A stretch of 64,000 nucleotides of DNA from Serratia sarumanii (GTDB lineage: Bacteria > Pseudomonadota > Gammaproteobacteria > Enterobacterales > Enterobacteriaceae), in contig NZ_CP124750.1 in NCBI RefSeq assembly GCF_029962605.1, positions 3,224,001-3,288,000 on the forward strand, written 5' to 3'. The translations under genes were made by a program, and so were the position numbers. Positions 1 to 64,000 of the stretch are shown here, piece by piece. The notes under the pieces are model-generated. The model saw nothing but the letters and a program-made list of their open reading frames with translations, did no database searches and was not told the origin of the DNA. Every line of letters begins with the position of its first letter. Position 1 is the stretch's first letter.

Positions 1-19
1 AGGCCCGCCAAGCGGGCCT
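1..19 (-). terminator. Hairpin after the nitroreductase gene
   Basis: An 8-bp perfect inverted repeat (AGGCCCGC / GCGGGCCT) with a 3-nt loop lies 16 bp past the stop of the minus-strand nitroreductase gene. Any downstream T-run falls outside the window, so termination is likely but not shown. Confidence 0.55.
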
Positions 20-35
20 CGGCAAGAACGGGCGA

Positions 36-623
36 TCACAGCGTGAAATTCAGCCCTTCGCTGACGGTCTTGCCCAGCGGCAGGCGGCCCGACGGCGCCT
101 CTTTTTCCTGCAGGAAATCTGGCAGGCGGGCTTTGTCACCCGGTTTGCCGATCGCCACCATGGCGTGCACCGCATAGTCGTCCGGCAGCTGCAGCGCCGC
201 TTTGATCTTGTCGTGGTGAATGCCGCTCATGCAGTGGGTCAGCCAGCCTTTCAGGTGCGCCTGATGCGCCAGGCTGGCCCAGGCGGCGCCGGTATCGAAC
301 GCGTGGGTCGGGTTGTCCACCAGCCGTTCGCCGTTCAGGCTGGTGGTTTTGGAGACGATCACCACCAGCGCCGAGGCGTGCTGCGCCCAGCCGCGGTTGA
401 AGTCGATCAGGAATTCCAGGTAGTTCTCCCAGCTGTCGGAACCGTGCTTGCTATAGGCAAAGCGCCACGGCTGAATGTTGTAGGCCGAAGGCGACCAGCG
501 CGCCGCTTCAAAAAAGCTCAGCAGCGTTTGATCGTCGATGGCGTCGTTGGCCATCGCGCGCGGCGACCAGCGTTCGATAAATTGCGCATCAATCGGATAA
601 TCGGAAGTTCTTGGCTGGTTCAT
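36..623 (-). CDS. Nitroreductase family protein
   Basis: FMN-dependent NAD(P)H oxidoreductase of the nitroreductase fold, 195 aa, cytoplasmic, probably homodimeric. The N-terminus has the FMN phosphate-binding RWSPR motif (about residues 18-22) and the family segment ARWSPSAYNIQPWRF (41-55); a basic Gly/Lys stretch near 157-165 is the usual C-terminal flavin contact. The length is normal for the short, single-domain members. Substrate cannot be told from sequence. A LysR gene lies 69 bp upstream on the same strand and may regulate it, and a flavin reductase lies beyond that. Confidence 0.85.
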   Translation of the reverse strand: MNQPRTSDYPIDAQFIERWSPRAMANDAIDDQTLLSFFEAARWSPSAYNIQPWRFAYSKHGSDSWENYLEFLIDFNRGWAQHASALVVIVSKTTSLNGERLVDNPTHAFDTGAAWASLAHQAHLKGWLTHCMSGIHHDKIKAALQLPDDYAVHAMVAIGKPGDKARLPDFLQEKEAPSGRLPLGKTVSEGLNFTL

Positions 624-692
624 AGTCGGTTCTCGCAGTGAAGTAAAAACAAAAGTTCGCTGATATTCCCACAGCTTAGGGCGATAAAACTT

Positions 693-1589
693 TTATTTCG
701 TGCCATTGCCCTGCGGCAGCTCCTGCTGCAGCCAGGCGAGAAACGCCCTGACCGGCGGATGCCGCTCGCGCCCCGGCGCGCACAGCACGCTGTACGCGGC
801 GCCCGGTACGCGCACCTCCGGCCGGTACGCCACCAGCAGACCGTTGTCCACCATATCGGACACCATCACCGAGCTCGCGAGCACTATCCCCTGCCCGGCC
901 ACCGCCGCCTGCAGGGCGTAATGCTCCTCGTGATAGCTGCGCATCGCCGCATGGCGCTGCCACCAGTCCACGCCGGCGGCCCGGCACCAGTCGCGCCAGC
1001 CGCTGTCGTACAGCGCCGAATCCCCCCATTTGACGGTGATCAGCACCGGGTTTTCCGGTTCGGCGGCGGCCAGCCCCGGCGCCGCGTAGACGCCAAAGCT
1101 TTCCTCCAGCCGCGCCGTCTGATGCAGCGCGGGATAGTGCGCGCGGCTGTAGCGCACCGCCACGTCCACGCTGGCGTCCTGCTGCAGATCGATCACCTCG
1201 GCGCAGGCCTCCAGGCGCACCAGATAGTGCGGGTAGGCCTGGTAGAAACGCCCCAGGCGTGGCACCAGCCACAGCGCCGCGAAAGAGTGCGTGACCGAGA
1301 CGCACAGCGATCCGGTACTGGGCTGCGGCCGCAGGCCTTCGAGCGTAGCGGCGACGTCCAGCAGCGCGCCGTGCACCCCGGCAAACAGCGTTTCGCCTTT
1401 CGGCGTCAGCCGCACGCCGCGCGGCACCCGCTCGAACAGCGCAAACCCCAACTGTTGCTCCAGCGCTTTGATCTGGTGCGAAATCGCCGTCGGCGTCACC
1501 GCCAGCTCGGCCGCCGCCAGCTTGAAGCTGCGCAGGCGAGCGGCAGATTCAAAGGTGCGTAATGCGTTGACGGGCAGCGTGGCGAACAT
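693..1589 (-). CDS. LysR-family transcriptional regulator (GcvA-like)
   Basis: 298-aa LysR-type regulator. Residues about 7-65 form the winged HTH (FKLAAAELAVTPTAISHQIK as the recognition region), and the rest is the periplasmic-binding-like effector domain. The N-terminal sequence is of the GcvA/AmpR-like group. It is divergent from the FMN reductase gene at 1705 with 115 bp between them, the usual layout for a LysR protein controlling its neighbour, and is followed on its own strand by the nitroreductase. Target and effector are unknown. Confidence 0.88.
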   Translation of the reverse strand: MFATLPVNALRTFESAARLRSFKLAAAELAVTPTAISHQIKALEQQLGFALFERVPRGVRLTPKGETLFAGVHGALLDVAATLEGLRPQPSTGSLCVSVTHSFAALWLVPRLGRFYQAYPHYLVRLEACAEVIDLQQDASVDVAVRYSRAHYPALHQTARLEESFGVYAAPGLAAAEPENPVLITVKWGDSALYDSGWRDWCRAAGVDWWQRHAAMRSYHEEHYALQAAVAGQGIVLASSVMVSDMVDNGLLVAYRPEVRVPGAAYSVLCAPGRERHPPVRAFLAWLQQELPQGNGTK

Positions 1590-1704
1590 GGCGAAACCTC
1601 TAGAGATGAGTTGAGCTCATCCTGGCAGAAAAGCCGTCATTTGTCGCCTGCCACTACTTGTTTCTAGAGTAGAGCTGAATTCACTTCATACCGAGGAACA
1701 TGAC

Positions 1705-2340
1705 ATGAGTACAACTCATCAATCCAAACGTTTGGTGGTGCTGGTCGGCAGCCCGCGCCGCGACGGCAACAGCGCCACGCTGGCGCAGGCGATCATGGCG
1801 GGCGCCGCCGAAGCCGGCACGTCCGCCAGCCTGCATTTTCTCGATGATTACCTGAGCAGTTTTCTGAGCGATGAGCGCCATACGCCGCCGCCGGCCGATC
1901 GCTACGCCGAACTGTTTCTGGAGCACTTCCTGCCGTCCGACGGCGCGGTATTCTGCACGCCGATTTACTGGTACGGCATGTCGGCGCAAACCAAGGCCTT
2001 TTTCGATCGCTCGTTCAGCTTCTATTCCAACGCCTACCCTCAGGCGGAACAGGTGCACCAACGCATGAGCGGCAAACGCATCGGGCTGGCGGTAGCGTCG
2101 GAAGAGACCTACCCCGGCGCGGCGTTGGGCATCGTACATCAGATCCAGGAGTTCAGCCGCTACACCCATTCCGCATTCGTTGGGCTGGTGCACGGCGCCG
2201 GCAATCAGCGCGGCGAGATCGCCCGCGATCCACGCAATCCGCTGCAGGCCGCCCGCGAGCTGGGGCGCGAGTTTTTCACTCGCCCCTATTCGGATTATCA
2301 GATGGACAGCCCGCGCAGCACGCAGGTGTGGGAGGAGTAA
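1705..2340 (+). CDS. NAD(P)H-dependent FMN reductase / flavodoxin-family oxidoreductase
   Basis: 211-aa flavodoxin-fold protein. The N-terminal beta strand and FMN phosphate loop (VGSPRRDGNSATLA, about residues 12-25) and the CTPIYWYG segment (about 83-90) are typical of WrbA/NADPH-dependent FMN reductases. GAGGAA lies 7 bp upstream of the ATG. It is divergently transcribed from the LysR gene and, with the nitroreductase, could form a small LysR-controlled quinone/nitro-compound detoxification set; that link is inferred from position only. Confidence 0.82.
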   Translation: MSTTHQSKRLVVLVGSPRRDGNSATLAQAIMAGAAEAGTSASLHFLDDYLSSFLSDERHTPPPADRYAELFLEHFLPSDGAVFCTPIYWYGMSAQTKAFFDRSFSFYSNAYPQAEQVHQRMSGKRIGLAVASEETYPGAALGIVHQIQEFSRYTHSAFVGLVHGAGNQRGEIARDPRNPLQAARELGREFFTRPYSDYQMDSPRSTQVWEE

Positions 2341-2483
2341 GCGCGGCGCCCGGAGGCAATTGCAAGCATAACGTTAGCATCTGTCGCAATCTGTTGCGGG
2401 CCATTGGCCCGCCGTTGCCGCGCTTGTATGATACGACGCGGCGCCAGACGGTGGCCGCCGATCTCAAGCGGAAGCGAACTGCA

Positions 2484-3593
2484 ATGTCTAAACAGTGGAA
2501 AATAGCGGCGGCCAACGCCTGTTTATGTCTCTATACCCGCATCGCGGGCAATTTCCGGCCCGCAGCGAGCTTCGATCCGCAGCAATCCTTTGAACGCATC
2601 GTGATTTTCTCCACCAGCGCCCTCGGCGATCTGATGTTCAATACGCCCGCCATCCGCGCACTGTGCGAACGCTATCCCGGCGCGCAAATCACGCTGGTCT
2701 CCAGCCATAAAAACCGGCAGCTGGTCGAAGGCAGCCCCTGCTTTCATGACGTGATTTACTGGGACCACAAGGCCAAAGACATGTTGGGCGTTATCCGGCG
2801 CCTGCGAAGAAACCGGCCTCAGCTGGCGGTCATCCTGCACTCGAAGGCGCCTTACGATGTGCTGGTCGCCATCGCCGCCGGTTGCCAATACCTGTTCAAA
2901 GACGTTTACGGCAACAAACCGAGCGGCATGGAGCGCTGGCTGACCGGCGTCAGCCACAGCAGCGACGGCCATTTGATTCAGCGCAAGCTGGATATGGTGG
3001 GGCAATTGGGATGCCGTACCGACAATCCTGACATGTTCATCCCGGTCGCTTTTCCCGCGCTGGCGAAACCGGCGGGCAAGATCCTGATCGGCTTTCAGAT
3101 GGGCGCCTCCGAAACGCTGCGCCGCTGGCCGGTCGACCGCTTTATTGAGCTGGCGCAACGGCTGCTGGCGCACTCCCCCGACTGTCAGATCGCGTTGATT
3201 GGCAGCAAGGCGGAGCACAGCCTCGAGCGGGAGTTTATGGCGGGTTTGAGCGAGGCGCAGCAACAGCGGGTAGTAAGCCATATCGGCGCGACCACGCTAC
3301 CGCAACTGCTGGCGACGATCGCCAATCTGCAGGTACTGGTGACCGGCGATACCGGCCCGCTCCACCTCGCCGTGGCGTTGAAAACCGCCACCGTCAGCCT
3401 GTTCGTCACCGCTAACCCGCGGCATACCGGCCCCTATCAGGACAGCGAACGGCATCAGGTGATGCACGTGCCGGTTGACAGCGTCGCGCTGAGTGCCGCT
3501 GAGCGACGCCAACCGCTCAGCATCATCGCGGCGGAACAGGTGCTGGAGAAGACGCTAGCGGCGCTGCCGTCCGCACAGTCCCGATCCGTTTAG
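2484..3593 (+). CDS. Glycosyltransferase family 9 (heptosyltransferase-like)
   Basis: 369-aa GT9-family protein, related to ADP-heptose:LPS heptosyltransferases that build the inner LPS core at the cytoplasmic face of the inner membrane. FSTSALGDLMFNTPAIRAL near residue 40-58 and the C-terminal TGDTGPLHLAVAL motif (about 289-301) are the GT9 signatures. The ATG at 2484 was chosen because it begins the conserved N-terminus; the frame is open upstream without a better start. Its 3' end overlaps the convergent O-antigen-ligase-like gene by 71 bp. The sugar donor and acceptor cannot be assigned. Confidence 0.85.
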   Translation: MSKQWKIAAANACLCLYTRIAGNFRPAASFDPQQSFERIVIFSTSALGDLMFNTPAIRALCERYPGAQITLVSSHKNRQLVEGSPCFHDVIYWDHKAKDMLGVIRRLRRNRPQLAVILHSKAPYDVLVAIAAGCQYLFKDVYGNKPSGMERWLTGVSHSSDGHLIQRKLDMVGQLGCRTDNPDMFIPVAFPALAKPAGKILIGFQMGASETLRRWPVDRFIELAQRLLAHSPDCQIALIGSKAEHSLEREFMAGLSEAQQQRVVSHIGATTLPQLLATIANLQVLVTGDTGPLHLAVALKTATVSLFVTANPRHTGPYQDSERHQVMHVPVDSVALSAAERRQPLSIIAAEQVLEKTLAALPSAQSRSV

Positions 3594-4740
3594 GCTGCGA
3601 CAGCAGCAACGCCAGCGGCAGCCAAAACAGGTACCAAAACTCCGCCGGATTGGCGATCACAAACATGCCCTGCGAACTGTAGAACACCAGCATAAACAGA
3701 AACAGGCCCGCCTCCCAGCGCCGCCCTGCGCGCCAGTGTGCGATGGCGAGCCGCGCGCCGTATCCCAGCAGCGCCAGCAGCAACAGGAAACCCACGCAGC
3801 CGCCCTTCAGCAACGCGCCGAGGTACAGACTGTGCGTGGTGTGGTTCAACTCGCCGGTGTAATTGAGAAAGTTAAGCTGCTTGTCAAAGCCGTAGCCGAA
3901 GAACGGCGCCTGTTCTATCAGCGCCAGGCTGTGGCGCCAGATGCTGATGCGAACAAAGCTCTGTTGATACAGCTCGCCAAAGCGCGTCAGCAACATTTCG
4001 CCGATCGCACTGTAAACGACGGCGAGAACCACAGCCAGCGCGCCGGGCAACAGAAACCACAGCCACCGTCCCGGCCGGTGTCGATAAGGCATCGCCACCA
4101 CCACCGCGAGCGCCAGCGCGATCAGCGGGCCGCGGCTTTGCGTCAGCACCATGAATGCCAGCAGCGGCGGGATAAAGCACAGCGCCGCTTTTTGCCCGGT
4201 ATCGCGGAAAATCATCAGGCTCAACAAAATGGCGATGGCGGCGTAACCGGCCAGATCGATCACGTTGCTCGGCCCCGGATTGCGGGCGGTGGTTTCCCGC
4301 AGATGATAAATCGACGGGGCGTCGACCAGCGTCAGATACAAGCACAGCGCCGTCATGCCGGCCAGCATCGCCCACTGCAGTTGATGACGCCGCTCACCGT
4401 CGAGCAGCGTCACCAGCCAGGCGAGATAGAGCAGGATATAAGCGCTGTGGGTCAGGGCCGACGGCATGTCGCCCGGCGTCTCGCCCCACAGCTCGCTGAG
4501 GGAATAATAAAGCAAAAATATCAGCGCCAGCCCGCCGCCCCTGCGCGCCTGACGATTGTCCCACAGCTGCCGCCGCAGCGGCGGCCAGGTGAACACGGCG
4601 GCCAGCCACAGCAGCGCCGCCAGATGAAACAGGTTATTGACGCGGGTCTGCCCGCAAAAGATCGCGCTGAAAAACGCGAAGGCTAAAAACAGCGCGCTAC
4701 CAAAGCGATAACACCGCTCAGGCTTGCTGAAAGTAAACAT
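3523..4740 (-). CDS. O-antigen ligase family protein (WaaL/Wzy_C-like)
   Basis: 405-aa polytopic inner-membrane protein with about 10-12 hydrophobic segments and a long periplasmic loop. The loop carries the Wzy_C/O-antigen ligase pattern with SRGPLIAL before it and HTTHSLYLGALLKGG inside it, including the conserved His. The family joins undecaprenol-linked O-polysaccharide to lipid A-core. Its start overlaps the end of the upstream gene by 23 bp, so the two are translationally linked. Position next to a GT9 gene supports a role in LPS outer-core completion. Confidence 0.82.
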   Translation of the reverse strand: MFTFSKPERCYRFGSALFLAFAFFSAIFCGQTRVNNLFHLAALLWLAAVFTWPPLRRQLWDNRQARRGGGLALIFLLYYSLSELWGETPGDMPSALTHSAYILLYLAWLVTLLDGERRHQLQWAMLAGMTALCLYLTLVDAPSIYHLRETTARNPGPSNVIDLAGYAAIAILLSLMIFRDTGQKAALCFIPPLLAFMVLTQSRGPLIALALAVVVAMPYRHRPGRWLWFLLPGALAVVLAVVYSAIGEMLLTRFGELYQQSFVRISIWRHSLALIEQAPFFGYGFDKQLNFLNYTGELNHTTHSLYLGALLKGGCVGFLLLLALLGYGARLAIAHWRAGRRWEAGLFLFMLVFYSSQGMFVIANPAEFWYLFWLPLALLLSQPKRIGTVRTAAPLASSPAPVPPR

Positions 4741-5626
4741 TGCCGTCCACCTTCTCGAAGATATCGCTGCCGATAGCGCTGTGCAGGGAGAGGTTTTTAA
4801 TCGCGATCTGCTGCTTTTTCATGATCGCGCCGGCGTGTCGAAAAGCGGGGATCACCAGCGACGCCACCTTGTCCGCCAGGAACGTCGGCAAGCGATCCTG
4901 CTCGGTTTCGTAAAAGCGCGGCTGGTGGAAGTTGTTCATGTCCAGTCCGGCGATAAACAGCTGCTTGAAGCCGAGATAGGCGATGATTTGCAGCGCCCAA
5001 TAGGCCACGGTGCCGGCATCGAAAATGCCACAGCGGATATCCTGGCTGAAGCCGAGCGTGCGGTTCGCGATGCAAAACTCCACCCCGTTTTCCCGGCAGT
5101 AGTGATCCCACAGCGCGCCGCTGTCGATCCGGGGACGGTAAATCTTGCAGGCCGCGTCTTCGACAATCGCCAATCGGCAGCCGATCGCCGCCTGTCCAAA
5201 ACGATCGAGAATGCGCGCCACGCCGTGCACGGTGGTGAACAGCGTCAGCGCCGGCCGTTGAATGACATCGCGCACGATCTCCGGGCGGTTATCGATAAAC
5301 CCCATGTCCACGATGACGTAGAAGTGAAAATCCACCTGCCGATGCAGGCAATAGGCGCCGTTGACCCCGATCGCGGGCATGGCGGGAATATTTTCGAAAC
5401 GCAGCGCCTTCACCGACGGGCCGGTAGCCGTCAACAACGCCGGCCCCCGGCAACTGTTGCGCAGTTCGCTCAGCGGGACGATCGGCACCGGCCGGTGCTT
5501 GTACCATAAGGCGGCGATTTCACCGCCCTCGCCGCGCGCAATCTTCACGTAGGGCCAGAGGTTTTCGTTATGCCGATAAGGGCGCGCGTGGGAATAGCGG
5601 TAGATCTGCTTAAAAAAAGAGCCCAT
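4718..5626 (-). CDS. Putative LPS core biosynthesis protein (RfaZ/DUF115-like)
   Basis: 302-aa soluble protein, no signal peptide. An N-terminal LLTATGPSVKAL segment (about residues 65-76) resembles the nucleotide-sugar-binding GPS loop seen in WaaZ and DUF115/MptE-like glycosyltransferase-type folds. It is the first gene of a minus-strand pair with the O-antigen-ligase-like gene (23-bp overlap), which suggests an LPS-core function. I do not recognise the exact orthologue; transferase activity is an inference. Confidence 0.6.
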   Translation of the reverse strand: MGSFFKQIYRYSHARPYRHNENLWPYVKIARGEGGEIAALWYKHRPVPIVPLSELRNSCRGPALLTATGPSVKALRFENIPAMPAIGVNGAYCLHRQVDFHFYVIVDMGFIDNRPEIVRDVIQRPALTLFTTVHGVARILDRFGQAAIGCRLAIVEDAACKIYRPRIDSGALWDHYCRENGVEFCIANRTLGFSQDIRCGIFDAGTVAYWALQIIAYLGFKQLFIAGLDMNNFHQPRFYETEQDRLPTFLADKVASLVIPAFRHAGAIMKKQQIAIKNLSLHSAIGSDIFEKVDGNVYFQQA

Positions 5627-5930
5627 GGTGGCGATGTCCTGTCCAGAGTGCGTGACGATACCTACAGAGGCATCTTTCTGTATGCTCAGAATTTAAAAAC
5701 GTGTCAGCACTGGCCAGGCCGCACAGCGAGTATCTAAATATTCGTTTAGTGAGGCAATTTTTGTAATTTGAATTATTAGTCAGCGTAGCGGCAAGAAATG
5801 TGTCGAAGTGTTATTTGAATGAGGAACTGTTGCCGTGCGTAAAAATACCGTGAATGGCGGCAGCGCCGCCGCTTGGCATTGATGGGGTTTTGTTATAACG
5901 TATCATAACTTTAGCCAAAGGAAGACGACG
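5627..5930. other. Intergenic region, 304 bp
   Basis: Divergent promoter region between the LPS pair (minus) and the small Cys-rich gene (plus). It is AT-rich around 5690-5800. No gene is supported here. The plus-strand end holds the Zur-like palindrome at 5891-5905 and an AAGGAAG ribosome site before 5931. Confidence 0.6.
5891..5905. promoter_or_regulatory. Zur-like operator upstream of the Cys-rich exported protein
   Basis: TGTTATAACGTATCA; its complement TGATACGTTATAACA agrees with the enterobacterial Zur pattern TGTTATAnTATAACA at 11 of 14 fixed positions. It ends 25 bp before the ATG at 5931, where a repressor would block transcription or initiation. The same motif recurs only at 35222 and 35435 in this window. 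Assignment to Zur is by pattern match only. Confidence 0.5.
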
Positions 5931-6173
5931 ATGAAAATCCAGCTGTCGCTGCTGTTTCTCTGCCTGCTGGCCGGTAAGGCCGCGGCGTTTCAGTCGAAAG
6001 TGCCCGAACCGCGCCCGGAACAGGCGCGCGCGGCGGAACAAAACATCGAAAATCTGTTTTACGGCTTTCACGCCATGGACGCCCAGCCGGTGAACATCGG
6101 CAGCTGCGCGGCGGTGCCGGTGGCGGGATGCCAATGCGCGTTCTGCACCCAGCTGCGGCAGGCCGGGCGCTGA
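5931..6173 (+). CDS. Small exported Cys-rich protein, unknown function
   Basis: 80 aa. Residues 1-19 form a clear Sec signal peptide (basic start, hydrophobic core, AAA cleavage region). The mature part of about 60 residues has four Cys: C59, then a CQCAFC cluster at 67-72, plus H47, a pattern suited to binding zinc or another thiophilic metal, or to forming disulfides. AAGGAAG lies 8 bp before the ATG. A Zur-like palindrome overlaps its promoter. I do not recognise a family; a periplasmic zinc-binding role is a hypothesis. Confidence 0.75.
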   Translation: MKIQLSLLFLCLLAGKAAAFQSKVPEPRPEQARAAEQNIENLFYGFHAMDAQPVNIGSCAAVPVAGCQCAFCTQLRQAGR

Positions 6174-6192
6174 GCCGCCCCCCTTATTCAAT

Positions 6193-6825
6193 TCAACTCA
6201 GCGCATACTGCACGATCAGCTGCCCCTTCTTCATCTTTACGCCGGTGATAGCGATCGCGCCCACCTCGCCCAGCGTGGCGACATGGGTGCCGCCGCAGCC
6301 GTAGGCAGGCAGTTCGCCGAAACCGACCTGCCGCATCCCGTCCACCGCCTGTTGGCGGCGCGGCAGATCGGCGGCGATCAAGCGCGCCAGCTCCGCCTGC
6401 AAAAAGTCCGCTTCTATCGTCTGCGCATCCGGCCCTGGCGCGAACGTGATGCGCCCCTCCCCCGGCCAATGATGCGCCTTGACCGGCCGCCACCCCCGGC
6501 TTTCGCCCAGCCAACCGATCAGATGCCCACCGGAGTGCCAGCGGGCGTGCAGCCGACGCTGCGCCTCATCGATTTGCAGCGTAGCCGGCCCGATCGGCAG
6601 CGGCGCGGCGGTAAAGTGCAGCACGGTATCCCCCTGCTGCTGCACCCGCAGCACGGCGACGCCGCCTAACGTCCCCACGTCGGACGGCTGGCCGCCGCCC
6701 TGTGGGTGGAACAGCGTGGCGTCCAGCTCTACGGCGTAGGCGCCCGCCTCGGCCGGCGTACAGCTCAACACCTGCGCCTGGCCCTGTACATCGTCGCTGT
6801 AGTAATAACGTCGTTCGGTCATCAT
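6193..6825 (-). CDS. Alanyl-tRNA editing protein AlaX
   Basis: 210-aa free-standing homologue of the AlaRS editing domain, which hydrolyses mischarged Ser- or Gly-tRNA(Ala) in the cytoplasm. The Zn site is visible as HSGGH (about residues 97-101) and the CGGTH pair near 178-182. The N-terminal half (YYYSDDVQGQAQVL) begins the AlaX beta-barrel domain. It converges on the small exported protein with 19 bp between stops and diverges from the LysR gene at 6908. Confidence 0.88.
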   Translation of the reverse strand: MMTERRYYYSDDVQGQAQVLSCTPAEAGAYAVELDATLFHPQGGGQPSDVGTLGGVAVLRVQQQGDTVLHFTAAPLPIGPATLQIDEAQRRLHARWHSGGHLIGWLGESRGWRPVKAHHWPGEGRITFAPGPDAQTIEADFLQAELARLIAADLPRRQQAVDGMRQVGFGELPAYGCGGTHVATLGEVGAIAITGVKMKKGQLIVQYALS

Positions 6826-6907
6826 TTTTCTCCTCGGTTCGAAGAGCCATTATATTCATGTCATAATCGATGGATAATCCGCCGTCATCACAATGGACCT
6901 TTGCGCC

Positions 6908-7843
6908 ATGAGCACAAATCTTTCTTACGCGCTGTTGCCCGAAATGGCCGTTTTCGTTCAGGTGGTAGAGAGCGGCAGCTTTTCCGCCGCCGCCCGTAAA
7001 CTTGGCACCTCGCCTTCCGCCGTCAGCCGCAGCGTGGCAAGGCTCGAACAGGCGCTGGCGCTGCAGCTGCTGCACCGCACCACCCGCAAACTGCGGCTGA
7101 GCGAAAGCGGCGAAGAGGCGTATGCGCACTGCCGCACCCTGTTGGCGGCCGCCGATGCGGTTATGGCGATCGGCGGGCGCGGCGCCGCGGAGCCCGAAGG
7201 ATTGGTCAGCGTCAGCGTGCCCAAGGCGGTGGGGCGCTTCGTGCTGCATCCGCACATGCCGGAGTTCCTGCGCCGCTACCCGAAGGTGGACGTGCGGCTG
7301 CGGCTGGAAGATCGCTACATGGATCTGATCGACGATCGGGTCGATCTGGCGCTGCGCATTACCGATCGCCCATCGCCCGGGTTGATCGGCCGCCAGTTGA
7401 TGAGAATAGACCATCTGCTGTGCGCCACGCCGCACTACCTGGCGCAGCACGGCACGCCGCAGCACCCGCACGATCTGGCGGCGCACAGCTGCATCTATCT
7501 GGGCGAAACGCCGAGCGACGCGCAATGGAAGTTCCGCCGCAGCGGCAAAACGGTGACGGTCAACGTGCGCGGCCGCTACGCCGCCAACCACACCGGCGTG
7601 CGGCTGGACGCGGTGAAACAGCATATCGGCATCGGCAGCCTGCCGTATTTTACCGCCCGCCAGGCGCTCGACGACGGCGAGATCGTGCAGGTATTGCCGG
7701 AATGGGATTTCCTCAGCAGCTATCACGGCGGCCTGTGGTTGCTTTACGCGCCTAACCAGTATCTGCCGCCCAAACTGCGGGTGTTTATCGACTATCTCGT
7801 CGCCTGCCTGGCGCAGGAGCCGCAGCTAAAGCGCCTTGCGTAG
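6908..7843 (+). CDS. LysR-family transcriptional regulator
   Basis: 311-aa LysR regulator. The HTH spans about residues 10-65 (SFSAAARKLGTSPSAVSRSV) and is of the AaeR/DsdC-like 'FVQVVESGSFSAAAR' type; the remainder is the effector-binding domain. The ATG at 6908 places the HTH normally; a longer in-frame start adds only five residues. It is divergent from alaX (82 bp), its probable target, and its 3' end overlaps the convergent alkB by 18 bp. Confidence 0.87.
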   Translation: MSTNLSYALLPEMAVFVQVVESGSFSAAARKLGTSPSAVSRSVARLEQALALQLLHRTTRKLRLSESGEEAYAHCRTLLAAADAVMAIGGRGAAEPEGLVSVSVPKAVGRFVLHPHMPEFLRRYPKVDVRLRLEDRYMDLIDDRVDLALRITDRPSPGLIGRQLMRIDHLLCATPHYLAQHGTPQHPHDLAAHSCIYLGETPSDAQWKFRRSGKTVTVNVRGRYAANHTGVRLDAVKQHIGIGSLPYFTARQALDDGEIVQVLPEWDFLSSYHGGLWLLYAPNQYLPPKLRVFIDYLVACLAQEPQLKRLA

Positions 7844-8473
7844 CGTGATGTTGATGCGGTGCGGCCCCACCAACGAGTGATAGCCTTCCTTGACCGGCAG
7901 GATGCCGTGAAAACAGAGCCGCGATGGGCCGCCCCACACCACCACGTCGCCGTGCGCCAGCGGGATGCGCCGCGCCCGGTCGCTGCGTTGCAGGCCGCCG
8001 AACTGAAATACCGCCGGCAGCCCGAGCGACACCGAAACGATGGGTGCGCCGAAGTCGTGCTCGTCTTTATCCTGATGCAGCGACAGCTTGCTGCCCGGAT
8101 CGTAACGGTTCATCAGGCAGGAATCCGGCACGAAGCGGCCGAAGCCCGCCTGCTGCGCGGCTTCGTCCGCCAGCGCCATCAGGATCGGCGGAATGGCCGG
8201 CCAGCGTTTGCCGCTGCGCGCGTCGCGTTCCGAATAGCGGTAACCGCGGCTGTCGCTGGTCCAGCCGTTGCCGCACCAGCTCATCGCCACCGACATCACG
8301 TGCCCGCCGGGCGTGGTCAAATGCCGCCACGGCACCTGGGCGACGACGCCCTGCACCGCAGCCAGCAATTCAGGCCCGTGATCGCGCACGAAGCCGTGCA
8401 TCACCACCGCGCCGGGGGCGATCTCTTCGCGCCACGGCGGCGGCAGCGCGTCTTCAAAAAGATCGATTGTCAT
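7826..8473 (-). CDS. alkB: Alpha-ketoglutarate-dependent DNA/RNA demethylase AlkB
   Basis: 215 aa, against 216 for E. coli AlkB. Fe(II)/2-oxoglutarate dioxygenase that oxidatively removes methyl groups from 1-meA and 3-meC. The iron ligands are seen in LSLHQDKDE (HxD) and in the later His of CFHGILPV; the 2OG-binding arginines are in GPHRINITLRK at the C-terminus. The ATG at 8473 begins MTIDLFED, matching the family; an upstream in-frame extension is not needed. It stands alone here rather than behind ada. Confidence 0.92.
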   Translation of the reverse strand: MTIDLFEDALPPPWREEIAPGAVVMHGFVRDHGPELLAAVQGVVAQVPWRHLTTPGGHVMSVAMSWCGNGWTSDSRGYRYSERDARSGKRWPAIPPILMALADEAAQQAGFGRFVPDSCLMNRYDPGSKLSLHQDKDEHDFGAPIVSVSLGLPAVFQFGGLQRSDRARRIPLAHGDVVVWGGPSRLCFHGILPVKEGYHSLVGPHRINITLRKAL

Positions 8474-8606
8474 CGCCAAAACCTGTATGAATACACAGTA
8501 ATCATTGTAACCCGCCGCCGCCGATTGTCCAGCGCCCGGCAACGCCATTGTCGTTGGCGGCAAATTTCTCTACAGTAGCCGCCATAAAATCAATCACTCA
8601 CCAGGA

Positions 8607-9491
8607 ATGCGTGTGATTAAGGGCATCACTCTCTCGGTCGTCGCCTCCATCTTGTTCGGCGCGATGTATTACTTCACCTCTACCCTCACCCCGCTGAACG
8701 GCGAGCAGGTCTACGGCTGGCGCACGCTGCTGACGCTGCCGTTCCTGACGCTGTTCATGGCGCTGTCCGGCGATTGGCGCAAAGTGGGCGACACGCTGGG
8801 CTGGATCGGCCAACGGCCGCAGCGTCTGCTGGGCCTGCTGCTCACCTCGGCGCTGCTGGGGGTACAGCTGTGGTTATTCCTGTGGGCGCCGCTGCACGGC
8901 AAGGCGCTCGACGTATCGCTCGGCTATTTTCTGCTGCCGCTGACCATGGTGCTGGCGGGCCGTTTGATCTACCGCGATCGGCTGTCGCTGCTGCAAAAGC
9001 TGGCGGTGGCGTGCGCCATGGTGGGGGTGGGCAATGAGCTGTATCAGGCGGGCGGCGTCTCGTGGCCAACGCTGGTGGTGGCGCTGGGCTATCCGCTCTA
9101 CTTTATTTTGCGGCGGCGTTTCGGCACCGACAATCTCGGCGGGCTGTGGTGCGAGCTGGCGCTGATGCTGCCGGCGGCGGCCTGGTTCGCCTTCGGCGAC
9201 GGCGGCGCGGCGGCGTTGCCGACCAATGCCGAGCTGTATTGGCGCATTCCGCTGCTCGGCGTCATCAGCGCCGTGGCGCTGGTGTGTTACATCCTCGCCA
9301 GCCGTCTGCTGCCTTTCAGCCTGTTCGGCCTGCTGAGCTATGTGGAACCGGTGCTGCTGGTGATCGTCGCGCTGCTGCTCGGCGAGAGCATCGGCCAAAG
9401 CGAATGGCCAACCTATCTGGCGATCTGGCTGGCGGTGCTGCTGCTGGCGGCGGAAGGTGCGCAGCACCTGCTGCGCCGCCAGCGGGTCTGA
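8607..9491 (+). CDS. rarD: EamA-family permease RarD
   Basis: 294-aa inner-membrane protein of the drug/metabolite transporter superfamily with ten predicted membrane helices. The start (KGITLSVVASILFGAMYYFTS) and the GWR..LTLP segment are those of RarD, linked in E. coli to chloramphenicol sensitivity; its natural substrate is not established. Divergent from alkB; its stop is 1 bp from the stop of convergent entA. Confidence 0.88.
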   Translation: MRVIKGITLSVVASILFGAMYYFTSTLTPLNGEQVYGWRTLLTLPFLTLFMALSGDWRKVGDTLGWIGQRPQRLLGLLLTSALLGVQLWLFLWAPLHGKALDVSLGYFLLPLTMVLAGRLIYRDRLSLLQKLAVACAMVGVGNELYQAGGVSWPTLVVALGYPLYFILRRRFGTDNLGGLWCELALMLPAAAWFAFGDGGAAALPTNAELYWRIPLLGVISAVALVCYILASRLLPFSLFGLLSYVEPVLLVIVALLLGESIGQSEWPTYLAIWLAVLLLAAEGAQHLLRRQRV

Positions 9492-9492
9492 C

Positions 9493-10251
9493 TCAGGCGG
9501 CCAGCGTGGCGCCGCCGTCGATCACGATGTCCTGCATGGTGATGTGGCTGGCCAAATCGGAGGCCAGGAACAACACCGCGTTGGCGATCTCATCCGGGCG
9601 GGCGATTTTGCCCAGCGGGATCCCCAGCTTGAACATCTCGGGGAAGCCGGCGATGGTGCGTTGCTGCGCGTCGTCGGTCTGCCACATGCCGCGCTGCATC
9701 GGCGTGTCGGTCGAGCCCGGCGACACCAGATTGCAGCGCACGCCGAACGGCGCCATCTCCAACCCCACACAGTGGTTCAGGCTGGTCAGCGCCGCCTTGG
9801 AGGCGCAGTAGGCCGCCATCTGCGCGCGCGGCACGTGCGCGGCGTTGGAGCCGATGCTGACGATCGCCCCGCTGCGCTGCGCCTTGAAGTGCGGCAGCAC
9901 GGCGCGGAACAGGTAAAACGCTCCCGAGGCGTTGACGTTGATGCACTGATGCCAGTCATCCACGCTCAGATCTTCGGTATTGCCCATGCGCAGAATGCCG
10001 GCGGCGTTGACCAACACGTCCAGTCGCGGGTTCTCCGCCAGCTGTTGGCGGCACACCGCCTCCACCTGCTCCGGCCGGCTGATGTCCAGCGTCACGCAAG
10101 GGTAAGGCAGATCCGGGTTGGCGAACTCGCGGTCAAATCCCACCACCTCGGCGCCCTGCGTCAAAAAATGCCGGGCGATCTGCTCGCCGATGCCGCGCGC
10201 CGCGCCGGTCACCCACACGCGTTTGCCGGTGAAATCCATTTGAATGCTCAT
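9493..10251 (-). CDS. entA: 2,3-dihydro-2,3-dihydroxybenzoate dehydrogenase
   Basis: 252-aa classical short-chain dehydrogenase. It has TGAARGIGEQIA (NAD-binding TGxxxGIG, about residues 15-26), NAAG, and the YCASK catalytic pair. EntA oxidises 2,3-dihydro-2,3-DHB to 2,3-dihydroxybenzoate, the catechol unit of siderophores. The SDR family is broad, but being behind entC supports entA. The ATG at 10251 lies inside the end of a 16-codon ORF (ATGA overlap) and lacks its own good ribosome site; MDF at 10239 is an alternative start. entB and entE are absent here. Confidence 0.85.
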   Translation of the reverse strand: MSIQMDFTGKRVWVTGAARGIGEQIARHFLTQGAEVVGFDREFANPDLPYPCVTLDISRPEQVEAVCRQQLAENPRLDVLVNAAGILRMGNTEDLSVDDWHQCINVNASGAFYLFRAVLPHFKAQRSGAIVSIGSNAAHVPRAQMAAYCASKAALTSLNHCVGLEMAPFGVRCNLVSPGSTDTPMQRGMWQTDDAQQRTIAGFPEMFKLGIPLGKIARPDEIANAVLFLASDLASHITMQDIVIDGGATLAA

Positions 10252-10298
10252 GCGCACACCGCCATCCGGGCACGCTGCCGGGTCATGTTGTTGTTCAT
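10248..10298 (-). CDS. 16-codon leader ORF overlapping entA
   Basis: Encodes MNNNMTRQRARMAVCA. AGGAG lies 6 bp before its ATG, a much better ribosome site than the one at entA. Its TGA overlaps the entA ATG (ATGA), the classic geometry for translational coupling. It could be a coupling leader or the stub of a gene lost between entC and entA (where entE/entB sit in E. coli). Too short to test by homology. Confidence 0.45.
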   Translation of the reverse strand: MNNNMTRQRARMAVCA

Positions 10299-10351
10299 CG
10301 TTGTCTCCTGCGAAAGCGTATGACGCGGCGCGCACTGCGCCGCAAAGAGGC

Positions 10352-11542
10352 CTACAGCGCGCCGCTGTTCAGGCCGAAAGCGTTGAGCATGGTGCCCAGT
10401 TTGGCGGCGGTTTCCATCCACTCGGACTGCGGTGTCGAAGCGGCGACGATGCCCGCGCCGGCGAACAGCCTCACCCGGTTGCCGCGCAGCAGGCCGCTGC
10501 GGATGACGATCGCCCACTCGCCGTCGCCGTTGGCGTCACACCAGCCGACGATGCCGCTGAACAGGCCGCGATCGTGCGGTTCCAGATCGGCGATCAGTTG
10601 GCGGGCGCTCTCGGTCGGGAAGCCGCAAAGCGCCGGCGTCGGATGCAGCAGGCAGGCCAGCTGCATCACGTTGAGATTCGGGTTCAGCAGCTCGCCGCGA
10701 ATGCGGGTGGACAGGTGCCACATGGTGCCGGTGCTGAGCAGCGACGGGCCGCTGGGCACGCTCAGGCTGGCGCACAATGGCGCCAGGTGGCGGCGAATGT
10801 CGTCGATCACCAGCTTGTGTTCGTATTTGTCTTTGGTCGAGCGCATCAGGCGCTCGCTGCCGAGGCGATCCTGCTGCGGATCGTCCTGACGGCGCGCGGA
10901 GCCCGCCAGCGGATTGGTGTGGATCTCGCCGCCCTGCTTGCGGATCAGCAGTTCCGGGCTGGCGCCGATCAGCACGCCGCCATCGGCCAGCGGCAAGGAA
11001 AAGTGGTAACCGGTCGGGTTCTGCACCATCAGGTTATTGAGGATCTGGTGGCCCGCCACCGGCTGCTCCAGCTCGATGTCGAGGATGCGCGACAGCACCG
11101 CCTTGTCCAGCTTGCCCTGTTTAAAGCGGCTGACCGCTTCCGCCACCGCGTGCTTGAAGCGCGGCTCGTCCGGAATGCTGGTGCAGGCGGCCAGGCGATG
11201 CGGCTGTTGCAGCATCGGGCGCGCGGCGCGGGTAAAGCTGTCGTTGGCGACAAACTGGCAGTTTTCAGGCACGTACAGGCTGGAAGGCCGGCGCGTATCG
11301 AACGGAATGGCGCCCACCACCACCGGCGTCTCCTGGCCGGCGGCTTTGGCGCGCGCCAACGCCTGGCGGATATGCTGCGCCAGCGCGCTGCCTTCCTGCT
11401 CACCGCCGAACGCCGGCGTCTCGATACGCTCGAACACGCCATCGGCGGAGAGGGAACGGAATTCGGACCGGTACAAAAAGGTCGATTGTTCGGCGTACAC
11501 AAACCCGGGGAAGGTTTGGTTTTCTGTCGTCAGTGTCGCCAC
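10352..11542 (-). CDS. entC: Isochorismate synthase
   Basis: 396-aa member of the chorismate-binding family that converts chorismate to isochorismate, the first step to 2,3-dihydroxybenzoate. Characteristic blocks are GASPELLIRK, the AGSARR segment, the STKDKYEHKLVIDDIR region and the C-terminal GIVGWCD and LFAGAGIV stretches, as in EntC/DhbC. A GTG start at 11542 is chosen because AAAGGAG precedes it by 7 bp; the frame is open further up but would run into the Fur-box region. First gene of a Fur-type promoter with entA downstream (100-bp gap). Confidence 0.88.
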   Translation of the reverse strand: MATLTTENQTFPGFVYAEQSTFLYRSEFRSLSADGVFERIETPAFGGEQEGSALAQHIRQALARAKAAGQETPVVVGAIPFDTRRPSSLYVPENCQFVANDSFTRAARPMLQQPHRLAACTSIPDEPRFKHAVAEAVSRFKQGKLDKAVLSRILDIELEQPVAGHQILNNLMVQNPTGYHFSLPLADGGVLIGASPELLIRKQGGEIHTNPLAGSARRQDDPQQDRLGSERLMRSTKDKYEHKLVIDDIRRHLAPLCASLSVPSGPSLLSTGTMWHLSTRIRGELLNPNLNVMQLACLLHPTPALCGFPTESARQLIADLEPHDRGLFSGIVGWCDANGDGEWAIVIRSGLLRGNRVRLFAGAGIVAASTPQSEWMETAAKLGTMLNAFGLNSGAL

Positions 11543-11569
11543 TAGACCACTCCTTTGTTGCGCCTTACC

Positions 11570-11600
11570 AATGATAATGTTTATGCGAATAATTATCATT
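11570..11600. promoter_or_regulatory. Fur-box-like operator of entC
   Basis: Perfect 9-bp inverted repeat AATGATAAT / ATTATCATT with 13 bp between, fitting overlapping Fur boxes (repeats of GATAAT). It sits 28 bp upstream of the entC GTG. A possible promoter on the minus strand has TTGACC (11642-11647) and TAATTT 18 bp on. Iron repression of entCA is the likely result. Confidence 0.75.
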
Positions 11601-11731
11601 AGCTATAAAAGGAGGATAAATTACACCGGATCCCCACCGTGGGTCAATCTCCGATGAATGAATCTTTCCGCCCGCTGCGGCAAATCCGCGTTACGGCAAA
11701 GTAAGAAATAACACACTGTTATTATTGTGTT

Positions 11732-12424
11732 TTAGCAGAAAATAAAAGTCGTGACATCGTCACCTTCACGCCAAAAACGCCCGTTAAACCGGCGGCCGGC
11801 GGGGCAATTTGGCGTCAGCGTCTTAAGCAGCGCTAATACAAACGTCTGCCGCTGCATATCCACGGCGACCATGCGCGCATCGAGAAAATCGAAGTAACAG
11901 CGCACCTGCGGATAAAGCGCCTTGAACAGGCTTTCTTTGGCGGAAAACGTCAGCGTCAGCAGTTCATTGAACGGCAACGCCTCGCGCAGTAACGCCTCGC
12001 GCTCCGCCGGGGAAACGATCGCCCCCCACAGCTCCTCCGCCCGCACGTCGGAGAGCAGCGTCTCCACATCCAGCCCCACGCCGCCCAGCCCGCTCTCGCG
12101 GTGCACGGCGCACAGCGCGGTATCCGAATTATGGCTCAGCGCCCCGGCGATGCCCGGTGGCCACTGCGGCGCGCGATCTTCGCCGCGCGCCAGGGTGAAG
12201 TCGGCAAAACCGAGCGGCGCCAACAGTTGCCGCGCCAGAACACGCCCGGCCAGATACTCCGCGCGGCGCTTCGGCACCGCACGTGCCAGATGATCCGGCA
12301 GCGCAAAGCCCGCCTCGGGAAAACGCTCGTCACGATACTCCGCCAGCGCAAAATGGCAGCGCGCCACCTGGCCCGGATAGCCGTCCGGCGTGAAAAATTC
12401 GATATTGCGGATAAAAGTGGGCAA
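11732..12424 (-). CDS. entD: 4'-phosphopantetheinyl transferase, EntD family
   Basis: 230 aa. Transfers phosphopantetheine from CoA to carrier-protein serines of nonribosomal peptide synthetases. It shows GALSHNSD, the Mg-binding GVGLDVE, and the FSAKESLFKAL signature with the catalytic Glu and Lys. No ATG is available in frame after the upstream stop; TTG at 12424 is the likely start. It lies upstream of and parallel to entC, but the entC Fur box and promoter separate them. It could serve catechol siderophore or other NRPS pathways such as prodigiosin or serrawettin. Confidence 0.82.
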   Translation of the reverse strand: MPTFIRNIEFFTPDGYPGQVARCHFALAEYRDERFPEAGFALPDHLARAVPKRRAEYLAGRVLARQLLAPLGFADFTLARGEDRAPQWPPGIAGALSHNSDTALCAVHRESGLGGVGLDVETLLSDVRAEELWGAIVSPAEREALLREALPFNELLTLTFSAKESLFKALYPQVRCYFDFLDARMVAVDMQRQTFVLALLKTLTPNCPAGRRFNGRFWREGDDVTTFIFC

Positions 12425-12551
12425 CGGCGGTATCCATGATAAACAGGCAGGCTGATGATGTTAGCCCCCGAAACGGCCTGCAACAATGACCCTGGGCAAA
12501 ATAAATGGCGTTAAGGCCTGCGTGGCGGCGCGTTAGCCGGGATGGGGAGAG

Positions 12552-12579
12552 GCCTCTCCCCCGCGCGCGGGAGAGAGGC
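12552..12579 (-). terminator. Hairpin after agp
   Basis: GC-rich inverted repeat (GCCTCTCCCCC / GGGAGAGAGGC, one mismatch) 7-34 bp past the agp stop. There is no clear T-run, so it may be a 3' stabilising or Rho-assisted end rather than a strict intrinsic terminator. Confidence 0.4.
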
Positions 12580-12585
12580 TGGGCA

Positions 12586-13815
12586 TTACAAGATGCCTTT
12601 CATGGTCTTTTCGAAATCGCTCCAGGCGCAGAAGCCGTCTTTGTCGATCGGGCAGCCTTTCAGCGCCAGCGTTACCCGCTGCGGCGGGGTTTGCAGCGTC
12701 AGCGGCGTCGCCTTGCGCAGCTGTTCGGTGGACTGATAGACGTACTCGATCTTCAGCAGTTCACGGTCGTTCTGCGCGTCGCGCCAGCGCTGGAACACCA
12801 GTTTGCCGCCGATCGGCGTTTTCTCGTATTGCTGCGGCAGCTGATACGGCTGGAACTGCATGGCCGACAGCAGCGAGGCAATATTGGAGTCGTGGCCGAC
12901 CAGCACCGTCAGCTTCGGCGCGTCCGGTTTGCGCTCGCCGAGCAGCGCGTTGTTGATGTAGGTCAGCAGCGGCTTGGCGACGTTCTGCGCCACCACCGGC
13001 GAGGTGAACAGCGAGTCCTGATAGCCGTCTTTCAGCTGCGCCAGCTGCTGCCACTGGTGCGGGGTGGCGATTTTGCCCCAGGCCACCTCTTTCATCGGGA
13101 AACCTTCGTAATACTGCAGCATAAAGGCGTCCACCAGCGAGTTGCCCACCCGCAGCGGGCCGGAGACGCCCGGCTCTTTGCCCGGCACCGCGCTCATCAC
13201 GCTGGCTTCTTTGGTCAGGTCACAGTGTTTGTCGGTCTTGCAGGCGGCGGAATCCTTGTAGTCGATGATCTTCGCCAGCTGTTGGTAAGAGGCGTCCAGC
13301 TTCAGCGAGCCCAGCGCGGCGTTCATCGCCGCCAGCGCCTGCTGGTTGAAGGCCTCGCTGGTGTCGGTGATGATCGGGTTGAAGGTCGGATCCATCTCGC
13401 CCATCTTGTCCTGATGGTGCACGCTGACGTCGCAGCCGGGGAACGCGCCGTTGCTGAAGAACTGCGCGGTGGCGACCGTGCGCTGCAGGCTGTTGGCGTA
13501 GACGTACACGCTGCCGGCGGTCGGGCAACCCTCTTTCGGCAACAGGCCGGTCTGCTTCAGCCAGGCGTTGAAGTAGTGCCCCATATACACTTCCAGCACC
13601 CCGCCCTTGGTGGTCAGCTGGCCGCCCGGCGTTTCCCAGGCCGGCCAGGCCTTCGGCGTAGACTGCGCCAGCACGCTGCCGTTGTTGGCCAGCGGCGCGC
13701 GCAGGTTATGGCGGCTCATGACCAGCACCTGTTCCAGCTGATAACCGCCGGCTTCCGCCAGCGCGTTCCCGGTGAATAACAAAGGCAGGCACAGCAATAA
13801 GGTTTTTTTTCTCAT
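12586..13815 (-). CDS. agp: Periplasmic glucose-1-phosphatase (histidine acid phosphatase)
   Basis: 409 aa, near the 413 of E. coli Agp. Residues about 1-20 are a Sec signal peptide. The mature protein opens with the histidine-phosphatase motif as [10 protein letters not shown], where Asn replaces the Gly of RHG, as in Agp; the proton donor is in [13 protein letters not shown]. It releases phosphate from glucose-1-phosphate and acts slowly on phytate. It is a single gene with 146 bp before the cit operon. Confidence 0.88.
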
Positions 13816-13928
13816 CCGCAGAGGCTCCCGGAAAATGATTATTTTTAAGGTGTTAGAGTTTGCCTGAGTATGATGGCGGGGTTAGTGTGACAAGTGTGTG
13901 ACAGGGTTCACGGGAAAGGATCGTAACC

Positions 13929-13950
13929 GCGGCCACCGGACGGTGGCCGC
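13929..13950 (-). terminator. Hairpin after citT
   Basis: 9-bp perfect inverted repeat GCGGCCACC / GGTGGCCGC with a 4-nt loop, 12 bp past the citT stop. There is no T-run, so it is a likely 3' end structure of the cit operon. Confidence 0.45.
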
Positions 13951-13961
13951 GTGGCTTCAAC

Positions 13962-15425
13962 TCAGTACCACAGGCTCATGATCGGCCAGCCGATCAGCAG
14001 CAGCGCGGCGATGTACACCACGCCGAGAATACCGCCCAGGCGCCAGTAGTCTTTCGACTTCACGTAGCCACAGCCGTAGATGATCACCCCCGGGCCGGTG
14101 GCGTACGGCGTCAGCACGCCCATGATACCGATCGACAGCACCAGCAACATCGACAGCTGCTCCATCGGCACGCCCGGCAGCCCTTTGCCGACCGCCAGGA
14201 TCACCGGCAGCATGGTGGCGGTGTGCGCCGAGAGGCTGGCGAACAGGTAGTGGGCGAAGTAGAACACCAGCACCAGCGCCACCACCGTCATGTTCGGCGA
14301 GAAGCCGTCCAGGTGGGTGCTCATGGTCTGGGCGAACCAGTCGATAAAGCCGGAACGCGTCAGGCCGTTGGCCATCACCACCAGCGTCGCCAGGTTAACC
14401 AGCGTGTTCCAGGCGCTGGAATATTTGGTGATCTCTTTCCACGACACCACGTGCAGCGCCAGCATCAGCGACACCGCCAGCAGACACACCGCGGTGGCGT
14501 CCAGCATTTTGCCGCCGAACACCCACAGGCACAGGCTAAGCAGCACCAGGCCGATCAGGGTGTATTCCTTGCGCGTCAGCTTGCCCATTTCCCCCAGCGC
14601 GGTATCCGCCCAGGCGGCCACTTCGCTGCTGTGGGTCACGCCCGGTTTGTACAGGTAGTAGGAGATCAGCGGCGCGATGATCAGCAGCAGCAGGCCGACC
14701 GGCAGGAACGCCAGGAACCACTGCATCCAGCTGATGTGCACCCCGGCGATCTTGCCGACGAACTCGATGCCCAGCACGTTCGGCGCGGCGCCGGTGACGA
14801 ACATCGAGGAGCTGATGCTGGTACCGACCACCATCATCCACATCAGGTAACCGCCGATACGGCGCGAGGAGGGATCGTTGGGGAAGGAGTCGAACAGCGG
14901 CGGCAGGTTTTTCACCACCGGGAATACCGTGCCGCCGGTGCGCGCGGTGTTGGACGGTGTGAACGGCGCCAGCAGGATATCGATGATCACCACCGCATAG
15001 CCCAGCGTCAGCGTGCGCTTGCCCATGAACTTCACCAGGAACAGCGCGATGCGCCGCCCCAGCCCGGTGGCCTCGTAGCCCAGCGCGAAGATAAAGGCGC
15101 CGAACACCAGCCAGACGGTGGTGCTGGAGAAGCCCGCCAGCCCCCATTTCAGCGCCTCTTTACCGGCCTTGAAGCCCGGCTCCGCCAGCTCCTGCGCGCC
15201 GAACAGCACCCAGTTGGCGCTCAGCACACTGACGGTCACTGCGATAAAGCTGATGGCGGTGGCCGGGATCGGCTCCAGAATCATGCCGACGATCATCGCC
15301 ACGAAGATGGCGAAGTAGTGCCAGGCCTGCGGCGGCATGCCGTCGGGCACCGGTATCAATAACAGGATCGCGAGCACCGCCAGCGGCGCTATCGCTTTCC
15401 AGATCTTTTCCTGGGTTTGGGACAT
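13962..15425 (-). CDS. citT: Citrate/succinate antiporter CitT (DASS family)
   Basis: 487 aa, the same length as E. coli CitT. Inner-membrane divalent anion transporter that exchanges external citrate for succinate made by fermentation. DASS signatures are TPSNTARTGG and TGAAPN in the two re-entrant loop regions, with about 12 hydrophobic segments. AGGAGA is 8 bp before the ATG at 15425. Last gene of the cit operon; there is no oxaloacetate decarboxylase or CitS here, so the pathway is the E. coli type ending in succinate. Confidence 0.9.
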   Translation of the reverse strand: MSQTQEKIWKAIAPLAVLAILLLIPVPDGMPPQAWHYFAIFVAMIVGMILEPIPATAISFIAVTVSVLSANWVLFGAQELAEPGFKAGKEALKWGLAGFSSTTVWLVFGAFIFALGYEATGLGRRIALFLVKFMGKRTLTLGYAVVIIDILLAPFTPSNTARTGGTVFPVVKNLPPLFDSFPNDPSSRRIGGYLMWMMVVGTSISSSMFVTGAAPNVLGIEFVGKIAGVHISWMQWFLAFLPVGLLLLIIAPLISYYLYKPGVTHSSEVAAWADTALGEMGKLTRKEYTLIGLVLLSLCLWVFGGKMLDATAVCLLAVSLMLALHVVSWKEITKYSSAWNTLVNLATLVVMANGLTRSGFIDWFAQTMSTHLDGFSPNMTVVALVLVFYFAHYLFASLSAHTATMLPVILAVGKGLPGVPMEQLSMLLVLSIGIMGVLTPYATGPGVIIYGCGYVKSKDYWRLGGILGVVYIAALLLIGWPIMSLWY

Positions 15426-15450
15426 GGGGACTCTCCTGAAGGCTTGGTTA

Positions 15451-16335
15451 TTATTCTTGGGCACCCAGCTGCGCCAGCAGCCAGGTCACTATCAACAGGT
15501 CGGCGCTGCCGCCGGGGCTGAGGTTGCGGGCGATGCAGTCGGCATCGAAGCGCCGCAGGCGCGCCAGGCCCGCTTCCCCCGCCGAGCCGCCCTGCGCCAG
15601 CAGCAATGCCGCCCGGCGCCGCAGCCAGCGCAGCCCGTGCAGGCCGCCGCGCGAGGCGACGTTGGTGTCGTCGTTGTGGGCCATCAGCCACAGCAGGCTG
15701 TCCAGCAGCGCCCGCTGTTCGTCGCCATCGGCGGCCAGCCGTTGCCGATACAGCGGCAGCGCGCCGTCAATGACCAGCCGGAAACCGGCCTCCGCCTCGC
15801 CGCGTGCGCCGCTCAACCCATGCGCGGCGAACAGCCGCTGGCCGGCGGTCTGCCCTGCGTTGTTGCGCCGCAGCTCGCGATCCACCAGCCCCCGGCACAT
15901 CGCCGCCACCTCGGCGCACAGCGCTTCGGCGCCGATGGCGCGGCCCTGCTGCTGCAGGCGGCCGAAGGCGGTGCACAGCAACCCGAGCGAGAACACACTG
16001 CCCTTGTGGGTGTTAATGCCGCCGGTGGCGCGGAACATCTGGTTTTCGCAGGCCAGGCCGAGCGGCCGCAGCCGCGCCAGCTGCTGCTCTGCCGGCAAAG
16101 CGGCATCCTCGCGCCCGCGTTGGATAAAGCGCGGCAGCCACACGCCGATGGCGCGGGCGCTGCGATAGAAGTGCCCGAGATCCATGTCGCGGTGGGCGCC
16201 GGTATTATGGCGATCCACCAGCCCCGGCTTGGGTGTGAGGTTGACCTCCACCAGCAGCGCGCGGAAAGCGGCGCGGGCGAAGTCGCAGGCCGGTTCGGCA
16301 CGGTGGGCGGGCAGGTTAATCGGCAGAGATCGCAT
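15451..16335 (-). CDS. citG: Triphosphoribosyl-dephospho-CoA synthase
   Basis: 294 aa (E. coli CitG 292). Makes 2'-(5''-triphosphoribosyl)-3'-dephospho-CoA, the precursor of the citrate lyase prosthetic group, from ATP and dephospho-CoA. The TPKPGLVD segment near the N-terminus and the [14 protein letters not shown] motif are diagnostic. The start at 16335 has AAAGGA 9 bp upstream and overlaps the end of citX by 20 bp. Confidence 0.9.
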
Positions 16336-16864
16336 CGTTGAACATCCTTTCCATTTCATGCAGCAGCTGCTCGCTGCTGTGCCGCCGCTGGCGGGCGCAG
16401 ATCTTGGCCGGTTGGCCGCACAGCAGGCAGCGCCGTTCCGGCAGGCCGATGTCGCGGCGCGACAAAATGCGCCCCTGCGTATCCAGCACGTCGATATCCC
16501 ACAGCCGGCCGATCGGGCGGCTCACCTCCAGCTGCATGGCGCAGTCCTTCACCCGCTGAGCATCGGCGCGCAGCGCGACAAACCCTTCGCAACCGGTGGC
16601 GAGCGCCAGCGCCTCGGCCTGCGGGCTGGGCCAACCCTGTTCGGCGCACAGTCGCAGCAACGCCGCCCACCCCAGGTTGAAGATGCCGCGCGTCAGCGCG
16701 CTGTCCTTCACCGGGCCGGGCACCACCAGCGTCAGCACCAGCAGCGTGCACTCGTGCTGCGCCAGCCACGCCTGCTGCCGCGCCTGGCGGCATTCGCGGC
16801 TGGTGAGCAACTCCGGCAGGCTGACCGCGCGTTCGGCGGCCAGTTGGGGATCGACGGCGGCCAT
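16316..16864 (-). CDS. citX: Apo-citrate lyase phosphoribosyl-dephospho-CoA transferase
   Basis: 182 aa. Transfers the triphosphoribosyl-dephospho-CoA group to the acyl carrier subunit CitD. The FNLGWAAL segment, the IGRLWDIDV motif and the C-terminal [18 protein letters not shown] motif are family features. It begins 3 bp after the citF stop and overlaps citG. Confidence 0.9.
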
Positions 16865-16867
16865 CGG

Positions 16868-18376
16868 CTACTCCGCCACCTGATGCACCACGTCGATCAC
16901 CGAGCCGTCGCGGTAGCGCACCACCGCCACCACCTTGTCGGTAAAGGCGATCGGCTGCGGTTCGCCGGTCAGCTGCAGCGCACGGGCGCGCAGCCAGTCG
17001 ATGCTCACCACCTCGAGGCCGGCCTCCCGCAGGCGCTGCGCCAGCTCCGGCCGCGCCGGATTGACGGCGATGCCGTGGTCGGTCACCAGAATGTCGATGC
17101 TGGAGCCCGGCGTGACGCAGGTAGTCACCTGCTCTACCAGCGTCGGGATGCGCCCGCGCACCAACGGCGCAACGATGATCGCCAGCCGCGCGGCGGCGGC
17201 GGTGTCGCAGTGGCCGCCGGACGCGCCGCGCAGCACGCCGTCGGAGCCGGTCAGCACGTTAACGTTGAAGCCGGTGTCGATTTCCAGCGCGCTCAGCACC
17301 ACCACGTCGAGCCGATCGACCGACGCGCCCTTGGAGCTGAAGTTGGCGTACTGGTTGGCGCTGATTTCGATATGGCGCGGGTTGCGCGCCAGCGAGGTCG
17401 CCGCCGCCCGATCGAAGCTCTGCACGTCCAGCAGTTTGCCGATCAGCCCTTTCTCGTGCAGATCCACCATGGTCGAGGTGATGCCGCCGAGGGCGAACGC
17501 GGCGCGAATGCCGCGGGCGCGCATCTTGTCCTCCAGGAACCGGGTCACCGCCAGCGAGGCGCCGCCGGTGCCGGTTTGCAGCGAAAAGCCTTCGGTGAAG
17601 TAGCCGGAACCGGCGATCACCTCGGCGGCGCGGCGGGCGATCAGCAGCTCGCGCGGGTTCGAGGTCATGCGCGTGGCGTCGGCGCCGATCTTGTCGGCGT
17701 CGCCCACCCGCTCCAGCTGCACGATCAGATCCACCCGATCCTGCGCCAGGCTGGCGGGATGATGCGGATACGGCACCAGCTGCTCGGTCAGCAGCACCAC
17801 GGTGCCCGCCGCCTCGGCGTCCACCCGCGCATAGCCGAGCGAGCCGCAGCAGGCTTCACCGCTGTAACCGTTGGCGTTGCCGAACTCATCGCAGGCCGGC
17901 ACGCCAAGGAAGGCCACGTCTATCTTCAGCTCGCCGGATTCGATCAGGTTGACCCGGCCGCCGTGCGAGTGAATTTGCACCGGCTCCGCCAGCAGGCCGC
18001 GCGAAACCGCGTCCGCCAGCGGGCCGCGCAGCCCGGAGGTGTAAATGCGGCTCACCACGCCGTGGCGGATATGCTCAACCAGCGGCGCATGGCAGTCGGT
18101 CAGCGAGCTGGACGCCAGCGTCAGGTTGCGGAACCCCATCGCCGCCAGCGTCTCCATCACCTGATTGAGCGCCAGATCGCCGCCGCGAAACGCATGGTGG
18201 AAGGAGATGGTCATGCCGTCCTGCAGCCCGCTGCGGCGCACCGCTTCCTGCAAGGAGTCGCACAGCTTGAGATCGCGCGGTTTGCGCGCCTGCAGGTTGG
18301 CTTTGGAGACGTCCTGATAGCCCGGCAGATCCGCCGGGTTGGCGAAGGTCATCAATCGTTGTTGGCGGTTCATCAT
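16868..18376 (-). CDS. citF: Citrate lyase alpha subunit (citrate CoA-transferase)
   Basis: 502 aa. Exchanges the acetyl group on CitD for citryl. Typical blocks are FHHAFRGGD near residue 60, GGIT(S)[12 protein letters not shown] in the middle and [13 protein letters not shown] near the end. The ATG overlaps the citE stop (ATGA, with a double ATG start). Cytoplasmic; part of the (CitD-CitE-CitF)6 complex. Confidence 0.93.
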
Positions 18377-19293
18377 GCTTCCTCCCCGTGCTGCGCCGGT
18401 TCTTCCCGTAAGCCGGACAGCGCGGCGCGCTCCAGCACCAGCCGGGCGCGTTCAATCACCGGGCTGTCGACCATTTTTCCGTTGAGCGACACCACGCCGC
18501 GCCCTTCCCGCTCCGCCGCTTCGGCGGCGTCCACCACCCGCTGCGCGTGCGCCACCTCTTTGGCGGTCGGCGCGTACAGGTTGTGCAGCAGCTCAATCTG
18601 GCGCGGGTTGATCAGCGATTTGCCGTCGAAGCCGAGCTGTTTGATCAGCGCCGCTTCCTGCAGGAAGCCGGCCTCGTTATTGGCGTCGGAATAGACGGTG
18701 TCGAACGCCTGAATGCCGGCGGCGCGCGCCGCCTGCAGCAGCGAACAACGAGCGAACAGCAGCTCGATGCCCTCCGGCGAGCGTTCGGTGCGCAGGTTGC
18801 GCACGTAGTCCTCCGCCCCCAGCGCGATGCCGATAAGCCGCGGCGAAGCGTGCGCGATCGCTACCGCGTTGGTGATGCCCTGCGCCGATTCGATCGCCGC
18901 CAGCAGCCCGGTGCTGCCGACCGGCCGGCCGCAGGCCGCTTCGATGGCGGCGATCTCGCGTTCCATGTCGACAACGTCCTGCGCGCTGTCGGTCTTCGGC
19001 AGGCGCACGATGTCCGCGCCACCGCGCACCACCGCCTGCAAGTCCGCCAGGCCGTAGGCTGAGTCGAGCGCATTGACGCGCACGATGGTTTCCACCTCCT
19101 GGTACAGCGGGTGCTGCAGCGCGTGGTACACCAGCCGGCGCGCCGCGTCTTTTTCACGCAGGATCACCGAGTCTTCCAGATCGAACATCAGCGCATCGGC
19201 CTGGTAGATAAAGGCGTTGCTGACCATCGCCGCGTTGGCGCCGGGGACGAACAGCATGCTGCGGCGCAGCCGGGTTTTATTCAGCGTTTTCAT
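18373..19293 (-). CDS. citE: Citrate lyase beta subunit (citryl-ACP lyase)
   Basis: 306 aa. HpcH/HpaI-CitE TIM-barrel lyase cleaving citryl-ACP to acetyl-ACP and oxaloacetate. [14 protein letters not shown] opens the protein, MFDLEDSV carries metal and substrate residues, and [15 protein letters not shown] is the usual C-terminal block. GGAGG precedes the ATG at 19293 by 6 bp; it overlaps the end of citD by 17 bp. Confidence 0.92.
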
Positions 19294-19585
19294 CTTTCGC
19301 CTCCCACGGCAGTTGGCCACCCTCGCAGGCGCGCATCAGCGCGGTTTCCAGCCGGGCGCGCAGCACGCAGTCCAGCGCGCCTTTGTCATCGACGATCACC
19401 TGCACCGGCTCCACCTCATAACGCTGCAGCACCTCCAGCAGGGTGTGGCGGATCGCCGCGCCGAACTGTTTTTCCACGCTGCTGGCGATCAACAGATCGT
19501 GCTGCGGCCCCTCGGCGGGCGCGATGCGCACCATGACATCGCTGGATTCCAGCGTGCCGGCCATTGCTTCTCGGATAATTTTCAT
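19277..19585 (-). CDS. citD: Citrate lyase gamma subunit (acyl carrier protein)
   Basis: 102 aa. Acyl carrier subunit. The GTLESSD motif puts Ser14 where the phosphoribosyl-dephospho-CoA prosthetic group is attached in CitD. SSVEKQFG and [14 protein letters not shown] are conserved. A second in-frame ATG lies one codon upstream; the one at 19585 gives the family start MKI and better spacing to AGGTG. Overlaps citC (ATGATGA) and citE. Confidence 0.92.
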
Positions 19586-20655
19586 CATTCACCTGATTGT
19601 GCGGACTCAAAAGGATGCGGGGCCGCCTTGGCCCGGCGCTGCGTTTGCAGATCCTGCAGGTAGTACAGGGTGTCCGGCGGCACCAGCGGCGCGGCGGCGT
19701 GGAAGTCCCCCGCCGCCAGCAGCTTGCGCACCCAGGAGGCGGAGATCGCCGTGCCCTGATATTGCAAACGCTCGATTTCCACCAGCGCGATCGGCGGGCT
19801 GGGCAGCGCCGGCGTTTCCAGCCAGTAGCGCATGTCGCGGTTGTATTTCGCGGTCACCGCGCAGAACGGCTCGTTGCCGACGAAGCGGTGGGTAATGCCC
19901 AGCGCGGGCGCCAGATACTGGCGGAAGATCTTCAGATCGATTTCGGTGTAACAGTCGTCGGCCACGCCCTGATCCTTGATGAAGTAACAGGGGAAGGTGG
20001 CGCGCGAGATCACGTACTGCGAGCCTTCGTGTACCGTAAGGTTGGGGATATCGGCGGTGCCGGCCAGCACCAGCCGGCGGCGGTCTTCATAGCTGAAGCG
20101 CGAGGTGTTTTCCTTCACTAAAAACAGGTGCAGCCAGTCGCAGCGTTTGGCCGCCTGACGCACCAGATACTGATGCCCGCGGGTGAAGGGGTTGGCGTTC
20201 ATCACAATGCTGCCGATGGTGTCGCCCGGCCGGCGCTGGCTCGCCAGTTGGGCGGCGTAACGCTTCAGGCGGCACGGGCTGTTTTCCATCAGCACCACGA
20301 TGCCCGGCACGGTGGCGATCGGATAGAAACCGCACTGGCGGAACAGCGGTTCGTTCTGCACCTTGGTGTAGATAAACAGCTGGGTGTGGTGGCGCTCGTA
20401 GGCCAGGTTCACCAGCTCGGTCGCCAGCGCCAGCGCCAACCCTTCGCCGCGCATCAGTGGGCTGATGGCGACGCATTTGATAATATTGTCGGCGATGCCG
20501 CCGCAGGCGACCAATTTGTCGTGCTGGGTAACGGTAATAAATATTTCAACCGTGGTGTCGATATTCAGATCGTTACTGCGCAAGAAGGCGCTTATTTCCG
20601 AAATCGCTTTATGATCCGATCGCTTTACCCGATTAAATACGGCATCGCCTAACAT
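19585..20655 (-). CDS. citC: [Citrate (pro-3S)-lyase] ligase
   Basis: 356 aa. Acetylates the CitD prosthetic group with acetate and ATP to activate citrate lyase. An N-terminal GNAT-like half (about 1-135, with [16 protein letters not shown]) is joined to a nucleotidyltransferase half with [13 protein letters not shown] carrying the HxGH-like site. First gene of the operon citC-D-E-F-X-G-T, transcribed away from the DpiA-like gene. Confidence 0.92.
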
Positions 20656-20968
20656 AACACGCTCTCTGGGTTAACTGGCAAACAACAAATTAAATACAAA
20701 AACGCATTTTAATTAACATTAAGCAAGATAATTAAAACCTTAAAAACCATGAAGATAAACGCCGTTTCGCGTTCGATAAATCAATGGTAAACAGAAAAAA
20801 AACGCCGATTATTGACCTATTTCACAAACCGATTCCGGTTAATAAGTTATTTAATGTTCTTTATTTGCTTAATTAATCTTATGGTGTTTATTATTGAGAT
20901 AATCTTTATTTGGCGCCGCAATTTACTTACATTCATTTAGCATCTTGATTGCAATAGCAGGTTTCATT
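20656..20968. promoter_or_regulatory. Divergent control region between citC and the DpiA-like gene
   Basis: 313 bp, strongly AT-rich against its surroundings, with repeated TTAA/TTAATT tracts. In E. coli DpiA and CRP bind the equivalent region; AT-rich DpiA targets would fit here. No coding remnant of a DpiB sensor kinase is visible. Individual sites are not assigned. Confidence 0.6.
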
Positions 20969-21655
20969 ATGGAATGGCTGAACATCCTGATCGTTGAAGA
21001 CGAAACGCCGCTGGCGGAAATGCACGCGGAGTTTATCCGCCAGAACGGCGGCTGCCGCCAGATTTGGCTGGCCGGCACCCTGGCGCAGGCGCGCGCCATG
21101 ACCGAGCGCTTCAAGCCGGACCTGATCCTGCTGGACAACTTTCTGCCCGACGGCCAGGGCATCACCCTACTGCGCGAACTGACGCTGAGCGGGTATCGCG
21201 GCGGCATCGTGTTCATCACCGCCGCCAGCGACATGGCCACCGTGGCCGAGGCGTTGCGTTACGGCGTATTCGACTACCTGATCAAACCGCTGGCCTATGA
21301 CCGGCTGAGCCAGACCCTGCAGCGCTTCAGCCAGCGCCGCGAAGCGCTGAAAGACAAAGCGCGCCTCAACCAGCGCCGCATCGACGAGATGTTCAACACC
21401 TACGCCCGCGGCGAACAGCAGGCGGCGCTGCCCGCCGGCATCGACGAGCTGACGCTGGGCAAGGTCCGCGCGCTGTTTGCCGAACCCGCCGCGCGCCACA
21501 CCGCTGAAAGCGTTGCGCAAAAAATGGGGCTCAGCCGCACCACCGCGCGCCGTTATCTGGAGTTTTGCACCGCCGCGCAGCAACTGCGCGCCGAGATCAT
21601 TTACGGCAAGGTCGGCCGCCCACAGCGGATCTACCGCGCCGGCGAACCGCATTAA
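20969..21655 (+). CDS. dpiA: CitB/DpiA-family response regulator
   Basis: 228 aa. Residues about 1-120 are a CheY-like receiver (LIVEDETPLAEMH, phospho-acceptor in LILLDNFLPDGQG, K in LIKPLAYDRL), followed by a C-terminal HTH with LSRTTARRYLEF as in DpiA/DcuR/CitB. It diverges from the citrate lyase operon, so it is the likely activator of citC-T. The partner kinase DpiB/CitA, which normally precedes it, is missing; signal input must come from elsewhere or be indirect. lacZ follows after 102 bp on the same strand. Confidence 0.88.
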   Translation: MEWLNILIVEDETPLAEMHAEFIRQNGGCRQIWLAGTLAQARAMTERFKPDLILLDNFLPDGQGITLLRELTLSGYRGGIVFITAASDMATVAEALRYGVFDYLIKPLAYDRLSQTLQRFSQRREALKDKARLNQRRIDEMFNTYARGEQQAALPAGIDELTLGKVRALFAEPAARHTAESVAQKMGLSRTTARRYLEFCTAAQQLRAEIIYGKVGRPQRIYRAGEPH

Positions 21656-21723
21656 CGGTTATTTGATCGCCCTTGCAAGGTTGCGTGTAACCGCTTTACT
21701 TTTTATGCGCCGGTCAGCATCTT

Positions 21724-21736
21724 GGTGAGCATCACC
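21724..21736. promoter_or_regulatory. Short palindrome upstream of lacZ
   Basis: GGTGAgcaTCACC, a perfect 5-bp inverted repeat with 3-bp spacer, 21 bp before the lacZ ATG. It could be half of an operator for a local or distant repressor. It is short enough to be chance. Confidence 0.25.
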
Positions 21737-21739
21737 TAG

Positions 21740-24847
<3,108 letters not shown>

Positions 24848-24914
24848 ATCTGCCAAAAAACTCAACGGGTTGCGCATTCTGTAAGCAAACAGTCACAGAA
24901 TGTGTAATCCGCCT

Positions 24915-24943
24915 TTGACATGCCGACGGCGCCTCGCTATTAT
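24915..24943 (+). promoter_or_regulatory. Sigma-70 promoter of the first tRNA-Asn
   Basis: TTGACA (24915-24920) and TATTAT (24938-24943) with a 17-bp spacer, followed by a GC-rich discriminator (CGCCCC) typical of stringently controlled stable RNA promoters. Confidence 0.85.
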
Positions 24944-24961
24944 TCGCCCCGTTCAAACGAT

Positions 24962-25037
24962 TCCTCTGTAGTTCAGTCGGTAGAACGGCGGACTGTTAAT
25001 CCGTATGTCACTGGTTCGAGTCCAGTCAGAGGAGCCA
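24962..25037 (+). tRNA. tRNA-Asn (anticodon GUU)
   Basis: 76-nt cloverleaf with encoded CCA; the anticodon loop contains CTGTTAA (GTT), the T loop GGTTCGAGTCC and the acceptor stem TCCTCTG/CAGAGGA. Identical to the second copy at 62030. It has its own promoter and terminator, so it is a monocistronic unit. Confidence 0.97.
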
Positions 25038-25047
25038 TATTTAGAGA

Positions 25048-25079
25048 AGCCCGCTCAGGGAAACCTGAGCGGGCTTTTT
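25048..25079 (+). terminator. Intrinsic terminator of the first tRNA-Asn
   Basis: Perfect 12-bp stem AGCCCGCTCAGG / CCTGAGCGGGCT with a 4-nt loop, followed by a T-run, 10 bp after the tRNA. Near-identical structures follow the second tRNA (62116) and stand alone at 63744. Confidence 0.93.
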
Positions 25080-25133
25080 GCTGTTGGGCGGTCATCATCG
25101 ATGATCCCCTGTACTCTCCCTACCCGAAACCGT

Positions 25134-25966
25134 TCAGCCATCCGTTGAACGGGTAAGTTTCTCCCACTGTTCAATTTCCTTGCCTAACGCCTCGAGCTTT
25201 TGCCGCACCAAACTTAATGCGTCACTGCCTAACAACAGATGCGTGGGTGGATTCCGGCTCTCGATCAATGCCAGCATGGCGTGAGCCCCTTCACGGGATC
25301 GCCCAGTTGCTTGCCGCTTTTTTCCTGACGCGCCTGACGAACAGGTTCAAATAACGCGTCATAGTCAGGGAGACAGCGAGGGCTGCGTACCATTGAACGC
25401 CCGGCCCAGTCCGTCCGAAACGAGCCCGGCGCCACGGCGGTCACGTGTAGGTTGAACGGGGCAAGCTCTTTACTTAAAGTTTCTGATATCCCTTCCAGTG
25501 CAAATTTGCTGCCGCAGTAATAGCTGATACCGGGCAAGGTAATGAAACTGCCCATTGAGGTGACATTGATAATGTGGCCGCGACGGCGCTGGCGCATGCC
25601 CGGTAGCACGGCTTTGATCATCGCCACCGCGCCAAACACATTGACGTCAAACTGGCGGCGCAGCTCTGCAAGCGGGGATTCTTCCAGAATGCCTTCATGG
25701 CCGTAACCGGCATTGTTCACCAGCACATCTATCGGGCCGACGGCGGACTCTATCTCTCCAACCACCTCATCAATACGTTCATCGTCCGTGACATCAAGCA
25801 GATAGCCAAAAGCGTGCTGCGTATCGAGCGCGGCGAAAGCCTGCAGTGCTTCGCTGTTGCGCACCGTTCCTACAACCCGATGCCCTACGGCGAGGGCTTC
25901 CCGCGCCAGCGCCTGGCCAAAGCCACTGCTGACGCCGGTGATTAAAATCGTTTTTGCAGATGCCAT
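25134..25966 (-). pseudogene. SDR-family oxidoreductase, frameshifted near its 3' end
   Basis: Classical short-chain dehydrogenase with TGVSSGFGQALA, NNAGYG and the YYCGSK catalytic pair; GGGAG lies 8 bp before the ATG at 25966. The intact frame stops early at 25265 after 233 aa with an out-of-family tail (GLTPCWH). Shifting one base near 25280-25285 restores a normal C-terminus (AHAMLALIESRNPPTHLL and onward) ending at 25134; the total of 833 bp is one short of a 277-aa gene. So one base is missing, by mutation or sequencing error. Divergent from an AraC gene. Confidence 0.85.
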
Positions 25967-26071
25967 AAAAAGAACTCCCATGAACCATGAAGATTGCATG
26001 GTATTCTCTGCTCTGCCGCATTTTTAGGCCGTATTTTCTCTTTTTCTTGCCTGATTTTATGAGGTGGTGGG

Positions 26072-26992
26072 ATGTCCGACATGATTACCCTGATGAATAG
26101 ACTTGCGGTGCAAGAGGGATACAACCTCACTGCCCTGCCTGATGTGCGAATTTTGCGCTCCGATCGCCCGCTTGCCAGAACGCCGGTGCTTTACGATCCG
26201 GGGATCGTGATCGTCTGCCAGGGCAGCAAACGCGGCTATTTCGGTCAACAGACCTATTTATATGATGAGCAGCACTACCTGGCGGTTTCGGTGCCGGTGC
26301 CGTTTGTGATGGAAACCGACGCGTCAGCAGCACATCCGCTGCTGGCGATTTATATGCATCTGGATTTTCAGCTTGTCGCGGAACTGATGCTGCAGATTGA
26401 ACAGCATGGCGCCCCGCATCCTCCCGTCGCGCCGCAAAGCATGATGTCGAGCCCCATGGACGGCGCGGTAAAAATGGCCGTACTTCGCTTACTTGACGTC
26501 CTGGCCAACCCGCTTGAGGCGGCAATCCTCGGCCCGGCGCGGGTGCGTGAGCTTTATTTTCGCGTGCTGACAGGCGCACAGGGCAACGCAATGCGTGCCG
26601 CGCTGGCCTTGCAGGGCCAGTTTGGCAAAATCGGTAAAGCGTTGCAGCACATCCATGCCGCTTACGCGGAGCCGTTAACGCTGACGCAGCTGGCGATGAG
26701 GGCCGGCATGAGCGTGCCGACCTTTCATAGCCATTTCAAGGCGATAACGCAGATGCCGCCGATGCAGTATGTGAAATCGGTACGCCTGCACCAGGCACGG
26801 ATGCTGATGGTGCGCCAACAAATCACCGCCGCCGCCGCGAGTTACGCCGTTGGCTATGAAAGCCCATCGCAATTTAATCGCGAATTCAAACGTCTGTTTG
26901 GCCTGCCACCGGCAGAGGAGATAAAACGCATGCAGCGTCACTTCGCCATTCCGCCCGCGCAGCCTGCCTCGATATTTGTTTCGTCGCACTGA
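26072..26992 (+). CDS. AraC-family transcriptional regulator
   Basis: 306 aa. N-terminal AraC_N cupin-like domain (LPDVRILRSDRPLARTPVLY, about 22-41) and a C-terminal double HTH (about 195-295: LTLTQLAMRAGMSVPTFHSH, then AAASYAVGYESPSQFNREFK). GAGGTGG lies before the ATG. Divergent from the SDR pseudogene (105-bp gap), a very common pairing in which the regulator controls the dehydrogenase. Confidence 0.87.
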   Translation: MSDMITLMNRLAVQEGYNLTALPDVRILRSDRPLARTPVLYDPGIVIVCQGSKRGYFGQQTYLYDEQHYLAVSVPVPFVMETDASAAHPLLAIYMHLDFQLVAELMLQIEQHGAPHPPVAPQSMMSSPMDGAVKMAVLRLLDVLANPLEAAILGPARVRELYFRVLTGAQGNAMRAALALQGQFGKIGKALQHIHAAYAEPLTLTQLAMRAGMSVPTFHSHFKAITQMPPMQYVKSVRLHQARMLMVRQQITAAAASYAVGYESPSQFNREFKRLFGLPPAEEIKRMQRHFAIPPAQPASIFVSSH

Positions 26993-27011
26993 GGCTTGTT
27001 CGGTATGGCAA

Positions 27012-27035
27012 ACGCTACCTTGAGGTAGGTAGCGT
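27012..27035 (+). terminator. Hairpin after the AraC gene
   Basis: 9-bp perfect inverted repeat ACGCTACCT / AGGTAGCGT with a 6-nt loop, 20 bp past the AraC stop. A weak T-rich tail (CCGTTTAT) follows. Confidence 0.55.
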
Positions 27036-27141
27036 CCGTTTATGCCACAAAACCAACCGTCGGATCACCTACTCAACAATCTCCGCAAACACCAAAAAGC
27101 CCGCCCCGTCCCCAGGCAGGCCTTTGGCCCTCCGCACTGTC

Positions 27142-27714
27142 TCAGGCGCCATCCCGCTCCGCAACCCGCGCCATCAACGCCCCCAACAGCGCCAGATCGA
27201 CCAGCAACGCCAGCGCGAAACAGCCTCCTCTCGCGCCCGGCGCGGCGTAGGTTTGAATCAGCAACGCGGCAACCAACACGGCCACGATGCTCACCACCGT
27301 CGTCAAACGGTGCGCCACGGTGAGCGCTCTTTTTTCCCCCACCGCCGTGCGGTAGGCCACGCCCTGCCCCAGGCCGCCGAGGGCGATGCCCGCCAGCAGG
27401 GCCGGCCAATCATGGCCGCCGAACAGCATCAGCAGCGTCAATAGCCACCCCGCCGCCGCCAGCAAAAAACCGTAGCGGAGCATAGACAGCGCAGGCCGGT
27501 TCCGCAGCGGCTGCCAGCGGGCCAGTGCGGCGCCGCCGAGAAACGCCAACGCCAATGCCGTTAGCAACATCAGCGTTGCGCCGAGGCCCAGCAGGCTTTC
27601 GGTCTTCAGCAGCAAGGCGCCCGCCGCCACCGGCACGCTGAGCGCCAGGGCACTCGCCGCCGTTCCCGTGTGTTCCATGGCGCCCAGGGCGCCGTTGTTG
27701 ACATATATGCTCAT
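27142..27714 (-). CDS. MFS-like membrane protein fragment (six helices)
   Basis: 190 aa with about six hydrophobic segments and no soluble domain. Sequence such as RYGFLLAAAGWLLTLLMLFGG and GGLGQGVAYRTAVG resembles the C-terminal half of MFS drug-efflux proteins (usually 12-14 helices, 400-500 aa). A proper ribosome site (GGGAG) lies before its ATG, so it may be expressed, yet it looks like a deletion derivative that kept its start and lost the N-terminal half. Divergent from the LysR gene at 27844. Confidence 0.55.
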   Translation of the reverse strand: MSIYVNNGALGAMEHTGTAASALALSVPVAAGALLLKTESLLGLGATLMLLTALALAFLGGAALARWQPLRNRPALSMLRYGFLLAAAGWLLTLLMLFGGHDWPALLAGIALGGLGQGVAYRTAVGEKRALTVAHRLTTVVSIVAVLVAALLIQTYAAPGARGGCFALALLVDLALLGALMARVAERDGA

Positions 27715-27843
27715 CGTTAACTCCCGACATGGTGGAAATGATGAAATAAATTCATTTCCCTGTTCACATGTCAGTAGCCTATCTCTTGTATAATCGGTCA
27801 GACAAACTCATAGTTTTCAGCCTTAGATGAGAATAACTCAGCC

Positions 27844-28734
27844 ATGAGAAAACCCCGTTTGCCGCCGCTGGGCGCGCTGCGCGCCTTCCACGCCGTGGCC
27901 GGCTGCCGCAGCTTCAAACTGGCCGCCGAGGAGCTGGGCGTCAGCGCGACGGCGGTCAGCCATCAGATCAAGCTGCTGGAGTCGGTGCTGGCATGCCGGG
28001 TGTGCGAGCGCAGCGCGCAGGGCGTCAGCCTGACCGAGATCGGCGAGATCCTGTATGCCGGCACCCAGCGCGCCTTTGCCGCGCTGGAGCAGTCCGTCGC
28101 CCAAATCACCCGCGCCCAACAGCCGCCGGCGCTGACCGTCACCACCACCTCCAATTTTCTCACCCACTGGCTGGTGCCGCGCCTGGCGGATTTCAAGGCG
28201 GAGTTTCCCGCCATCGATCTGCGCCTGCACACCAGCGTCGAGCGCGTCGATCTCAACCAGCGCACCGTGGACGTCGCCATCCGCTACCGTGAAACGCCGG
28301 AAAGCGATCTGCACTGCACCCTGCTGCATGAGGATCGCTTTATCGTGGTGGCCAGCCCGGCGCTGGCGCTGGAGCGCAGCGAGGATTTGCAGCGGGTAAC
28401 GCTGTTTCACGTGGAACATCGGCAGGTGCCCGCCGACGCGCCGACCTGGGAAAACTGGCGGCGGCGCTACGGGCCGGAAGGGTTGAACGTGGAAGCCGGG
28501 CTGACCTTCAGCGACGAGACGCATGCGCTGCAGGCGGCGGTGGCGGGCCAGGGGGTGGTGATCGCCAGCCGGCTGCTGGCGCGCGATTTGTTGCAGCGCG
28601 GCGTGCTGGCCGCGCCGTTCGAGATGTCGTTACCCGGCGCCAACTATTACCTGGTAGCCACCGAAGAAACCGCGCAGCGCCCCGATATCATTGCGCTGCG
28701 CGAGTGGCTGCTGCGGCAAATGACAGCAGGCTAA
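27844..28734 (+). CDS. LysR-family transcriptional regulator (GcvA-like)
   Basis: 296 aa. HTH at about residues 8-62 (SFKLAAEELGVSATAVSHQIK) and an effector domain; group as for the LysR gene at 693. Divergent (129 bp) from the MFS fragment, its probable target. The 3' end overlaps the convergent LuxR gene by 4 bp. Confidence 0.88.
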   Translation: MRKPRLPPLGALRAFHAVAGCRSFKLAAEELGVSATAVSHQIKLLESVLACRVCERSAQGVSLTEIGEILYAGTQRAFAALEQSVAQITRAQQPPALTVTTTSNFLTHWLVPRLADFKAEFPAIDLRLHTSVERVDLNQRTVDVAIRYRETPESDLHCTLLHEDRFIVVASPALALERSEDLQRVTLFHVEHRQVPADAPTWENWRRRYGPEGLNVEAGLTFSDETHALQAAVAGQGVVIASRLLARDLLQRGVLAAPFEMSLPGANYYLVATEETAQRPDIIALREWLLRQMTAG

Positions 28735-29459
28735 CGGCGCTCGGGGGCGATCTCCCCCAGGCGGATCGCCACGCCGATCGCCTGCGCGGTGGTGGCGGCG
28801 CCAAGGCGTTGGCGAATGCGCCGCAGGTGGTTTTCCACCGTGCGTTCAGACAGGCCGAGCATCGCAGCGATATCCGCCTGCCGCCGGCCGATGGCGGTCC
28901 AGCTCAGCACCTCGCGCTCGCGCGCCGACAGCCGGCTCTCTCCCTCGCCGGCCGCCGGTGCGAACAGCCGCCGCGCCGCCTGAAAGGCCGCCGTGCCCAC
29001 CAGCGACAGCGCCAGCCGCGCCGGCGGCGAGGCGTCGATGCGATCGCCCCCCAGGCTGACGGCACCCTCCAAACCGGCCGGGCCGAACACCGGGATCTGC
29101 ACGCCGTGCAGGCCGGCGCCGCGCGGCGTGCGTACAATCCGGTAGCGCTCGCCCTGCTGCGCCCGGTTCTTGGTCCAGAAAAACGGCTCGCTGACCCGCA
29201 GCATATGCCGGGTCACCGGGCAGTGCCGCACGTAGGTCAGCGCATCGACGGCCTCGCCGTCGCCGAACCAGTCGCCCTCGACCCAATAGATATGCTCGAT
29301 CCCCGCCTCCGCCGCGGCGGAAGCGGAAAACAGCACAAAGCGATCGAAGCCGAACGGCGCGGCGAAGGCGCGAACCCGCCCCTGAATGGCGGACAAGGTT
29401 CGCTCGTGGTCCATCGCCAGCGCCGTCTGGAAAGCGCGCTGCGCGATCTCGTCGCTCAT
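28731..29459 (-). CDS. LuxR-family regulator with divergent autoinducer-binding domain (LuxR solo)
   Basis: 242 aa. The N-terminal half (about 20-165) has the layout of an acyl-homoserine-lactone-binding domain ([13 protein letters not shown]) and the C-terminal third is a LuxR HTH ([20 protein letters not shown], then [16 protein letters not shown]). The invariant Asp of the ligand pocket (DPV motif) reads CPV here, and the conserved pocket Tyr is not evident, so the ligand may not be an AHL. No luxI is nearby. Its ATG overlaps the hchA stop (ATGA), so the two are co-translated. Confidence 0.8.
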
Positions 29460-30331
29460 CGCACGGCGACGTCGGCCAGCAGCGTCTCCGCCGCCAGCTT
29501 GCCGAGGTTGTTGGAAGCCAGCGGGCTGTCGCCGGTCAGCAGGCGCCGATCTTTATGCACCTTGCCGGTAATGTCGGCGTTAACGATCTTAACGCCCCGC
29601 TCGCGCAGGCGTTCGCCCACCAGCCAGGGCATCGGGCCGGGGATGTAGCCAATGTCGATGTTGGCGCCGGTATCGAGCGAGTCCGGGAACACGCACATTT
29701 CATAGCCACGATAGAGGAAATCCTCTTTGCTCTCGTCGATGCCCGCCGCCAGCAAACCGGCCGGCCCGTGGCACAGCGAAATCACGTAGCGATCGTTGTC
29801 GTGCGCCCAGTGCAGGGTCTTTTTCACCTCTTCGCTGAACGGGATATCATTCAGCACGCCGTGGCCGCCGGGGATGAAAACGCCGAGGTAGTTGCCGCCA
29901 TCCAGATCCTTCACCACCTCCGTCAGCTTTTTCGGCTGCTTGAGCTGGCTGCGGTACTTCTCGTAGGTGGCCTTGACCGCGTCGTCTTCCTGCGGGAACG
30001 CCCACATCTCCAGCTTCACCGGATCGCCGGACGGCGTGGCGATGTCGATCTCGAAACCGGCCAGATCCAGGTGATGCATCGGCAACAGCATCTCGACCGG
30101 GTGATTGCCGGTGGAGAAGAACTTGCCGTTTTGCATCAGCAGGTAGCGCTCCTGCGAGGCGATCATCAGCACCTTCCACTTGCCGCCGCGATAGGCGTTC
30201 GGGTAGCTGGCACCCGCGAAGTCGGTTTTGGACGAGGTGTACTGGCTGAGGGAGTAAGGTGATGGGAAGAACGCGTTGTCTTCCGCCACATCCGGGGTGG
30301 GATTACGATCGTTGGACACTGAATCAGTCAT
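29456..30331 (-). CDS. hchA: Hsp31/HchA-family glyoxalase III and protein/nucleotide deglycase
   Basis: 291 aa (E. coli HchA 283). DJ-1/PfpI superfamily. The nucleophile Cys is in [21 protein letters not shown] and the N-terminal extension with [12 protein letters not shown] are Hsp31 features. It detoxifies methylglyoxal and acts as a holding chaperone. The ATG at 30331 has GGAG 6 bp upstream; an in-frame start at 30349 lacks this. First gene of a two-gene unit with the LuxR regulator. Confidence 0.88.
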
Positions 30332-30432
30332 GATTATCTCCATATTCACCGTTGCGTTGCCCTTTCAGCTTAAATAACCGCCGGCGGGGCCGCAATGAGG
30401 GATATCCCTCAAGCAATCCTTGCAGCCGAAAC

Positions 30433-31200
30433 TCAGGCGAGATTGCGTAGAGCGATAATAAAGGTTTCTTCGCTGGCGCCCTGGTGTTCATAGCGGCATT
30501 TTCTGACCGGCACCCGGAAATAGCGCTCCAGGATATCTTCCCGCAGCACAGCGCTTTTAACGCCAAACAGCGACTGCCGTTTTGCCATCAGTAAACACTT
30601 GTCGGAGATGCGTTCGGCGTAATTGAGGAAATGCGTATTCAGCACGATCGTCATCTGCCGCTCTTTGGCGAGGCGCCACAGCATCTCGATCATTTTGGCC
30701 TGATTGTAAAAATCCAGATTCGATTCCGGTTCGTCGAGGATCATGACGTCGGGATCTGCCACCAGCGCCTTGGCGAAATAACACATCTGCAGTTCACCGC
30801 CGCTGATCTGGTTGATATTTTTCTGCGCCAGCGGCGCGATCTCCAGCGCGTGCAACACCGCCTGCGCCCTGGTGAAATCTTGCCGACGCGGCCCGGCGAA
30901 CCATCCCGCATGGCGGGCGCAGCCGAAAGTGACAAAATCGAGTACGCCATAGGAAAAATGTGGTGTTTTCGCCTGCGGCACGTAGGCCAGGCGCGCCTCT
31001 CGATTATCGACGCGGCCGATCTCGCACCTGCCGGCGCTGGGCCGACACAGGCCCGCAATATTTCTCAGCAGCGTCGTTTTGCCGGCGCCGTTCGGGCCCA
31101 GCACACTGAGGATCTCGCCGCGCTTAAGCTCGAAGCTGACGTTGTCGAAAATGGGCTCCCGCCCCTTGAAACCAAAGGCTAGCCGGCTAGCGGTGATCAT
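30433..31200 (-). CDS. ABC transporter ATPase, iron-chelate/cobalamin type
   Basis: 255 aa. Walker A GPNGAGKTTLLRN (about 35-47), ABC signature as ISGGEL (variant of LSGGQ), Walker B VMILDEPESNLD and H-loop LNTHFLN. FecE/BtuD-like class. Its start overlaps the permease gene by 14 bp. Last gene of a five-gene operon (MFS, lipoprotein, binding protein, permease, ATPase) behind a Zur-like box. Substrate not known; a zinc or other metal chelate is inferred. Confidence 0.88.
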   Translation of the reverse strand: MITASRLAFGFKGREPIFDNVSFELKRGEILSVLGPNGAGKTTLLRNIAGLCRPSAGRCEIGRVDNREARLAYVPQAKTPHFSYGVLDFVTFGCARHAGWFAGPRRQDFTRAQAVLHALEIAPLAQKNINQISGGELQMCYFAKALVADPDVMILDEPESNLDFYNQAKMIEMLWRLAKERQMTIVLNTHFLNYAERISDKCLLMAKRQSLFGVKSAVLREDILERYFRVPVRKCRYEHQGASEETFIIALRNLA

Positions 31201-32197
31201 ATCGATTCCCCAGAATAAAAAGCACCGCGAAAAGCGGCGCGCCGATCAGCGCGGTCAGGATGCCGATTGGAATTTCCGTATAGGTGGCACCTCTCGCAAT
31301 ATTGTCGATAACCAGCAAAAACAACGCGCCGCCGATCGCCGATGCTGGGATCAGGCGGCCGTGGTTATATCCCAGCACGCTTCGCACCAAATGGGGGATC
31401 ACCAAGCCAACCCACCCCACCACGCCGGCCAAACTCACCGAGGCGGAAACCAGCAGAGAGGCGGCGATCAGCAATAGGATCTTCAGCCGGGGCGGATTCA
31501 GGCCGGCAATGCGCGCCTCGTCGTCCCCCAGCGAGAGAATGTTCATGTTCCACCTGAGCCGGTAGATAGTCAGGTAACACGCCGCAAACAGCGGGATCAG
31601 CCAATAGACCTGCGCTTTCGCCACCGAAGCGAAGCTGCCCATCAGCCAGAAGACAATGGCAGGCAAGGTATCCTGCGGATCGGCGACATATTTGATGGCC
31701 GAGACAAACGCGATAAACACCGACGCGATAATCATGCCGGACAGGATCGTCGTCAGCGCATCCTGCCGGCGTTTCAGGCGGCAAATGCCAAGCACCAGCA
31801 ACAAACTCACCACGCCGAAAAGAAACGACAGCAGGGAACTCAGGGCAAAAGGCAAACTCAATAAAATGCCCAGCGCGGCACCAAAGGCGGAGGCGGAAGA
31901 CGTGCCCAGCACGTCCGGGCTGGCTAACGCGTTTTTCAGCACCGCCTGAAAGGTCGCGCCGGCGACTGCCAACCCGCCGCCCACCAGCATCACCGCCACC
32001 ACCCGCGGCGCACGCAGGTTAAAAATCACCGAATAGTGGGCCTGGTTTTCCCCCGGCATGTTCCCCTGCCATAAAATCAGCAGCACGTCATGGGCCGACA
32101 AGGCGTAACGGCCGGCAAACAGTGATGCGACGGCAACCACACACAAGGCTAAAAACAGCCCTACCATGATCGCCATATATTTTCCTCTGCCCGGCAT
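31187..32197 (-). CDS. ABC transporter permease, FecCD family
   Basis: 336 aa with about nine to ten membrane segments. Family marks are LRAPRVVAVMLVGGGLAVAG, SPDVLGTSSASAFGAALG and GLVIPHLVRSVLGYNH (the coupling-loop region). The start at 32197 has AGGAGGAG 7 bp upstream; a longer frame starts at 32218 but lacks this. It follows the binding-protein gene by 42 bp. Confidence 0.88.
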   Translation of the reverse strand: MPGRGKYMAIMVGLFLALCVVAVASLFAGRYALSAHDVLLILWQGNMPGENQAHYSVIFNLRAPRVVAVMLVGGGLAVAGATFQAVLKNALASPDVLGTSSASAFGAALGILLSLPFALSSLLSFLFGVVSLLLVLGICRLKRRQDALTTILSGMIIASVFIAFVSAIKYVADPQDTLPAIVFWLMGSFASVAKAQVYWLIPLFAACYLTIYRLRWNMNILSLGDDEARIAGLNPPRLKILLLIAASLLVSASVSLAGVVGWVGLVIPHLVRSVLGYNHGRLIPASAIGGALFLLVIDNIARGATYTEIPIGILTALIGAPLFAVLFILGNRYDHR

Positions 32198-32239
32198 CCC
32201 CAAGCTCCTCCAACCCACTAACGCAATTCAACCGTGGTG

Positions 32240-33316
32240 CTAGCGCTGTGCCAGCACCTCATCCAACAAACGGTCCGGGATCGCATAGGAGAACATCGTC
32301 TGATAATAGCGGCGCGTCTCCTCCCGCAGCGTCTTGTCGCTAATGTCTTCAGGGGCATAGCGGTTGATCATAAACAGCGGCAGCAGTGACGTTTCCGCCG
32401 ACAGGCCCCCCCAGTTATGAATGCCCATCGGCGTCGAGAAAACCTTGCCGTTTTTTACCGCCCTGAGCGTCTCCCAGGCCTGGCCGGGGATCCCCCCGTG
32501 CAGCAGCGCTTTAGCGCTGCCGAAAACCACGAAAATCACATCCGGGTCCCAGGCCATGATCTGCTCCATCGAAACGTTGATGTACCTGCCGGCATCCCCT
32601 TTCACCGGCAAATCCCCGGCGACGTTGTCCATGCCGGCCATTTTCAGGTAGGTGTCGCCGTAGGTATGCGGGCCGCTCACCTTCAGCTGCCTGCCGTCGC
32701 TTTCTTCGAGATACAACGCCCTGACGTGCTGCGCGCGGATGGCTGCGGCATAGGGGCGGATCTGCTTCAGGGTCTTTTCCCAGGCATCTTTGAATTTGTG
32801 CGTGCGCGGCAGGCCGAGCGTGTCGGCGAAGGTATTTTCCCAATACATCTGGGTGACCATCGGTTGGTACTTTGTCTTCCCGCCGGCATCCAGATCGACG
32901 GTCATCACGCCCGCCCTTTCCAGCCGATCGTCCTGGCTTTTGCCGTAGTAATAAATAATGTCGGGCCGTAGATTCATTAACGACTCCATGTTGACCCGGT
33001 AGTCCTTATTGATGAAGGCGGAGGTGATCCTGCCGATGTCAGGCTTCATGTCCTTCAACACATGCATATCGGCATGCATGAACGCCCAGGGCCCCACGCC
33101 GACGACGTGCCGGTAGGCCGCCTCGTTCGCCAGGATCACGCCGAAGGGGCAGTTGCCGGTGATGACGATCCGCTGATAGTGGCCAGGCAACTTTTGCACC
33201 GCTGCGCTCTGCGGCCGTTCGGCCGCCGCCGGCTGACTGCCGCTGGCGCAAGGCGCCGTCGGCAAGGCGAATATTGCCAGCAGCGCGGTGGCGATAAATT
33301 TCACTGTGACGCACAT
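32240..33316 (-). CDS. ABC transporter periplasmic metal-chelate binding protein
   Basis: 358 aa. Sec signal peptide (about 1-25) without a lipobox, then a two-lobed FecB/BtuF-like fold: RIVITGNCPFGVILANEA opens the N-lobe, LRPDIIYYYG and WDPDVIFVVFG are the typical 'xxPDxV' strands, and a C-lobe follows. AGGAGG is 4 bp before the ATG at 33316. Usual clients are ferric siderophores, haem or cobalamin; Zur-like control here argues for a zinc chelate, but no ligand residues identify it. Confidence 0.83.
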   Translation of the reverse strand: MCVTVKFIATALLAIFALPTAPCASGSQPAAAERPQSAAVQKLPGHYQRIVITGNCPFGVILANEAAYRHVVGVGPWAFMHADMHVLKDMKPDIGRITSAFINKDYRVNMESLMNLRPDIIYYYGKSQDDRLERAGVMTVDLDAGGKTKYQPMVTQMYWENTFADTLGLPRTHKFKDAWEKTLKQIRPYAAAIRAQHVRALYLEESDGRQLKVSGPHTYGDTYLKMAGMDNVAGDLPVKGDAGRYINVSMEQIMAWDPDVIFVVFGSAKALLHGGIPGQAWETLRAVKNGKVFSTPMGIHNWGGLSAETSLLPLFMINRYAPEDISDKTLREETRRYYQTMFSYAIPDRLLDEVLAQR

Positions 33317-33362
33317 GGTGCCTCCTGTGCGCACGCTCGGCGGCGTGCGGCGATGGGCTGCG

Positions 33363-33761
33363 TTAGGCCGACGCGGCGATGCCGGCGGCCATGATGGTTA
33401 TCCCGGCCACAAAGACGATTGCCGTGGTGGCGACCGCGCCGCCGCCGACCAACGCGGCGGTTTTTCCTGTGGAAAGGTCTTTTCGTTGCAGGAAAGAGAG
33501 CTGCGACAGGGGAATGATTTTTCCGCTGTCGGCGACCAGGTCTTTCGGTTCAACCTTCGCTACCGTCAACTCGCCGCCGCTGCCGTCCTTCAGACCATAT
33601 TTCAACCGGTCGCCGACATAGACCGGCGGCTGCAGCAGGTAATATTGGCTATTGAGCCCCGTCTCTTTTTGTTGCAACGCCACGTCGTGGTAGGTCGTGC
33701 AGCCGGCAAGGGAAAACGCCGCCATGCCGATAACCAACGGTACTAATGGGATAAATCGCAT
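33363..33761 (-). CDS. Small lipoprotein of the ABC/MFS operon, unknown function
   Basis: 132 aa. Signal peptide with lipobox LAGC (Cys about 21), a 75-residue polar middle, and a C-terminal hydrophobic Gly/Ala-rich helix (about 103-130) that could insert in a membrane. No recognised family. It lies 16 bp after the MFS gene and 46 bp before the binding protein, so it is part of the same transcript; GAGG precedes its ATG. Confidence 0.75.
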   Translation of the reverse strand: MRFIPLVPLVIGMAAFSLAGCTTYHDVALQQKETGLNSQYYLLQPPVYVGDRLKYGLKDGSGGELTVAKVEPKDLVADSGKIIPLSQLSFLQRKDLSTGKTAALVGGGAVATTAIVFVAGITIMAAGIAASA

Positions 33762-33777
33762 GGGAAACCTCGTGCTT

Positions 33778-35148
33778 CTATTTACTGGTTTTTAACGTAA
33801 CGGCGGACTTGAAGCGCATATAGCTCACGACCAGAGAAAGGAACGAGAATGCCGCCCCCGCCATTAAACTGATGTTCGTCGCTTGCGCACCCCGCATGTT
33901 GAAGAAAATCGCCACCAACGCCGAACCGACGATTTGCCCAATCAGCCGGGAACTGCCCAACAGGCCGCTGGCGATGCTGCTGTTTTCATGGGAGACCGAC
34001 GTCATGATCAACAGGTTGTTCGGTGATTGAAACAGGCCGAAACCGATGCCGCACAGCGCCACGCGCCATACGATCGCCCCATTCGACGGATCGCTCGGCA
34101 GATTGGCCATCAGCAGCATGCCTGCCAGCAGACAGGCAAGGCCCGAGAGGGCAACAAGATTGGGATCGTACTTCTTGGCCAAATCGCCGGAAATTAGCGA
34201 AGACGCCATGGTGGCCAGCGGCCAGGCGGTCAGCAACAGACCGATTTCCACCACGTTTCTTTGCAGAACGTTGTGAAAATAAAAAGGCAGCGAAACATAG
34301 GCCAAAAGCTGGGTGCTGTAGGACAGCATCGACATCAGCAAAGACAATGACAGCGTCGGGTTATGCAGCATCGCGATCGGGATCAGCGCGGCGTCGGCCT
34401 TTCTTTTTTGATTGATGTACAGCAACCCGGCCAGCCCGGCGAATACCGCAAAGCTCAGCGCCGCCGCCGGCAGATGGTGAGTGGTCATGCTCATGGTGCT
34501 GAGCGAGAAAGCGATAAACAGCACAAACACCAACAGGGCGCCCCCGCTGTCGAACCCAACGCTGCGCCGCTCGCGGGAACCCAGGAATATCACGCTCAGC
34601 AGCAGCGACAGGCAGGCGATGGGAACATTAATGGTAAACAGCCAGTTCCAGCTCGTTTGAGAAAGTATCGCCGAGGCGATGGATGGCCCGGCGGCGGCGG
34701 AAACCGACACCACCATCACGTTTATGCCCAGGCCGCGCCCAAGCAGCCTTGCCGGGTATATCTCCTTGATCAGCGCCGCATTGACGCTGAGCACCGCCGC
34801 CGCGCCGAAGCCCTGTATCACCCTGAATGCCGTCAGCATCTCCAGCGTCGTGGACAGCGCGCAGCCCAGGGATGAAAAAGCGAACAGCACCACCCCGGCC
34901 ATAAAGATTTTTTTATTGCCCACCGCGCGGCCCAGCGCCGCGAAGGGCATCAAAGAGGCCACGACGGCAAACTGGTAGGCATTAATAATCATGATGGAGG
35001 CCGATTCGGAAACGCCGAAATCTTTGGCGATCACCGGCAGCGCCACGTTGGCGATGGTACTGTCGAGCATGGCGATAACCGTGCTTAACGAGACGGCGAG
35101 AACGGCGAATATATTTAATGTCTCTTTTTCCTGGTGTTTAAAAGTCAT
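33778..35148 (-). CDS. MFS transporter, DHA2 (EmrB/QacA) family
   Basis: 456 aa, about 14 membrane segments. The DHA2 motif is near the start (MLDSTIANVALPVIAKDFGV, about 24-43), and motif A/C-like RVIQGFGAAAVLSVN follows. Proton-driven exporter of small molecules. As the first gene of an operon that ends with a chelate-type ABC importer, it could export a metallophore that the ABC system takes back, as in other metallophore loci; no biosynthetic gene is present. GGAG is 7 bp before the ATG. Confidence 0.85.
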   Translation of the reverse strand: MTFKHQEKETLNIFAVLAVSLSTVIAMLDSTIANVALPVIAKDFGVSESASIMIINAYQFAVVASLMPFAALGRAVGNKKIFMAGVVLFAFSSLGCALSTTLEMLTAFRVIQGFGAAAVLSVNAALIKEIYPARLLGRGLGINVMVVSVSAAAGPSIASAILSQTSWNWLFTINVPIACLSLLLSVIFLGSRERRSVGFDSGGALLVFVLFIAFSLSTMSMTTHHLPAAALSFAVFAGLAGLLYINQKRKADAALIPIAMLHNPTLSLSLLMSMLSYSTQLLAYVSLPFYFHNVLQRNVVEIGLLLTAWPLATMASSLISGDLAKKYDPNLVALSGLACLLAGMLLMANLPSDPSNGAIVWRVALCGIGFGLFQSPNNLLIMTSVSHENSSIASGLLGSSRLIGQIVGSALVAIFFNMRGAQATNISLMAGAAFSFLSLVVSYMRFKSAVTLKTSK

Positions 35149-35221
35149 GTTAACGCTCCAAAAACGTGAGTGACTTCATGCCGGCGGCAAAGACCCCGTT
35201 TTTTATCCGTTTTAGTAATTA

Positions 35222-35236
35222 CGTTATAACATATCA
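35222..35236. promoter_or_regulatory. Zur-like operator of the MFS/ABC operon
   Basis: CGTTATAACATATCA; its complement TGATATGTTATAACG matches TGTTATAnTATAACA at 11 of 14 positions. It lies 73 bp upstream of the MFS start, a normal operator position for the minus-strand promoter. Confidence 0.5.
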
Positions 35237-35434
35237 ATTAAAGAGGAAAATAAATCTCATTTGAAATATTAGATTAAATAGTGTGTCAAAATAAGAATTA
35301 ACAAATACAAAACAAATTAATAGCAATACGAATATTCAATAAACAAAATAAATGCAGTATAAAAAACCAGTGAATTTAAGGAATGACATTAAAAGTAACA
35401 GCCGCTAACAGACAACCCCGCTGGCGCGTGAAAT

Positions 35435-35449
35435 TGTTATGTTATAACA
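35435..35449. promoter_or_regulatory. Zur-like operator of amiA
   Basis: TGTTATGTTATAACA matches the Zur pattern TGTTATAnTATAACA at 13 of 14 fixed positions, the best of three sites in the window. It ends 18 bp (first possible start) or 33 bp (preferred start) before the amidase. Confidence 0.65.
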
Positions 35450-35482
35450 AAAACACCCTTTCCTTTTATGCTGGTTAACCTT

Positions 35483-36313
35483 ATGGCTAAGACGGACCTT
35501 TTGAACACCCGGTTATCTCGCCGCAGAATGATGTTGGCAGGGCTGGCGGCCCTGGCGCTGAACGGCGCCGTTTCCCCGCTGGCTCACGCCCACGGCCTGC
35601 CGCGCCCCAAACCTCAGGGGGCGCGAAAAAGATTCCTGGTCATGTTGGATCCCGGTCATGGCGGCATCGACTCCGGTGCCATTGGCCACACCGGTTCGCT
35701 GGAAAAACATGTCGTTCTGGCGATCGCCAGAAATGTGCGTGCACAGCTCGATCGACACGGCATCGATGCCCGCCTGACGCGCGACAGCGACGTTTTTATT
35801 CCGCTTTACGATCGGGTGGAGATCGCGCACCGGCACGGTGCGGATCTTTTCATGTCCATCCACGCCGACGGTTTTACCTGCCCCAGCGCCTGTGGCGCTT
35901 CGGTCTTTGCGCTTTCCAATAAAGGCGCCAGCAGCGCGATGGCGAAATACTTATCGAACAGTGAAAACGCGGCGGACGATCTCGCCGGCCCTAACGTCAT
36001 CAAGAAAGACCGCTATTTGCAGAAGATACTGTTTGATTTGGAGCAGACGGAAACGATCAAAGAAAGCCTGACGCTGGGCTCGCACCTGATTCAACATATT
36101 GCGCCCATTCATCATCTGCATGCCAAAAATACCGAACAGGCGGCCTTCGTGGTCTTAAAATCCCCGTATATTCCTTCCGTGTTGGTGGAAACCTCTTTCA
36201 TCACCAACCCTGAGGAAGAAAGGCTGCTCGGCACCCCCGCATTCCGAAATAAAATTGCCACGGCGATCGCTCAGGGGATCGTCAGCTACTTTAAACGCGA
36301 AACGCACGCTTAA
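35483..36313 (+). CDS. amiA: Tat-exported N-acetylmuramoyl-L-alanine amidase (AmiA-like)
   Basis: 276 aa. Periplasmic zinc amidase that splits septal peptidoglycan. A twin-arginine signal (LSRRRMMLAGLAALAL) is followed by an Amidase_3 domain: LDPGHGGIDSGAIG with the first Zn His, LEKHVVLAIA with Glu, FMSIHADGF with the second His, and SVLVETSFITNPEEERLL at the end. An in-frame ATG at 35468 is possible; neither has a strong ribosome site. Placed behind a Zur-like box; AmiA paralogues are known Zur targets in some proteobacteria. The porin gene follows after 54 bp. Confidence 0.88.
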   Translation: MAKTDLLNTRLSRRRMMLAGLAALALNGAVSPLAHAHGLPRPKPQGARKRFLVMLDPGHGGIDSGAIGHTGSLEKHVVLAIARNVRAQLDRHGIDARLTRDSDVFIPLYDRVEIAHRHGADLFMSIHADGFTCPSACGASVFALSNKGASSAMAKYLSNSENAADDLAGPNVIKKDRYLQKILFDLEQTETIKESLTLGSHLIQHIAPIHHLHAKNTEQAAFVVLKSPYIPSVLVETSFITNPEEERLLGTPAFRNKIATAIAQGIVSYFKRETHA

Positions 36314-36367
36314 GCTTCGCCGAGGCGGCAAGCTCACGGGCTTGCCGCGCACAGGGACGGTGTCATC

Positions 36368-37420
36368 ATGATAAAATGCAATCCGCGTTATTTTTCGGCG
36401 GGCATGCTTTTCCCCCTGCTGGCCCTATTACCACGCGGCGCCTTCGCCGTGTCGTTGACGGGGTCGCAGCAAAACAGCCTGAATTTCTACGGCACGATTA
36501 TCGCCAGACGCTACAGCGGCCAAAACGCGCGCGACGACGGCGACCGCAGCTACCTCTATTTCGGCCTGATAGGCAAAAAAAAGATCGCGCCGCGCTGGCG
36601 GGCCTACGCCCACTGGGAATATACCGTCAGCTTCGCCGACGCGACTCGCAACAGCACCCGACTTGCCTATATTGGGGTGCAAAACGCAACCTTCGGCAGC
36701 CTCGATATCGGCCGCAATTGGGGCGTGCTCTATGATGTGACCGCCCTGACCGATCGCTCTCCGCTGTTTAGAGAGATGGCCTACAACTACATCGACAATT
36801 TTATGCGCGGCCGGGCGCGTAACCTGCTCACTTACCGCCGCCCCTTCAGCCTGTTTCAGCGGCGCGCCGCACTCGCGTTGCAATATCAGTTCAAAGACGG
36901 CGACGACCGGCAAACGCCGGGCAAACAAAACGGCAACGGATTCGGCCTCTCCTTCCGTTATGCGCTGACGCCGACGCTCAGCCTCATCGCCGCCGCCTCG
37001 GCGTCTCAAACCACGCAGCGGCAACAACGCGCCGCCGGCTATCGCCGGCGCATCGATACGCTGGCTGAAGGAGCTCTCTATGCGTCGAAAAAAATCTATC
37101 TTGCGGCCGTGTTCACCCAAAGCGACAACGCCATCAGCCCGCAACAAACCGCTAACCGCGGTTCGGCGTCAAGTTATGAAGCGCTCGCCAAATATCGGCT
37201 GACGGACCATATTCAACCCAACATCGGCTATACCCGTTTGATACAGACCCGGGCAGGCCGGAACATGGACTTATTGAACTATGAGGAGCTGGGGGTCACC
37301 TGGTTGCTCAACAGCAATATGCAGGTGTTTATTAACTATGAATTCAATAACCTTTCGCAGCACACGCCCGGCGTCGATGCGTCGGACAAGCTCGATATGG
37401 GCATCAGCTATCATTGGTGA
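36368..37420 (+). CDS. Gram-negative outer-membrane porin
   Basis: 350 aa. Signal peptide (about 1-27), then an OmpC/OmpF-like trimeric porin barrel: SLNFYGTIIARRY as first strand, LAYIGVQNATFGSLDIGRNW with the eyelet region, a Gly/Arg-rich loop 3, and a C-terminal aromatic (SYHW). It lies 54 bp behind amiA with no terminator between, so it is likely in the same Zur-controlled unit and may raise zinc entry; that role is inferred. Confidence 0.82.
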   Translation: MIKCNPRYFSAGMLFPLLALLPRGAFAVSLTGSQQNSLNFYGTIIARRYSGQNARDDGDRSYLYFGLIGKKKIAPRWRAYAHWEYTVSFADATRNSTRLAYIGVQNATFGSLDIGRNWGVLYDVTALTDRSPLFREMAYNYIDNFMRGRARNLLTYRRPFSLFQRRAALALQYQFKDGDDRQTPGKQNGNGFGLSFRYALTPTLSLIAAASASQTTQRQQRAAGYRRRIDTLAEGALYASKKIYLAAVFTQSDNAISPQQTANRGSASSYEALAKYRLTDHIQPNIGYTRLIQTRAGRNMDLLNYEELGVTWLLNSNMQVFINYEFNNLSQHTPGVDASDKLDMGISYHW

Positions 37421-37439
37421 TCCGCTCTCCCGCAGCCAA

Positions 37440-37470
37440 TAAAAAGCCCCGCCCGGTGAAGGGCGAGGCT
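37440..37470 (-). terminator. Intrinsic terminator after the alpha/beta hydrolase
   Basis: On the minus strand AGCCTCGCCC / GGGCGGGGCT (one mismatch) with a 6-nt loop is followed by TTTTTA. It lies 18 bp past the hydrolase stop; the plus-strand porin mRNA may use the same hairpin. Confidence 0.8.
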
Positions 37471-37487
37471 CGCGACGCGTTGAGTCT

Positions 37488-38318
37488 TTAGCTGTTCACG
37501 AACGCCAGCAGATCGGCGTTGACCTGATCGGCATGGGTGGTCGGGATGCCGTGCGGCGCGCCCTTATAGGTATTGAGCGTGCCGTTTTGCACCAGCTTGG
37601 CCGACAGCACGCCGGAATCCTGATAAGGCACCACCTGATCGTCGTCGCCGTGGATCACCAGCACCGGAATGGCGATCTTCTTGAGATCTTCGGTGAAATC
37701 GGTCTGCGAGAAGGCGACGATGCCGTCGTAGTGCGCCTTGGCGCCGCCCATCATGCCCTGGCGCCACCAGTTCCAGATAATCGCCTCCGACGGTTTGGCG
37801 CCCGGGCGGTTATAGCCGTAGAACGGGCCGGCGGGCACGTCGTAATAGAACTGCGCCCGGTTGGCGGCCAGCTGCGCCTGGAAATCATCGAACACCGCTT
37901 TGGGGGTGCCCTGCGGATTGGCGTCGGTTTTCACCATCAGCGGCGGCACCGCGCTGATCAGCACCGCTTTGGATACCTTGTCCTCGCCGTGGCGCACGAT
38001 ATAGCGCACCACCTCGCCGCCGCCCGTCGAGTGGCCCACGTGCATCGCGCCCTGCACGCCCAGGTGTTTTACCACCGCGGCGACGTCATCGGCGTAGTGG
38101 TCCATGTCGTGCCCTTCCCACACCTGGCTGGAGCGGCCGTGGCCGCGGCGATCGTGCGCAACCACGCGGAACCCTTTGTTCACGAAGAACAGCATCTGGG
38201 CATCCCAGTCATCGCTGGACAGCGGCCAGCCGTGGTGAAAATAGATAACCTTGCCGTTTTTGGGGCCCCAATCCTTGTAGAAAATCTCGACGCCATCGCT
38301 GGTCGTTACGTAACCCAT
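37488..38318 (-). CDS. Alpha/beta hydrolase (non-haem chloroperoxidase-like)
   Basis: 276 aa. Full catalytic triad: nucleophile Ser97 in GHSTGGGE, Asp in HGDDDQVVP, His in GAPHGIP. HDRRGHGRS (about 55-63) is typical of the cofactor-free haloperoxidase/esterase group. A paralogue of the same length at 50343 lacks the Ser. Divergent from the aldehyde dehydrogenase. Confidence 0.87.
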   Translation of the reverse strand: MGYVTTSDGVEIFYKDWGPKNGKVIYFHHGWPLSSDDWDAQMLFFVNKGFRVVAHDRRGHGRSSQVWEGHDMDHYADDVAAVVKHLGVQGAMHVGHSTGGGEVVRYIVRHGEDKVSKAVLISAVPPLMVKTDANPQGTPKAVFDDFQAQLAANRAQFYYDVPAGPFYGYNRPGAKPSEAIIWNWWRQGMMGGAKAHYDGIVAFSQTDFTEDLKKIAIPVLVIHGDDDQVVPYQDSGVLSAKLVQNGTLNTYKGAPHGIPTTHADQVNADLLAFVNS

Positions 38319-38517
38319 GTCGTTTCTCCCATTTACACTTTGGTTAAAAAAGAAGGTTTATACTGCGCGCGGCGCCGGGATCTCTGGCTCCCTCATCCCG
38401 GTTGGCCGACGATCTTGCGTTGATCGTTTAACGAGTATAGGTTTAAAGTTCACTTTAAGGTCAAACACGATTCGGCAAACCGCATTCCCGCTTTCACTCG
38501 GCATCAGGAGAATTCAA

Positions 38518-39942
38518 GTGCAGGGAGATGACATCCTCATGACGATGGAGCAACGGCTTGCCGCCCAGCGTCATGCCTTCCTGCGCGACGGCGCACCGAC
38601 GATCGCTCAGCGCAAGGCCACCCTGCGCCGCCTGCGGAGCGCCATTTTGGCCCAGCGCGGCGCGCTGACGGCGGCCGTCAGCGCAGACTTCGGCCACCGT
38701 TCGCCTTACGAAACCGACATCCTGGAGATCCTGGTCACCGTGCAGGCGATCGATTACCTGCTGCGCAACCTGAAACGCTTCATGCAGCCGGAACGCCGCC
38801 ACGTCGCCCTGCCGTACCAGGCCGGGCGCGCCTACGTGCAATACCAACCTAAAGGCGTGATTGGCGTCATGGCGCCGTGGAACTACCCGTTTTCGTTGAC
38901 CTTCATCCCGCTGGCCACCGCCCTGGCCGCCGGCAACCGCGTGATGCTGAAACCTTCGGAGCTCACGCCGCGCACCAGCCAGCTTATCGAAACGATGCTG
39001 GCAGCGCTGTTTCCCGCCGATGAGGTCGCCGTGGTGACCGGCGGGCCGGACGTCGGGGCCGGATTCAGTGAGCTGGCGTTCGATCACCTGGTGTTCACCG
39101 GCAGCACGGCGATCGGCCGCCAGATCATGCAGGCGGCCGGTAAAAATCTGGTGCCCCTGACGCTCGAGCTGGGCGGCAAAAGCCCCGCCGTGGTGGCGCC
39201 CGGCGCGGTTAACGCCAGAACCGTTAACAGCCTGGCGTTCGGCAAGCTGTCGAACGCGGGCCAAACCTGCATCGCGCCCGATTTCCTGCTGATCCATCAG
39301 GACGATGTGGAAAACTTCATTGCGCTCTACGACGCGGCGGTCAAAGCGTTTTACCCCGACGGGCCGACGAGCCATGACTACGGCGCCATCATCAACGACA
39401 GGCACTACCACCGTTTGCAGGATCTGCTCACCGACGCCCAGGCGCGGGGCGCGCGGATCGTTCCGGTGGGCCACCGCCCGGACTCGGCAGCGGAAAGGCC
39501 GAAAACCCTCGCCCCCACGCTGATCGTCGGCGCCCCCGACGACAGCCGGATCATGCAAGAGGAAATCTTCGGGCCGCTGCTGCCGGTGCGCACCTACGCC
39601 GCCTTTGATGAAGCGATCGACGTTATCAACGCCGGGCCGCGCCCGCTGGCGCTGTACTACTTTGGCCCAGGCGGCCCCCTGCAGGACAGGCTGCTGGCGC
39701 GCACCACCTCCGGCAACGTCAGCGTCAACGCCACCCTGCTGCACTTTGCCCAGGACGATCTGCCGTTCGGCGGCATCGGCCCCAGCGGCATGGGGGCCTG
39801 TCACGGCATCGAAGGATTCCGAGCGCTGAGCCATGCCAAGGGCGTCTTTATCCAAAGCCGCTGGCGCTTCACCGATCTGCTGCGCGCGCCGTTCGGCAGG
39901 CTGGCGGACGCGGTACTCAAGGTGATGCTGCGGCGCCGATAG
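38518..39942 (+). CDS. Coniferyl-aldehyde-dehydrogenase-like aldehyde dehydrogenase
   Basis: 474 aa ALDH superfamily enzyme oxidising aldehydes to acids with NAD(P). MAPWNYPF, FTGSTAIGRQIM, the catalytic Glu in LELGGKSPAVV and the Cys in NAGQTCIAPD are all present; overall it fits the CALDH group with a short N-terminus. GTG at 38518 is chosen because AGGAG lies 7 bp before; ATG at 38539 or 38545 are alternatives. Role is not clear from neighbours. Confidence 0.83.
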   Translation: MQGDDILMTMEQRLAAQRHAFLRDGAPTIAQRKATLRRLRSAILAQRGALTAAVSADFGHRSPYETDILEILVTVQAIDYLLRNLKRFMQPERRHVALPYQAGRAYVQYQPKGVIGVMAPWNYPFSLTFIPLATALAAGNRVMLKPSELTPRTSQLIETMLAALFPADEVAVVTGGPDVGAGFSELAFDHLVFTGSTAIGRQIMQAAGKNLVPLTLELGGKSPAVVAPGAVNARTVNSLAFGKLSNAGQTCIAPDFLLIHQDDVENFIALYDAAVKAFYPDGPTSHDYGAIINDRHYHRLQDLLTDAQARGARIVPVGHRPDSAAERPKTLAPTLIVGAPDDSRIMQEEIFGPLLPVRTYAAFDEAIDVINAGPRPLALYYFGPGGPLQDRLLARTTSGNVSVNATLLHFAQDDLPFGGIGPSGMGACHGIEGFRALSHAKGVFIQSRWRFTDLLRAPFGRLADAVLKVMLRRR

Positions 39943-40150
39943 AGCGCCGCGCTGACTATCAATAACACAGCCAGGAATCGCCGCAAGCTATCACAGTATT
40001 CAATCATTCCTATTTTATCTCTCCGCCGCCGCTGACTAAGCTTAGCCATGAGTCGCCCTTTGCCCGTTAGCGGCCGGGGCGATGTGATTCCATTGAGTTC
40101 AGTTATTTAGCGCAACACCCGACGCAAGCCTTACCCGCATGCCTTGTTAA

Positions 40151-42397
<2,247 letters not shown>

Positions 42398-42406
42398 ACT
42401 CCCCGC

Positions 42407-42433
42407 AACGGCCTGCTTCGGCAGGCCGTTTTT
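42407..42433 (+). terminator. Intrinsic terminator of katG
   Basis: Perfect 10-bp stem AACGGCCTGC / GCAGGCCGTT closed by a TTCG tetraloop and followed by T's, 10 bp after the stop. Confidence 0.95.
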
Positions 42434-42924
42434 CCTCCCGAGATCAACACCGCCTCCGCTCAACGCCGGCCGCAGCGCCCGTCGTTATATTTTATTTCCC
42501 GCTTATTCGTATTTACTCAACAAGTCATATAAAAATTTGATGGGCGGCAATTCTTTTAATGCTGTATTTATATTTAGACGGCAATGAAGACCGTAAAATC
42601 AGCTGGCTAATGCGATATATCCCATCCAGGAGAACACCGTTATGGATTATCCTCGATTCGCCTCAGCGCGCGGCGAGGCGGGCCTTATGACCCTCGCCGT
42701 TCCTTAGCGATAGCGGGCTAGCCGGCAAAGGCACCCCACCGTTTTTATGCCAATAAAAAGAGAGGTTCTGCACCTGCGCGATATTCGCTTAGGCGCCAGA
42801 ATTTCGCCCTTATTTAATGTTTCACGACGCGCATTGCGTTTTTAGTTTTTATTTTTCAGCCGACGGGAAAGCTCATAGGAAATCACGCTTCACTCAGGAA
42901 AATAACCGCTACCTGGAGGTCATC
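42434..42924. other. Intergenic region, 491 bp
   Basis: Between the katG terminator and the VOC gene. AT-rich around 42480-42610. The only coding candidate is the 21-codon ORF at 42642. The rest holds promoter and 5'-leader sequence of the VOC gene; no other feature is seen. Confidence 0.55.
42642..42707 (+). CDS. Possible 21-aa small ORF
   Basis: ATG preceded by AGGAG at 9-bp spacing, then MDYPRFASARGEAGLMTLAVP and stop. The good ribosome site in a long leader upstream of the VOC gene hints at a leader peptide or small protein. No homologue known to me. Confidence 0.3.
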   Translation: MDYPRFASARGEAGLMTLAVP

Positions 42925-43824
42925 ATGCAACATATTATCGGTATTTCTTCTCGTCGGCTGAGGATATCAGCCCTTGCGCTGCTGCTCCCTGCCGTATCAT
43001 GGGCGGCCGATACGGCGTCTCTCGCCGTGGGGCCGCAATATGACACCACCCATGTCTACGTCGAACGCGGCAAAATGGATGCCTTTGTCGACAGCATCCT
43101 GAAAACCTTCGGCGGCACCAGCACCGAACGCGTGCTGGTCAACGTCACGCCCACGCCGAGCGAAACCTACTCCCAGCTGATACTGACGCCGGCCGGCAGC
43201 TTCTCGGTGTTCGATTTCAAAACGCCGATCCCACACCCGTTCGGCGCCGAGCGCAACGGTTTTCTGGTCAGGGATATGGACGCCGCCATCCGCCAGGCCA
43301 GGGCCGCCGGTGCCGATGTGCAGGTTGCGCCTTTCGACGATCCGATTGGCCGCGACGCGGTGATCCAGTGGCCCGGCGGCGTCAACATGCAGCTCTATTG
43401 GCACACCAAGGCGCCCAACTACAAGCCGCTGCTGAGCGTGCCGGAAAACCGCCTGTATCTCTCCGCCTACCGCGTCGACGATTTCCTGAAAAGCTACCAG
43501 GCGTTCTCGCACGCCACGGTGGTGAGCGACGAACAGGTCAGCGATACGGCGATCGGCCGCAGCGACAGCGGCAAGATCCGCCAGATCGAACTGGACTCGC
43601 GCTTCGGCAAAACGCGCATTTTCGTCACCGACGGGCATCTGCCTTATCCGTTCGGCCATGAGCGCACCGGCTATGGCGTCGACGATCTGCCGGCCACGCT
43701 GGCCAAAGCGACGGCCAGCGGCGCGCAGGTGCTGTGGCGCTCGACGGCAGCGGAGCGCCGCACCTCGGCGCTGGTGCGTTTCCCCGGCGGCTACATCGCC
43801 GAAATCCACCAGACGGCTAAATAA
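42925..43824 (+). CDS. Exported double glyoxalase/VOC-fold protein
   Basis: 299 aa. Signal peptide about 1-27 (ends SWAAD). The rest is two repeats of the vicinal-oxygen-chelate fold, each with a P(H/Y)PFG-ER-G(F/Y) block followed by an FPGG or WPGG strand near 150 and 285. GGAGG is 5 bp before the ATG at 42925. VOC enzymes include glyoxalase I, dioxygenases and resistance proteins; a periplasmic form is unusual. It is followed by an alginate-export-type porin. Function not assigned. Confidence 0.75.
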   Translation: MQHIIGISSRRLRISALALLLPAVSWAADTASLAVGPQYDTTHVYVERGKMDAFVDSILKTFGGTSTERVLVNVTPTPSETYSQLILTPAGSFSVFDFKTPIPHPFGAERNGFLVRDMDAAIRQARAAGADVQVAPFDDPIGRDAVIQWPGGVNMQLYWHTKAPNYKPLLSVPENRLYLSAYRVDDFLKSYQAFSHATVVSDEQVSDTAIGRSDSGKIRQIELDSRFGKTRIFVTDGHLPYPFGHERTGYGVDDLPATLAKATASGAQVLWRSTAAERRTSALVRFPGGYIAEIHQTAK

Positions 43825-43831
43825 ACCCAAG

Positions 43832-43853
43832 GCGCGCTGCGGCGCGCTTTTTT
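43832..43853 (+). terminator. Terminator between the VOC gene and the outer-membrane channel gene
   Basis: GCGCGC / GCGCGC stem with a TGCG loop and six T's, 7 bp after the VOC stop. The short stem may let some read-through into the next gene, which begins 12 bp on. Confidence 0.75.
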
Positions 43854-43865
43854 CTTCGGATACCC

Positions 43866-45155
43866 ATGATGAAACGCACGCTTCCCGCACTGTTGCTGTT
43901 CTCCTCGCTCCCCGCCCTGGCGGCGGAACCCGCCGCTTCCCCCTGGAAAAACATCCCGTTGGGCGATGCGGCCACCCTGTCTTTCGACGGTTCACTGCGC
44001 GAGCGCTATGAATGGACGGATCAACGCGATCTGAGCGGCGGACGCGACGACACCTTCATGCAGCGCCTGCTGATTGGCGCGCGCCTCGACTATGGCGACG
44101 ACTTTGGCGCCTATGTCCAGTTGGGATCGTCACTGGCCACGCCGCGCGATCGCGGGCGCAAGCCGACCGATGAAGATCATGCCTATCTCGGCCAGGGCTA
44201 TGTGGACTTAAAACTGCCCACCGCCTACGGCCTCGGCACCCTGCGGGTCGGCCGCCAGGAGATTGCGCTGGGTTCGCTGCACCTGATGGGCACCCGCGAC
44301 GGCCCCAACGTGCGTCGTTCTTTCGACGCCATCCGCGCCAGCTGGGCCAAGGATAAAAACCGCCTCGACGCCTTTATCGGCCACCCCGTCACCCTCAAAA
44401 CCGGCAGTTTCGACGACGATACCGACAACAGCCAAAAGGTGTGGGGGCTGTACGGCACCACGCCGCTGGCCGCGCTGGCTTCCGCGCTCGATCTCTACAC
44501 CTTCGGCTTTGAGGATAACGATGCCCACTACGCGCAGCTCAGCGGGCAAGAGCGGCGCTATACCGTCGGCGCACGCATTTTCGGCGCGGCGCAGGGATTC
44601 GACTGGGACAATGAGGCCGCCTGGCAGTTCGGCAGCGCAGAACAGCGTGACATCCGCGCCTGGTCGGCGTCGGCGCACGCCGGGTATACGGTGAGCGACT
44701 GGCGCTGGCAACCGCGCTTCGGCGGCAAGATTGGCATCGCCAGCGGCGATAAAAACGGTCACGATGGGCAGCTCAATACTTTTAACGCCATGTACCCCAA
44801 GCTGCCCTACCTGACCGAGAACGGGCTGGTGGCGCCGGCTAACCTGATCGCCATCCACCCTTCGGTCACGATTACGCCGTGGCAAACCCTGTCCATCGAT
44901 TTCAGCTGGGACGCGCTATGGCGGCAACGCCGCGAGGATGCCTTCTACCTCGGGCCGATGCGCCCGGTGAAAGGCAGCGAGCAAGGCTCGCGCTTTATCG
45001 GCAACCAGTATCAGGTCGAAACCACCTGGACGCTGCGCAGCGATCTCCAGTTCAAGGTAGCCTATGTCTACTTCGACGTCGGCCACAGCCTGCAGCAGCA
45101 TGCCGGGCTGAAAAACATGAACTTCGTGCTGGCGCAGGGCACCTACTGCTTTTAA
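43866..45155 (+). CDS. Alginate-export-family outer-membrane beta-barrel protein
   Basis: 429 aa. Signal peptide about 1-20, then an 'alginate_exp' type barrel (LRERYEW, LGQGYVDLKLP, LRVGRQEIALGSLHLMGTRD), ending in the aromatic GTYCF typical of outer-membrane proteins. Many members are not alginate exporters but substrate channels of catabolic or stress loci. No alginate genes are nearby. A second ATG is one codon in. Pairs with the preceding exported VOC protein. Confidence 0.75.
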   Translation: MMKRTLPALLLFSSLPALAAEPAASPWKNIPLGDAATLSFDGSLRERYEWTDQRDLSGGRDDTFMQRLLIGARLDYGDDFGAYVQLGSSLATPRDRGRKPTDEDHAYLGQGYVDLKLPTAYGLGTLRVGRQEIALGSLHLMGTRDGPNVRRSFDAIRASWAKDKNRLDAFIGHPVTLKTGSFDDDTDNSQKVWGLYGTTPLAALASALDLYTFGFEDNDAHYAQLSGQERRYTVGARIFGAAQGFDWDNEAAWQFGSAEQRDIRAWSASAHAGYTVSDWRWQPRFGGKIGIASGDKNGHDGQLNTFNAMYPKLPYLTENGLVAPANLIAIHPSVTITPWQTLSIDFSWDALWRQRREDAFYLGPMRPVKGSEQGSRFIGNQYQVETTWTLRSDLQFKVAYVYFDVGHSLQQHAGLKNMNFVLAQGTYCF

Positions 45156-45656
45156 GTATCAGGCAAGTTAATCGGTGTACGCGAGTGTCCTTAATAATCC
45201 CGTACTCAATTAATGACGATCGCCAGCGTGTAGCCGCCTATATGCATTGCAGCGATGGCGGCTACTCGCCGCTATTCACAGATGAAAATTAATGAAAAGC
45301 AAAAAGATAAATCAGTTACGTAAACTCCACGAGCCAATTACAGAGTAATATTAAATAAAGATTTAATTCCACCTGGTTATTTAAGTGCGCCTTTTACACA
45401 TATCTTATGTAAAAGATTCATATAAGAATAACTCATTAATAAAATAATTATGCCTATACTGCTTTCAGCCAACCATTGCGCGCCATTAATTCCTCACCGT
45501 GATTAATGATAAGGACATATCCCGCTTGAATGCAATATTCAAGCCAGATCAAGGAGGCAAACTAATGATAACCCACTAATTACCCCTATTTTCAAACCTG
45601 TGTACGAGCATATAGAGCGTTAGGTGCAATATTGTCAACGTCCAAAGGAGTTTGAT
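45156..45656. other. Intergenic region, 501 bp, upstream of the serralysin gene
   Basis: AT-rich, no gene supported. It should hold the promoter of the protease. ATTAAT repeats flank 45480-45510. The 3' end has AAGGAG 6 bp before the protease ATG. Confidence 0.5.
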
Positions 45657-47039
45657 ATGTCATTAGCTACCGATAAAATCTCAGATTATTTAACCGATTA
45701 TGAAAGAGTCGATCGCGAGGGAAGCAGCAAACCGTCATACGCCACAGAGGAGGTTTCAGATCTGTTGCTGAGGAGCCATTATTCCGCCAATGGCAAAGGC
45801 GTGACCGACCATGCGGCAGCATTAACCTACTCTTTCCCCGTGTATACCGACAGCGATAAGCCAGGATCCGCACAGCTTACCGCCGCCCAACAGGCCCAAA
45901 CCAAGCTTTCATTGCAGTCCTGGTCGGACGTGGCCAATATCACCTTCACCGAGGTCAAAGGCACCGATGCCAAAAGCGCTGATATAAAGTTTGGTTTTTA
46001 TAAGGCGGCCAGCGGGGGCAATTACACCTCCTATGAAAGTACGCAAAACGACCTGAAAAGCACCATCTGGATCAGCGGCAACAAAGGCTACGACGCTTCG
46101 AATCCGCAGACCAATAACTATGCCAGGGATACGCTCACCCATGAAATAGGGCATGCGCTCGGGCTCTCCCACCCCGGAAACTATGATGCCTCCAACGCGA
46201 CTTACCCCACCTACACCAACTCGGCGAAGTATTATGAAGACGATCATCAATATTCTTTAATGAGCTATTTTAGTGAACAAAACACCGGCGCCGACTATAA
46301 AGGCGTTTGGCCATCGGGGCCGCAGCTGGATGATATTACCGCCATACAGAAACTGTACGGCGCGAATACCACCACGCGCACCGGCGATACCACCTATGGT
46401 TTCAACTCGAATACGGACAGAGACTTTTTGAGCGTTAAGACGTCCACGGACAAAATCGTGGCGGCTATCTGGGATGCCGGCGGCAATGACACGCTGGATT
46501 TTTCAGGCTACAACCAAGATCAACGAATCAACATTAACGAAGGCTCATTCTCAGATGTGGGCGGCTTGAAGGCGAATATCGCCATCGCCTACGGCGCGCA
46601 GATTGAAAATATCATCGGCGGCAGCGGCGCCGACATTTTAGTGGGCAACGCACTGAACAATACGCTAAAAGGCGGTGCAGGCAACGACATCATTTACGGT
46701 GCCGGCGGCGCCGATCAGCTCTGGGGCAATGCAGGCGCGGACACCTTTGTCTTCCGCGCAGTCGGCGACAGCCAAGCCGCCGCGCCGGACTGGATCCGTG
46801 ATTTCCAAACGGCGGTGGATAAAATCGATCTGTCGTGGCTCAACCAGACGGTTAAGGCCGAGGGGGGCGAGTTGCACTTCGTCGATAATTTAAGCGGCTC
46901 GCTGTATGAAGCGGCGCTGAATTATGACTCGCAGCAGAATGTCACCGATCTGGCGATCAATCTCTCCGGCCATAACCAGCCTGATTTCCTGGTTAAAATC
47001 GTTGGGCATGTCGACGCTTCCGCCGATATTCTCGTCTAG
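45657..47039 (+). CDS. Serralysin-family secreted zinc metalloprotease
   Basis: 460 aa, slightly short for serralysins (about 470-490). The Zn site is HEIGHALGLSH (H162, H166, H172) and the Met-turn is SLMSY (M202, Y204). C-terminal RTX repeats (GGSGADILVG, GGAGNDIIYG, GGADQLWG; about 320-360) bind Ca, and the last residues (DILV) form the type I secretion signal. Secreted through an ABC exporter that is not encoded here; no Inh-type inhibitor gene is next to it. ATG at 45657 with AAGGAG upstream. Serratia carries several paralogues; which one this is cannot be said. Confidence 0.92.
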   Translation: MSLATDKISDYLTDYERVDREGSSKPSYATEEVSDLLLRSHYSANGKGVTDHAAALTYSFPVYTDSDKPGSAQLTAAQQAQTKLSLQSWSDVANITFTEVKGTDAKSADIKFGFYKAASGGNYTSYESTQNDLKSTIWISGNKGYDASNPQTNNYARDTLTHEIGHALGLSHPGNYDASNATYPTYTNSAKYYEDDHQYSLMSYFSEQNTGADYKGVWPSGPQLDDITAIQKLYGANTTTRTGDTTYGFNSNTDRDFLSVKTSTDKIVAAIWDAGGNDTLDFSGYNQDQRININEGSFSDVGGLKANIAIAYGAQIENIIGGSGADILVGNALNNTLKGGAGNDIIYGAGGADQLWGNAGADTFVFRAVGDSQAAAPDWIRDFQTAVDKIDLSWLNQTVKAEGGELHFVDNLSGSLYEAALNYDSQQNVTDLAINLSGHNQPDFLVKIVGHVDASADILV

Positions 47040-47051
47040 CCAAGAAACCCG

Positions 47052-47078
47052 CAGTCCGGCGCGAACGCCGGACTGTTT
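47052..47078 (+). terminator. Intrinsic terminator of the serralysin gene
   Basis: Perfect 10-bp stem CAGTCCGGCG / CGCCGGACTG with a CGAA tetraloop then TTTAT, 12 bp after the stop. Confidence 0.92.
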
Positions 47079-47155
47079 ATCTCTTCTTAGGCATCACCCT
47101 GGCGATTTTTTGCGCTACCCCCACACTGTCAGAGCAATAAATCGCGCAGACGAGC

Positions 47156-48208
47156 TCACACCGCCTCCAGCTCCGCCGCCAGGGTGGCGACCAGCTCCGC
47201 CGCCGGCATCGGCCGCGCCAGGCCCACGCCCTGCCCGGCCCACAGCGACATAAACTCTCCGCGCCCGGCCTTGGCCGCCGCCTGGCGGATATCGCCGGTG
47301 AGCGCGTTCTGCACCGGATAAGGCAGGATCTGCGCCTCTTCCGCGCGCATCTGCCGCATGAAATCATTGACGATGCCACGCGCCGGGCGGCCGCTGAAGG
47401 CGCGCGTCAGGCGCGTGCTGTCATCGCCGGCGTTGCTCAGCGCCGCCCGCCAGGCTTCGGCGATGCCCGACTCCGGGCTGCACAGGAACGCGGTGCCCAG
47501 CTGCGCCGCCTGCGCGCCCAGCAAGCGCGCCGCCGCGATGCCACGCCCGTTCATGATACCGCCCGCGGCGATCACCGGGATCTTCACCGCCGCCACCACC
47601 TGCGGCAGCAGGGCCACCAGGCCAATGCAGGATTGCTCGATATCGCCAAGGAAAGTCGGGCGGTGGCCGCCCGCCTCCGAGCCAGAGACGCAAACGAAGT
47701 CGGCGCCCGCCTCTTCCCAGGCGCGGGCTTCCGCCACCGTGGTGGCGGTGCCGATCACCCGCGACCCGGCTTTCTTGAACTGCGTGACCGTGGCGCGCGG
47801 CAGCACGCCGAAGGTGAAGCTGGCCACCGGCGGCGCCGCCTCCAGCAAGGCCGCGATCTGGTCACGGTTGTTTTCGGCGAATTGGGTGGGGATCGGCGGC
47901 TCGCTCAGCCCCAGCGCTTCGCGGAACGGCCGCAGCAGGTGCTGGGCGCGCTTGAGCTCGGCAAGATCTGGATGCTGCTCGTCGAGCAGAAACAGGTTGA
48001 TGTTGAACGGCGCGGCGGTCTGCGCGCGGATCTGCTGCACCCGTTCGAGGATCACCGCCGGTGAAAACAGCGCCGCCGCGCACGAGCCCAGCGCCCCGGC
48101 GTTGCTCACCGCTACCGCCAACGCCGGCGGCGACGCGCCGTTCATCGGCCCCTGAACGATCGGATAGCGCAGCCCAAGCTCGCGGGCAAAAGCAGAAGGT
48201 GCCGTCAT
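47156..48208 (-). CDS. Nitronate monooxygenase / 2-nitropropane dioxygenase family
   Basis: 350-aa FMN TIM-barrel protein. PIVQGPMNGASPPALA at the start, the ASFTFGVLP strand, CVSGSEAGGHRPT with the conserved catalytic His, and PVIAAGGIMNGRGI for FMN phosphate are diagnostic. It oxidises nitronates to aldehyde/ketone and nitrite. ATG at 48208 with GGGAG 8 bp before. It lies 96 bp behind the MFS_3 gene on the same strand. Confidence 0.87.
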   Translation of the reverse strand: MTAPSAFARELGLRYPIVQGPMNGASPPALAVAVSNAGALGSCAAALFSPAVILERVQQIRAQTAAPFNINLFLLDEQHPDLAELKRAQHLLRPFREALGLSEPPIPTQFAENNRDQIAALLEAAPPVASFTFGVLPRATVTQFKKAGSRVIGTATTVAEARAWEEAGADFVCVSGSEAGGHRPTFLGDIEQSCIGLVALLPQVVAAVKIPVIAAGGIMNGRGIAAARLLGAQAAQLGTAFLCSPESGIAEAWRAALSNAGDDSTRLTRAFSGRPARGIVNDFMRQMRAEEAQILPYPVQNALTGDIRQAAAKAGRGEFMSLWAGQGVGLARPMPAAELVATLAAELEAV

Positions 48209-48304
48209 CAATGTGTCTCCCTGTGCTGACTACATTCGTCTTACGGCGGCCGCGCCGCCGAACCGACCAAAAGCATAGCACCTTCTCACCGCTTGGCCGT
48301 GCAG

Positions 48305-49915
48305 TTAATGCTTCACCTGATGCCGGTCGAGCGACAGGAAGTGATGCACCACCGGTTTCTCCGGCCCGATGTGGAAGCGCAGCGCCTCCTGCTGCAGATC
48401 GGCGTCGGCGTGCGACACCCGCTGGTGCTGGCGCAGGTGCTCCGCCCAGGACTCCACCAGGAACCACTCCATAATGCATTCCGGATCGCCGGTGTGCTCG
48501 GTGATGCCCCAGGCGTAAGCGCCGTCGCGGCGGCGCGCCCGCTCCAGCATCAGCAGCGTGTGCAAGAACTGCGGCCGATCCTGTTCGCGGATGCGATACT
48601 CCACCTGAATCATTACCGGGCCACGATCGTTCTCGACCGGCGTGTTGACCAACGGCTCCGGCCAATGGTTCGACGGCTGCAGATCGGCTTCGCCGGTCGG
48701 CAGCCGCAGGCGATGGAACAGCAGCCCCGCCGCCAACAGGCCGACGCCGCCGACCAGCAGCGTGGCGGCCACGCCCAGCTCCTGCGCCACCAGCCCCCAC
48801 AGCAGGCTGCCCGCCGCCATTGCGCCGTTGAACACCATCAGGTAGATGGCCAGGCCGCGGCCGCGCACCCAGTTGGGCAGCACGCCCTGCGCCGCGCCGT
48901 TGAGCGTGGTCAGCGCGATAATCCAGCCTGCGCCCAGCACCAACAGCAGCACCACTGCCAGCCACTGCGGCGGCGCCAGCGACAGGGCCGCCATCACCCC
49001 GGCGGTCAGCACCGCCGCCAGCAACACCAGCCCGTCGGCATTCAGCCGCTGGCGCAGGCGCGGCAGCGCGATCGCCCCGAGGATCGCCCCGGCGCCTACC
49101 GCCCCCAGCAGCACGCCGTAAAAACCGGCGCTGCCGCCCAGCATGCGGCGCGCCACCAGTGGCAGCAGCGCCCAGACCGAGCTGGAGAAGGCGAAGAACA
49201 CCGCCGCCCGCAGTAGCACCACGTGCAGTTCGCGGCTGGAACGGGCATAGCGCAGCCCGGCGCGGAAGGCGCCGAAGAAATGTTCCGACAGGCCGCTGTC
49301 CTCAGCCTTCGGCCGCTTCCACCACAGCAGCGCCGCGATCACCAGCACATAGCTCATCACGTCCGCACCGTAGGCCGCGCCGGCGCCGAAGCTGGCCAGC
49401 AGCAGGCCGCCGGCCGCCGGGCCGATGGAGCGGGCGATGTTGATGCCCAGCGAATTCAGCGCCACGGCGTTTTTCAGCTCGGTGCGCGGCACCAGCTCCG
49501 GCACGATCGCCTGCCAGGTCGGCCCCATCAGCGCCGCGCCGATGCCGCCGACAAAGGTCAGCGCCAGCAGGTATTCCACCGTCAACGCACCGGTCTGCGA
49601 CAGCAGCAACAGGCTGCCGCTGACGCAGGCCAGCAGAATTTGCACGAAGATCAGAAAGCGCCGCCGATCGAGAATGTCCGACAGTACCCCGGCCGGGATC
49701 GCCAGCAGGAACACCGGCAGCGTGGCGGCGGTCTGCATCAGCGCCACCGCCGAGGGGTTGCTCGACAGATCGGTGATCAGCCACGAGCTGGCGACGTCGC
49801 GCATAAAGCTGCCGACGTTGCCGAGCACCGTGGCACCCCACAGCACCGCAAATAAGGGGATTTTCAGCGGCGCGAAGCCGCCCGCCGCCGCCTTGTTGTC
49901 CGTCTGTTCAGCCAT
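48305..49915 (-). CDS. MFS_3-type exporter with C-terminal ABM-like domain
   Basis: 536 aa. About 12 membrane helices (1-405) of the 'transmembrane secretion effector' MFS_3 family, followed by a soluble C-terminal domain (about 420-536, VMIQVEYRIREQDRPQFL, ECIMEWFLVESWAEH) resembling antibiotic-biosynthesis-monooxygenase folds. This fusion is a known arrangement in the family. Its start overlaps the doxX stop by 8 bp. Substrate unknown. Confidence 0.83.
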   Translation of the reverse strand: MAEQTDNKAAAGGFAPLKIPLFAVLWGATVLGNVGSFMRDVASSWLITDLSSNPSAVALMQTAATLPVFLLAIPAGVLSDILDRRRFLIFVQILLACVSGSLLLLSQTGALTVEYLLALTFVGGIGAALMGPTWQAIVPELVPRTELKNAVALNSLGINIARSIGPAAGGLLLASFGAGAAYGADVMSYVLVIAALLWWKRPKAEDSGLSEHFFGAFRAGLRYARSSRELHVVLLRAAVFFAFSSSVWALLPLVARRMLGGSAGFYGVLLGAVGAGAILGAIALPRLRQRLNADGLVLLAAVLTAGVMAALSLAPPQWLAVVLLLVLGAGWIIALTTLNGAAQGVLPNWVRGRGLAIYLMVFNGAMAAGSLLWGLVAQELGVAATLLVGGVGLLAAGLLFHRLRLPTGEADLQPSNHWPEPLVNTPVENDRGPVMIQVEYRIREQDRPQFLHTLLMLERARRRDGAYAWGITEHTGDPECIMEWFLVESWAEHLRQHQRVSHADADLQQEALRFHIGPEKPVVHHFLSLDRHQVKH

Positions 49916-50333
49916 CCGTTCGCTCCTTCAAATCGTTAAATGCCACCAGCAACAGCGCGCCGGCCAGCCCGAGGTGTTCAAAAAATCCATTCATCATCTG
50001 GCCGCGTTCCGCCCCGTCGAACTGCCAGAACGGATTGGCCATCAGCGTCGCCATCAGGGTGAAACCGGCCAGCGCCAACGCGCCGAGCCAGCGGTAAAAG
50101 CCGCTCAGGATCAGCGCCGACGCCGCCAGTTCCAGCAGCGTCACCAGCACGGCGAACAGCGCCGCCGGCTGCAGGCCGAAGTGGGTCATCTCGGCAACCG
50201 CGCCTTCGACGTTCAGCGCCTTGACCAATCCGCCCTGAATATAGGCGGCGCAAATGGCGAGCAGCAGCACCCAGCGCACCGCTGGCGCATGCAGCCGCTG
50301 CGCGCAGCGGGCGGCGATAGCAGTCAGGTTCAT
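49908..50333 (-). CDS. DoxX-family membrane protein
   Basis: 141 aa, four membrane helices; the GLVKALNVEGAVAEMTHFGL region is typical of DoxX/DoxD-like proteins tied to redox or thiol stress. It lies 9 bp behind the hydrolase gene and overlaps the MFS_3 gene. Function unknown. Confidence 0.82.
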   Translation of the reverse strand: MNLTAIAARCAQRLHAPAVRWVLLLAICAAYIQGGLVKALNVEGAVAEMTHFGLQPAALFAVLVTLLELAASALILSGFYRWLGALALAGFTLMATLMANPFWQFDGAERGQMMNGFFEHLGLAGALLLVAFNDLKERTDG

Positions 50334-50342
50334 CGCGCCCCC

Positions 50343-51173
50343 TTAGAACGGCGAATTCTGGATAAAGGCCAGCAGATCGGCGTTGAAGCGATCGGGATCG
50401 ACCTGCGCCAAGCCGTGAGCGCCGTCGGCGTAAACATTCAGCTCCGCCTGTTGCATAAGCTTAGCGGCTTTCAGCGCCGAGGCGCCGATCGGCACGATCC
50501 GATCGGCGTCGCCGTGTACCAACAGCGTCGGCCTGTCGATCGCCAGCAGATCGGCGGTGAAGTCCACTTCGGAGAATGCGCTCACGCCGTCGTACTGCCC
50601 TTTCATGCCGCCCTGCATGCCCATCAGCCAGAAGTGGTCGATTAGCCCCGCATTGCTCTCCACCTCGTCGCAGTGGAGACCGTAGAACGGCACCGCCAGA
50701 TCTTTGAAGAACTGCGAGCGGTTGCCCGCCACGCCGCTGCGAATGCCGTCGAAGGCCGCCATCGGTGCGCCTTCCGGGTTGACCGGCGTTTGCAGCATCA
50801 GCGGCGGCACGGCGCCCACCAGCACCACCTTCGCCACCCGATCGCTGCCGTGGCGGCCGATGTAGCGCGCCACTTCGCCGCCGCCGATGGCGTGGCCGAC
50901 CAGGATCAGATCGCGCAGATCCAGCGTTTCGATCAGCAGGGCCAGATCGTCGGCGTATTGGTTGATGTCGTTGCCGTGCCAGGTCTGATCCGAACGGCCG
51001 TGGCCGCGGCGATCGTGGGCGATCACGCGGAATCCGCTCTGGCCGAAAAACAGCAGTTGGTTGTCCCAGGCATCGGCGGACAGCGGCCAACCGTGGGAGA
51101 ACAGGATCGGCTGGCCGCGGCCCCAATCCTTATAGAAAATGCGCGCGCCATCGGGCGCGGTGAGAATGCTCAT
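50343..51173 (-). CDS. Alpha/beta hydrolase-like protein lacking the nucleophile Ser
   Basis: 276 aa, the same length as the paralogue at 37488 and clearly related along its whole length. The elbow reads GHAIGGGE, with Ala95 (codon GCC at 50889-50891) where Ser is expected; Asp (HGDADRIVP) and His (ADGAHGLAQ) remain. It cannot act as a normal serine hydrolase; a binding, regulatory or altered-chemistry role is possible. First gene of the operon hydrolase-doxX-MFS_3-(nitronate monooxygenase). Confidence 0.87.
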   Translation of the reverse strand: MSILTAPDGARIFYKDWGRGQPILFSHGWPLSADAWDNQLLFFGQSGFRVIAHDRRGHGRSDQTWHGNDINQYADDLALLIETLDLRDLILVGHAIGGGEVARYIGRHGSDRVAKVVLVGAVPPLMLQTPVNPEGAPMAAFDGIRSGVAGNRSQFFKDLAVPFYGLHCDEVESNAGLIDHFWLMGMQGGMKGQYDGVSAFSEVDFTADLLAIDRPTLLVHGDADRIVPIGASALKAAKLMQQAELNVYADGAHGLAQVDPDRFNADLLAFIQNSPF

Positions 51174-51315
51174 GACGTGTTCCCCGCTAGGTATTGAATT
51201 GGATTTTGTACCGGGTAACAGTACGGCAGGCGCAAAGGCAGTGATAACGGAATAATTTTCGCATGATCGCGAGTTTTTTTGCTGAAGAGGCCGGCGTCGC
51301 CGCCGGCGCAAAACG

Positions 51316-52710
51316 TCAGATGTTTTCCAGATCGATGCCGCGCGTTTTCGGGCCGAACAGCCCGATCACCAGCATCACGATCAGCATGCTGGCGACGATA
51401 AACGCGATCACCCCCAGCGAGCCGCCGTACTGCAGGATAATGCCGATGATGATGCTGCTGAACACCGTCGACAGCCGGCTGAAGGAGTAGCAGAAACCGA
51501 CGGCGCGGGCGCGAATATGGGTCGGGAAGATCTCGGATTGATACGAGTGGTAGCTGTAGGTCAGCCAGGCGTTGGACCAGGTGATGAAGAAGCCGCACAG
51601 GATCAGCCACAGCGGGTTGTTCTGCAGCGCGAACAGCGAGCCGAAGACCACCGTCACCAGGCAAGACAACACGATCTGCCACTTATTCTCCATCTTGTCG
51701 GCGTAGAAGCTGCACAGCAGCGAGCCCAGCGGGTAGGCCAGCGTGATGAAGAAAGCGTACAGCAGGCTGTGGGTGACCGATGCGCCCTTGCCCGACAGCA
51801 GCGCCGGCAGCCAGTTGCCGAAGCCGAAGAAGCCGATGGCCTGAAAGAAATTCATCACCACCAGCATCAGCGTGCGATCGCGATACTGCGGCGCCCAGAT
51901 GTCGCGAAAGCGGCCGCGCAGCGGCGCCCCCTCAGCATCGTCCACCGGGCGCGACGGGAAGTCTACGGCCGTCACGCCGCAGCGCCGTTCCATATCCCGC
52001 ATCACCTGCCGGGCCTGCGCATAGCGCCGCTGCTGAACCAGCCAGCGCGGCGACTCCGGCAGCCCCTTGCGCACCAGCCAGATCACCAGCGATGCCAGCG
52101 CGCCGGCGATCACCACGTAGCGCCAGCCGCTCAGGCCCCAAATGGTCTGCGGCACCAGCCACCAGGACATCAGCGCCACCGCCGGCACCGACAGGAACTG
52201 CACGAAGAACGCGAAGGCGAAAGCCCGGGTGCGCAGATGCGCAGGCACCCACTCCGTCAGATAGGTGTCGATGGTCACCAGCTCGATGCCGAGCCCGACG
52301 CCCACCAGAAAGCGCAGAAAGATCACCCACTCCGCCTGCTGTTGAAACGCCAGCAGCAGCGAGAAGGCGCCATACCAGATCAAGGCGAACATAAATGTGG
52401 CGCGGCGGCCGAAGCGATCGGCGTACGGGCTCAGCAGGCTGGCGCCGACGAACAGGCCAAGAAAGGTGGCGGAGGCGAAGGCCGCCTGGTCCGATACGCC
52501 GAAGACGCCCTGCGCGCCGGTGTGGAAAATGCCGTCGGCGATAAGGCCGGTGCTGATATAACCGGTCTGGAAAAGATCGTAGAGTTCGAAAAAGCCGCCC
52601 AGCGACAGCAGAATGATAAAGCGCCACAGGCCGGCCGACGCGGGCAAGGCGTCGATTCTGGCCGCCAAATCCCGCGCATGGATCGGCGACGCCGCTACAG
52701 AGTCACTCAC
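51316..52710 (-). CDS. MFS transporter (metabolite:H+ symporter type)
   Basis: 464 aa with 12 predicted helices. LGGFFELYDLFQTGYI (first helix), YADRFGRRATFMF (motif A) and the mid-loop of about 60 residues suit the organic-acid/sugar symporter branch (YdjK/AAHS-like). Single gene. Substrate not assigned. Confidence 0.8.
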   Translation of the reverse strand: MSDSVAASPIHARDLAARIDALPASAGLWRFIILLSLGGFFELYDLFQTGYISTGLIADGIFHTGAQGVFGVSDQAAFASATFLGLFVGASLLSPYADRFGRRATFMFALIWYGAFSLLLAFQQQAEWVIFLRFLVGVGLGIELVTIDTYLTEWVPAHLRTRAFAFAFFVQFLSVPAVALMSWWLVPQTIWGLSGWRYVVIAGALASLVIWLVRKGLPESPRWLVQQRRYAQARQVMRDMERRCGVTAVDFPSRPVDDAEGAPLRGRFRDIWAPQYRDRTLMLVVMNFFQAIGFFGFGNWLPALLSGKGASVTHSLLYAFFITLAYPLGSLLCSFYADKMENKWQIVLSCLVTVVFGSLFALQNNPLWLILCGFFITWSNAWLTYSYHSYQSEIFPTHIRARAVGFCYSFSRLSTVFSSIIIGIILQYGGSLGVIAFIVASMLIVMLVIGLFGPKTRGIDLENI

Positions 52711-52852
52711 CGTTAACCTCGCATTAACATTTTTGATGACTTTCTATGCTAGCGAAGCGGCGTCGGAGTTAAATTTTTAATTAGCAGACTATGAAAAAAA
52801 GTTAAGCATAAAACGCTGCAGCAACCTGTTTTATAGCAGGAAAATGCAACGC

Positions 52853-52873
52853 GGGATGCCGTAGCGGCATCCC
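52853..52873 (-). terminator. Hairpin after sotB
   Basis: 8-bp perfect inverted repeat GGGATGCC / GGCATCCC with a 5-nt loop, 11 bp past the sotB stop; T's come only about 8 nt later. Confidence 0.55.
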
Positions 52874-52884
52874 GAATCGGTGGC

Positions 52885-54075
52885 TTAACGGCTGGGGTGC
52901 TGCTGCAGCCGTTCGCTGCGGTAGAAGCTCAGCAGGCACCAGCCGAGGGCGATCAGCGCCAGCGGCGCGGCGACGAAGCCGATGTTGCCCATGCCCAAAT
53001 GCAGGCTTACCTGGTTGCCCAGCAGCGCGCCGCTGCCGATGCCGAAGTTGTACAGGCCGGAGAAGATCGCCATCGCCACGTCGGTGGCGTCCGGCGCCAG
53101 GCTCAGCACTTTGGCCTGCATCGACAGGCCGATGGCCATGATCGCCATGCCCCAGAAGATGCACAGCACCGTCAGGTGGCTTTCGCTGCCGGCGGCCGGC
53201 AACAACAGCAGCAGGCTCAAGGCCAGCAGCGCGATGGCGCCGATAAAGAAGCCGGAAGGAAAACGCTCGCTGTAGCGGCTGAACAGCAGGCTGCCGACGA
53301 TGCCGGCGGCGCCGAACAGCAGCAGCATCAGCGTGGTGAAGTTCTCCGACAGCCCGGCCACGGTCTGGATAAACGGCTCGATGTAGCTGTAGGCGGTGAA
53401 GTGCGCCGTCACCACGATGACGGTCAGCATGTACAGCGCCAGCAGCGCCGGGCGTTTGAACAGCAGCGGCACGCTGGCCAGCGAACCGGAGTGCTCGCTT
53501 TTCAGCACCGGCAGCAGGCGCCACAGCAGCACCAGCGCCAGGGTGGCGCACACCGCGATGCCGATAAAGGTCATGCGCCAGCCGAGCAGCTGCCCCACCA
53601 CCCGCCCGAGCGGCAGCCCGAGCACCATCGCCAGCGCGGTGCCGCCCGCCAGCAGGCTCAACGCCTGGGCTTTCTTGCCCGGCGGCGCCACGCGGATCGC
53701 CAGCGAAGCGGTGATCGACCAGAACACCGAGTGCGCCAGCGCCACGCCGGCGCGCGAGATGACCAGCGTGGTGAAGTTCCAGGCCACGGCGGTCAGCACG
53801 TGGCTGGCGATAAACAGCATGAACACGCCGATCAGCAGCTTGCGGCGCTCGATTTTGCTGGTCAGCAGCATGCACGCTAACGAGGCGGCGGCGACGATCC
53901 AGGCGTAGATGGTGATGATCAGGCCGACCTGTTCGGTTTGCATCGAGAAGCTGGCGGCAATGTCGCTCAACAGCCCGACCGGAATAAATTCGGTGGTGTT
54001 GAAGATAAAGGCCGAGACGGCGAGGATAACCACGCGCAACCAGGCGGTTGAGCGCGAAACGGGAGCGTGTTCCAT
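52885..54075 (-). CDS. sotB: Sugar efflux transporter SotB
   Basis: 396 aa, 12 helices, DHA1-type MFS. The N-terminus ([21 protein letters not shown]) and [29 protein letters not shown] closely fit E. coli SotB/YdeA, which exports arabinose and IPTG. The ATG at 54075 starts the conserved part; a longer frame from 54105 is unlikely. Confidence 0.85.
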
Positions 54076-54343
54076 GGTAAACAAAATCCGGACAGGTGCG
54101 GGCAAGTAGCGATATTTTAACCAACCGGCCCGCTAAATGCGATACGCGTCACACTTTAATTGTGTGGTTTTTTTCGCCGCATTTCGACACATTCGCAGAC
54201 ACACGGTTGCACAAATGCTGTGCTAATCTCTTGAAGCGTACCAATTTTTCCTGCCGCTCTTCCCCTCCGGCCGCCGCAGACGACGCGCCGCGCCGAAGAA
54301 CCGCGCGCAGTGTCCATTTGGCGTTTTCTGAGGCGAGGTCATT

Positions 54344-55030
54344 ATGTCCGCAATTTATGATTGGTCCGTGCTCGCATTGCGCAATGTTTACGATCGCCGC
54401 ATTCAGGGCAAGCCGGTGCTCGACAGCGCCGCGCTGTTCCCCGACGCCGACCGTTTCACCGCCCAATGGCGGCAGATCCGCGAAGAGGCGCTGACCGTCG
54501 CCCACGATCTGCACAATATTCCCCGTTTTCACGAGATCATGATCCAACAGGAGTCGATCTCCGCTAACGACGCGCGCGACTGGCGCATGTTCATCATGAA
54601 GGCCTACGGCCAGCCGATCGCCCGCAACCTGGCGCGCTGCCCGACGCTGGCGGCGCTGATCTCCTCGTCGCCGGACGTGCTGTCCGCCTCGCTCTCTTTC
54701 CTGGCGCCCGGCAAGCAGGTGCCGCCCCACCGCGGACCGTTTCGCGGCATTCTGCGCGGCTATCTGGTGCTGGACATGCCCAAACGCGCCGACGGCGCGC
54801 CGGCGGCGGTGCTGAAAGTGGACGGCCGCGAATACCGGCTGCACGAGGGGGAGTTCATGCTGTGGGACGACACCTTCGAACACGAAGTGTGGAACGACAG
54901 CCCGCAGGTGCGCACCGTGCTGCTGCTGGACATCCGCCGCCGCGACATGCCCGGCGGGCTGCGGCTGCTCTCCAGCGCCATCATCGCCCTGGTGCGGCTG
55001 AACGTGCGCTGGATGCAGAAACAGTTCTGA
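54344..55030 (+). CDS. Aspartyl/asparaginyl beta-hydroxylase-domain protein
   Basis: 228-aa Fe(II)/2-oxoglutarate dioxygenase-type protein. The facial triad can be traced to HRGPFRG and the His of DTFEHEVWN, with the 2OG Arg in RTVLLLDIRR. Related proteins include LpxO, which hydroxylates lipid A acyl chains; this one lacks a long N-terminal anchor but has a C-terminal hydrophobic helix (about 203-220). Substrate unknown. Confidence 0.8.
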   Translation: MSAIYDWSVLALRNVYDRRIQGKPVLDSAALFPDADRFTAQWRQIREEALTVAHDLHNIPRFHEIMIQQESISANDARDWRMFIMKAYGQPIARNLARCPTLAALISSSPDVLSASLSFLAPGKQVPPHRGPFRGILRGYLVLDMPKRADGAPAAVLKVDGREYRLHEGEFMLWDDTFEHEVWNDSPQVRTVLLLDIRRRDMPGGLRLLSSAIIALVRLNVRWMQKQF

Positions 55031-55047
55031 CTGCGGCGCTCAGGCGC

Positions 55048-55995
55048 TTAACCGTCCTGAGAGGTCGGGCATTGCTGCGCCAGCCACTGCTCGGTGGTGG
55101 TGGTGGCTATGCCCTGGCGCGCATTGAAGGTTTTCGCCTTATCCCAGGCCACGCCGTCGGGCCGGGCGAAAGCCAGCCGGTATTTGGCGCCGACGTCACG
55201 CGGATGGTTCCGCACCTCCTCCTGCAGCCGCTCTTTGTCCAACAGGACTCTGTTGACCTCTACGCCCCAGTGCGCCTGCATGACATCGGCAAGCTCGCGG
55301 TAGGTCAGCGTGTCCCCGGCGATATAGACCACCTGGTTGCGAAACGCGGGCCGATGGAAAAAAATCGCGGCCGTCAGCCGGCCAATGTCCTCGGGGGTGG
55401 TCAGCGTCACCGCGTAGCCCCAGTCGCCCAGCGCGCGCACCGTTTTGGTTGCCGCATCCACCACGCCAAAACCCGAGTCAAACAGGTAGCTGGTGAAAAT
55501 ACCCGTGGAAACAATCACCCACTCCGTCGCCTTCTGCGCACGCAGCAGATGGCGCACTTCGAGCTGTTCATCCCACACCTGTTGCCCGCTGCCTGTGCCG
55601 ACAACATCGTAGTCCACGCCGAACTGCCACGGGAAGTAACGCACCACGCCCGCCTGCAAAACGGCCCAGGTGATCTTTATCTGCGTGCCCGCCCCGCCGA
55701 CAAAGCCGCTGCAGTTGATCACCGCGTCAAAGCAACGCAGCAGCGCGCTCAGCTCATCCACGCTGTTTTGCTGCAGATCGCCTTCCACTACAGCGATACC
55801 GAGCCGCGCCAGCGCATCCCGCCGCGCCCGATGCGGGCCGGTGACGGCGCGAGCGGCCTCCGGCCGGAGGAGCACGCTGATTTTTAAAGCGTGGTGTAAC
55901 CGGGCCTGCCGGCTCATCGCGCGCAATACCGGCAGCCCCAGTTCACCGGCGCCGAGTATGAGCACGGTATTGATGGATGGATTTGTGGATTTCAT
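55048..55995 (-). CDS. NmrA/isoflavone-reductase-like NAD(P)-binding protein
   Basis: 315 aa. Rossmann start VLILGAGELGLPVL (about 10-23) and NmrA/PCBER-type body (VYIAGDTLTYRELADVM). AGGAGG is 5 bp before the ATG at 55995. Divergent from an HxlR regulator with 86 bp between, a very common pairing for quinone or aldehyde-responsive reductases. Confidence 0.82.
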   Translation of the reverse strand: MKSTNPSINTVLILGAGELGLPVLRAMSRQARLHHALKISVLLRPEAARAVTGPHRARRDALARLGIAVVEGDLQQNSVDELSALLRCFDAVINCSGFVGGAGTQIKITWAVLQAGVVRYFPWQFGVDYDVVGTGSGQQVWDEQLEVRHLLRAQKATEWVIVSTGIFTSYLFDSGFGVVDAATKTVRALGDWGYAVTLTTPEDIGRLTAAIFFHRPAFRNQVVYIAGDTLTYRELADVMQAHWGVEVNRVLLDKERLQEEVRNHPRDVGAKYRLAFARPDGVAWDKAKTFNARQGIATTTTEQWLAQQCPTSQDG

Positions 55996-56081
55996 TCTTG
56001 CCTCCTGTCTTGACACTGCGTCATCCTGACAGCTGACAAAAACGGGTTCAATTAGGTACACGCGTGATACTGGAGATGAAT

Positions 56082-56504
56082 ATGACGAGCGATCGGGAAG
56101 CGCTGTTGCAATTTTCGCAGGCGTTCTGTGAAGAATTGAGCGACGACGATGAAGGGTTGAAGCGTGAGGTCCTCGCGCATGCAGGCAACCGTTGGTCGCT
56201 GGGGGTATTGCATATCCTGGGCACCCACGGGCCGCTGCGCCACGGCGAAATAGGCCGCCAATTAGCGGGCGTGACGCAGAGAATGCTGACGCGGACGCTG
56301 CGCCATCTCGAGCGGGACGGGTTGATATCGCGCTGCGATTATCAGGAAAAGCTGCCCCGCGTGGTTTACACCATCACCGACGCGGGGGAAGAGATGCTGC
56401 TCAACATGCTGCCGCTCTGGTCGTGGATTATCGCCTCCGCCGATGCCTTCAGGGCGGCCCGCTCGCACTACGATGATCAAGAACGTCACGCCACCGAGAG
56501 ATGA
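56082..56504 (+). CDS. HxlR-family winged-helix regulator
   Basis: 140 aa. NRWSLGVLHILGTHGPLRHGE and RMLTRTLRHLERDGLISR are the HxlR signature; MarR-like dimer that senses electrophiles or redox state. ATG at 56082 with GGAG 6 bp upstream. It diverges from the NmrA-like reductase, its likely target. Confidence 0.88.
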   Translation: MTSDREALLQFSQAFCEELSDDDEGLKREVLAHAGNRWSLGVLHILGTHGPLRHGEIGRQLAGVTQRMLTRTLRHLERDGLISRCDYQEKLPRVVYTITDAGEEMLLNMLPLWSWIIASADAFRAARSHYDDQERHATER

Positions 56505-56534
56505 TTGCGGGCCTCCCTGCCCAAAGGGCGGCGC

Positions 56535-57247
<713 letters not shown>

Positions 57248-57251
<4 letters not shown>

Positions 57252-58123
57252 CCCGCCAGCTCCTCTTCGTCCGCGCCCAGGTAGGCGGCGATCACCGCCT
57301 CGTTGTGCTGGATCTCCTGCGGCGTGCCGCGGGCGATCACGTCGCCATGATCGAGCACGATCACCCGATCGGAGATCTCCATCACCATGCCCATGTCATG
57401 CTCGATCAGCAGCACCGTGATGCCGTGATGCTGGCGCAGGAAACGGATGATGCGGCTCAGCGTGGCCGTTTCCACCGGGTTCAGCCCAGCGGCCGGCTCG
57501 TCGAGGCAGATCATCTCCGGCGCGGTGCACATGGCGCGCGCGATCTCCAGCCGCCGCTGCTGGCCGTAGGACATCTCCCCCGCCAGCCGGTTGGCGCAGT
57601 CCACCAGATCCACCACCTCCAGCCAGTAGAAGGCGTGATCCAGCGCGGCGCTCTCCGCCCGGCGGTAGCCCGGCGTGTTCAGCACCCCGGCGATCAGGTT
57701 GCGGTTGCTCTGCATGTGCTGCGCCACCAGCAGGTTCTCCACCACCGACATTTCGCGGAACAGGCGGATATTCTGGAAAGTGCGCGCCAGCCCGGCGCGG
57801 TTGACCAAATGAGTGCCGCCGAACATCTTGTAATAGAGGCGCGAGCCGAGCCGCTTCGGGCGTATCCAGTCGCCGGCGCGAAACTTCTGCCCCAGCACCT
57901 GGATCACGTCGGTCGGCCGCTTATGGGTATTGAGCAGGATCGCGCCGCCGCTGGCGCGGTAAAAGCCGGTCAGGCAGTTGAACACCGTGGTCTTGCCGGC
58001 GCCGTTGGGGCCGATCAGGGCGGTGATGGAGCCGCGCTCCACCTCCAGATTGACGTCGTTCAGCGCCTTGATGCCGCCAAAGCGCATCATCAGGTGCTCC
58101 ACCCGCAAAATGGCGTCGCTCAT
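57248..58123 (-). CDS. livG: Branched-chain amino acid ABC transporter ATPase LivG
   Basis: 291 aa, about 35 longer than E. coli LivG because of an insert (around residues 60-100) before the LARTFQNIRLF segment. Walker A GPNGAGKTTVFN, signature MSYGQQRRLEIARAM (variant of LSGGQ usual for LivG), Walker B MICLDEPAAGLNP. Overlaps livM and livF by 4 bp each. Confidence 0.93.
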
Positions 58124-59406
58124 GGCGCCACCCCCTTGCGCTCGGCGAAGCTGGCGCGGCTGATGCGCACCAGCCCACGCGGCCGCCAGATCATCATCGC
58201 CACCATCAGCACGCCGAACAGCAGCACCCGGTATTCGGCGAAGCTGCGCAGCAGCTCCGGCGCCACCGTCAGCACGAAGGCCGCCAGCACCACGCCGAGG
58301 GTGGAGCCCATGCCGCCCAGCACCACGATCGCCAGGATCAGCGCCGACTCGAAGAAGGTGAACGAGGTCGGGTTGACGAAGCCCTGATAGGTGGCGAAAA
58401 ACACCCCCGCCAGCCCGGCGGTGGAGGCGCCCAGCATAAAGGCCGACAGCTTCACCAGCACGTGATTGAGCCCGAGAGAGCGGCAGGCGATCTCATCCTC
58501 GCGCAGCGCCTCCCAGGCGCGGCCGATCGGCATGCGCGTCAGCCGGTGCTTGATGTACAGCACCAGCAGCACCACCAAAAACAGCACCGCATAGATGAAA
58601 ATGAACTTGAGGTTGGGGTTGTAATCGATGCCGAGAAACTCGTGGATCGGCACCCCGCCGTCTTTGGCGCGCCGGCCAAACTCCAGGCCGAACACCGTCG
58701 GCGCCGGCACCGAGACGCCGTTCGGCCCGCCGGTGAGCGACATCCAGTTGTTCAACACCAGCCGGATGATCTCGCCGAACCCCAGCGTGACGATCGCCAG
58801 GTAGTCGCCGTGCATACGCAGCACCGGAAAGCCCAGCAGCGCGCCGGCCAGCGCCGCCATCAGCGCCCCCAGCGGCAGCATCGCCCAAAACCCCAGCCCG
58901 AGGTACTGATAGCCCAGCGCCAGCCCGTAGGCGCCGATGGCGTAAAACGCCACGTACCCCAGATCGAGCAGCCCCGCCAGCCCGACCACGATATTCAGCC
59001 CCAGGCCGAGCAGCACATAGATCAGGCCGAGGATCGCCACCGTCAGCAGGTATTTGGTGGCGACGAACGGGAACAGCAGCGCGATCGCCGCCATCAGCGG
59101 CAGGAGCCAGCGCAGGTTGGATTTATAGCCCAGCGGCCGCACGTAAACGCCGTCGTTACCACCATCGAAGCGCGCCAGCACCCTGCGCCCCGGCGCGGTT
59201 TGCAGGAACAGGCTCAGCAGCAGCCGCCCGGCCATCACCGCGACGATAATCCACACCAGCCGGTGCGGTTCGAAGTTAAAGCTGTAGCCGTTCAGCACGA
59301 TGCCGACGATCGGCCCGAACACGATCAGGGCGATCAGCCCGGCCAAGACGGCGTCCAGCAGGCTGCGTTTAACGTCCAGCCCGCCGTGGATCACGGATTG
59401 CGACAT
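58120..59406 (-). CDS. livM: Branched-chain amino acid ABC transporter permease LivM
   Basis: 428 aa (E. coli 425), about ten helices. GLNIVVGLAGLLDLGYVAFYAIGAY and the EAA-like coupling region with GRAWEALREDEIACRSLGLN are typical. AAGGAG precedes the ATG. 10-bp gap to livH. Confidence 0.93.
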   Translation of the reverse strand: MSQSVIHGGLDVKRSLLDAVLAGLIALIVFGPIVGIVLNGYSFNFEPHRLVWIIVAVMAGRLLLSLFLQTAPGRRVLARFDGGNDGVYVRPLGYKSNLRWLLPLMAAIALLFPFVATKYLLTVAILGLIYVLLGLGLNIVVGLAGLLDLGYVAFYAIGAYGLALGYQYLGLGFWAMLPLGALMAALAGALLGFPVLRMHGDYLAIVTLGFGEIIRLVLNNWMSLTGGPNGVSVPAPTVFGLEFGRRAKDGGVPIHEFLGIDYNPNLKFIFIYAVLFLVVLLVLYIKHRLTRMPIGRAWEALREDEIACRSLGLNHVLVKLSAFMLGASTAGLAGVFFATYQGFVNPTSFTFFESALILAIVVLGGMGSTLGVVLAAFVLTVAPELLRSFAEYRVLLFGVLMVAMMIWRPRGLVRISRASFAERKGVAP

Positions 59407-59416
59407 GGCGTTCTCC

Positions 59417-60331
<915 letters not shown>

Positions 60332-60395
60332 AATGAGCAGTCTCGCCTGGTAAGGCCGCCAACGCAGTCCGACGCGGCCCAAAGGTCATCGCGGA

Positions 60396-60422
60396 ACGGG
60401 CTCGCCAGAGCGGCGAGCCCGT
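60396..60422 (-). terminator. Hairpin between the liv binding-protein gene and livH
   Basis: 11-bp perfect inverted repeat ACGGGCTCGCC / GGCGAGCCCGT with a 5-nt loop, no T-run. Such structures after binding-protein genes lower downstream transcription or protect the 3' end, so the binding protein is made in excess. Confidence 0.7.
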
Positions 60423-60456
60423 CGGTCATAGGGTTACAACTTCAAGGTTCGGCCGT

Positions 60457-61575
60457 TTACAGCTGGTGATATTTGCCCTTGTCATCCCATTGGTAGACCA
60501 CGTAGTCCGAGACCTTCAGGTCGCCCTTCTGGTCCCAGGCTTTTTTGCCCATCACGGTATCCACATCGTGCGACTTCAGCCATTCGGCGGCCTTGGCGCT
60601 GTCTTTGCCGCCGGTGGCGTTGAAGGCGGCGGCGATCGCCTGGATCGAGGCGTAGGAGTAGAGGGTGTACCCTTCCGGCTCAAAGCCGCTGGCGCGGAAC
60701 TTGGCGATCACCGCTTTGCCTTCCGGGATCTGACGCGGATCGTTGCCGAAGGTCATCAGCACGCCGTTGGTGTACTGCGGCCCGCCGGCGGCGGTCACCA
60801 GTTCTTCGGTCACCACGCAGTCGCCGGAGAAGAACTTGGCGGTCACGCCCTGCTCGCGCATCTGGCGCACCAGCGGCCCAGCTTCCGGATGGCAGCCGCC
60901 GAAGTAGACCACGTCCGGCTTGACCGAGGCGATCTTGGTCACCAGCGCGTTGAAGTCTTTCTCGCCGCGCGACAGCCCCTCATACAGCACTTCCTTAACC
61001 CCGCGCTTGTTCATCGCCGCCTTCGCCGCGTCCGCCAGCCCCTGGCCATAGGTGTCTTTATCGTGGATCACCGCGATGCGCTTGGCCTTCAGGGTGTCCA
61101 GCATGTAGTTGGTGGCGATCACGCCCTGCTGATCGTCGCGCCCGCACATGCGGAACATGGTCTTCATGCCGCGCTCGGTGATCTGCGGGTTGGTAGAGCC
61201 GGGGGTGATGGCGATGATGCCGGCCTCGTCATACACCTCGGAGGCGGGCATGGTGGAAGAGGAGCAGAAGTGGCCGACCACCGCCGAGACCTTTTCCTGA
61301 TCCACCAGCCGGTTGGCGACCGCGACCGCCTGTTTCGGTTCGCAGGCGTCATCCCCCTGCACCAGCTTGATTTTTTCCCCTTTGATGCCGCCGGCGGCGT
61401 TGATGTCCGCCGCCGCCTGCGAAGCCCCGCGCCAATACTGATCGCCATAGGTGGCGTTCGGCCCAGAGAACGGCCCGGCGACGCCGATGACGATATCGGC
61501 CTGCGCGGAAAACGCCGTACCTAAACAACCGATGAGCAAAGCAGCGAGCGGACTTTTTATCAATTTCGATGACAT
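60457..61575 (-). CDS. livJ: Branched-chain amino acid periplasmic binding protein
   Basis: 372 aa. Signal peptide about 1-25 (ends SAQA), then type I periplasmic fold (IVIGVAGPFSGPNATYGDQ, GDDACEPKQAVAVANRLV, VVGHFCSSSTMPASEVY), as in LivJ/LivK. GAGGAAG before the ATG at 61575. First gene of livJHMGF. livJ against livK cannot be settled from sequence alone. Confidence 0.92.
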   Translation of the reverse strand: MSSKLIKSPLAALLIGCLGTAFSAQADIVIGVAGPFSGPNATYGDQYWRGASQAAADINAAGGIKGEKIKLVQGDDACEPKQAVAVANRLVDQEKVSAVVGHFCSSSTMPASEVYDEAGIIAITPGSTNPQITERGMKTMFRMCGRDDQQGVIATNYMLDTLKAKRIAVIHDKDTYGQGLADAAKAAMNKRGVKEVLYEGLSRGEKDFNALVTKIASVKPDVVYFGGCHPEAGPLVRQMREQGVTAKFFSGDCVVTEELVTAAGGPQYTNGVLMTFGNDPRQIPEGKAVIAKFRASGFEPEGYTLYSYASIQAIAAAFNATGGKDSAKAAEWLKSHDVDTVMGKKAWDQKGDLKVSDYVVYQWDDKGKYHQL

Positions 61576-62029
61576 TGTTATCTTCCTCAGCACTGTTGTA
61601 GCGAAACGCCCGGGGGCGCGGATCAGTCACTTTATGTGTAGACGGGGAAAATAATTTTCTTGAGAGCGCAGTCGCATTCCCCAAAAATGGGTAAGCAAAA
61701 ATCCAGCCATTGTGACGACGAATACATATTATTTGCTTATTCATCCTACATATCAGTTGCGGCGCGGCGTTTGACGGGGTTAACGGGGGATAAGCCGTAC
61801 GGCTAAGAGGGAAGGTGCAGGATAGCGAGAGTGACCCTGCACCATCGCCGTGCAACGGCTTGTGCAAACGACGTCAAAACGATTTGGGATGCAAAAATCA
61901 GCGCATAGCGATGGAAAATGCCGAAAAACAGCGCAAGATGCTCATTCCCTCAGCAAACGCGCTTTTTTTGCAGTTTAGCGCTTTGACAAACCCCAGGCGC
62001 CCCGCTATTATTCGCCCCGTTCCAACAAT
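61576..62029. other. Intergenic region, 454 bp
   Basis: Holds the liv operon promoter and leader, an 8-bp inverted repeat (GGTGCAGG 61814-61821 / CCTGCACC 61836-61843, 14-nt loop), and the promoter of the second tRNA-Asn. A short open frame at 61815-62039 runs into the tRNA and is not supported as a gene. Confidence 0.55.
61983..62011 (+). promoter_or_regulatory. Sigma-70 promoter of the second tRNA-Asn
   Basis: TTGACA (61983-61988), 17-bp spacer, TATTAT (62006-62011), and the same GC-rich discriminator as the first copy. Confidence 0.85.
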
Positions 62030-62105
62030 TCCTCTGTAGTTCAGTCGGTAGAACGGCGGACTGTTAATCCGTATGTCACTGGTTCGAGTCCAGTCAGAGG
62101 AGCCA
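62030..62105 (+). tRNA. tRNA-Asn (anticodon GUU), second copy
   Basis: 76 nt, identical to the tRNA at 24962, in the same orientation about 37 kb away. Own promoter and terminator. Confidence 0.97.
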
Positions 62106-62115
62106 TATTTAGAAA

Positions 62116-62147
62116 AGCCCGCTCAGGGAGACCCGAGCGGGCTTTTT
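62116..62147 (+). terminator. Intrinsic terminator of the second tRNA-Asn
   Basis: Stem AGCCCGCTC / GAGCGGGCT extended by GGG/CCC across a one-base bulge, then a T-run; 10 bp after the tRNA. Confidence 0.92.
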
Positions 62148-62178
62148 GCTTTAACGCTAAATGCGTCGACAGGCAACG

Positions 62179-63387
62179 TTACTCTTTGGCTATCGGCGCG
62201 GCATTTTCATCAATTTTTACCTTACCCTGAATATCAGCAATCTTCCTCTCCAGATCCGCCACCTGCGCTTTGCTGTGCAGCAAGGTATAGGTCAGATCAA
62301 ACTGCGCACTGGCGCCAGGCTGCAATTGCTTAACGCGTTTTTGTTCGCGCTCGATGGTGACCGGGTAGGCATAGCTGGTGCCCGGCTCAATCCCCGTCAC
62401 ATATCCCTGTTTTAACGTATCGGTATTCTTCCACAGCGTCAGGACGGGCAATTGGCGGGTATCGAACTGAATCGCCACCCCTTTGTCGCCCGCGTGATTG
62501 ACCAGCGCCGCCAGTGTCTGATGATTCGGATCCGATAATGGCTTAATGTTAAAGACCATTTCATCGAACCCTTTGGTGGGGCCGGCATAGGTTCCCCAGG
62601 TCTTCAACCCGGCTTTGGCATAGTCGTTAAACGGGCTGATGCTGGCCATCGGCGCCAGGAAGCGGGCGCCATTTTCCAGAATCGGCGCGCCGAAATTGCT
62701 GTGGTAGATAATCTGGTAGTCGTGGGGATAATCCGCCCGGTTGGTTAACACATCATGCAGGCTGAAACTGTTGCTGCCGGGTACATAGCGCAGTTCGGTC
62801 AGGGTTTGCAGATCGGCTTTTTTGAATGTGCTCTCTTTGATCAGGCCGCGAATACGAATTTCATACGGCGCCGTATCCGCTACCTCAACCTCAACCAGTG
62901 AGGCCGGCGTATTGCCCGCTTTACCGTGCAAGGTGTAAATTTGCCCTCCGTCGGTCACCGGATGACCGGTCCACTCATAGCCGCAGCGCACCATCATCTC
63001 ATTGAAACCTTCCAGCCAGCCGAGCCCATTGCGGCTTTCCAGGTTGATAAAGGCGGGGTTGACCACCTCTTTGACCGGAGAATCCCACCCCATTTTCGCG
63101 CCAAATCCTTCCGCCCGCAGGAGGTTCATGCCGCGCGTGGGACTCAGCGTGATGGTCAGGCCATCCTCGCTGCGGATAATCACGACTTTGCTGCCTTCTT
63201 GCTTGCCGCCGTGCAACACTTTCTGCTCAATGCTGAACGTTTTATCCTTAACCTTCAGCGCCTCGCTCGAAATCTTCCAGTTTCCTTTCTCCACACCATC
63301 TTCAGCGCTGGTCAGCACCCAACTCTGCGCCGCCGCCTGCCCTGAAATCAGAGCCGAAAACACCGCCATAACCCACGTTTTCTTCAT
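62179..63387 (-). CDS. Exported DUF4432-like (galactose-mutarotase-fold) protein
   Basis: 402 aa. Signal peptide about 1-20 (ends AQS), then a beta-sandwich of the aldose-1-epimerase type (SPTRGMNLLRAEGFGAKMGWDS near 80-101; a central NEMMVRCGYEWTGHP region), ending in a 25-residue charged helix (VADLERKIADIQGKV). DUF4432 proteins are usually cytoplasmic; this is a periplasmic form. Sugar substrate unknown. It stands alone between tRNA-Asn and the orphan terminator. Confidence 0.75.
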   Translation of the reverse strand: MKKTWVMAVFSALISGQAAAQSWVLTSAEDGVEKGNWKISSEALKVKDKTFSIEQKVLHGGKQEGSKVVIIRSEDGLTITLSPTRGMNLLRAEGFGAKMGWDSPVKEVVNPAFINLESRNGLGWLEGFNEMMVRCGYEWTGHPVTDGGQIYTLHGKAGNTPASLVEVEVADTAPYEIRIRGLIKESTFKKADLQTLTELRYVPGSNSFSLHDVLTNRADYPHDYQIIYHSNFGAPILENGARFLAPMASISPFNDYAKAGLKTWGTYAGPTKGFDEMVFNIKPLSDPNHQTLAALVNHAGDKGVAIQFDTRQLPVLTLWKNTDTLKQGYVTGIEPGTSYAYPVTIEREQKRVKQLQPGASAQFDLTYTLLHSKAQVADLERKIADIQGKVKIDENAAPIAKE

Positions 63388-63786
63388 TTCCCTTCCCCTT
63401 TAGCTGAATCGATTTTTTACTCACGAGAAAAATCTACTGTTAAGCAGGTTAAAGAAATGTGATGAACTTCACCGGGTGAATATTTGAATAAATAGTGCGA
63501 TAAAAATACGAATTTGTTCGCAGTTTTAATGAAACACGTTGAGCTATTGCACGTTAAATGAGCGATTCGTCAACATAAGTCGTATCGTTTCAGCTTTGAG
63601 CAGAGGAGGGTTTATCGCGAAGGTACGGCGGGTGGCTTGTTAACGCTATCTGGCTCAAACGGCAGCGCCCATACAGCCAGCTCGCCTTGAGCCTCTTTGC
63701 TTTCACGACTGCCTCCTGATATCGGAGGCGCCATATTGCGAACAGCCCGCTCAGGGAAACCCGAGCGGGATTTTTGCCGTTAGCGC
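63388..63786. other. Intergenic region, 399 bp, with orphan tRNA-Asn-type terminator
   Basis: AT-rich up to about 63600 (promoter region of the minus-strand gene). From 63712 it carries GCCTCCtgatatcGGAGGC, then GCCATATT and a copy of the tRNA-Asn terminator, without any tRNA. Confidence 0.55.
63744..63775 (+). repeat. Third copy of the tRNA-Asn terminator, no tRNA
   Basis: AGCCCGCTCAGGGAAACC and the following GAGCGGG plus T-run match the terminators at 25048 and 62116. The 8 bp GCCATATT at 63731-63738 also match the end of the tRNA unit. It may now terminate the minus-strand antitoxin-like gene or be a remnant of a lost tRNA. Confidence 0.7.
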
Positions 63787-64000
63787 TTACAGCACAAATT
63801 CGTAGTGAGAGCCGTCCGGCAGTTCAACATCCAGGCGCAGCTTGCCGCCGGCCGCCTCAACATAGCGTTTGAGCGAAGACAGTTTCAGATCGCGGCCCGG
63901 TTTTTCCATCACGGCAACGGTCGGTTGCCGGATACCCAGCGCCTGCGCCATTTCAACCTGCGTTTTCTGCACCTTCTCGCGCAGCTCGGCAAGGTGGATG
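63787..64000 (-). CDS. XRE-family HTH protein (HigA-like antitoxin), 5' end outside the window
   Basis: The last 71 codons are visible. LREKVQKTQVEMAQALGIRQ and TVAVMEKPGRDLKLSSLKRY form the Cro/CI-type HTH, and KLRLDVELPDGSHYEFVL is the usual tail of HigA-type antitoxins. The frame stays open to the window end, so the start and any toxin gene lie beyond. An internal GTG at 63972 is not likely the true start. Confidence 0.75.
   Translation of the reverse strand, partial: IHLAELREKVQKTQVEMAQALGIRQPTVAVMEKPGRDLKLSSLKRYVEAAGGKLRLDVELPDGSHYEFVL

Follow-up and report, generated by a model that had tools for sequence, protein, structure and literature searches.

Under zinc limitation, the pseudopaline (Cnt-Zrm) and yersiniabactin systems import zinc as a chelate, exporters included, and such zincophore systems use a TonB-dependent receptor together with synthesis genes. 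For Pseudomonas aeruginosa, a published regulon table has entries for zrmABCD (tonB-dR) and cntOLMI, and OprD is a porin listed in a table of Zur regulons (PMC6103462). In P. aeruginosa, Zur also controls the Tat-exported, zinc-dependent amidase AmiA (PMC11753293), while ShyB of V. cholerae and ZrlA of A. baumannii, the latter adjoining znuA, are Zur- or zinc-regulated cell-wall hydrolases (PMC6381278, PMC7554673).

The locus described here lies in a window of 64,000 nucleotides from Serratia sarumanii (contig NZ_CP124750.1, positions 3,224,001 to 3,288,000). Its amidase, AmiA2, resembles the Pseudomonas AmiA proteins (P. aeruginosa PA14_73040 and that of P. fluorescens) in being Tat-exported, in having its zinc residues kept and in its predicted control by Zur (PMC2770081, PMC11753293). 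However, the P. aeruginosa protein has been called a homolog of AmiC from E. coli, whereas the cassette has an enterobacterial AmiA, and the P. fluorescens Zur regulon places AmiA with COG0523, DksA and other paralogs, whereas here it sits within a transporter cassette. ShyB and ZrlA differ in being endopeptidases/carboxypeptidase, and the accessible parts of the corresponding papers mention no porin-MFS-FecCD module for them (PMC6381278, PMC7554673). OprD and MspD of M. smegmatis, a porin tied to zinc homeostasis (PMC13098993), belong to other porin families and organisms. ZnuABC and AztABC, of which the genome carries systems in addition to the cassette, are likewise Zur-boxed ABC systems for zinc import, but their substrate-binding protein (SBP) and permease families differ. 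With respect to the zincophore systems, the cassette has a porin, and neither a TonB-dependent receptor nor chelator synthesis genes were found among the genes of 30433-37420; a Zur-boxed TonB receptor is encoded elsewhere in the genome, at 1283043. No recognisable description of the cassette was found in a literature search covering mainly the main texts of openly accessible papers. On balance, we read the cassette, with moderate confidence, as a horizontally moving, Zur-repressed zinc-starvation module that would combine chelate import with the supply of an amidase.

Organisation and distribution of the cassette

The seven genes form one block, in which mfs, the lipoprotein gene and the SBP, permease and ATPase genes on the minus strand diverge from amiA2 and the porin gene on the plus strand (Table 1). 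Re-inspection left the gene and box positions given in the earlier note as they were.

Table 1. Features of the cassette and its surroundings (window positions)
Feature	Position	Strand	Remarks
ABC transporter ATPase, FecE/AztA-like	30433..31200	-	last of minus operon; PF00005 4.8e-25
FecCD-type ABC permease	31187..32218	-	PF01032 2.9e-80
FecB/BtuF-type SBP, periplasmic	32240..33334	-	PF01497 the sole Pfam match
Small lipoprotein	33363..33761	-	lipobox LAGC, beta-rich core, glycine-rich C-terminal stretch
MFS transporter, DHA2-type	33778..35148	-	first gene of minus operon; PF07690 6.7e-47
Candidate Zur box 1	35222..35236	.	73 bp to MFS start codon; matrix score 21.7
AT-rich block TCATTTGAAATA between both boxes	35257..35268	.	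12/12 columns invariant, 10 sequences
Candidate Zur box 2	35435..35449	.	18 bp to first amiA2 start codon; matrix score 28.3
AmiA2, N-acetylmuramoyl-L-alanine amidase	35468..36313	+	NF007652 AmiA equivalog; twin-arginine signal SRRRMML
Porin, OmpC/PhoE-type, loop 3 altered (TDRSPLFREM)	36368..37420	+	PF00267 8.9e-48
Terminator-like hairpin, porin versus convergent hydrolase gene	37444..37471	-	stem of 11 pairs, T tail
Block extent versus cassette-free G023	30415..37488	.	flanks 30201-30415 and 37488-37650 sit 37 bp apart there

The same block is present on contigs of four genera, within ICEs and, in altered form, on plasmids; beyond Serratia it was found in Citrobacter gillenii, Yersinia artesiana, Yokenella, E. 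coli and Enterobacter/Klebsiella plasmids. In E. coli it occurs in 5 of 5,426 genomes and is ICE cargo in both copies read. In strain YF-1 it has VirB-type transfer genes on one side and a tyrosine integrase on the other and sits at a tRNA gene, while in A38 transfer genes and an integrase are present, the tRNA falling beyond the stretch read, and ketosynthase/ACP-type genes adjoin the block. The direct neighbours of the Serratia cassette are hchA and the hydrolase gene. The SBP and AmiA2 co-occur in the same 10 of 30 genomes of the genus Serratia, and the genes move jointly across genera, in agreement with the joined functions (chelate uptake, opening of the outer membrane and a backup amidase) proposed when the locus was first noticed. 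From these comparisons the cassette is a mobile unit across several enterobacterial kinds.

Five cassette-free Serratia loci were read. G003 and G004 have approximately 1.1 kb of other DNA between the flanks, including a piece of 38-40 bp that resembles positions 37434-37473 of the window, in G024 and G028 it is the right side that is different, and G023 defines the block extent in Table 1. The SBP has no close relative among 50,697 phage records, of which two were retrieved at 22-25% identity. Mobility and foreign origin had not figured in the earlier note.

Importer, MFS protein and lipoprotein

A Peripla_BP_2 SBP, a FecCD permease and an ABC ATPase stand together in the block, as in importers of the FecBCD/BtuFCD type, and the SBP, matching PF01497 only, is not of the ZnuA/TroA type. 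The permease scores 270 bits with PF01032 versus 32 bits with PF00950 (ABC-3), and identity of the ATPase across the copies read is 48-92%. By structure comparison the fold of the SBP is about equally near to MolA, CeuE and YiuA, the last a ferric-siderophore binder. We infer that the substrate is a zinc chelate. A different reading is that the transporter imports cobalamin, cobalt, nickel or a ferric complex in the course of Zur-controlled metal sparing, by which zinc enzymes would be replaced or dispensed with. Several observations point that way: the NCBIfam models closest to the permease are BtuC (NF003001) and FecD, both scoring under their cut-offs, the fold list of the SBP holds a Ni-bound CeuE, YiuA, haem binders and BtuF, and a 2025 paper bears the title 'Cobalt mitigates zinc-starvation effects in Pseudomonas aeruginosa' (PMC13083405). 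We regard metal sparing as rather unlikely, and zinc-chelate import as the more probable reading.

The MFS protein matches the EmrB subfamily model TIGR00711 at 8e-52, under its cut-off, and is 58-98% identical in other copies; most likely it would act as an exporter of the chelator or of a by-product. The lipoprotein has no Pfam match and its predicted structure is of low confidence (mean pLDDT 64). It falls among 11 protein clusters, of which the six that are named are all from Serratia, with a Yokenella copy at 56% identity, and may serve as an optional helper.

AmiA2, the porin and the proposed pathway

AmiA2 reaches 444 bits with the AmiA equivalog model NF007652 (cut-off 400), has the Amidase_3 domain (PF01520) and a Tat signal, and keeps the H/E/H/E zinc site in all 14 AmiA2 sequences aligned. 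The idea that it is a spare amidase stands, with the zinc ligands still present, and because these ligands are retained a zinc-free substitute in the manner of DksA2 or PyrC2 was rejected. In the tree, AmiA2 forms a clade of its own (support 100/99) separate from Serratia's own AmiA and is therefore of foreign origin; the tree likewise rejects a recent duplication within Serratia.

The porin scores 163.9 bits with Porin_1 (cut-off 23.7) and below the NCBIfam cut-offs for OmpC, OmpF and PhoE. In its loop 3 the usual glutamate of PEF is lost and an arginine is gained, with another glutamate nearby; this altered pattern is shared by all eight cassette porins aligned and by none of the five other porins found in the genome. 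The plasmid lineage lacks the window's porin; the different one that it has beside amiA2, opposite mfs, is at best a remote relative of the former and shares 62% identity with a second porin found in the E. coli ICE. Since even this lineage has a porin beside amiA2, the pore seems to be part of the design of the cassette.

That the envelope is the site of action of both porin and amidase, and that the MFS protein falls in the EmrB/DHA2 group, could also mean that this is an envelope-stress cassette, in which MFS efflux, porin and amidase tune permeability and division, zinc starvation is merely a cue of the host environment and the importer is secondary; the zinc-regulated ZrlA ties the wall to zinc in A. 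baumannii (PMC7554673). We consider this improbable, given that the importer genes are present in every copy read, even on the plasmids without the original porin, two of whose four copies have a broken amiA2. The permease of one copy (L110) looks broken, which tempers the point about importer retention.

For the zinc-starvation module, the order of events would be as follows. With zinc present, Zur would sit on both boxes and keep both divergent operons off, and as zinc falls both would open. The porin, with its altered loop 3, may pass a small zinc chelate across the outer membrane, the FecB-type SBP would capture it, and the FecCD permease and ATPase would bring it in. AmiA2 would obtain its zinc in the cytoplasm and then leave folded via Tat, so that cleavage of septal peptidoglycan could go on even where the periplasm has too little zinc to load Sec-exported amidases; the cassette would over-supply this Tat-exported amidase under zinc limitation, with Tat loading as the presumed advantage. 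More tentatively, the whole may be a TonB-independent zinc-chelate pathway in one mobile part, in which the porin replaces the TonB receptor, the exporter recycles the chelator, FecB/FecCD imports, the cytoplasm-loaded amidase sustains division and the travelling boxes use the Zur of the new host. If true, a zinc-withholding response spreads ready-made and self-regulated among Enterobacterales via chromosomes, ICEs and plasmids, metal import and septal peptidoglycan cleavage are tied in one co-inherited block, and there is a possible answer to how a zinc complex, with no TonB receptor to carry it, gets across the outer membrane. The cassette also bears on why Zur controls zinc-dependent cell-wall enzymes.

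Candidate Zur boxes and their conservation

The genome encodes Zur (NF008646, 240 bits). The 23-bp Zur box quoted in PMC4219657 has TGTTATA-N-TATAACA as its core, with 14 fixed positions. The palindrome at 35435-35449 (TGTTATGTTATAACA) matches 13 of these and the weaker candidate at 35222-35236 (CGTTATAACATATCA) matches 11; these counts of the earlier note were confirmed by recounting. Against the pattern TGTTATNNNATAACA the box at 35435 has no mismatch. Across the whole genome (5.19 Mb) this pattern gives 6 sites with no mismatch and 11 with at most one (two overlapping), versus 0 and 5 for a control, the same pattern reversed and not complemented. At two mismatches, the class of the box at 35222, the genome has 97 sites versus 62 for the control, and within the window alone 8 matches with up to three mismatches compare with a shuffle mean of 5.0 (9 of 100 shuffles reach 8; not significant). 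Given this modest excess and the non-significant window count, mismatch counts back the box at 35435 but are insufficient alone for that at 35222, and the count within the window was dropped as an argument for the boxes.

The same motif is found in the genome at rpmE2, an azt-like ABC locus, zinT (NF007639, 401 bits), znuA/znuCB and a zevA-like locus, and the palindromes at the cassette promoters match the boxes there. A matrix derived from sites at five zinc loci elsewhere in the genome, which is not independent of the consensus because those sites had been located with it, ranks 35435 (28.3), 5891 (22.8) and 35222 (21.7) highest in the window, versus a best score of 16.8 in the reversed window. 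At this stringency the site near 5891 is indeed the single further one in the window, as had been claimed.

Loss of the boxes from orthologous loci had been named beforehand as evidence against Zur control, and yet both are kept in all 15 genome copies read, among them 10/10 Serratia copies, although protein identity is only 60-79% in two of these, and 3/3 copies of other genera from the genome scan. One box is kept in each of the four plasmid copies read. It is thus the matrix ranking together with conservation, rather than mismatch counts, that carries both boxes. The AT-rich intergenic region (31% GC), its additional invariant block and the window mismatch counts could suggest that the palindromes serve a different regulator or arose by chance, and that zinc does not control the cassette, but retention in 15/15 and 4/4 copies while much of the intergenic sequence diverged, and the same motif at znu, zinT and rpmE2, make this very improbable. 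Zur regulation of the cassette is strongly predicted from its sequence, and the genes probably respond to zinc. The block at 35257..35268 has no Zur-box match, and a promoter scan gave no prediction at either box; the spacing of the boxes from the start codons of amiA2 and mfs (18 and 73 bp) fits repression. Among the 10 Serratia sequences, 14 of 15 columns are invariant in the box at 35222 and 13 of 15 in that at 35435, and the former contains overlapping palindrome registers 5 bp apart, the second of which scores 20.3.

The cassette in Serratia

The window was taken from the main contig (3224001-3288000) of a genome of 5.19 Mb, and the cassette is a discrete 7.07-kb stretch, whose flanks lie only 37 bp apart in the cassette-free genome G023. 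The GC content of the cassette block is 56.9% versus 62.2% for the window, and the intergenic space between the divergent operons, which contains palindromes 35222 and 35435, has 319 bp and 31% GC.

Positions of the features discussed, in the window unless a locus (L) or the main contig of this genome (G000:C1) is named
Feature	Position	Strand
mfs, small lipoprotein gene, FecB-type binding protein (SBP), FecCD permease, ATPase		minus
AmiA amidase (AmiA2), OmpC/PhoE-type porin		plus
AT-rich block	35257-35268	
80-aa ORF with its box	5891-6173	plus
ppiB/cysS palindrome (genes named by eye)	L073:4520-4534 (G000:C1:1148519)	
TonB-dependent receptor box	L074:5044 (G000:C1:1283043)	
Chelate-type ABC operon box	L075:5850 (G000:C1:1347849)	
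sapA-like operon boxes (gene named by eye)	L077:4295-4314 (G000:C1:2658294)	
fliE box (fliE named by eye)	L076:5362 (G000:C1:2995361)	
Second porin type, E. coli element	L113:26752-27831	
Second porin type, plasmid	L109:10598-11875	
Genes beside the cassette, E. coli A38	L114:18446-24316	
Lasso peptide cluster and hipB/hipA, plasmid	L109:5160-9373, 16950-18523	

The cassette was found in 10 of the 30 genomes of the genus, namely the window's own, seven with at least 93% SBP identity and two with 74%; none of the other 167 genomes in the same SBP search exceeded 36%. In the tree, the 14 AmiA2 sequences form one clade (support 100/99) that groups with the AmiA proteins of E. coli and of two genomes from other genera as its closest relatives (joint support 99/100), which rules out Serratia's own AmiA as the nearest relative. 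The cassette-free genomes G003 and G004 still have a short piece similar to the cassette's right end, so its loss in some Serratia lineages is possible.

Predicted control by Zur

Zur is encoded in the genome (240 bits versus a curated cut-off of 167, over a 119-residue stretch), and both palindromes share a 15-bp core with the 23-bp Zur box GAAATGTTATA-N-TATAACATTTC published in PMC4219657. Across the genome the pattern has 6 perfect matches versus 0 for the control pattern (the same pattern reversed without complementing), 11 versus 5 at up to one mismatch and 97 versus 62 at up to two, and in the window alone, at three mismatches, its excess was not significant. Sites at rpmE2, at a zevA-like gene and at an AztABC-like zinc importer belong to the best matches, and those at zinT and znuA/znuCB come a little below them; the rpmE2, znu and zev identities are presumed, by eye and from known families. 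A matrix built from these five zinc places, all outside the window, ranks 35435, 5891 and 35222 as the top three in the window (reversed window maximum, 16.8), a test that is not fully independent given that the five places came from the consensus search. Once left out of the matrix the znu site scores 13.2, and scores of 24.8 and 28.4 occur at two places without evident zinc link. A high matrix score is not proof of a Zur site.

Box 35222 is a two-mismatch site, and the case for it as a putative Zur box rests on position and conservation. The conservation of both boxes in related Serratia, proposed as a check in the earlier note, was borne out in all 10 cassette copies, with 14 of 15 columns invariant in box 35222 and 13 of 15 in box 35435, the two divergent copies included. 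The spacing of 213-214 bp between boxes is particular to Serratia, being 335 bp in Citrobacter and Yersinia and 200 bp in Yokenella. By its predicted boxes the cassette belongs to the Zur regulon, and repression of both operons by Zur is highly probable. The AT-rich block between the boxes is as invariant as they are, so conservation is not limited to them.

The Zur-like box at 5891 starts 40 bp upstream of the start codon (ATG) of an ORF whose product is probably secreted, carries the Cys motif GSCAAVPVAGCQCAFCTQLRQAG and has no Pfam match. Its region is present in 26 of the 30 genus genomes, and a two-mismatch box precedes the ORF in all 20 loci read, with the register shifted in some; the ORF is a candidate new Zur target. 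A perfect Zur-type palindrome lies between ppiB and cysS, where the region occurs in 30 of 30 genomes and a strong box is retained in 25 of the 26 genus loci read. This genome has no second cysS copy; Zur control of the sole CysRS would surprise, ppiB being the other candidate target. Perfect boxes also lie before a TonB-dependent receptor gene, after which comes an EitA-like binding protein, and before an ATPase-SBP-FecCD permease operon similar to F420-0/Eit transporters, which looks like a second chelate-type ABC system under Zur control. Overlapping boxes precede a sapA-like peptide ABC operon, and a perfect box with no evident zinc link lies between a flavodoxin-fold gene and fliE.

Predicted functions of the components

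All cassette components but the lipoprotein have known relatives. The fold closest to the SBP model (pLDDT 82.6) is that of an uncharacterised Veillonella protein, followed by a Haemophilus molybdate binder, Yersinia ruckeri YiuA (structure known with iron and part of a siderophore) and Helicobacter CeuE (known with Ni and Ni-His); further down the ranking are haem binders (at most 20.1) and BtuF (at most 17.8). The predicted fold fits a small metal complex, zinc, nickel and ferric alike, and we lean slightly towards a zinc complex as the cargo of the importer. Export of a chelator is the proposed role of the MFS, at lower confidence and with chances below even.

All 14 AmiA2 sequences keep the family H/E/H/E residues, which we take to be zinc-binding or catalytic, and therefore AmiA2 is ruled out as a zinc-free substitute; all 14 carry a twin-arginine signal. 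Haas and co-workers (PMC2770081) describe AmiA paralogs that are linked to Zur and whose zinc residues are intact. P. aeruginosa amiA is reported to be zinc-repressed, Tat-exported, dispensable in vitro and an aid to Galleria colonisation (PMC11753293), and the authors of that study suggest that loading in the cytoplasm secures one working amidase. By analogy this logic may apply to AmiA2, and the chances are about even that Tat loading is the reason for its place in the cassette.

The cassette porin retains the Porin_1 domain. Its loop 3 is TDRSP(L/F)FREM (eight cassette porins aligned) versus TDxxPEF in the five other porins found in the genome, which means that it has lost one glutamate and gained an arginine and another glutamate; a tyrosine also replaces a strand arginine. 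The altered residues are presumably the constriction residues E117 and R42 (OmpF numbering). PEF is absent from OmpK35 as well. A dedicated porin as the outer-membrane route is a tentative reading, with chances just short of even.

Cell-wall hydrolases controlled by Zur or zinc are already known (PMC6381278, PMC7554673), and porins have been linked to Zur or zinc elsewhere (PMC6103462, PMC13098993). In the literature searched, neither this gene combination, nor a Zur-boxed OmpC-type porin in Enterobacterales, nor a Zur-boxed cassette carried by an integrative conjugative element (ICE) was found. The cassette fits the definition neither of a ZnuABC system nor of a classical zincophore cluster, but may nonetheless work like the latter.

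Mobility beyond Serratia

Scanning one genome from each of 84,980 species with the SBP alignment gave 23 loci, of which 15 had at most 42% identity and eight were close (at least 63%): five Serratia, which are the closest named relatives, Citrobacter gillenii, Yersinia artesiana and Yokenella regensburgei. The three non-Serratia loci share the window's arrangement of MFS, SBP, permease, ATPase, AmiA2 and porin, and a box precedes each of their operons; of the three, only Yokenella gave a match to the lipoprotein. In E. coli the block occurs in 5 of 5,426 genomes (two of the five records carry the same strain name), with 95-99% identity to the Citrobacter copy. At both E. coli loci read, it is flanked by VirB-type transfer genes and a tyrosine integrase, and in strain YF-1 tRNA-Asn adjoins the element; in these two genomes the block is, from its predicted neighbours, cargo of an ICE.

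SBP matches were found in 103 of 72,556 plasmids, five of them close. In the four plasmids read, MFS-SBP-permease-ATPase lies opposite porin and amiA2, in the order porin-amiA2, with one box between mfs and porin (matrix score 20.5-27.7) and a porin of another type, at best a remote relative of the window's. Two of the four copies have an interrupted amiA2 gene, and the K. variicola copy also appears to have broken permease and MFS genes. The gene content suggests that the cassette is almost certainly a mobile functional unit; this grading, like those for Zur repression, import, porin, MFS and Tat loading, is a judgement and not a computed value.

A second porin type accompanies the E. coli ICE and, in the plasmid lineage, replaces the OmpC-type porin, the two copies being 62% identical; no strong Zur box precedes the ICE copy (best, 11.5). 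In the ICE of E. coli A38, transketolase, MFS, HAD, ketosynthase, acyl carrier and AfsA-type genes adjoin the cassette, a possible small-molecule pathway. In the Enterobacter mori plasmid the cassette is flanked by a lasso peptide cluster and, at its other end, by hipB/hipA genes.
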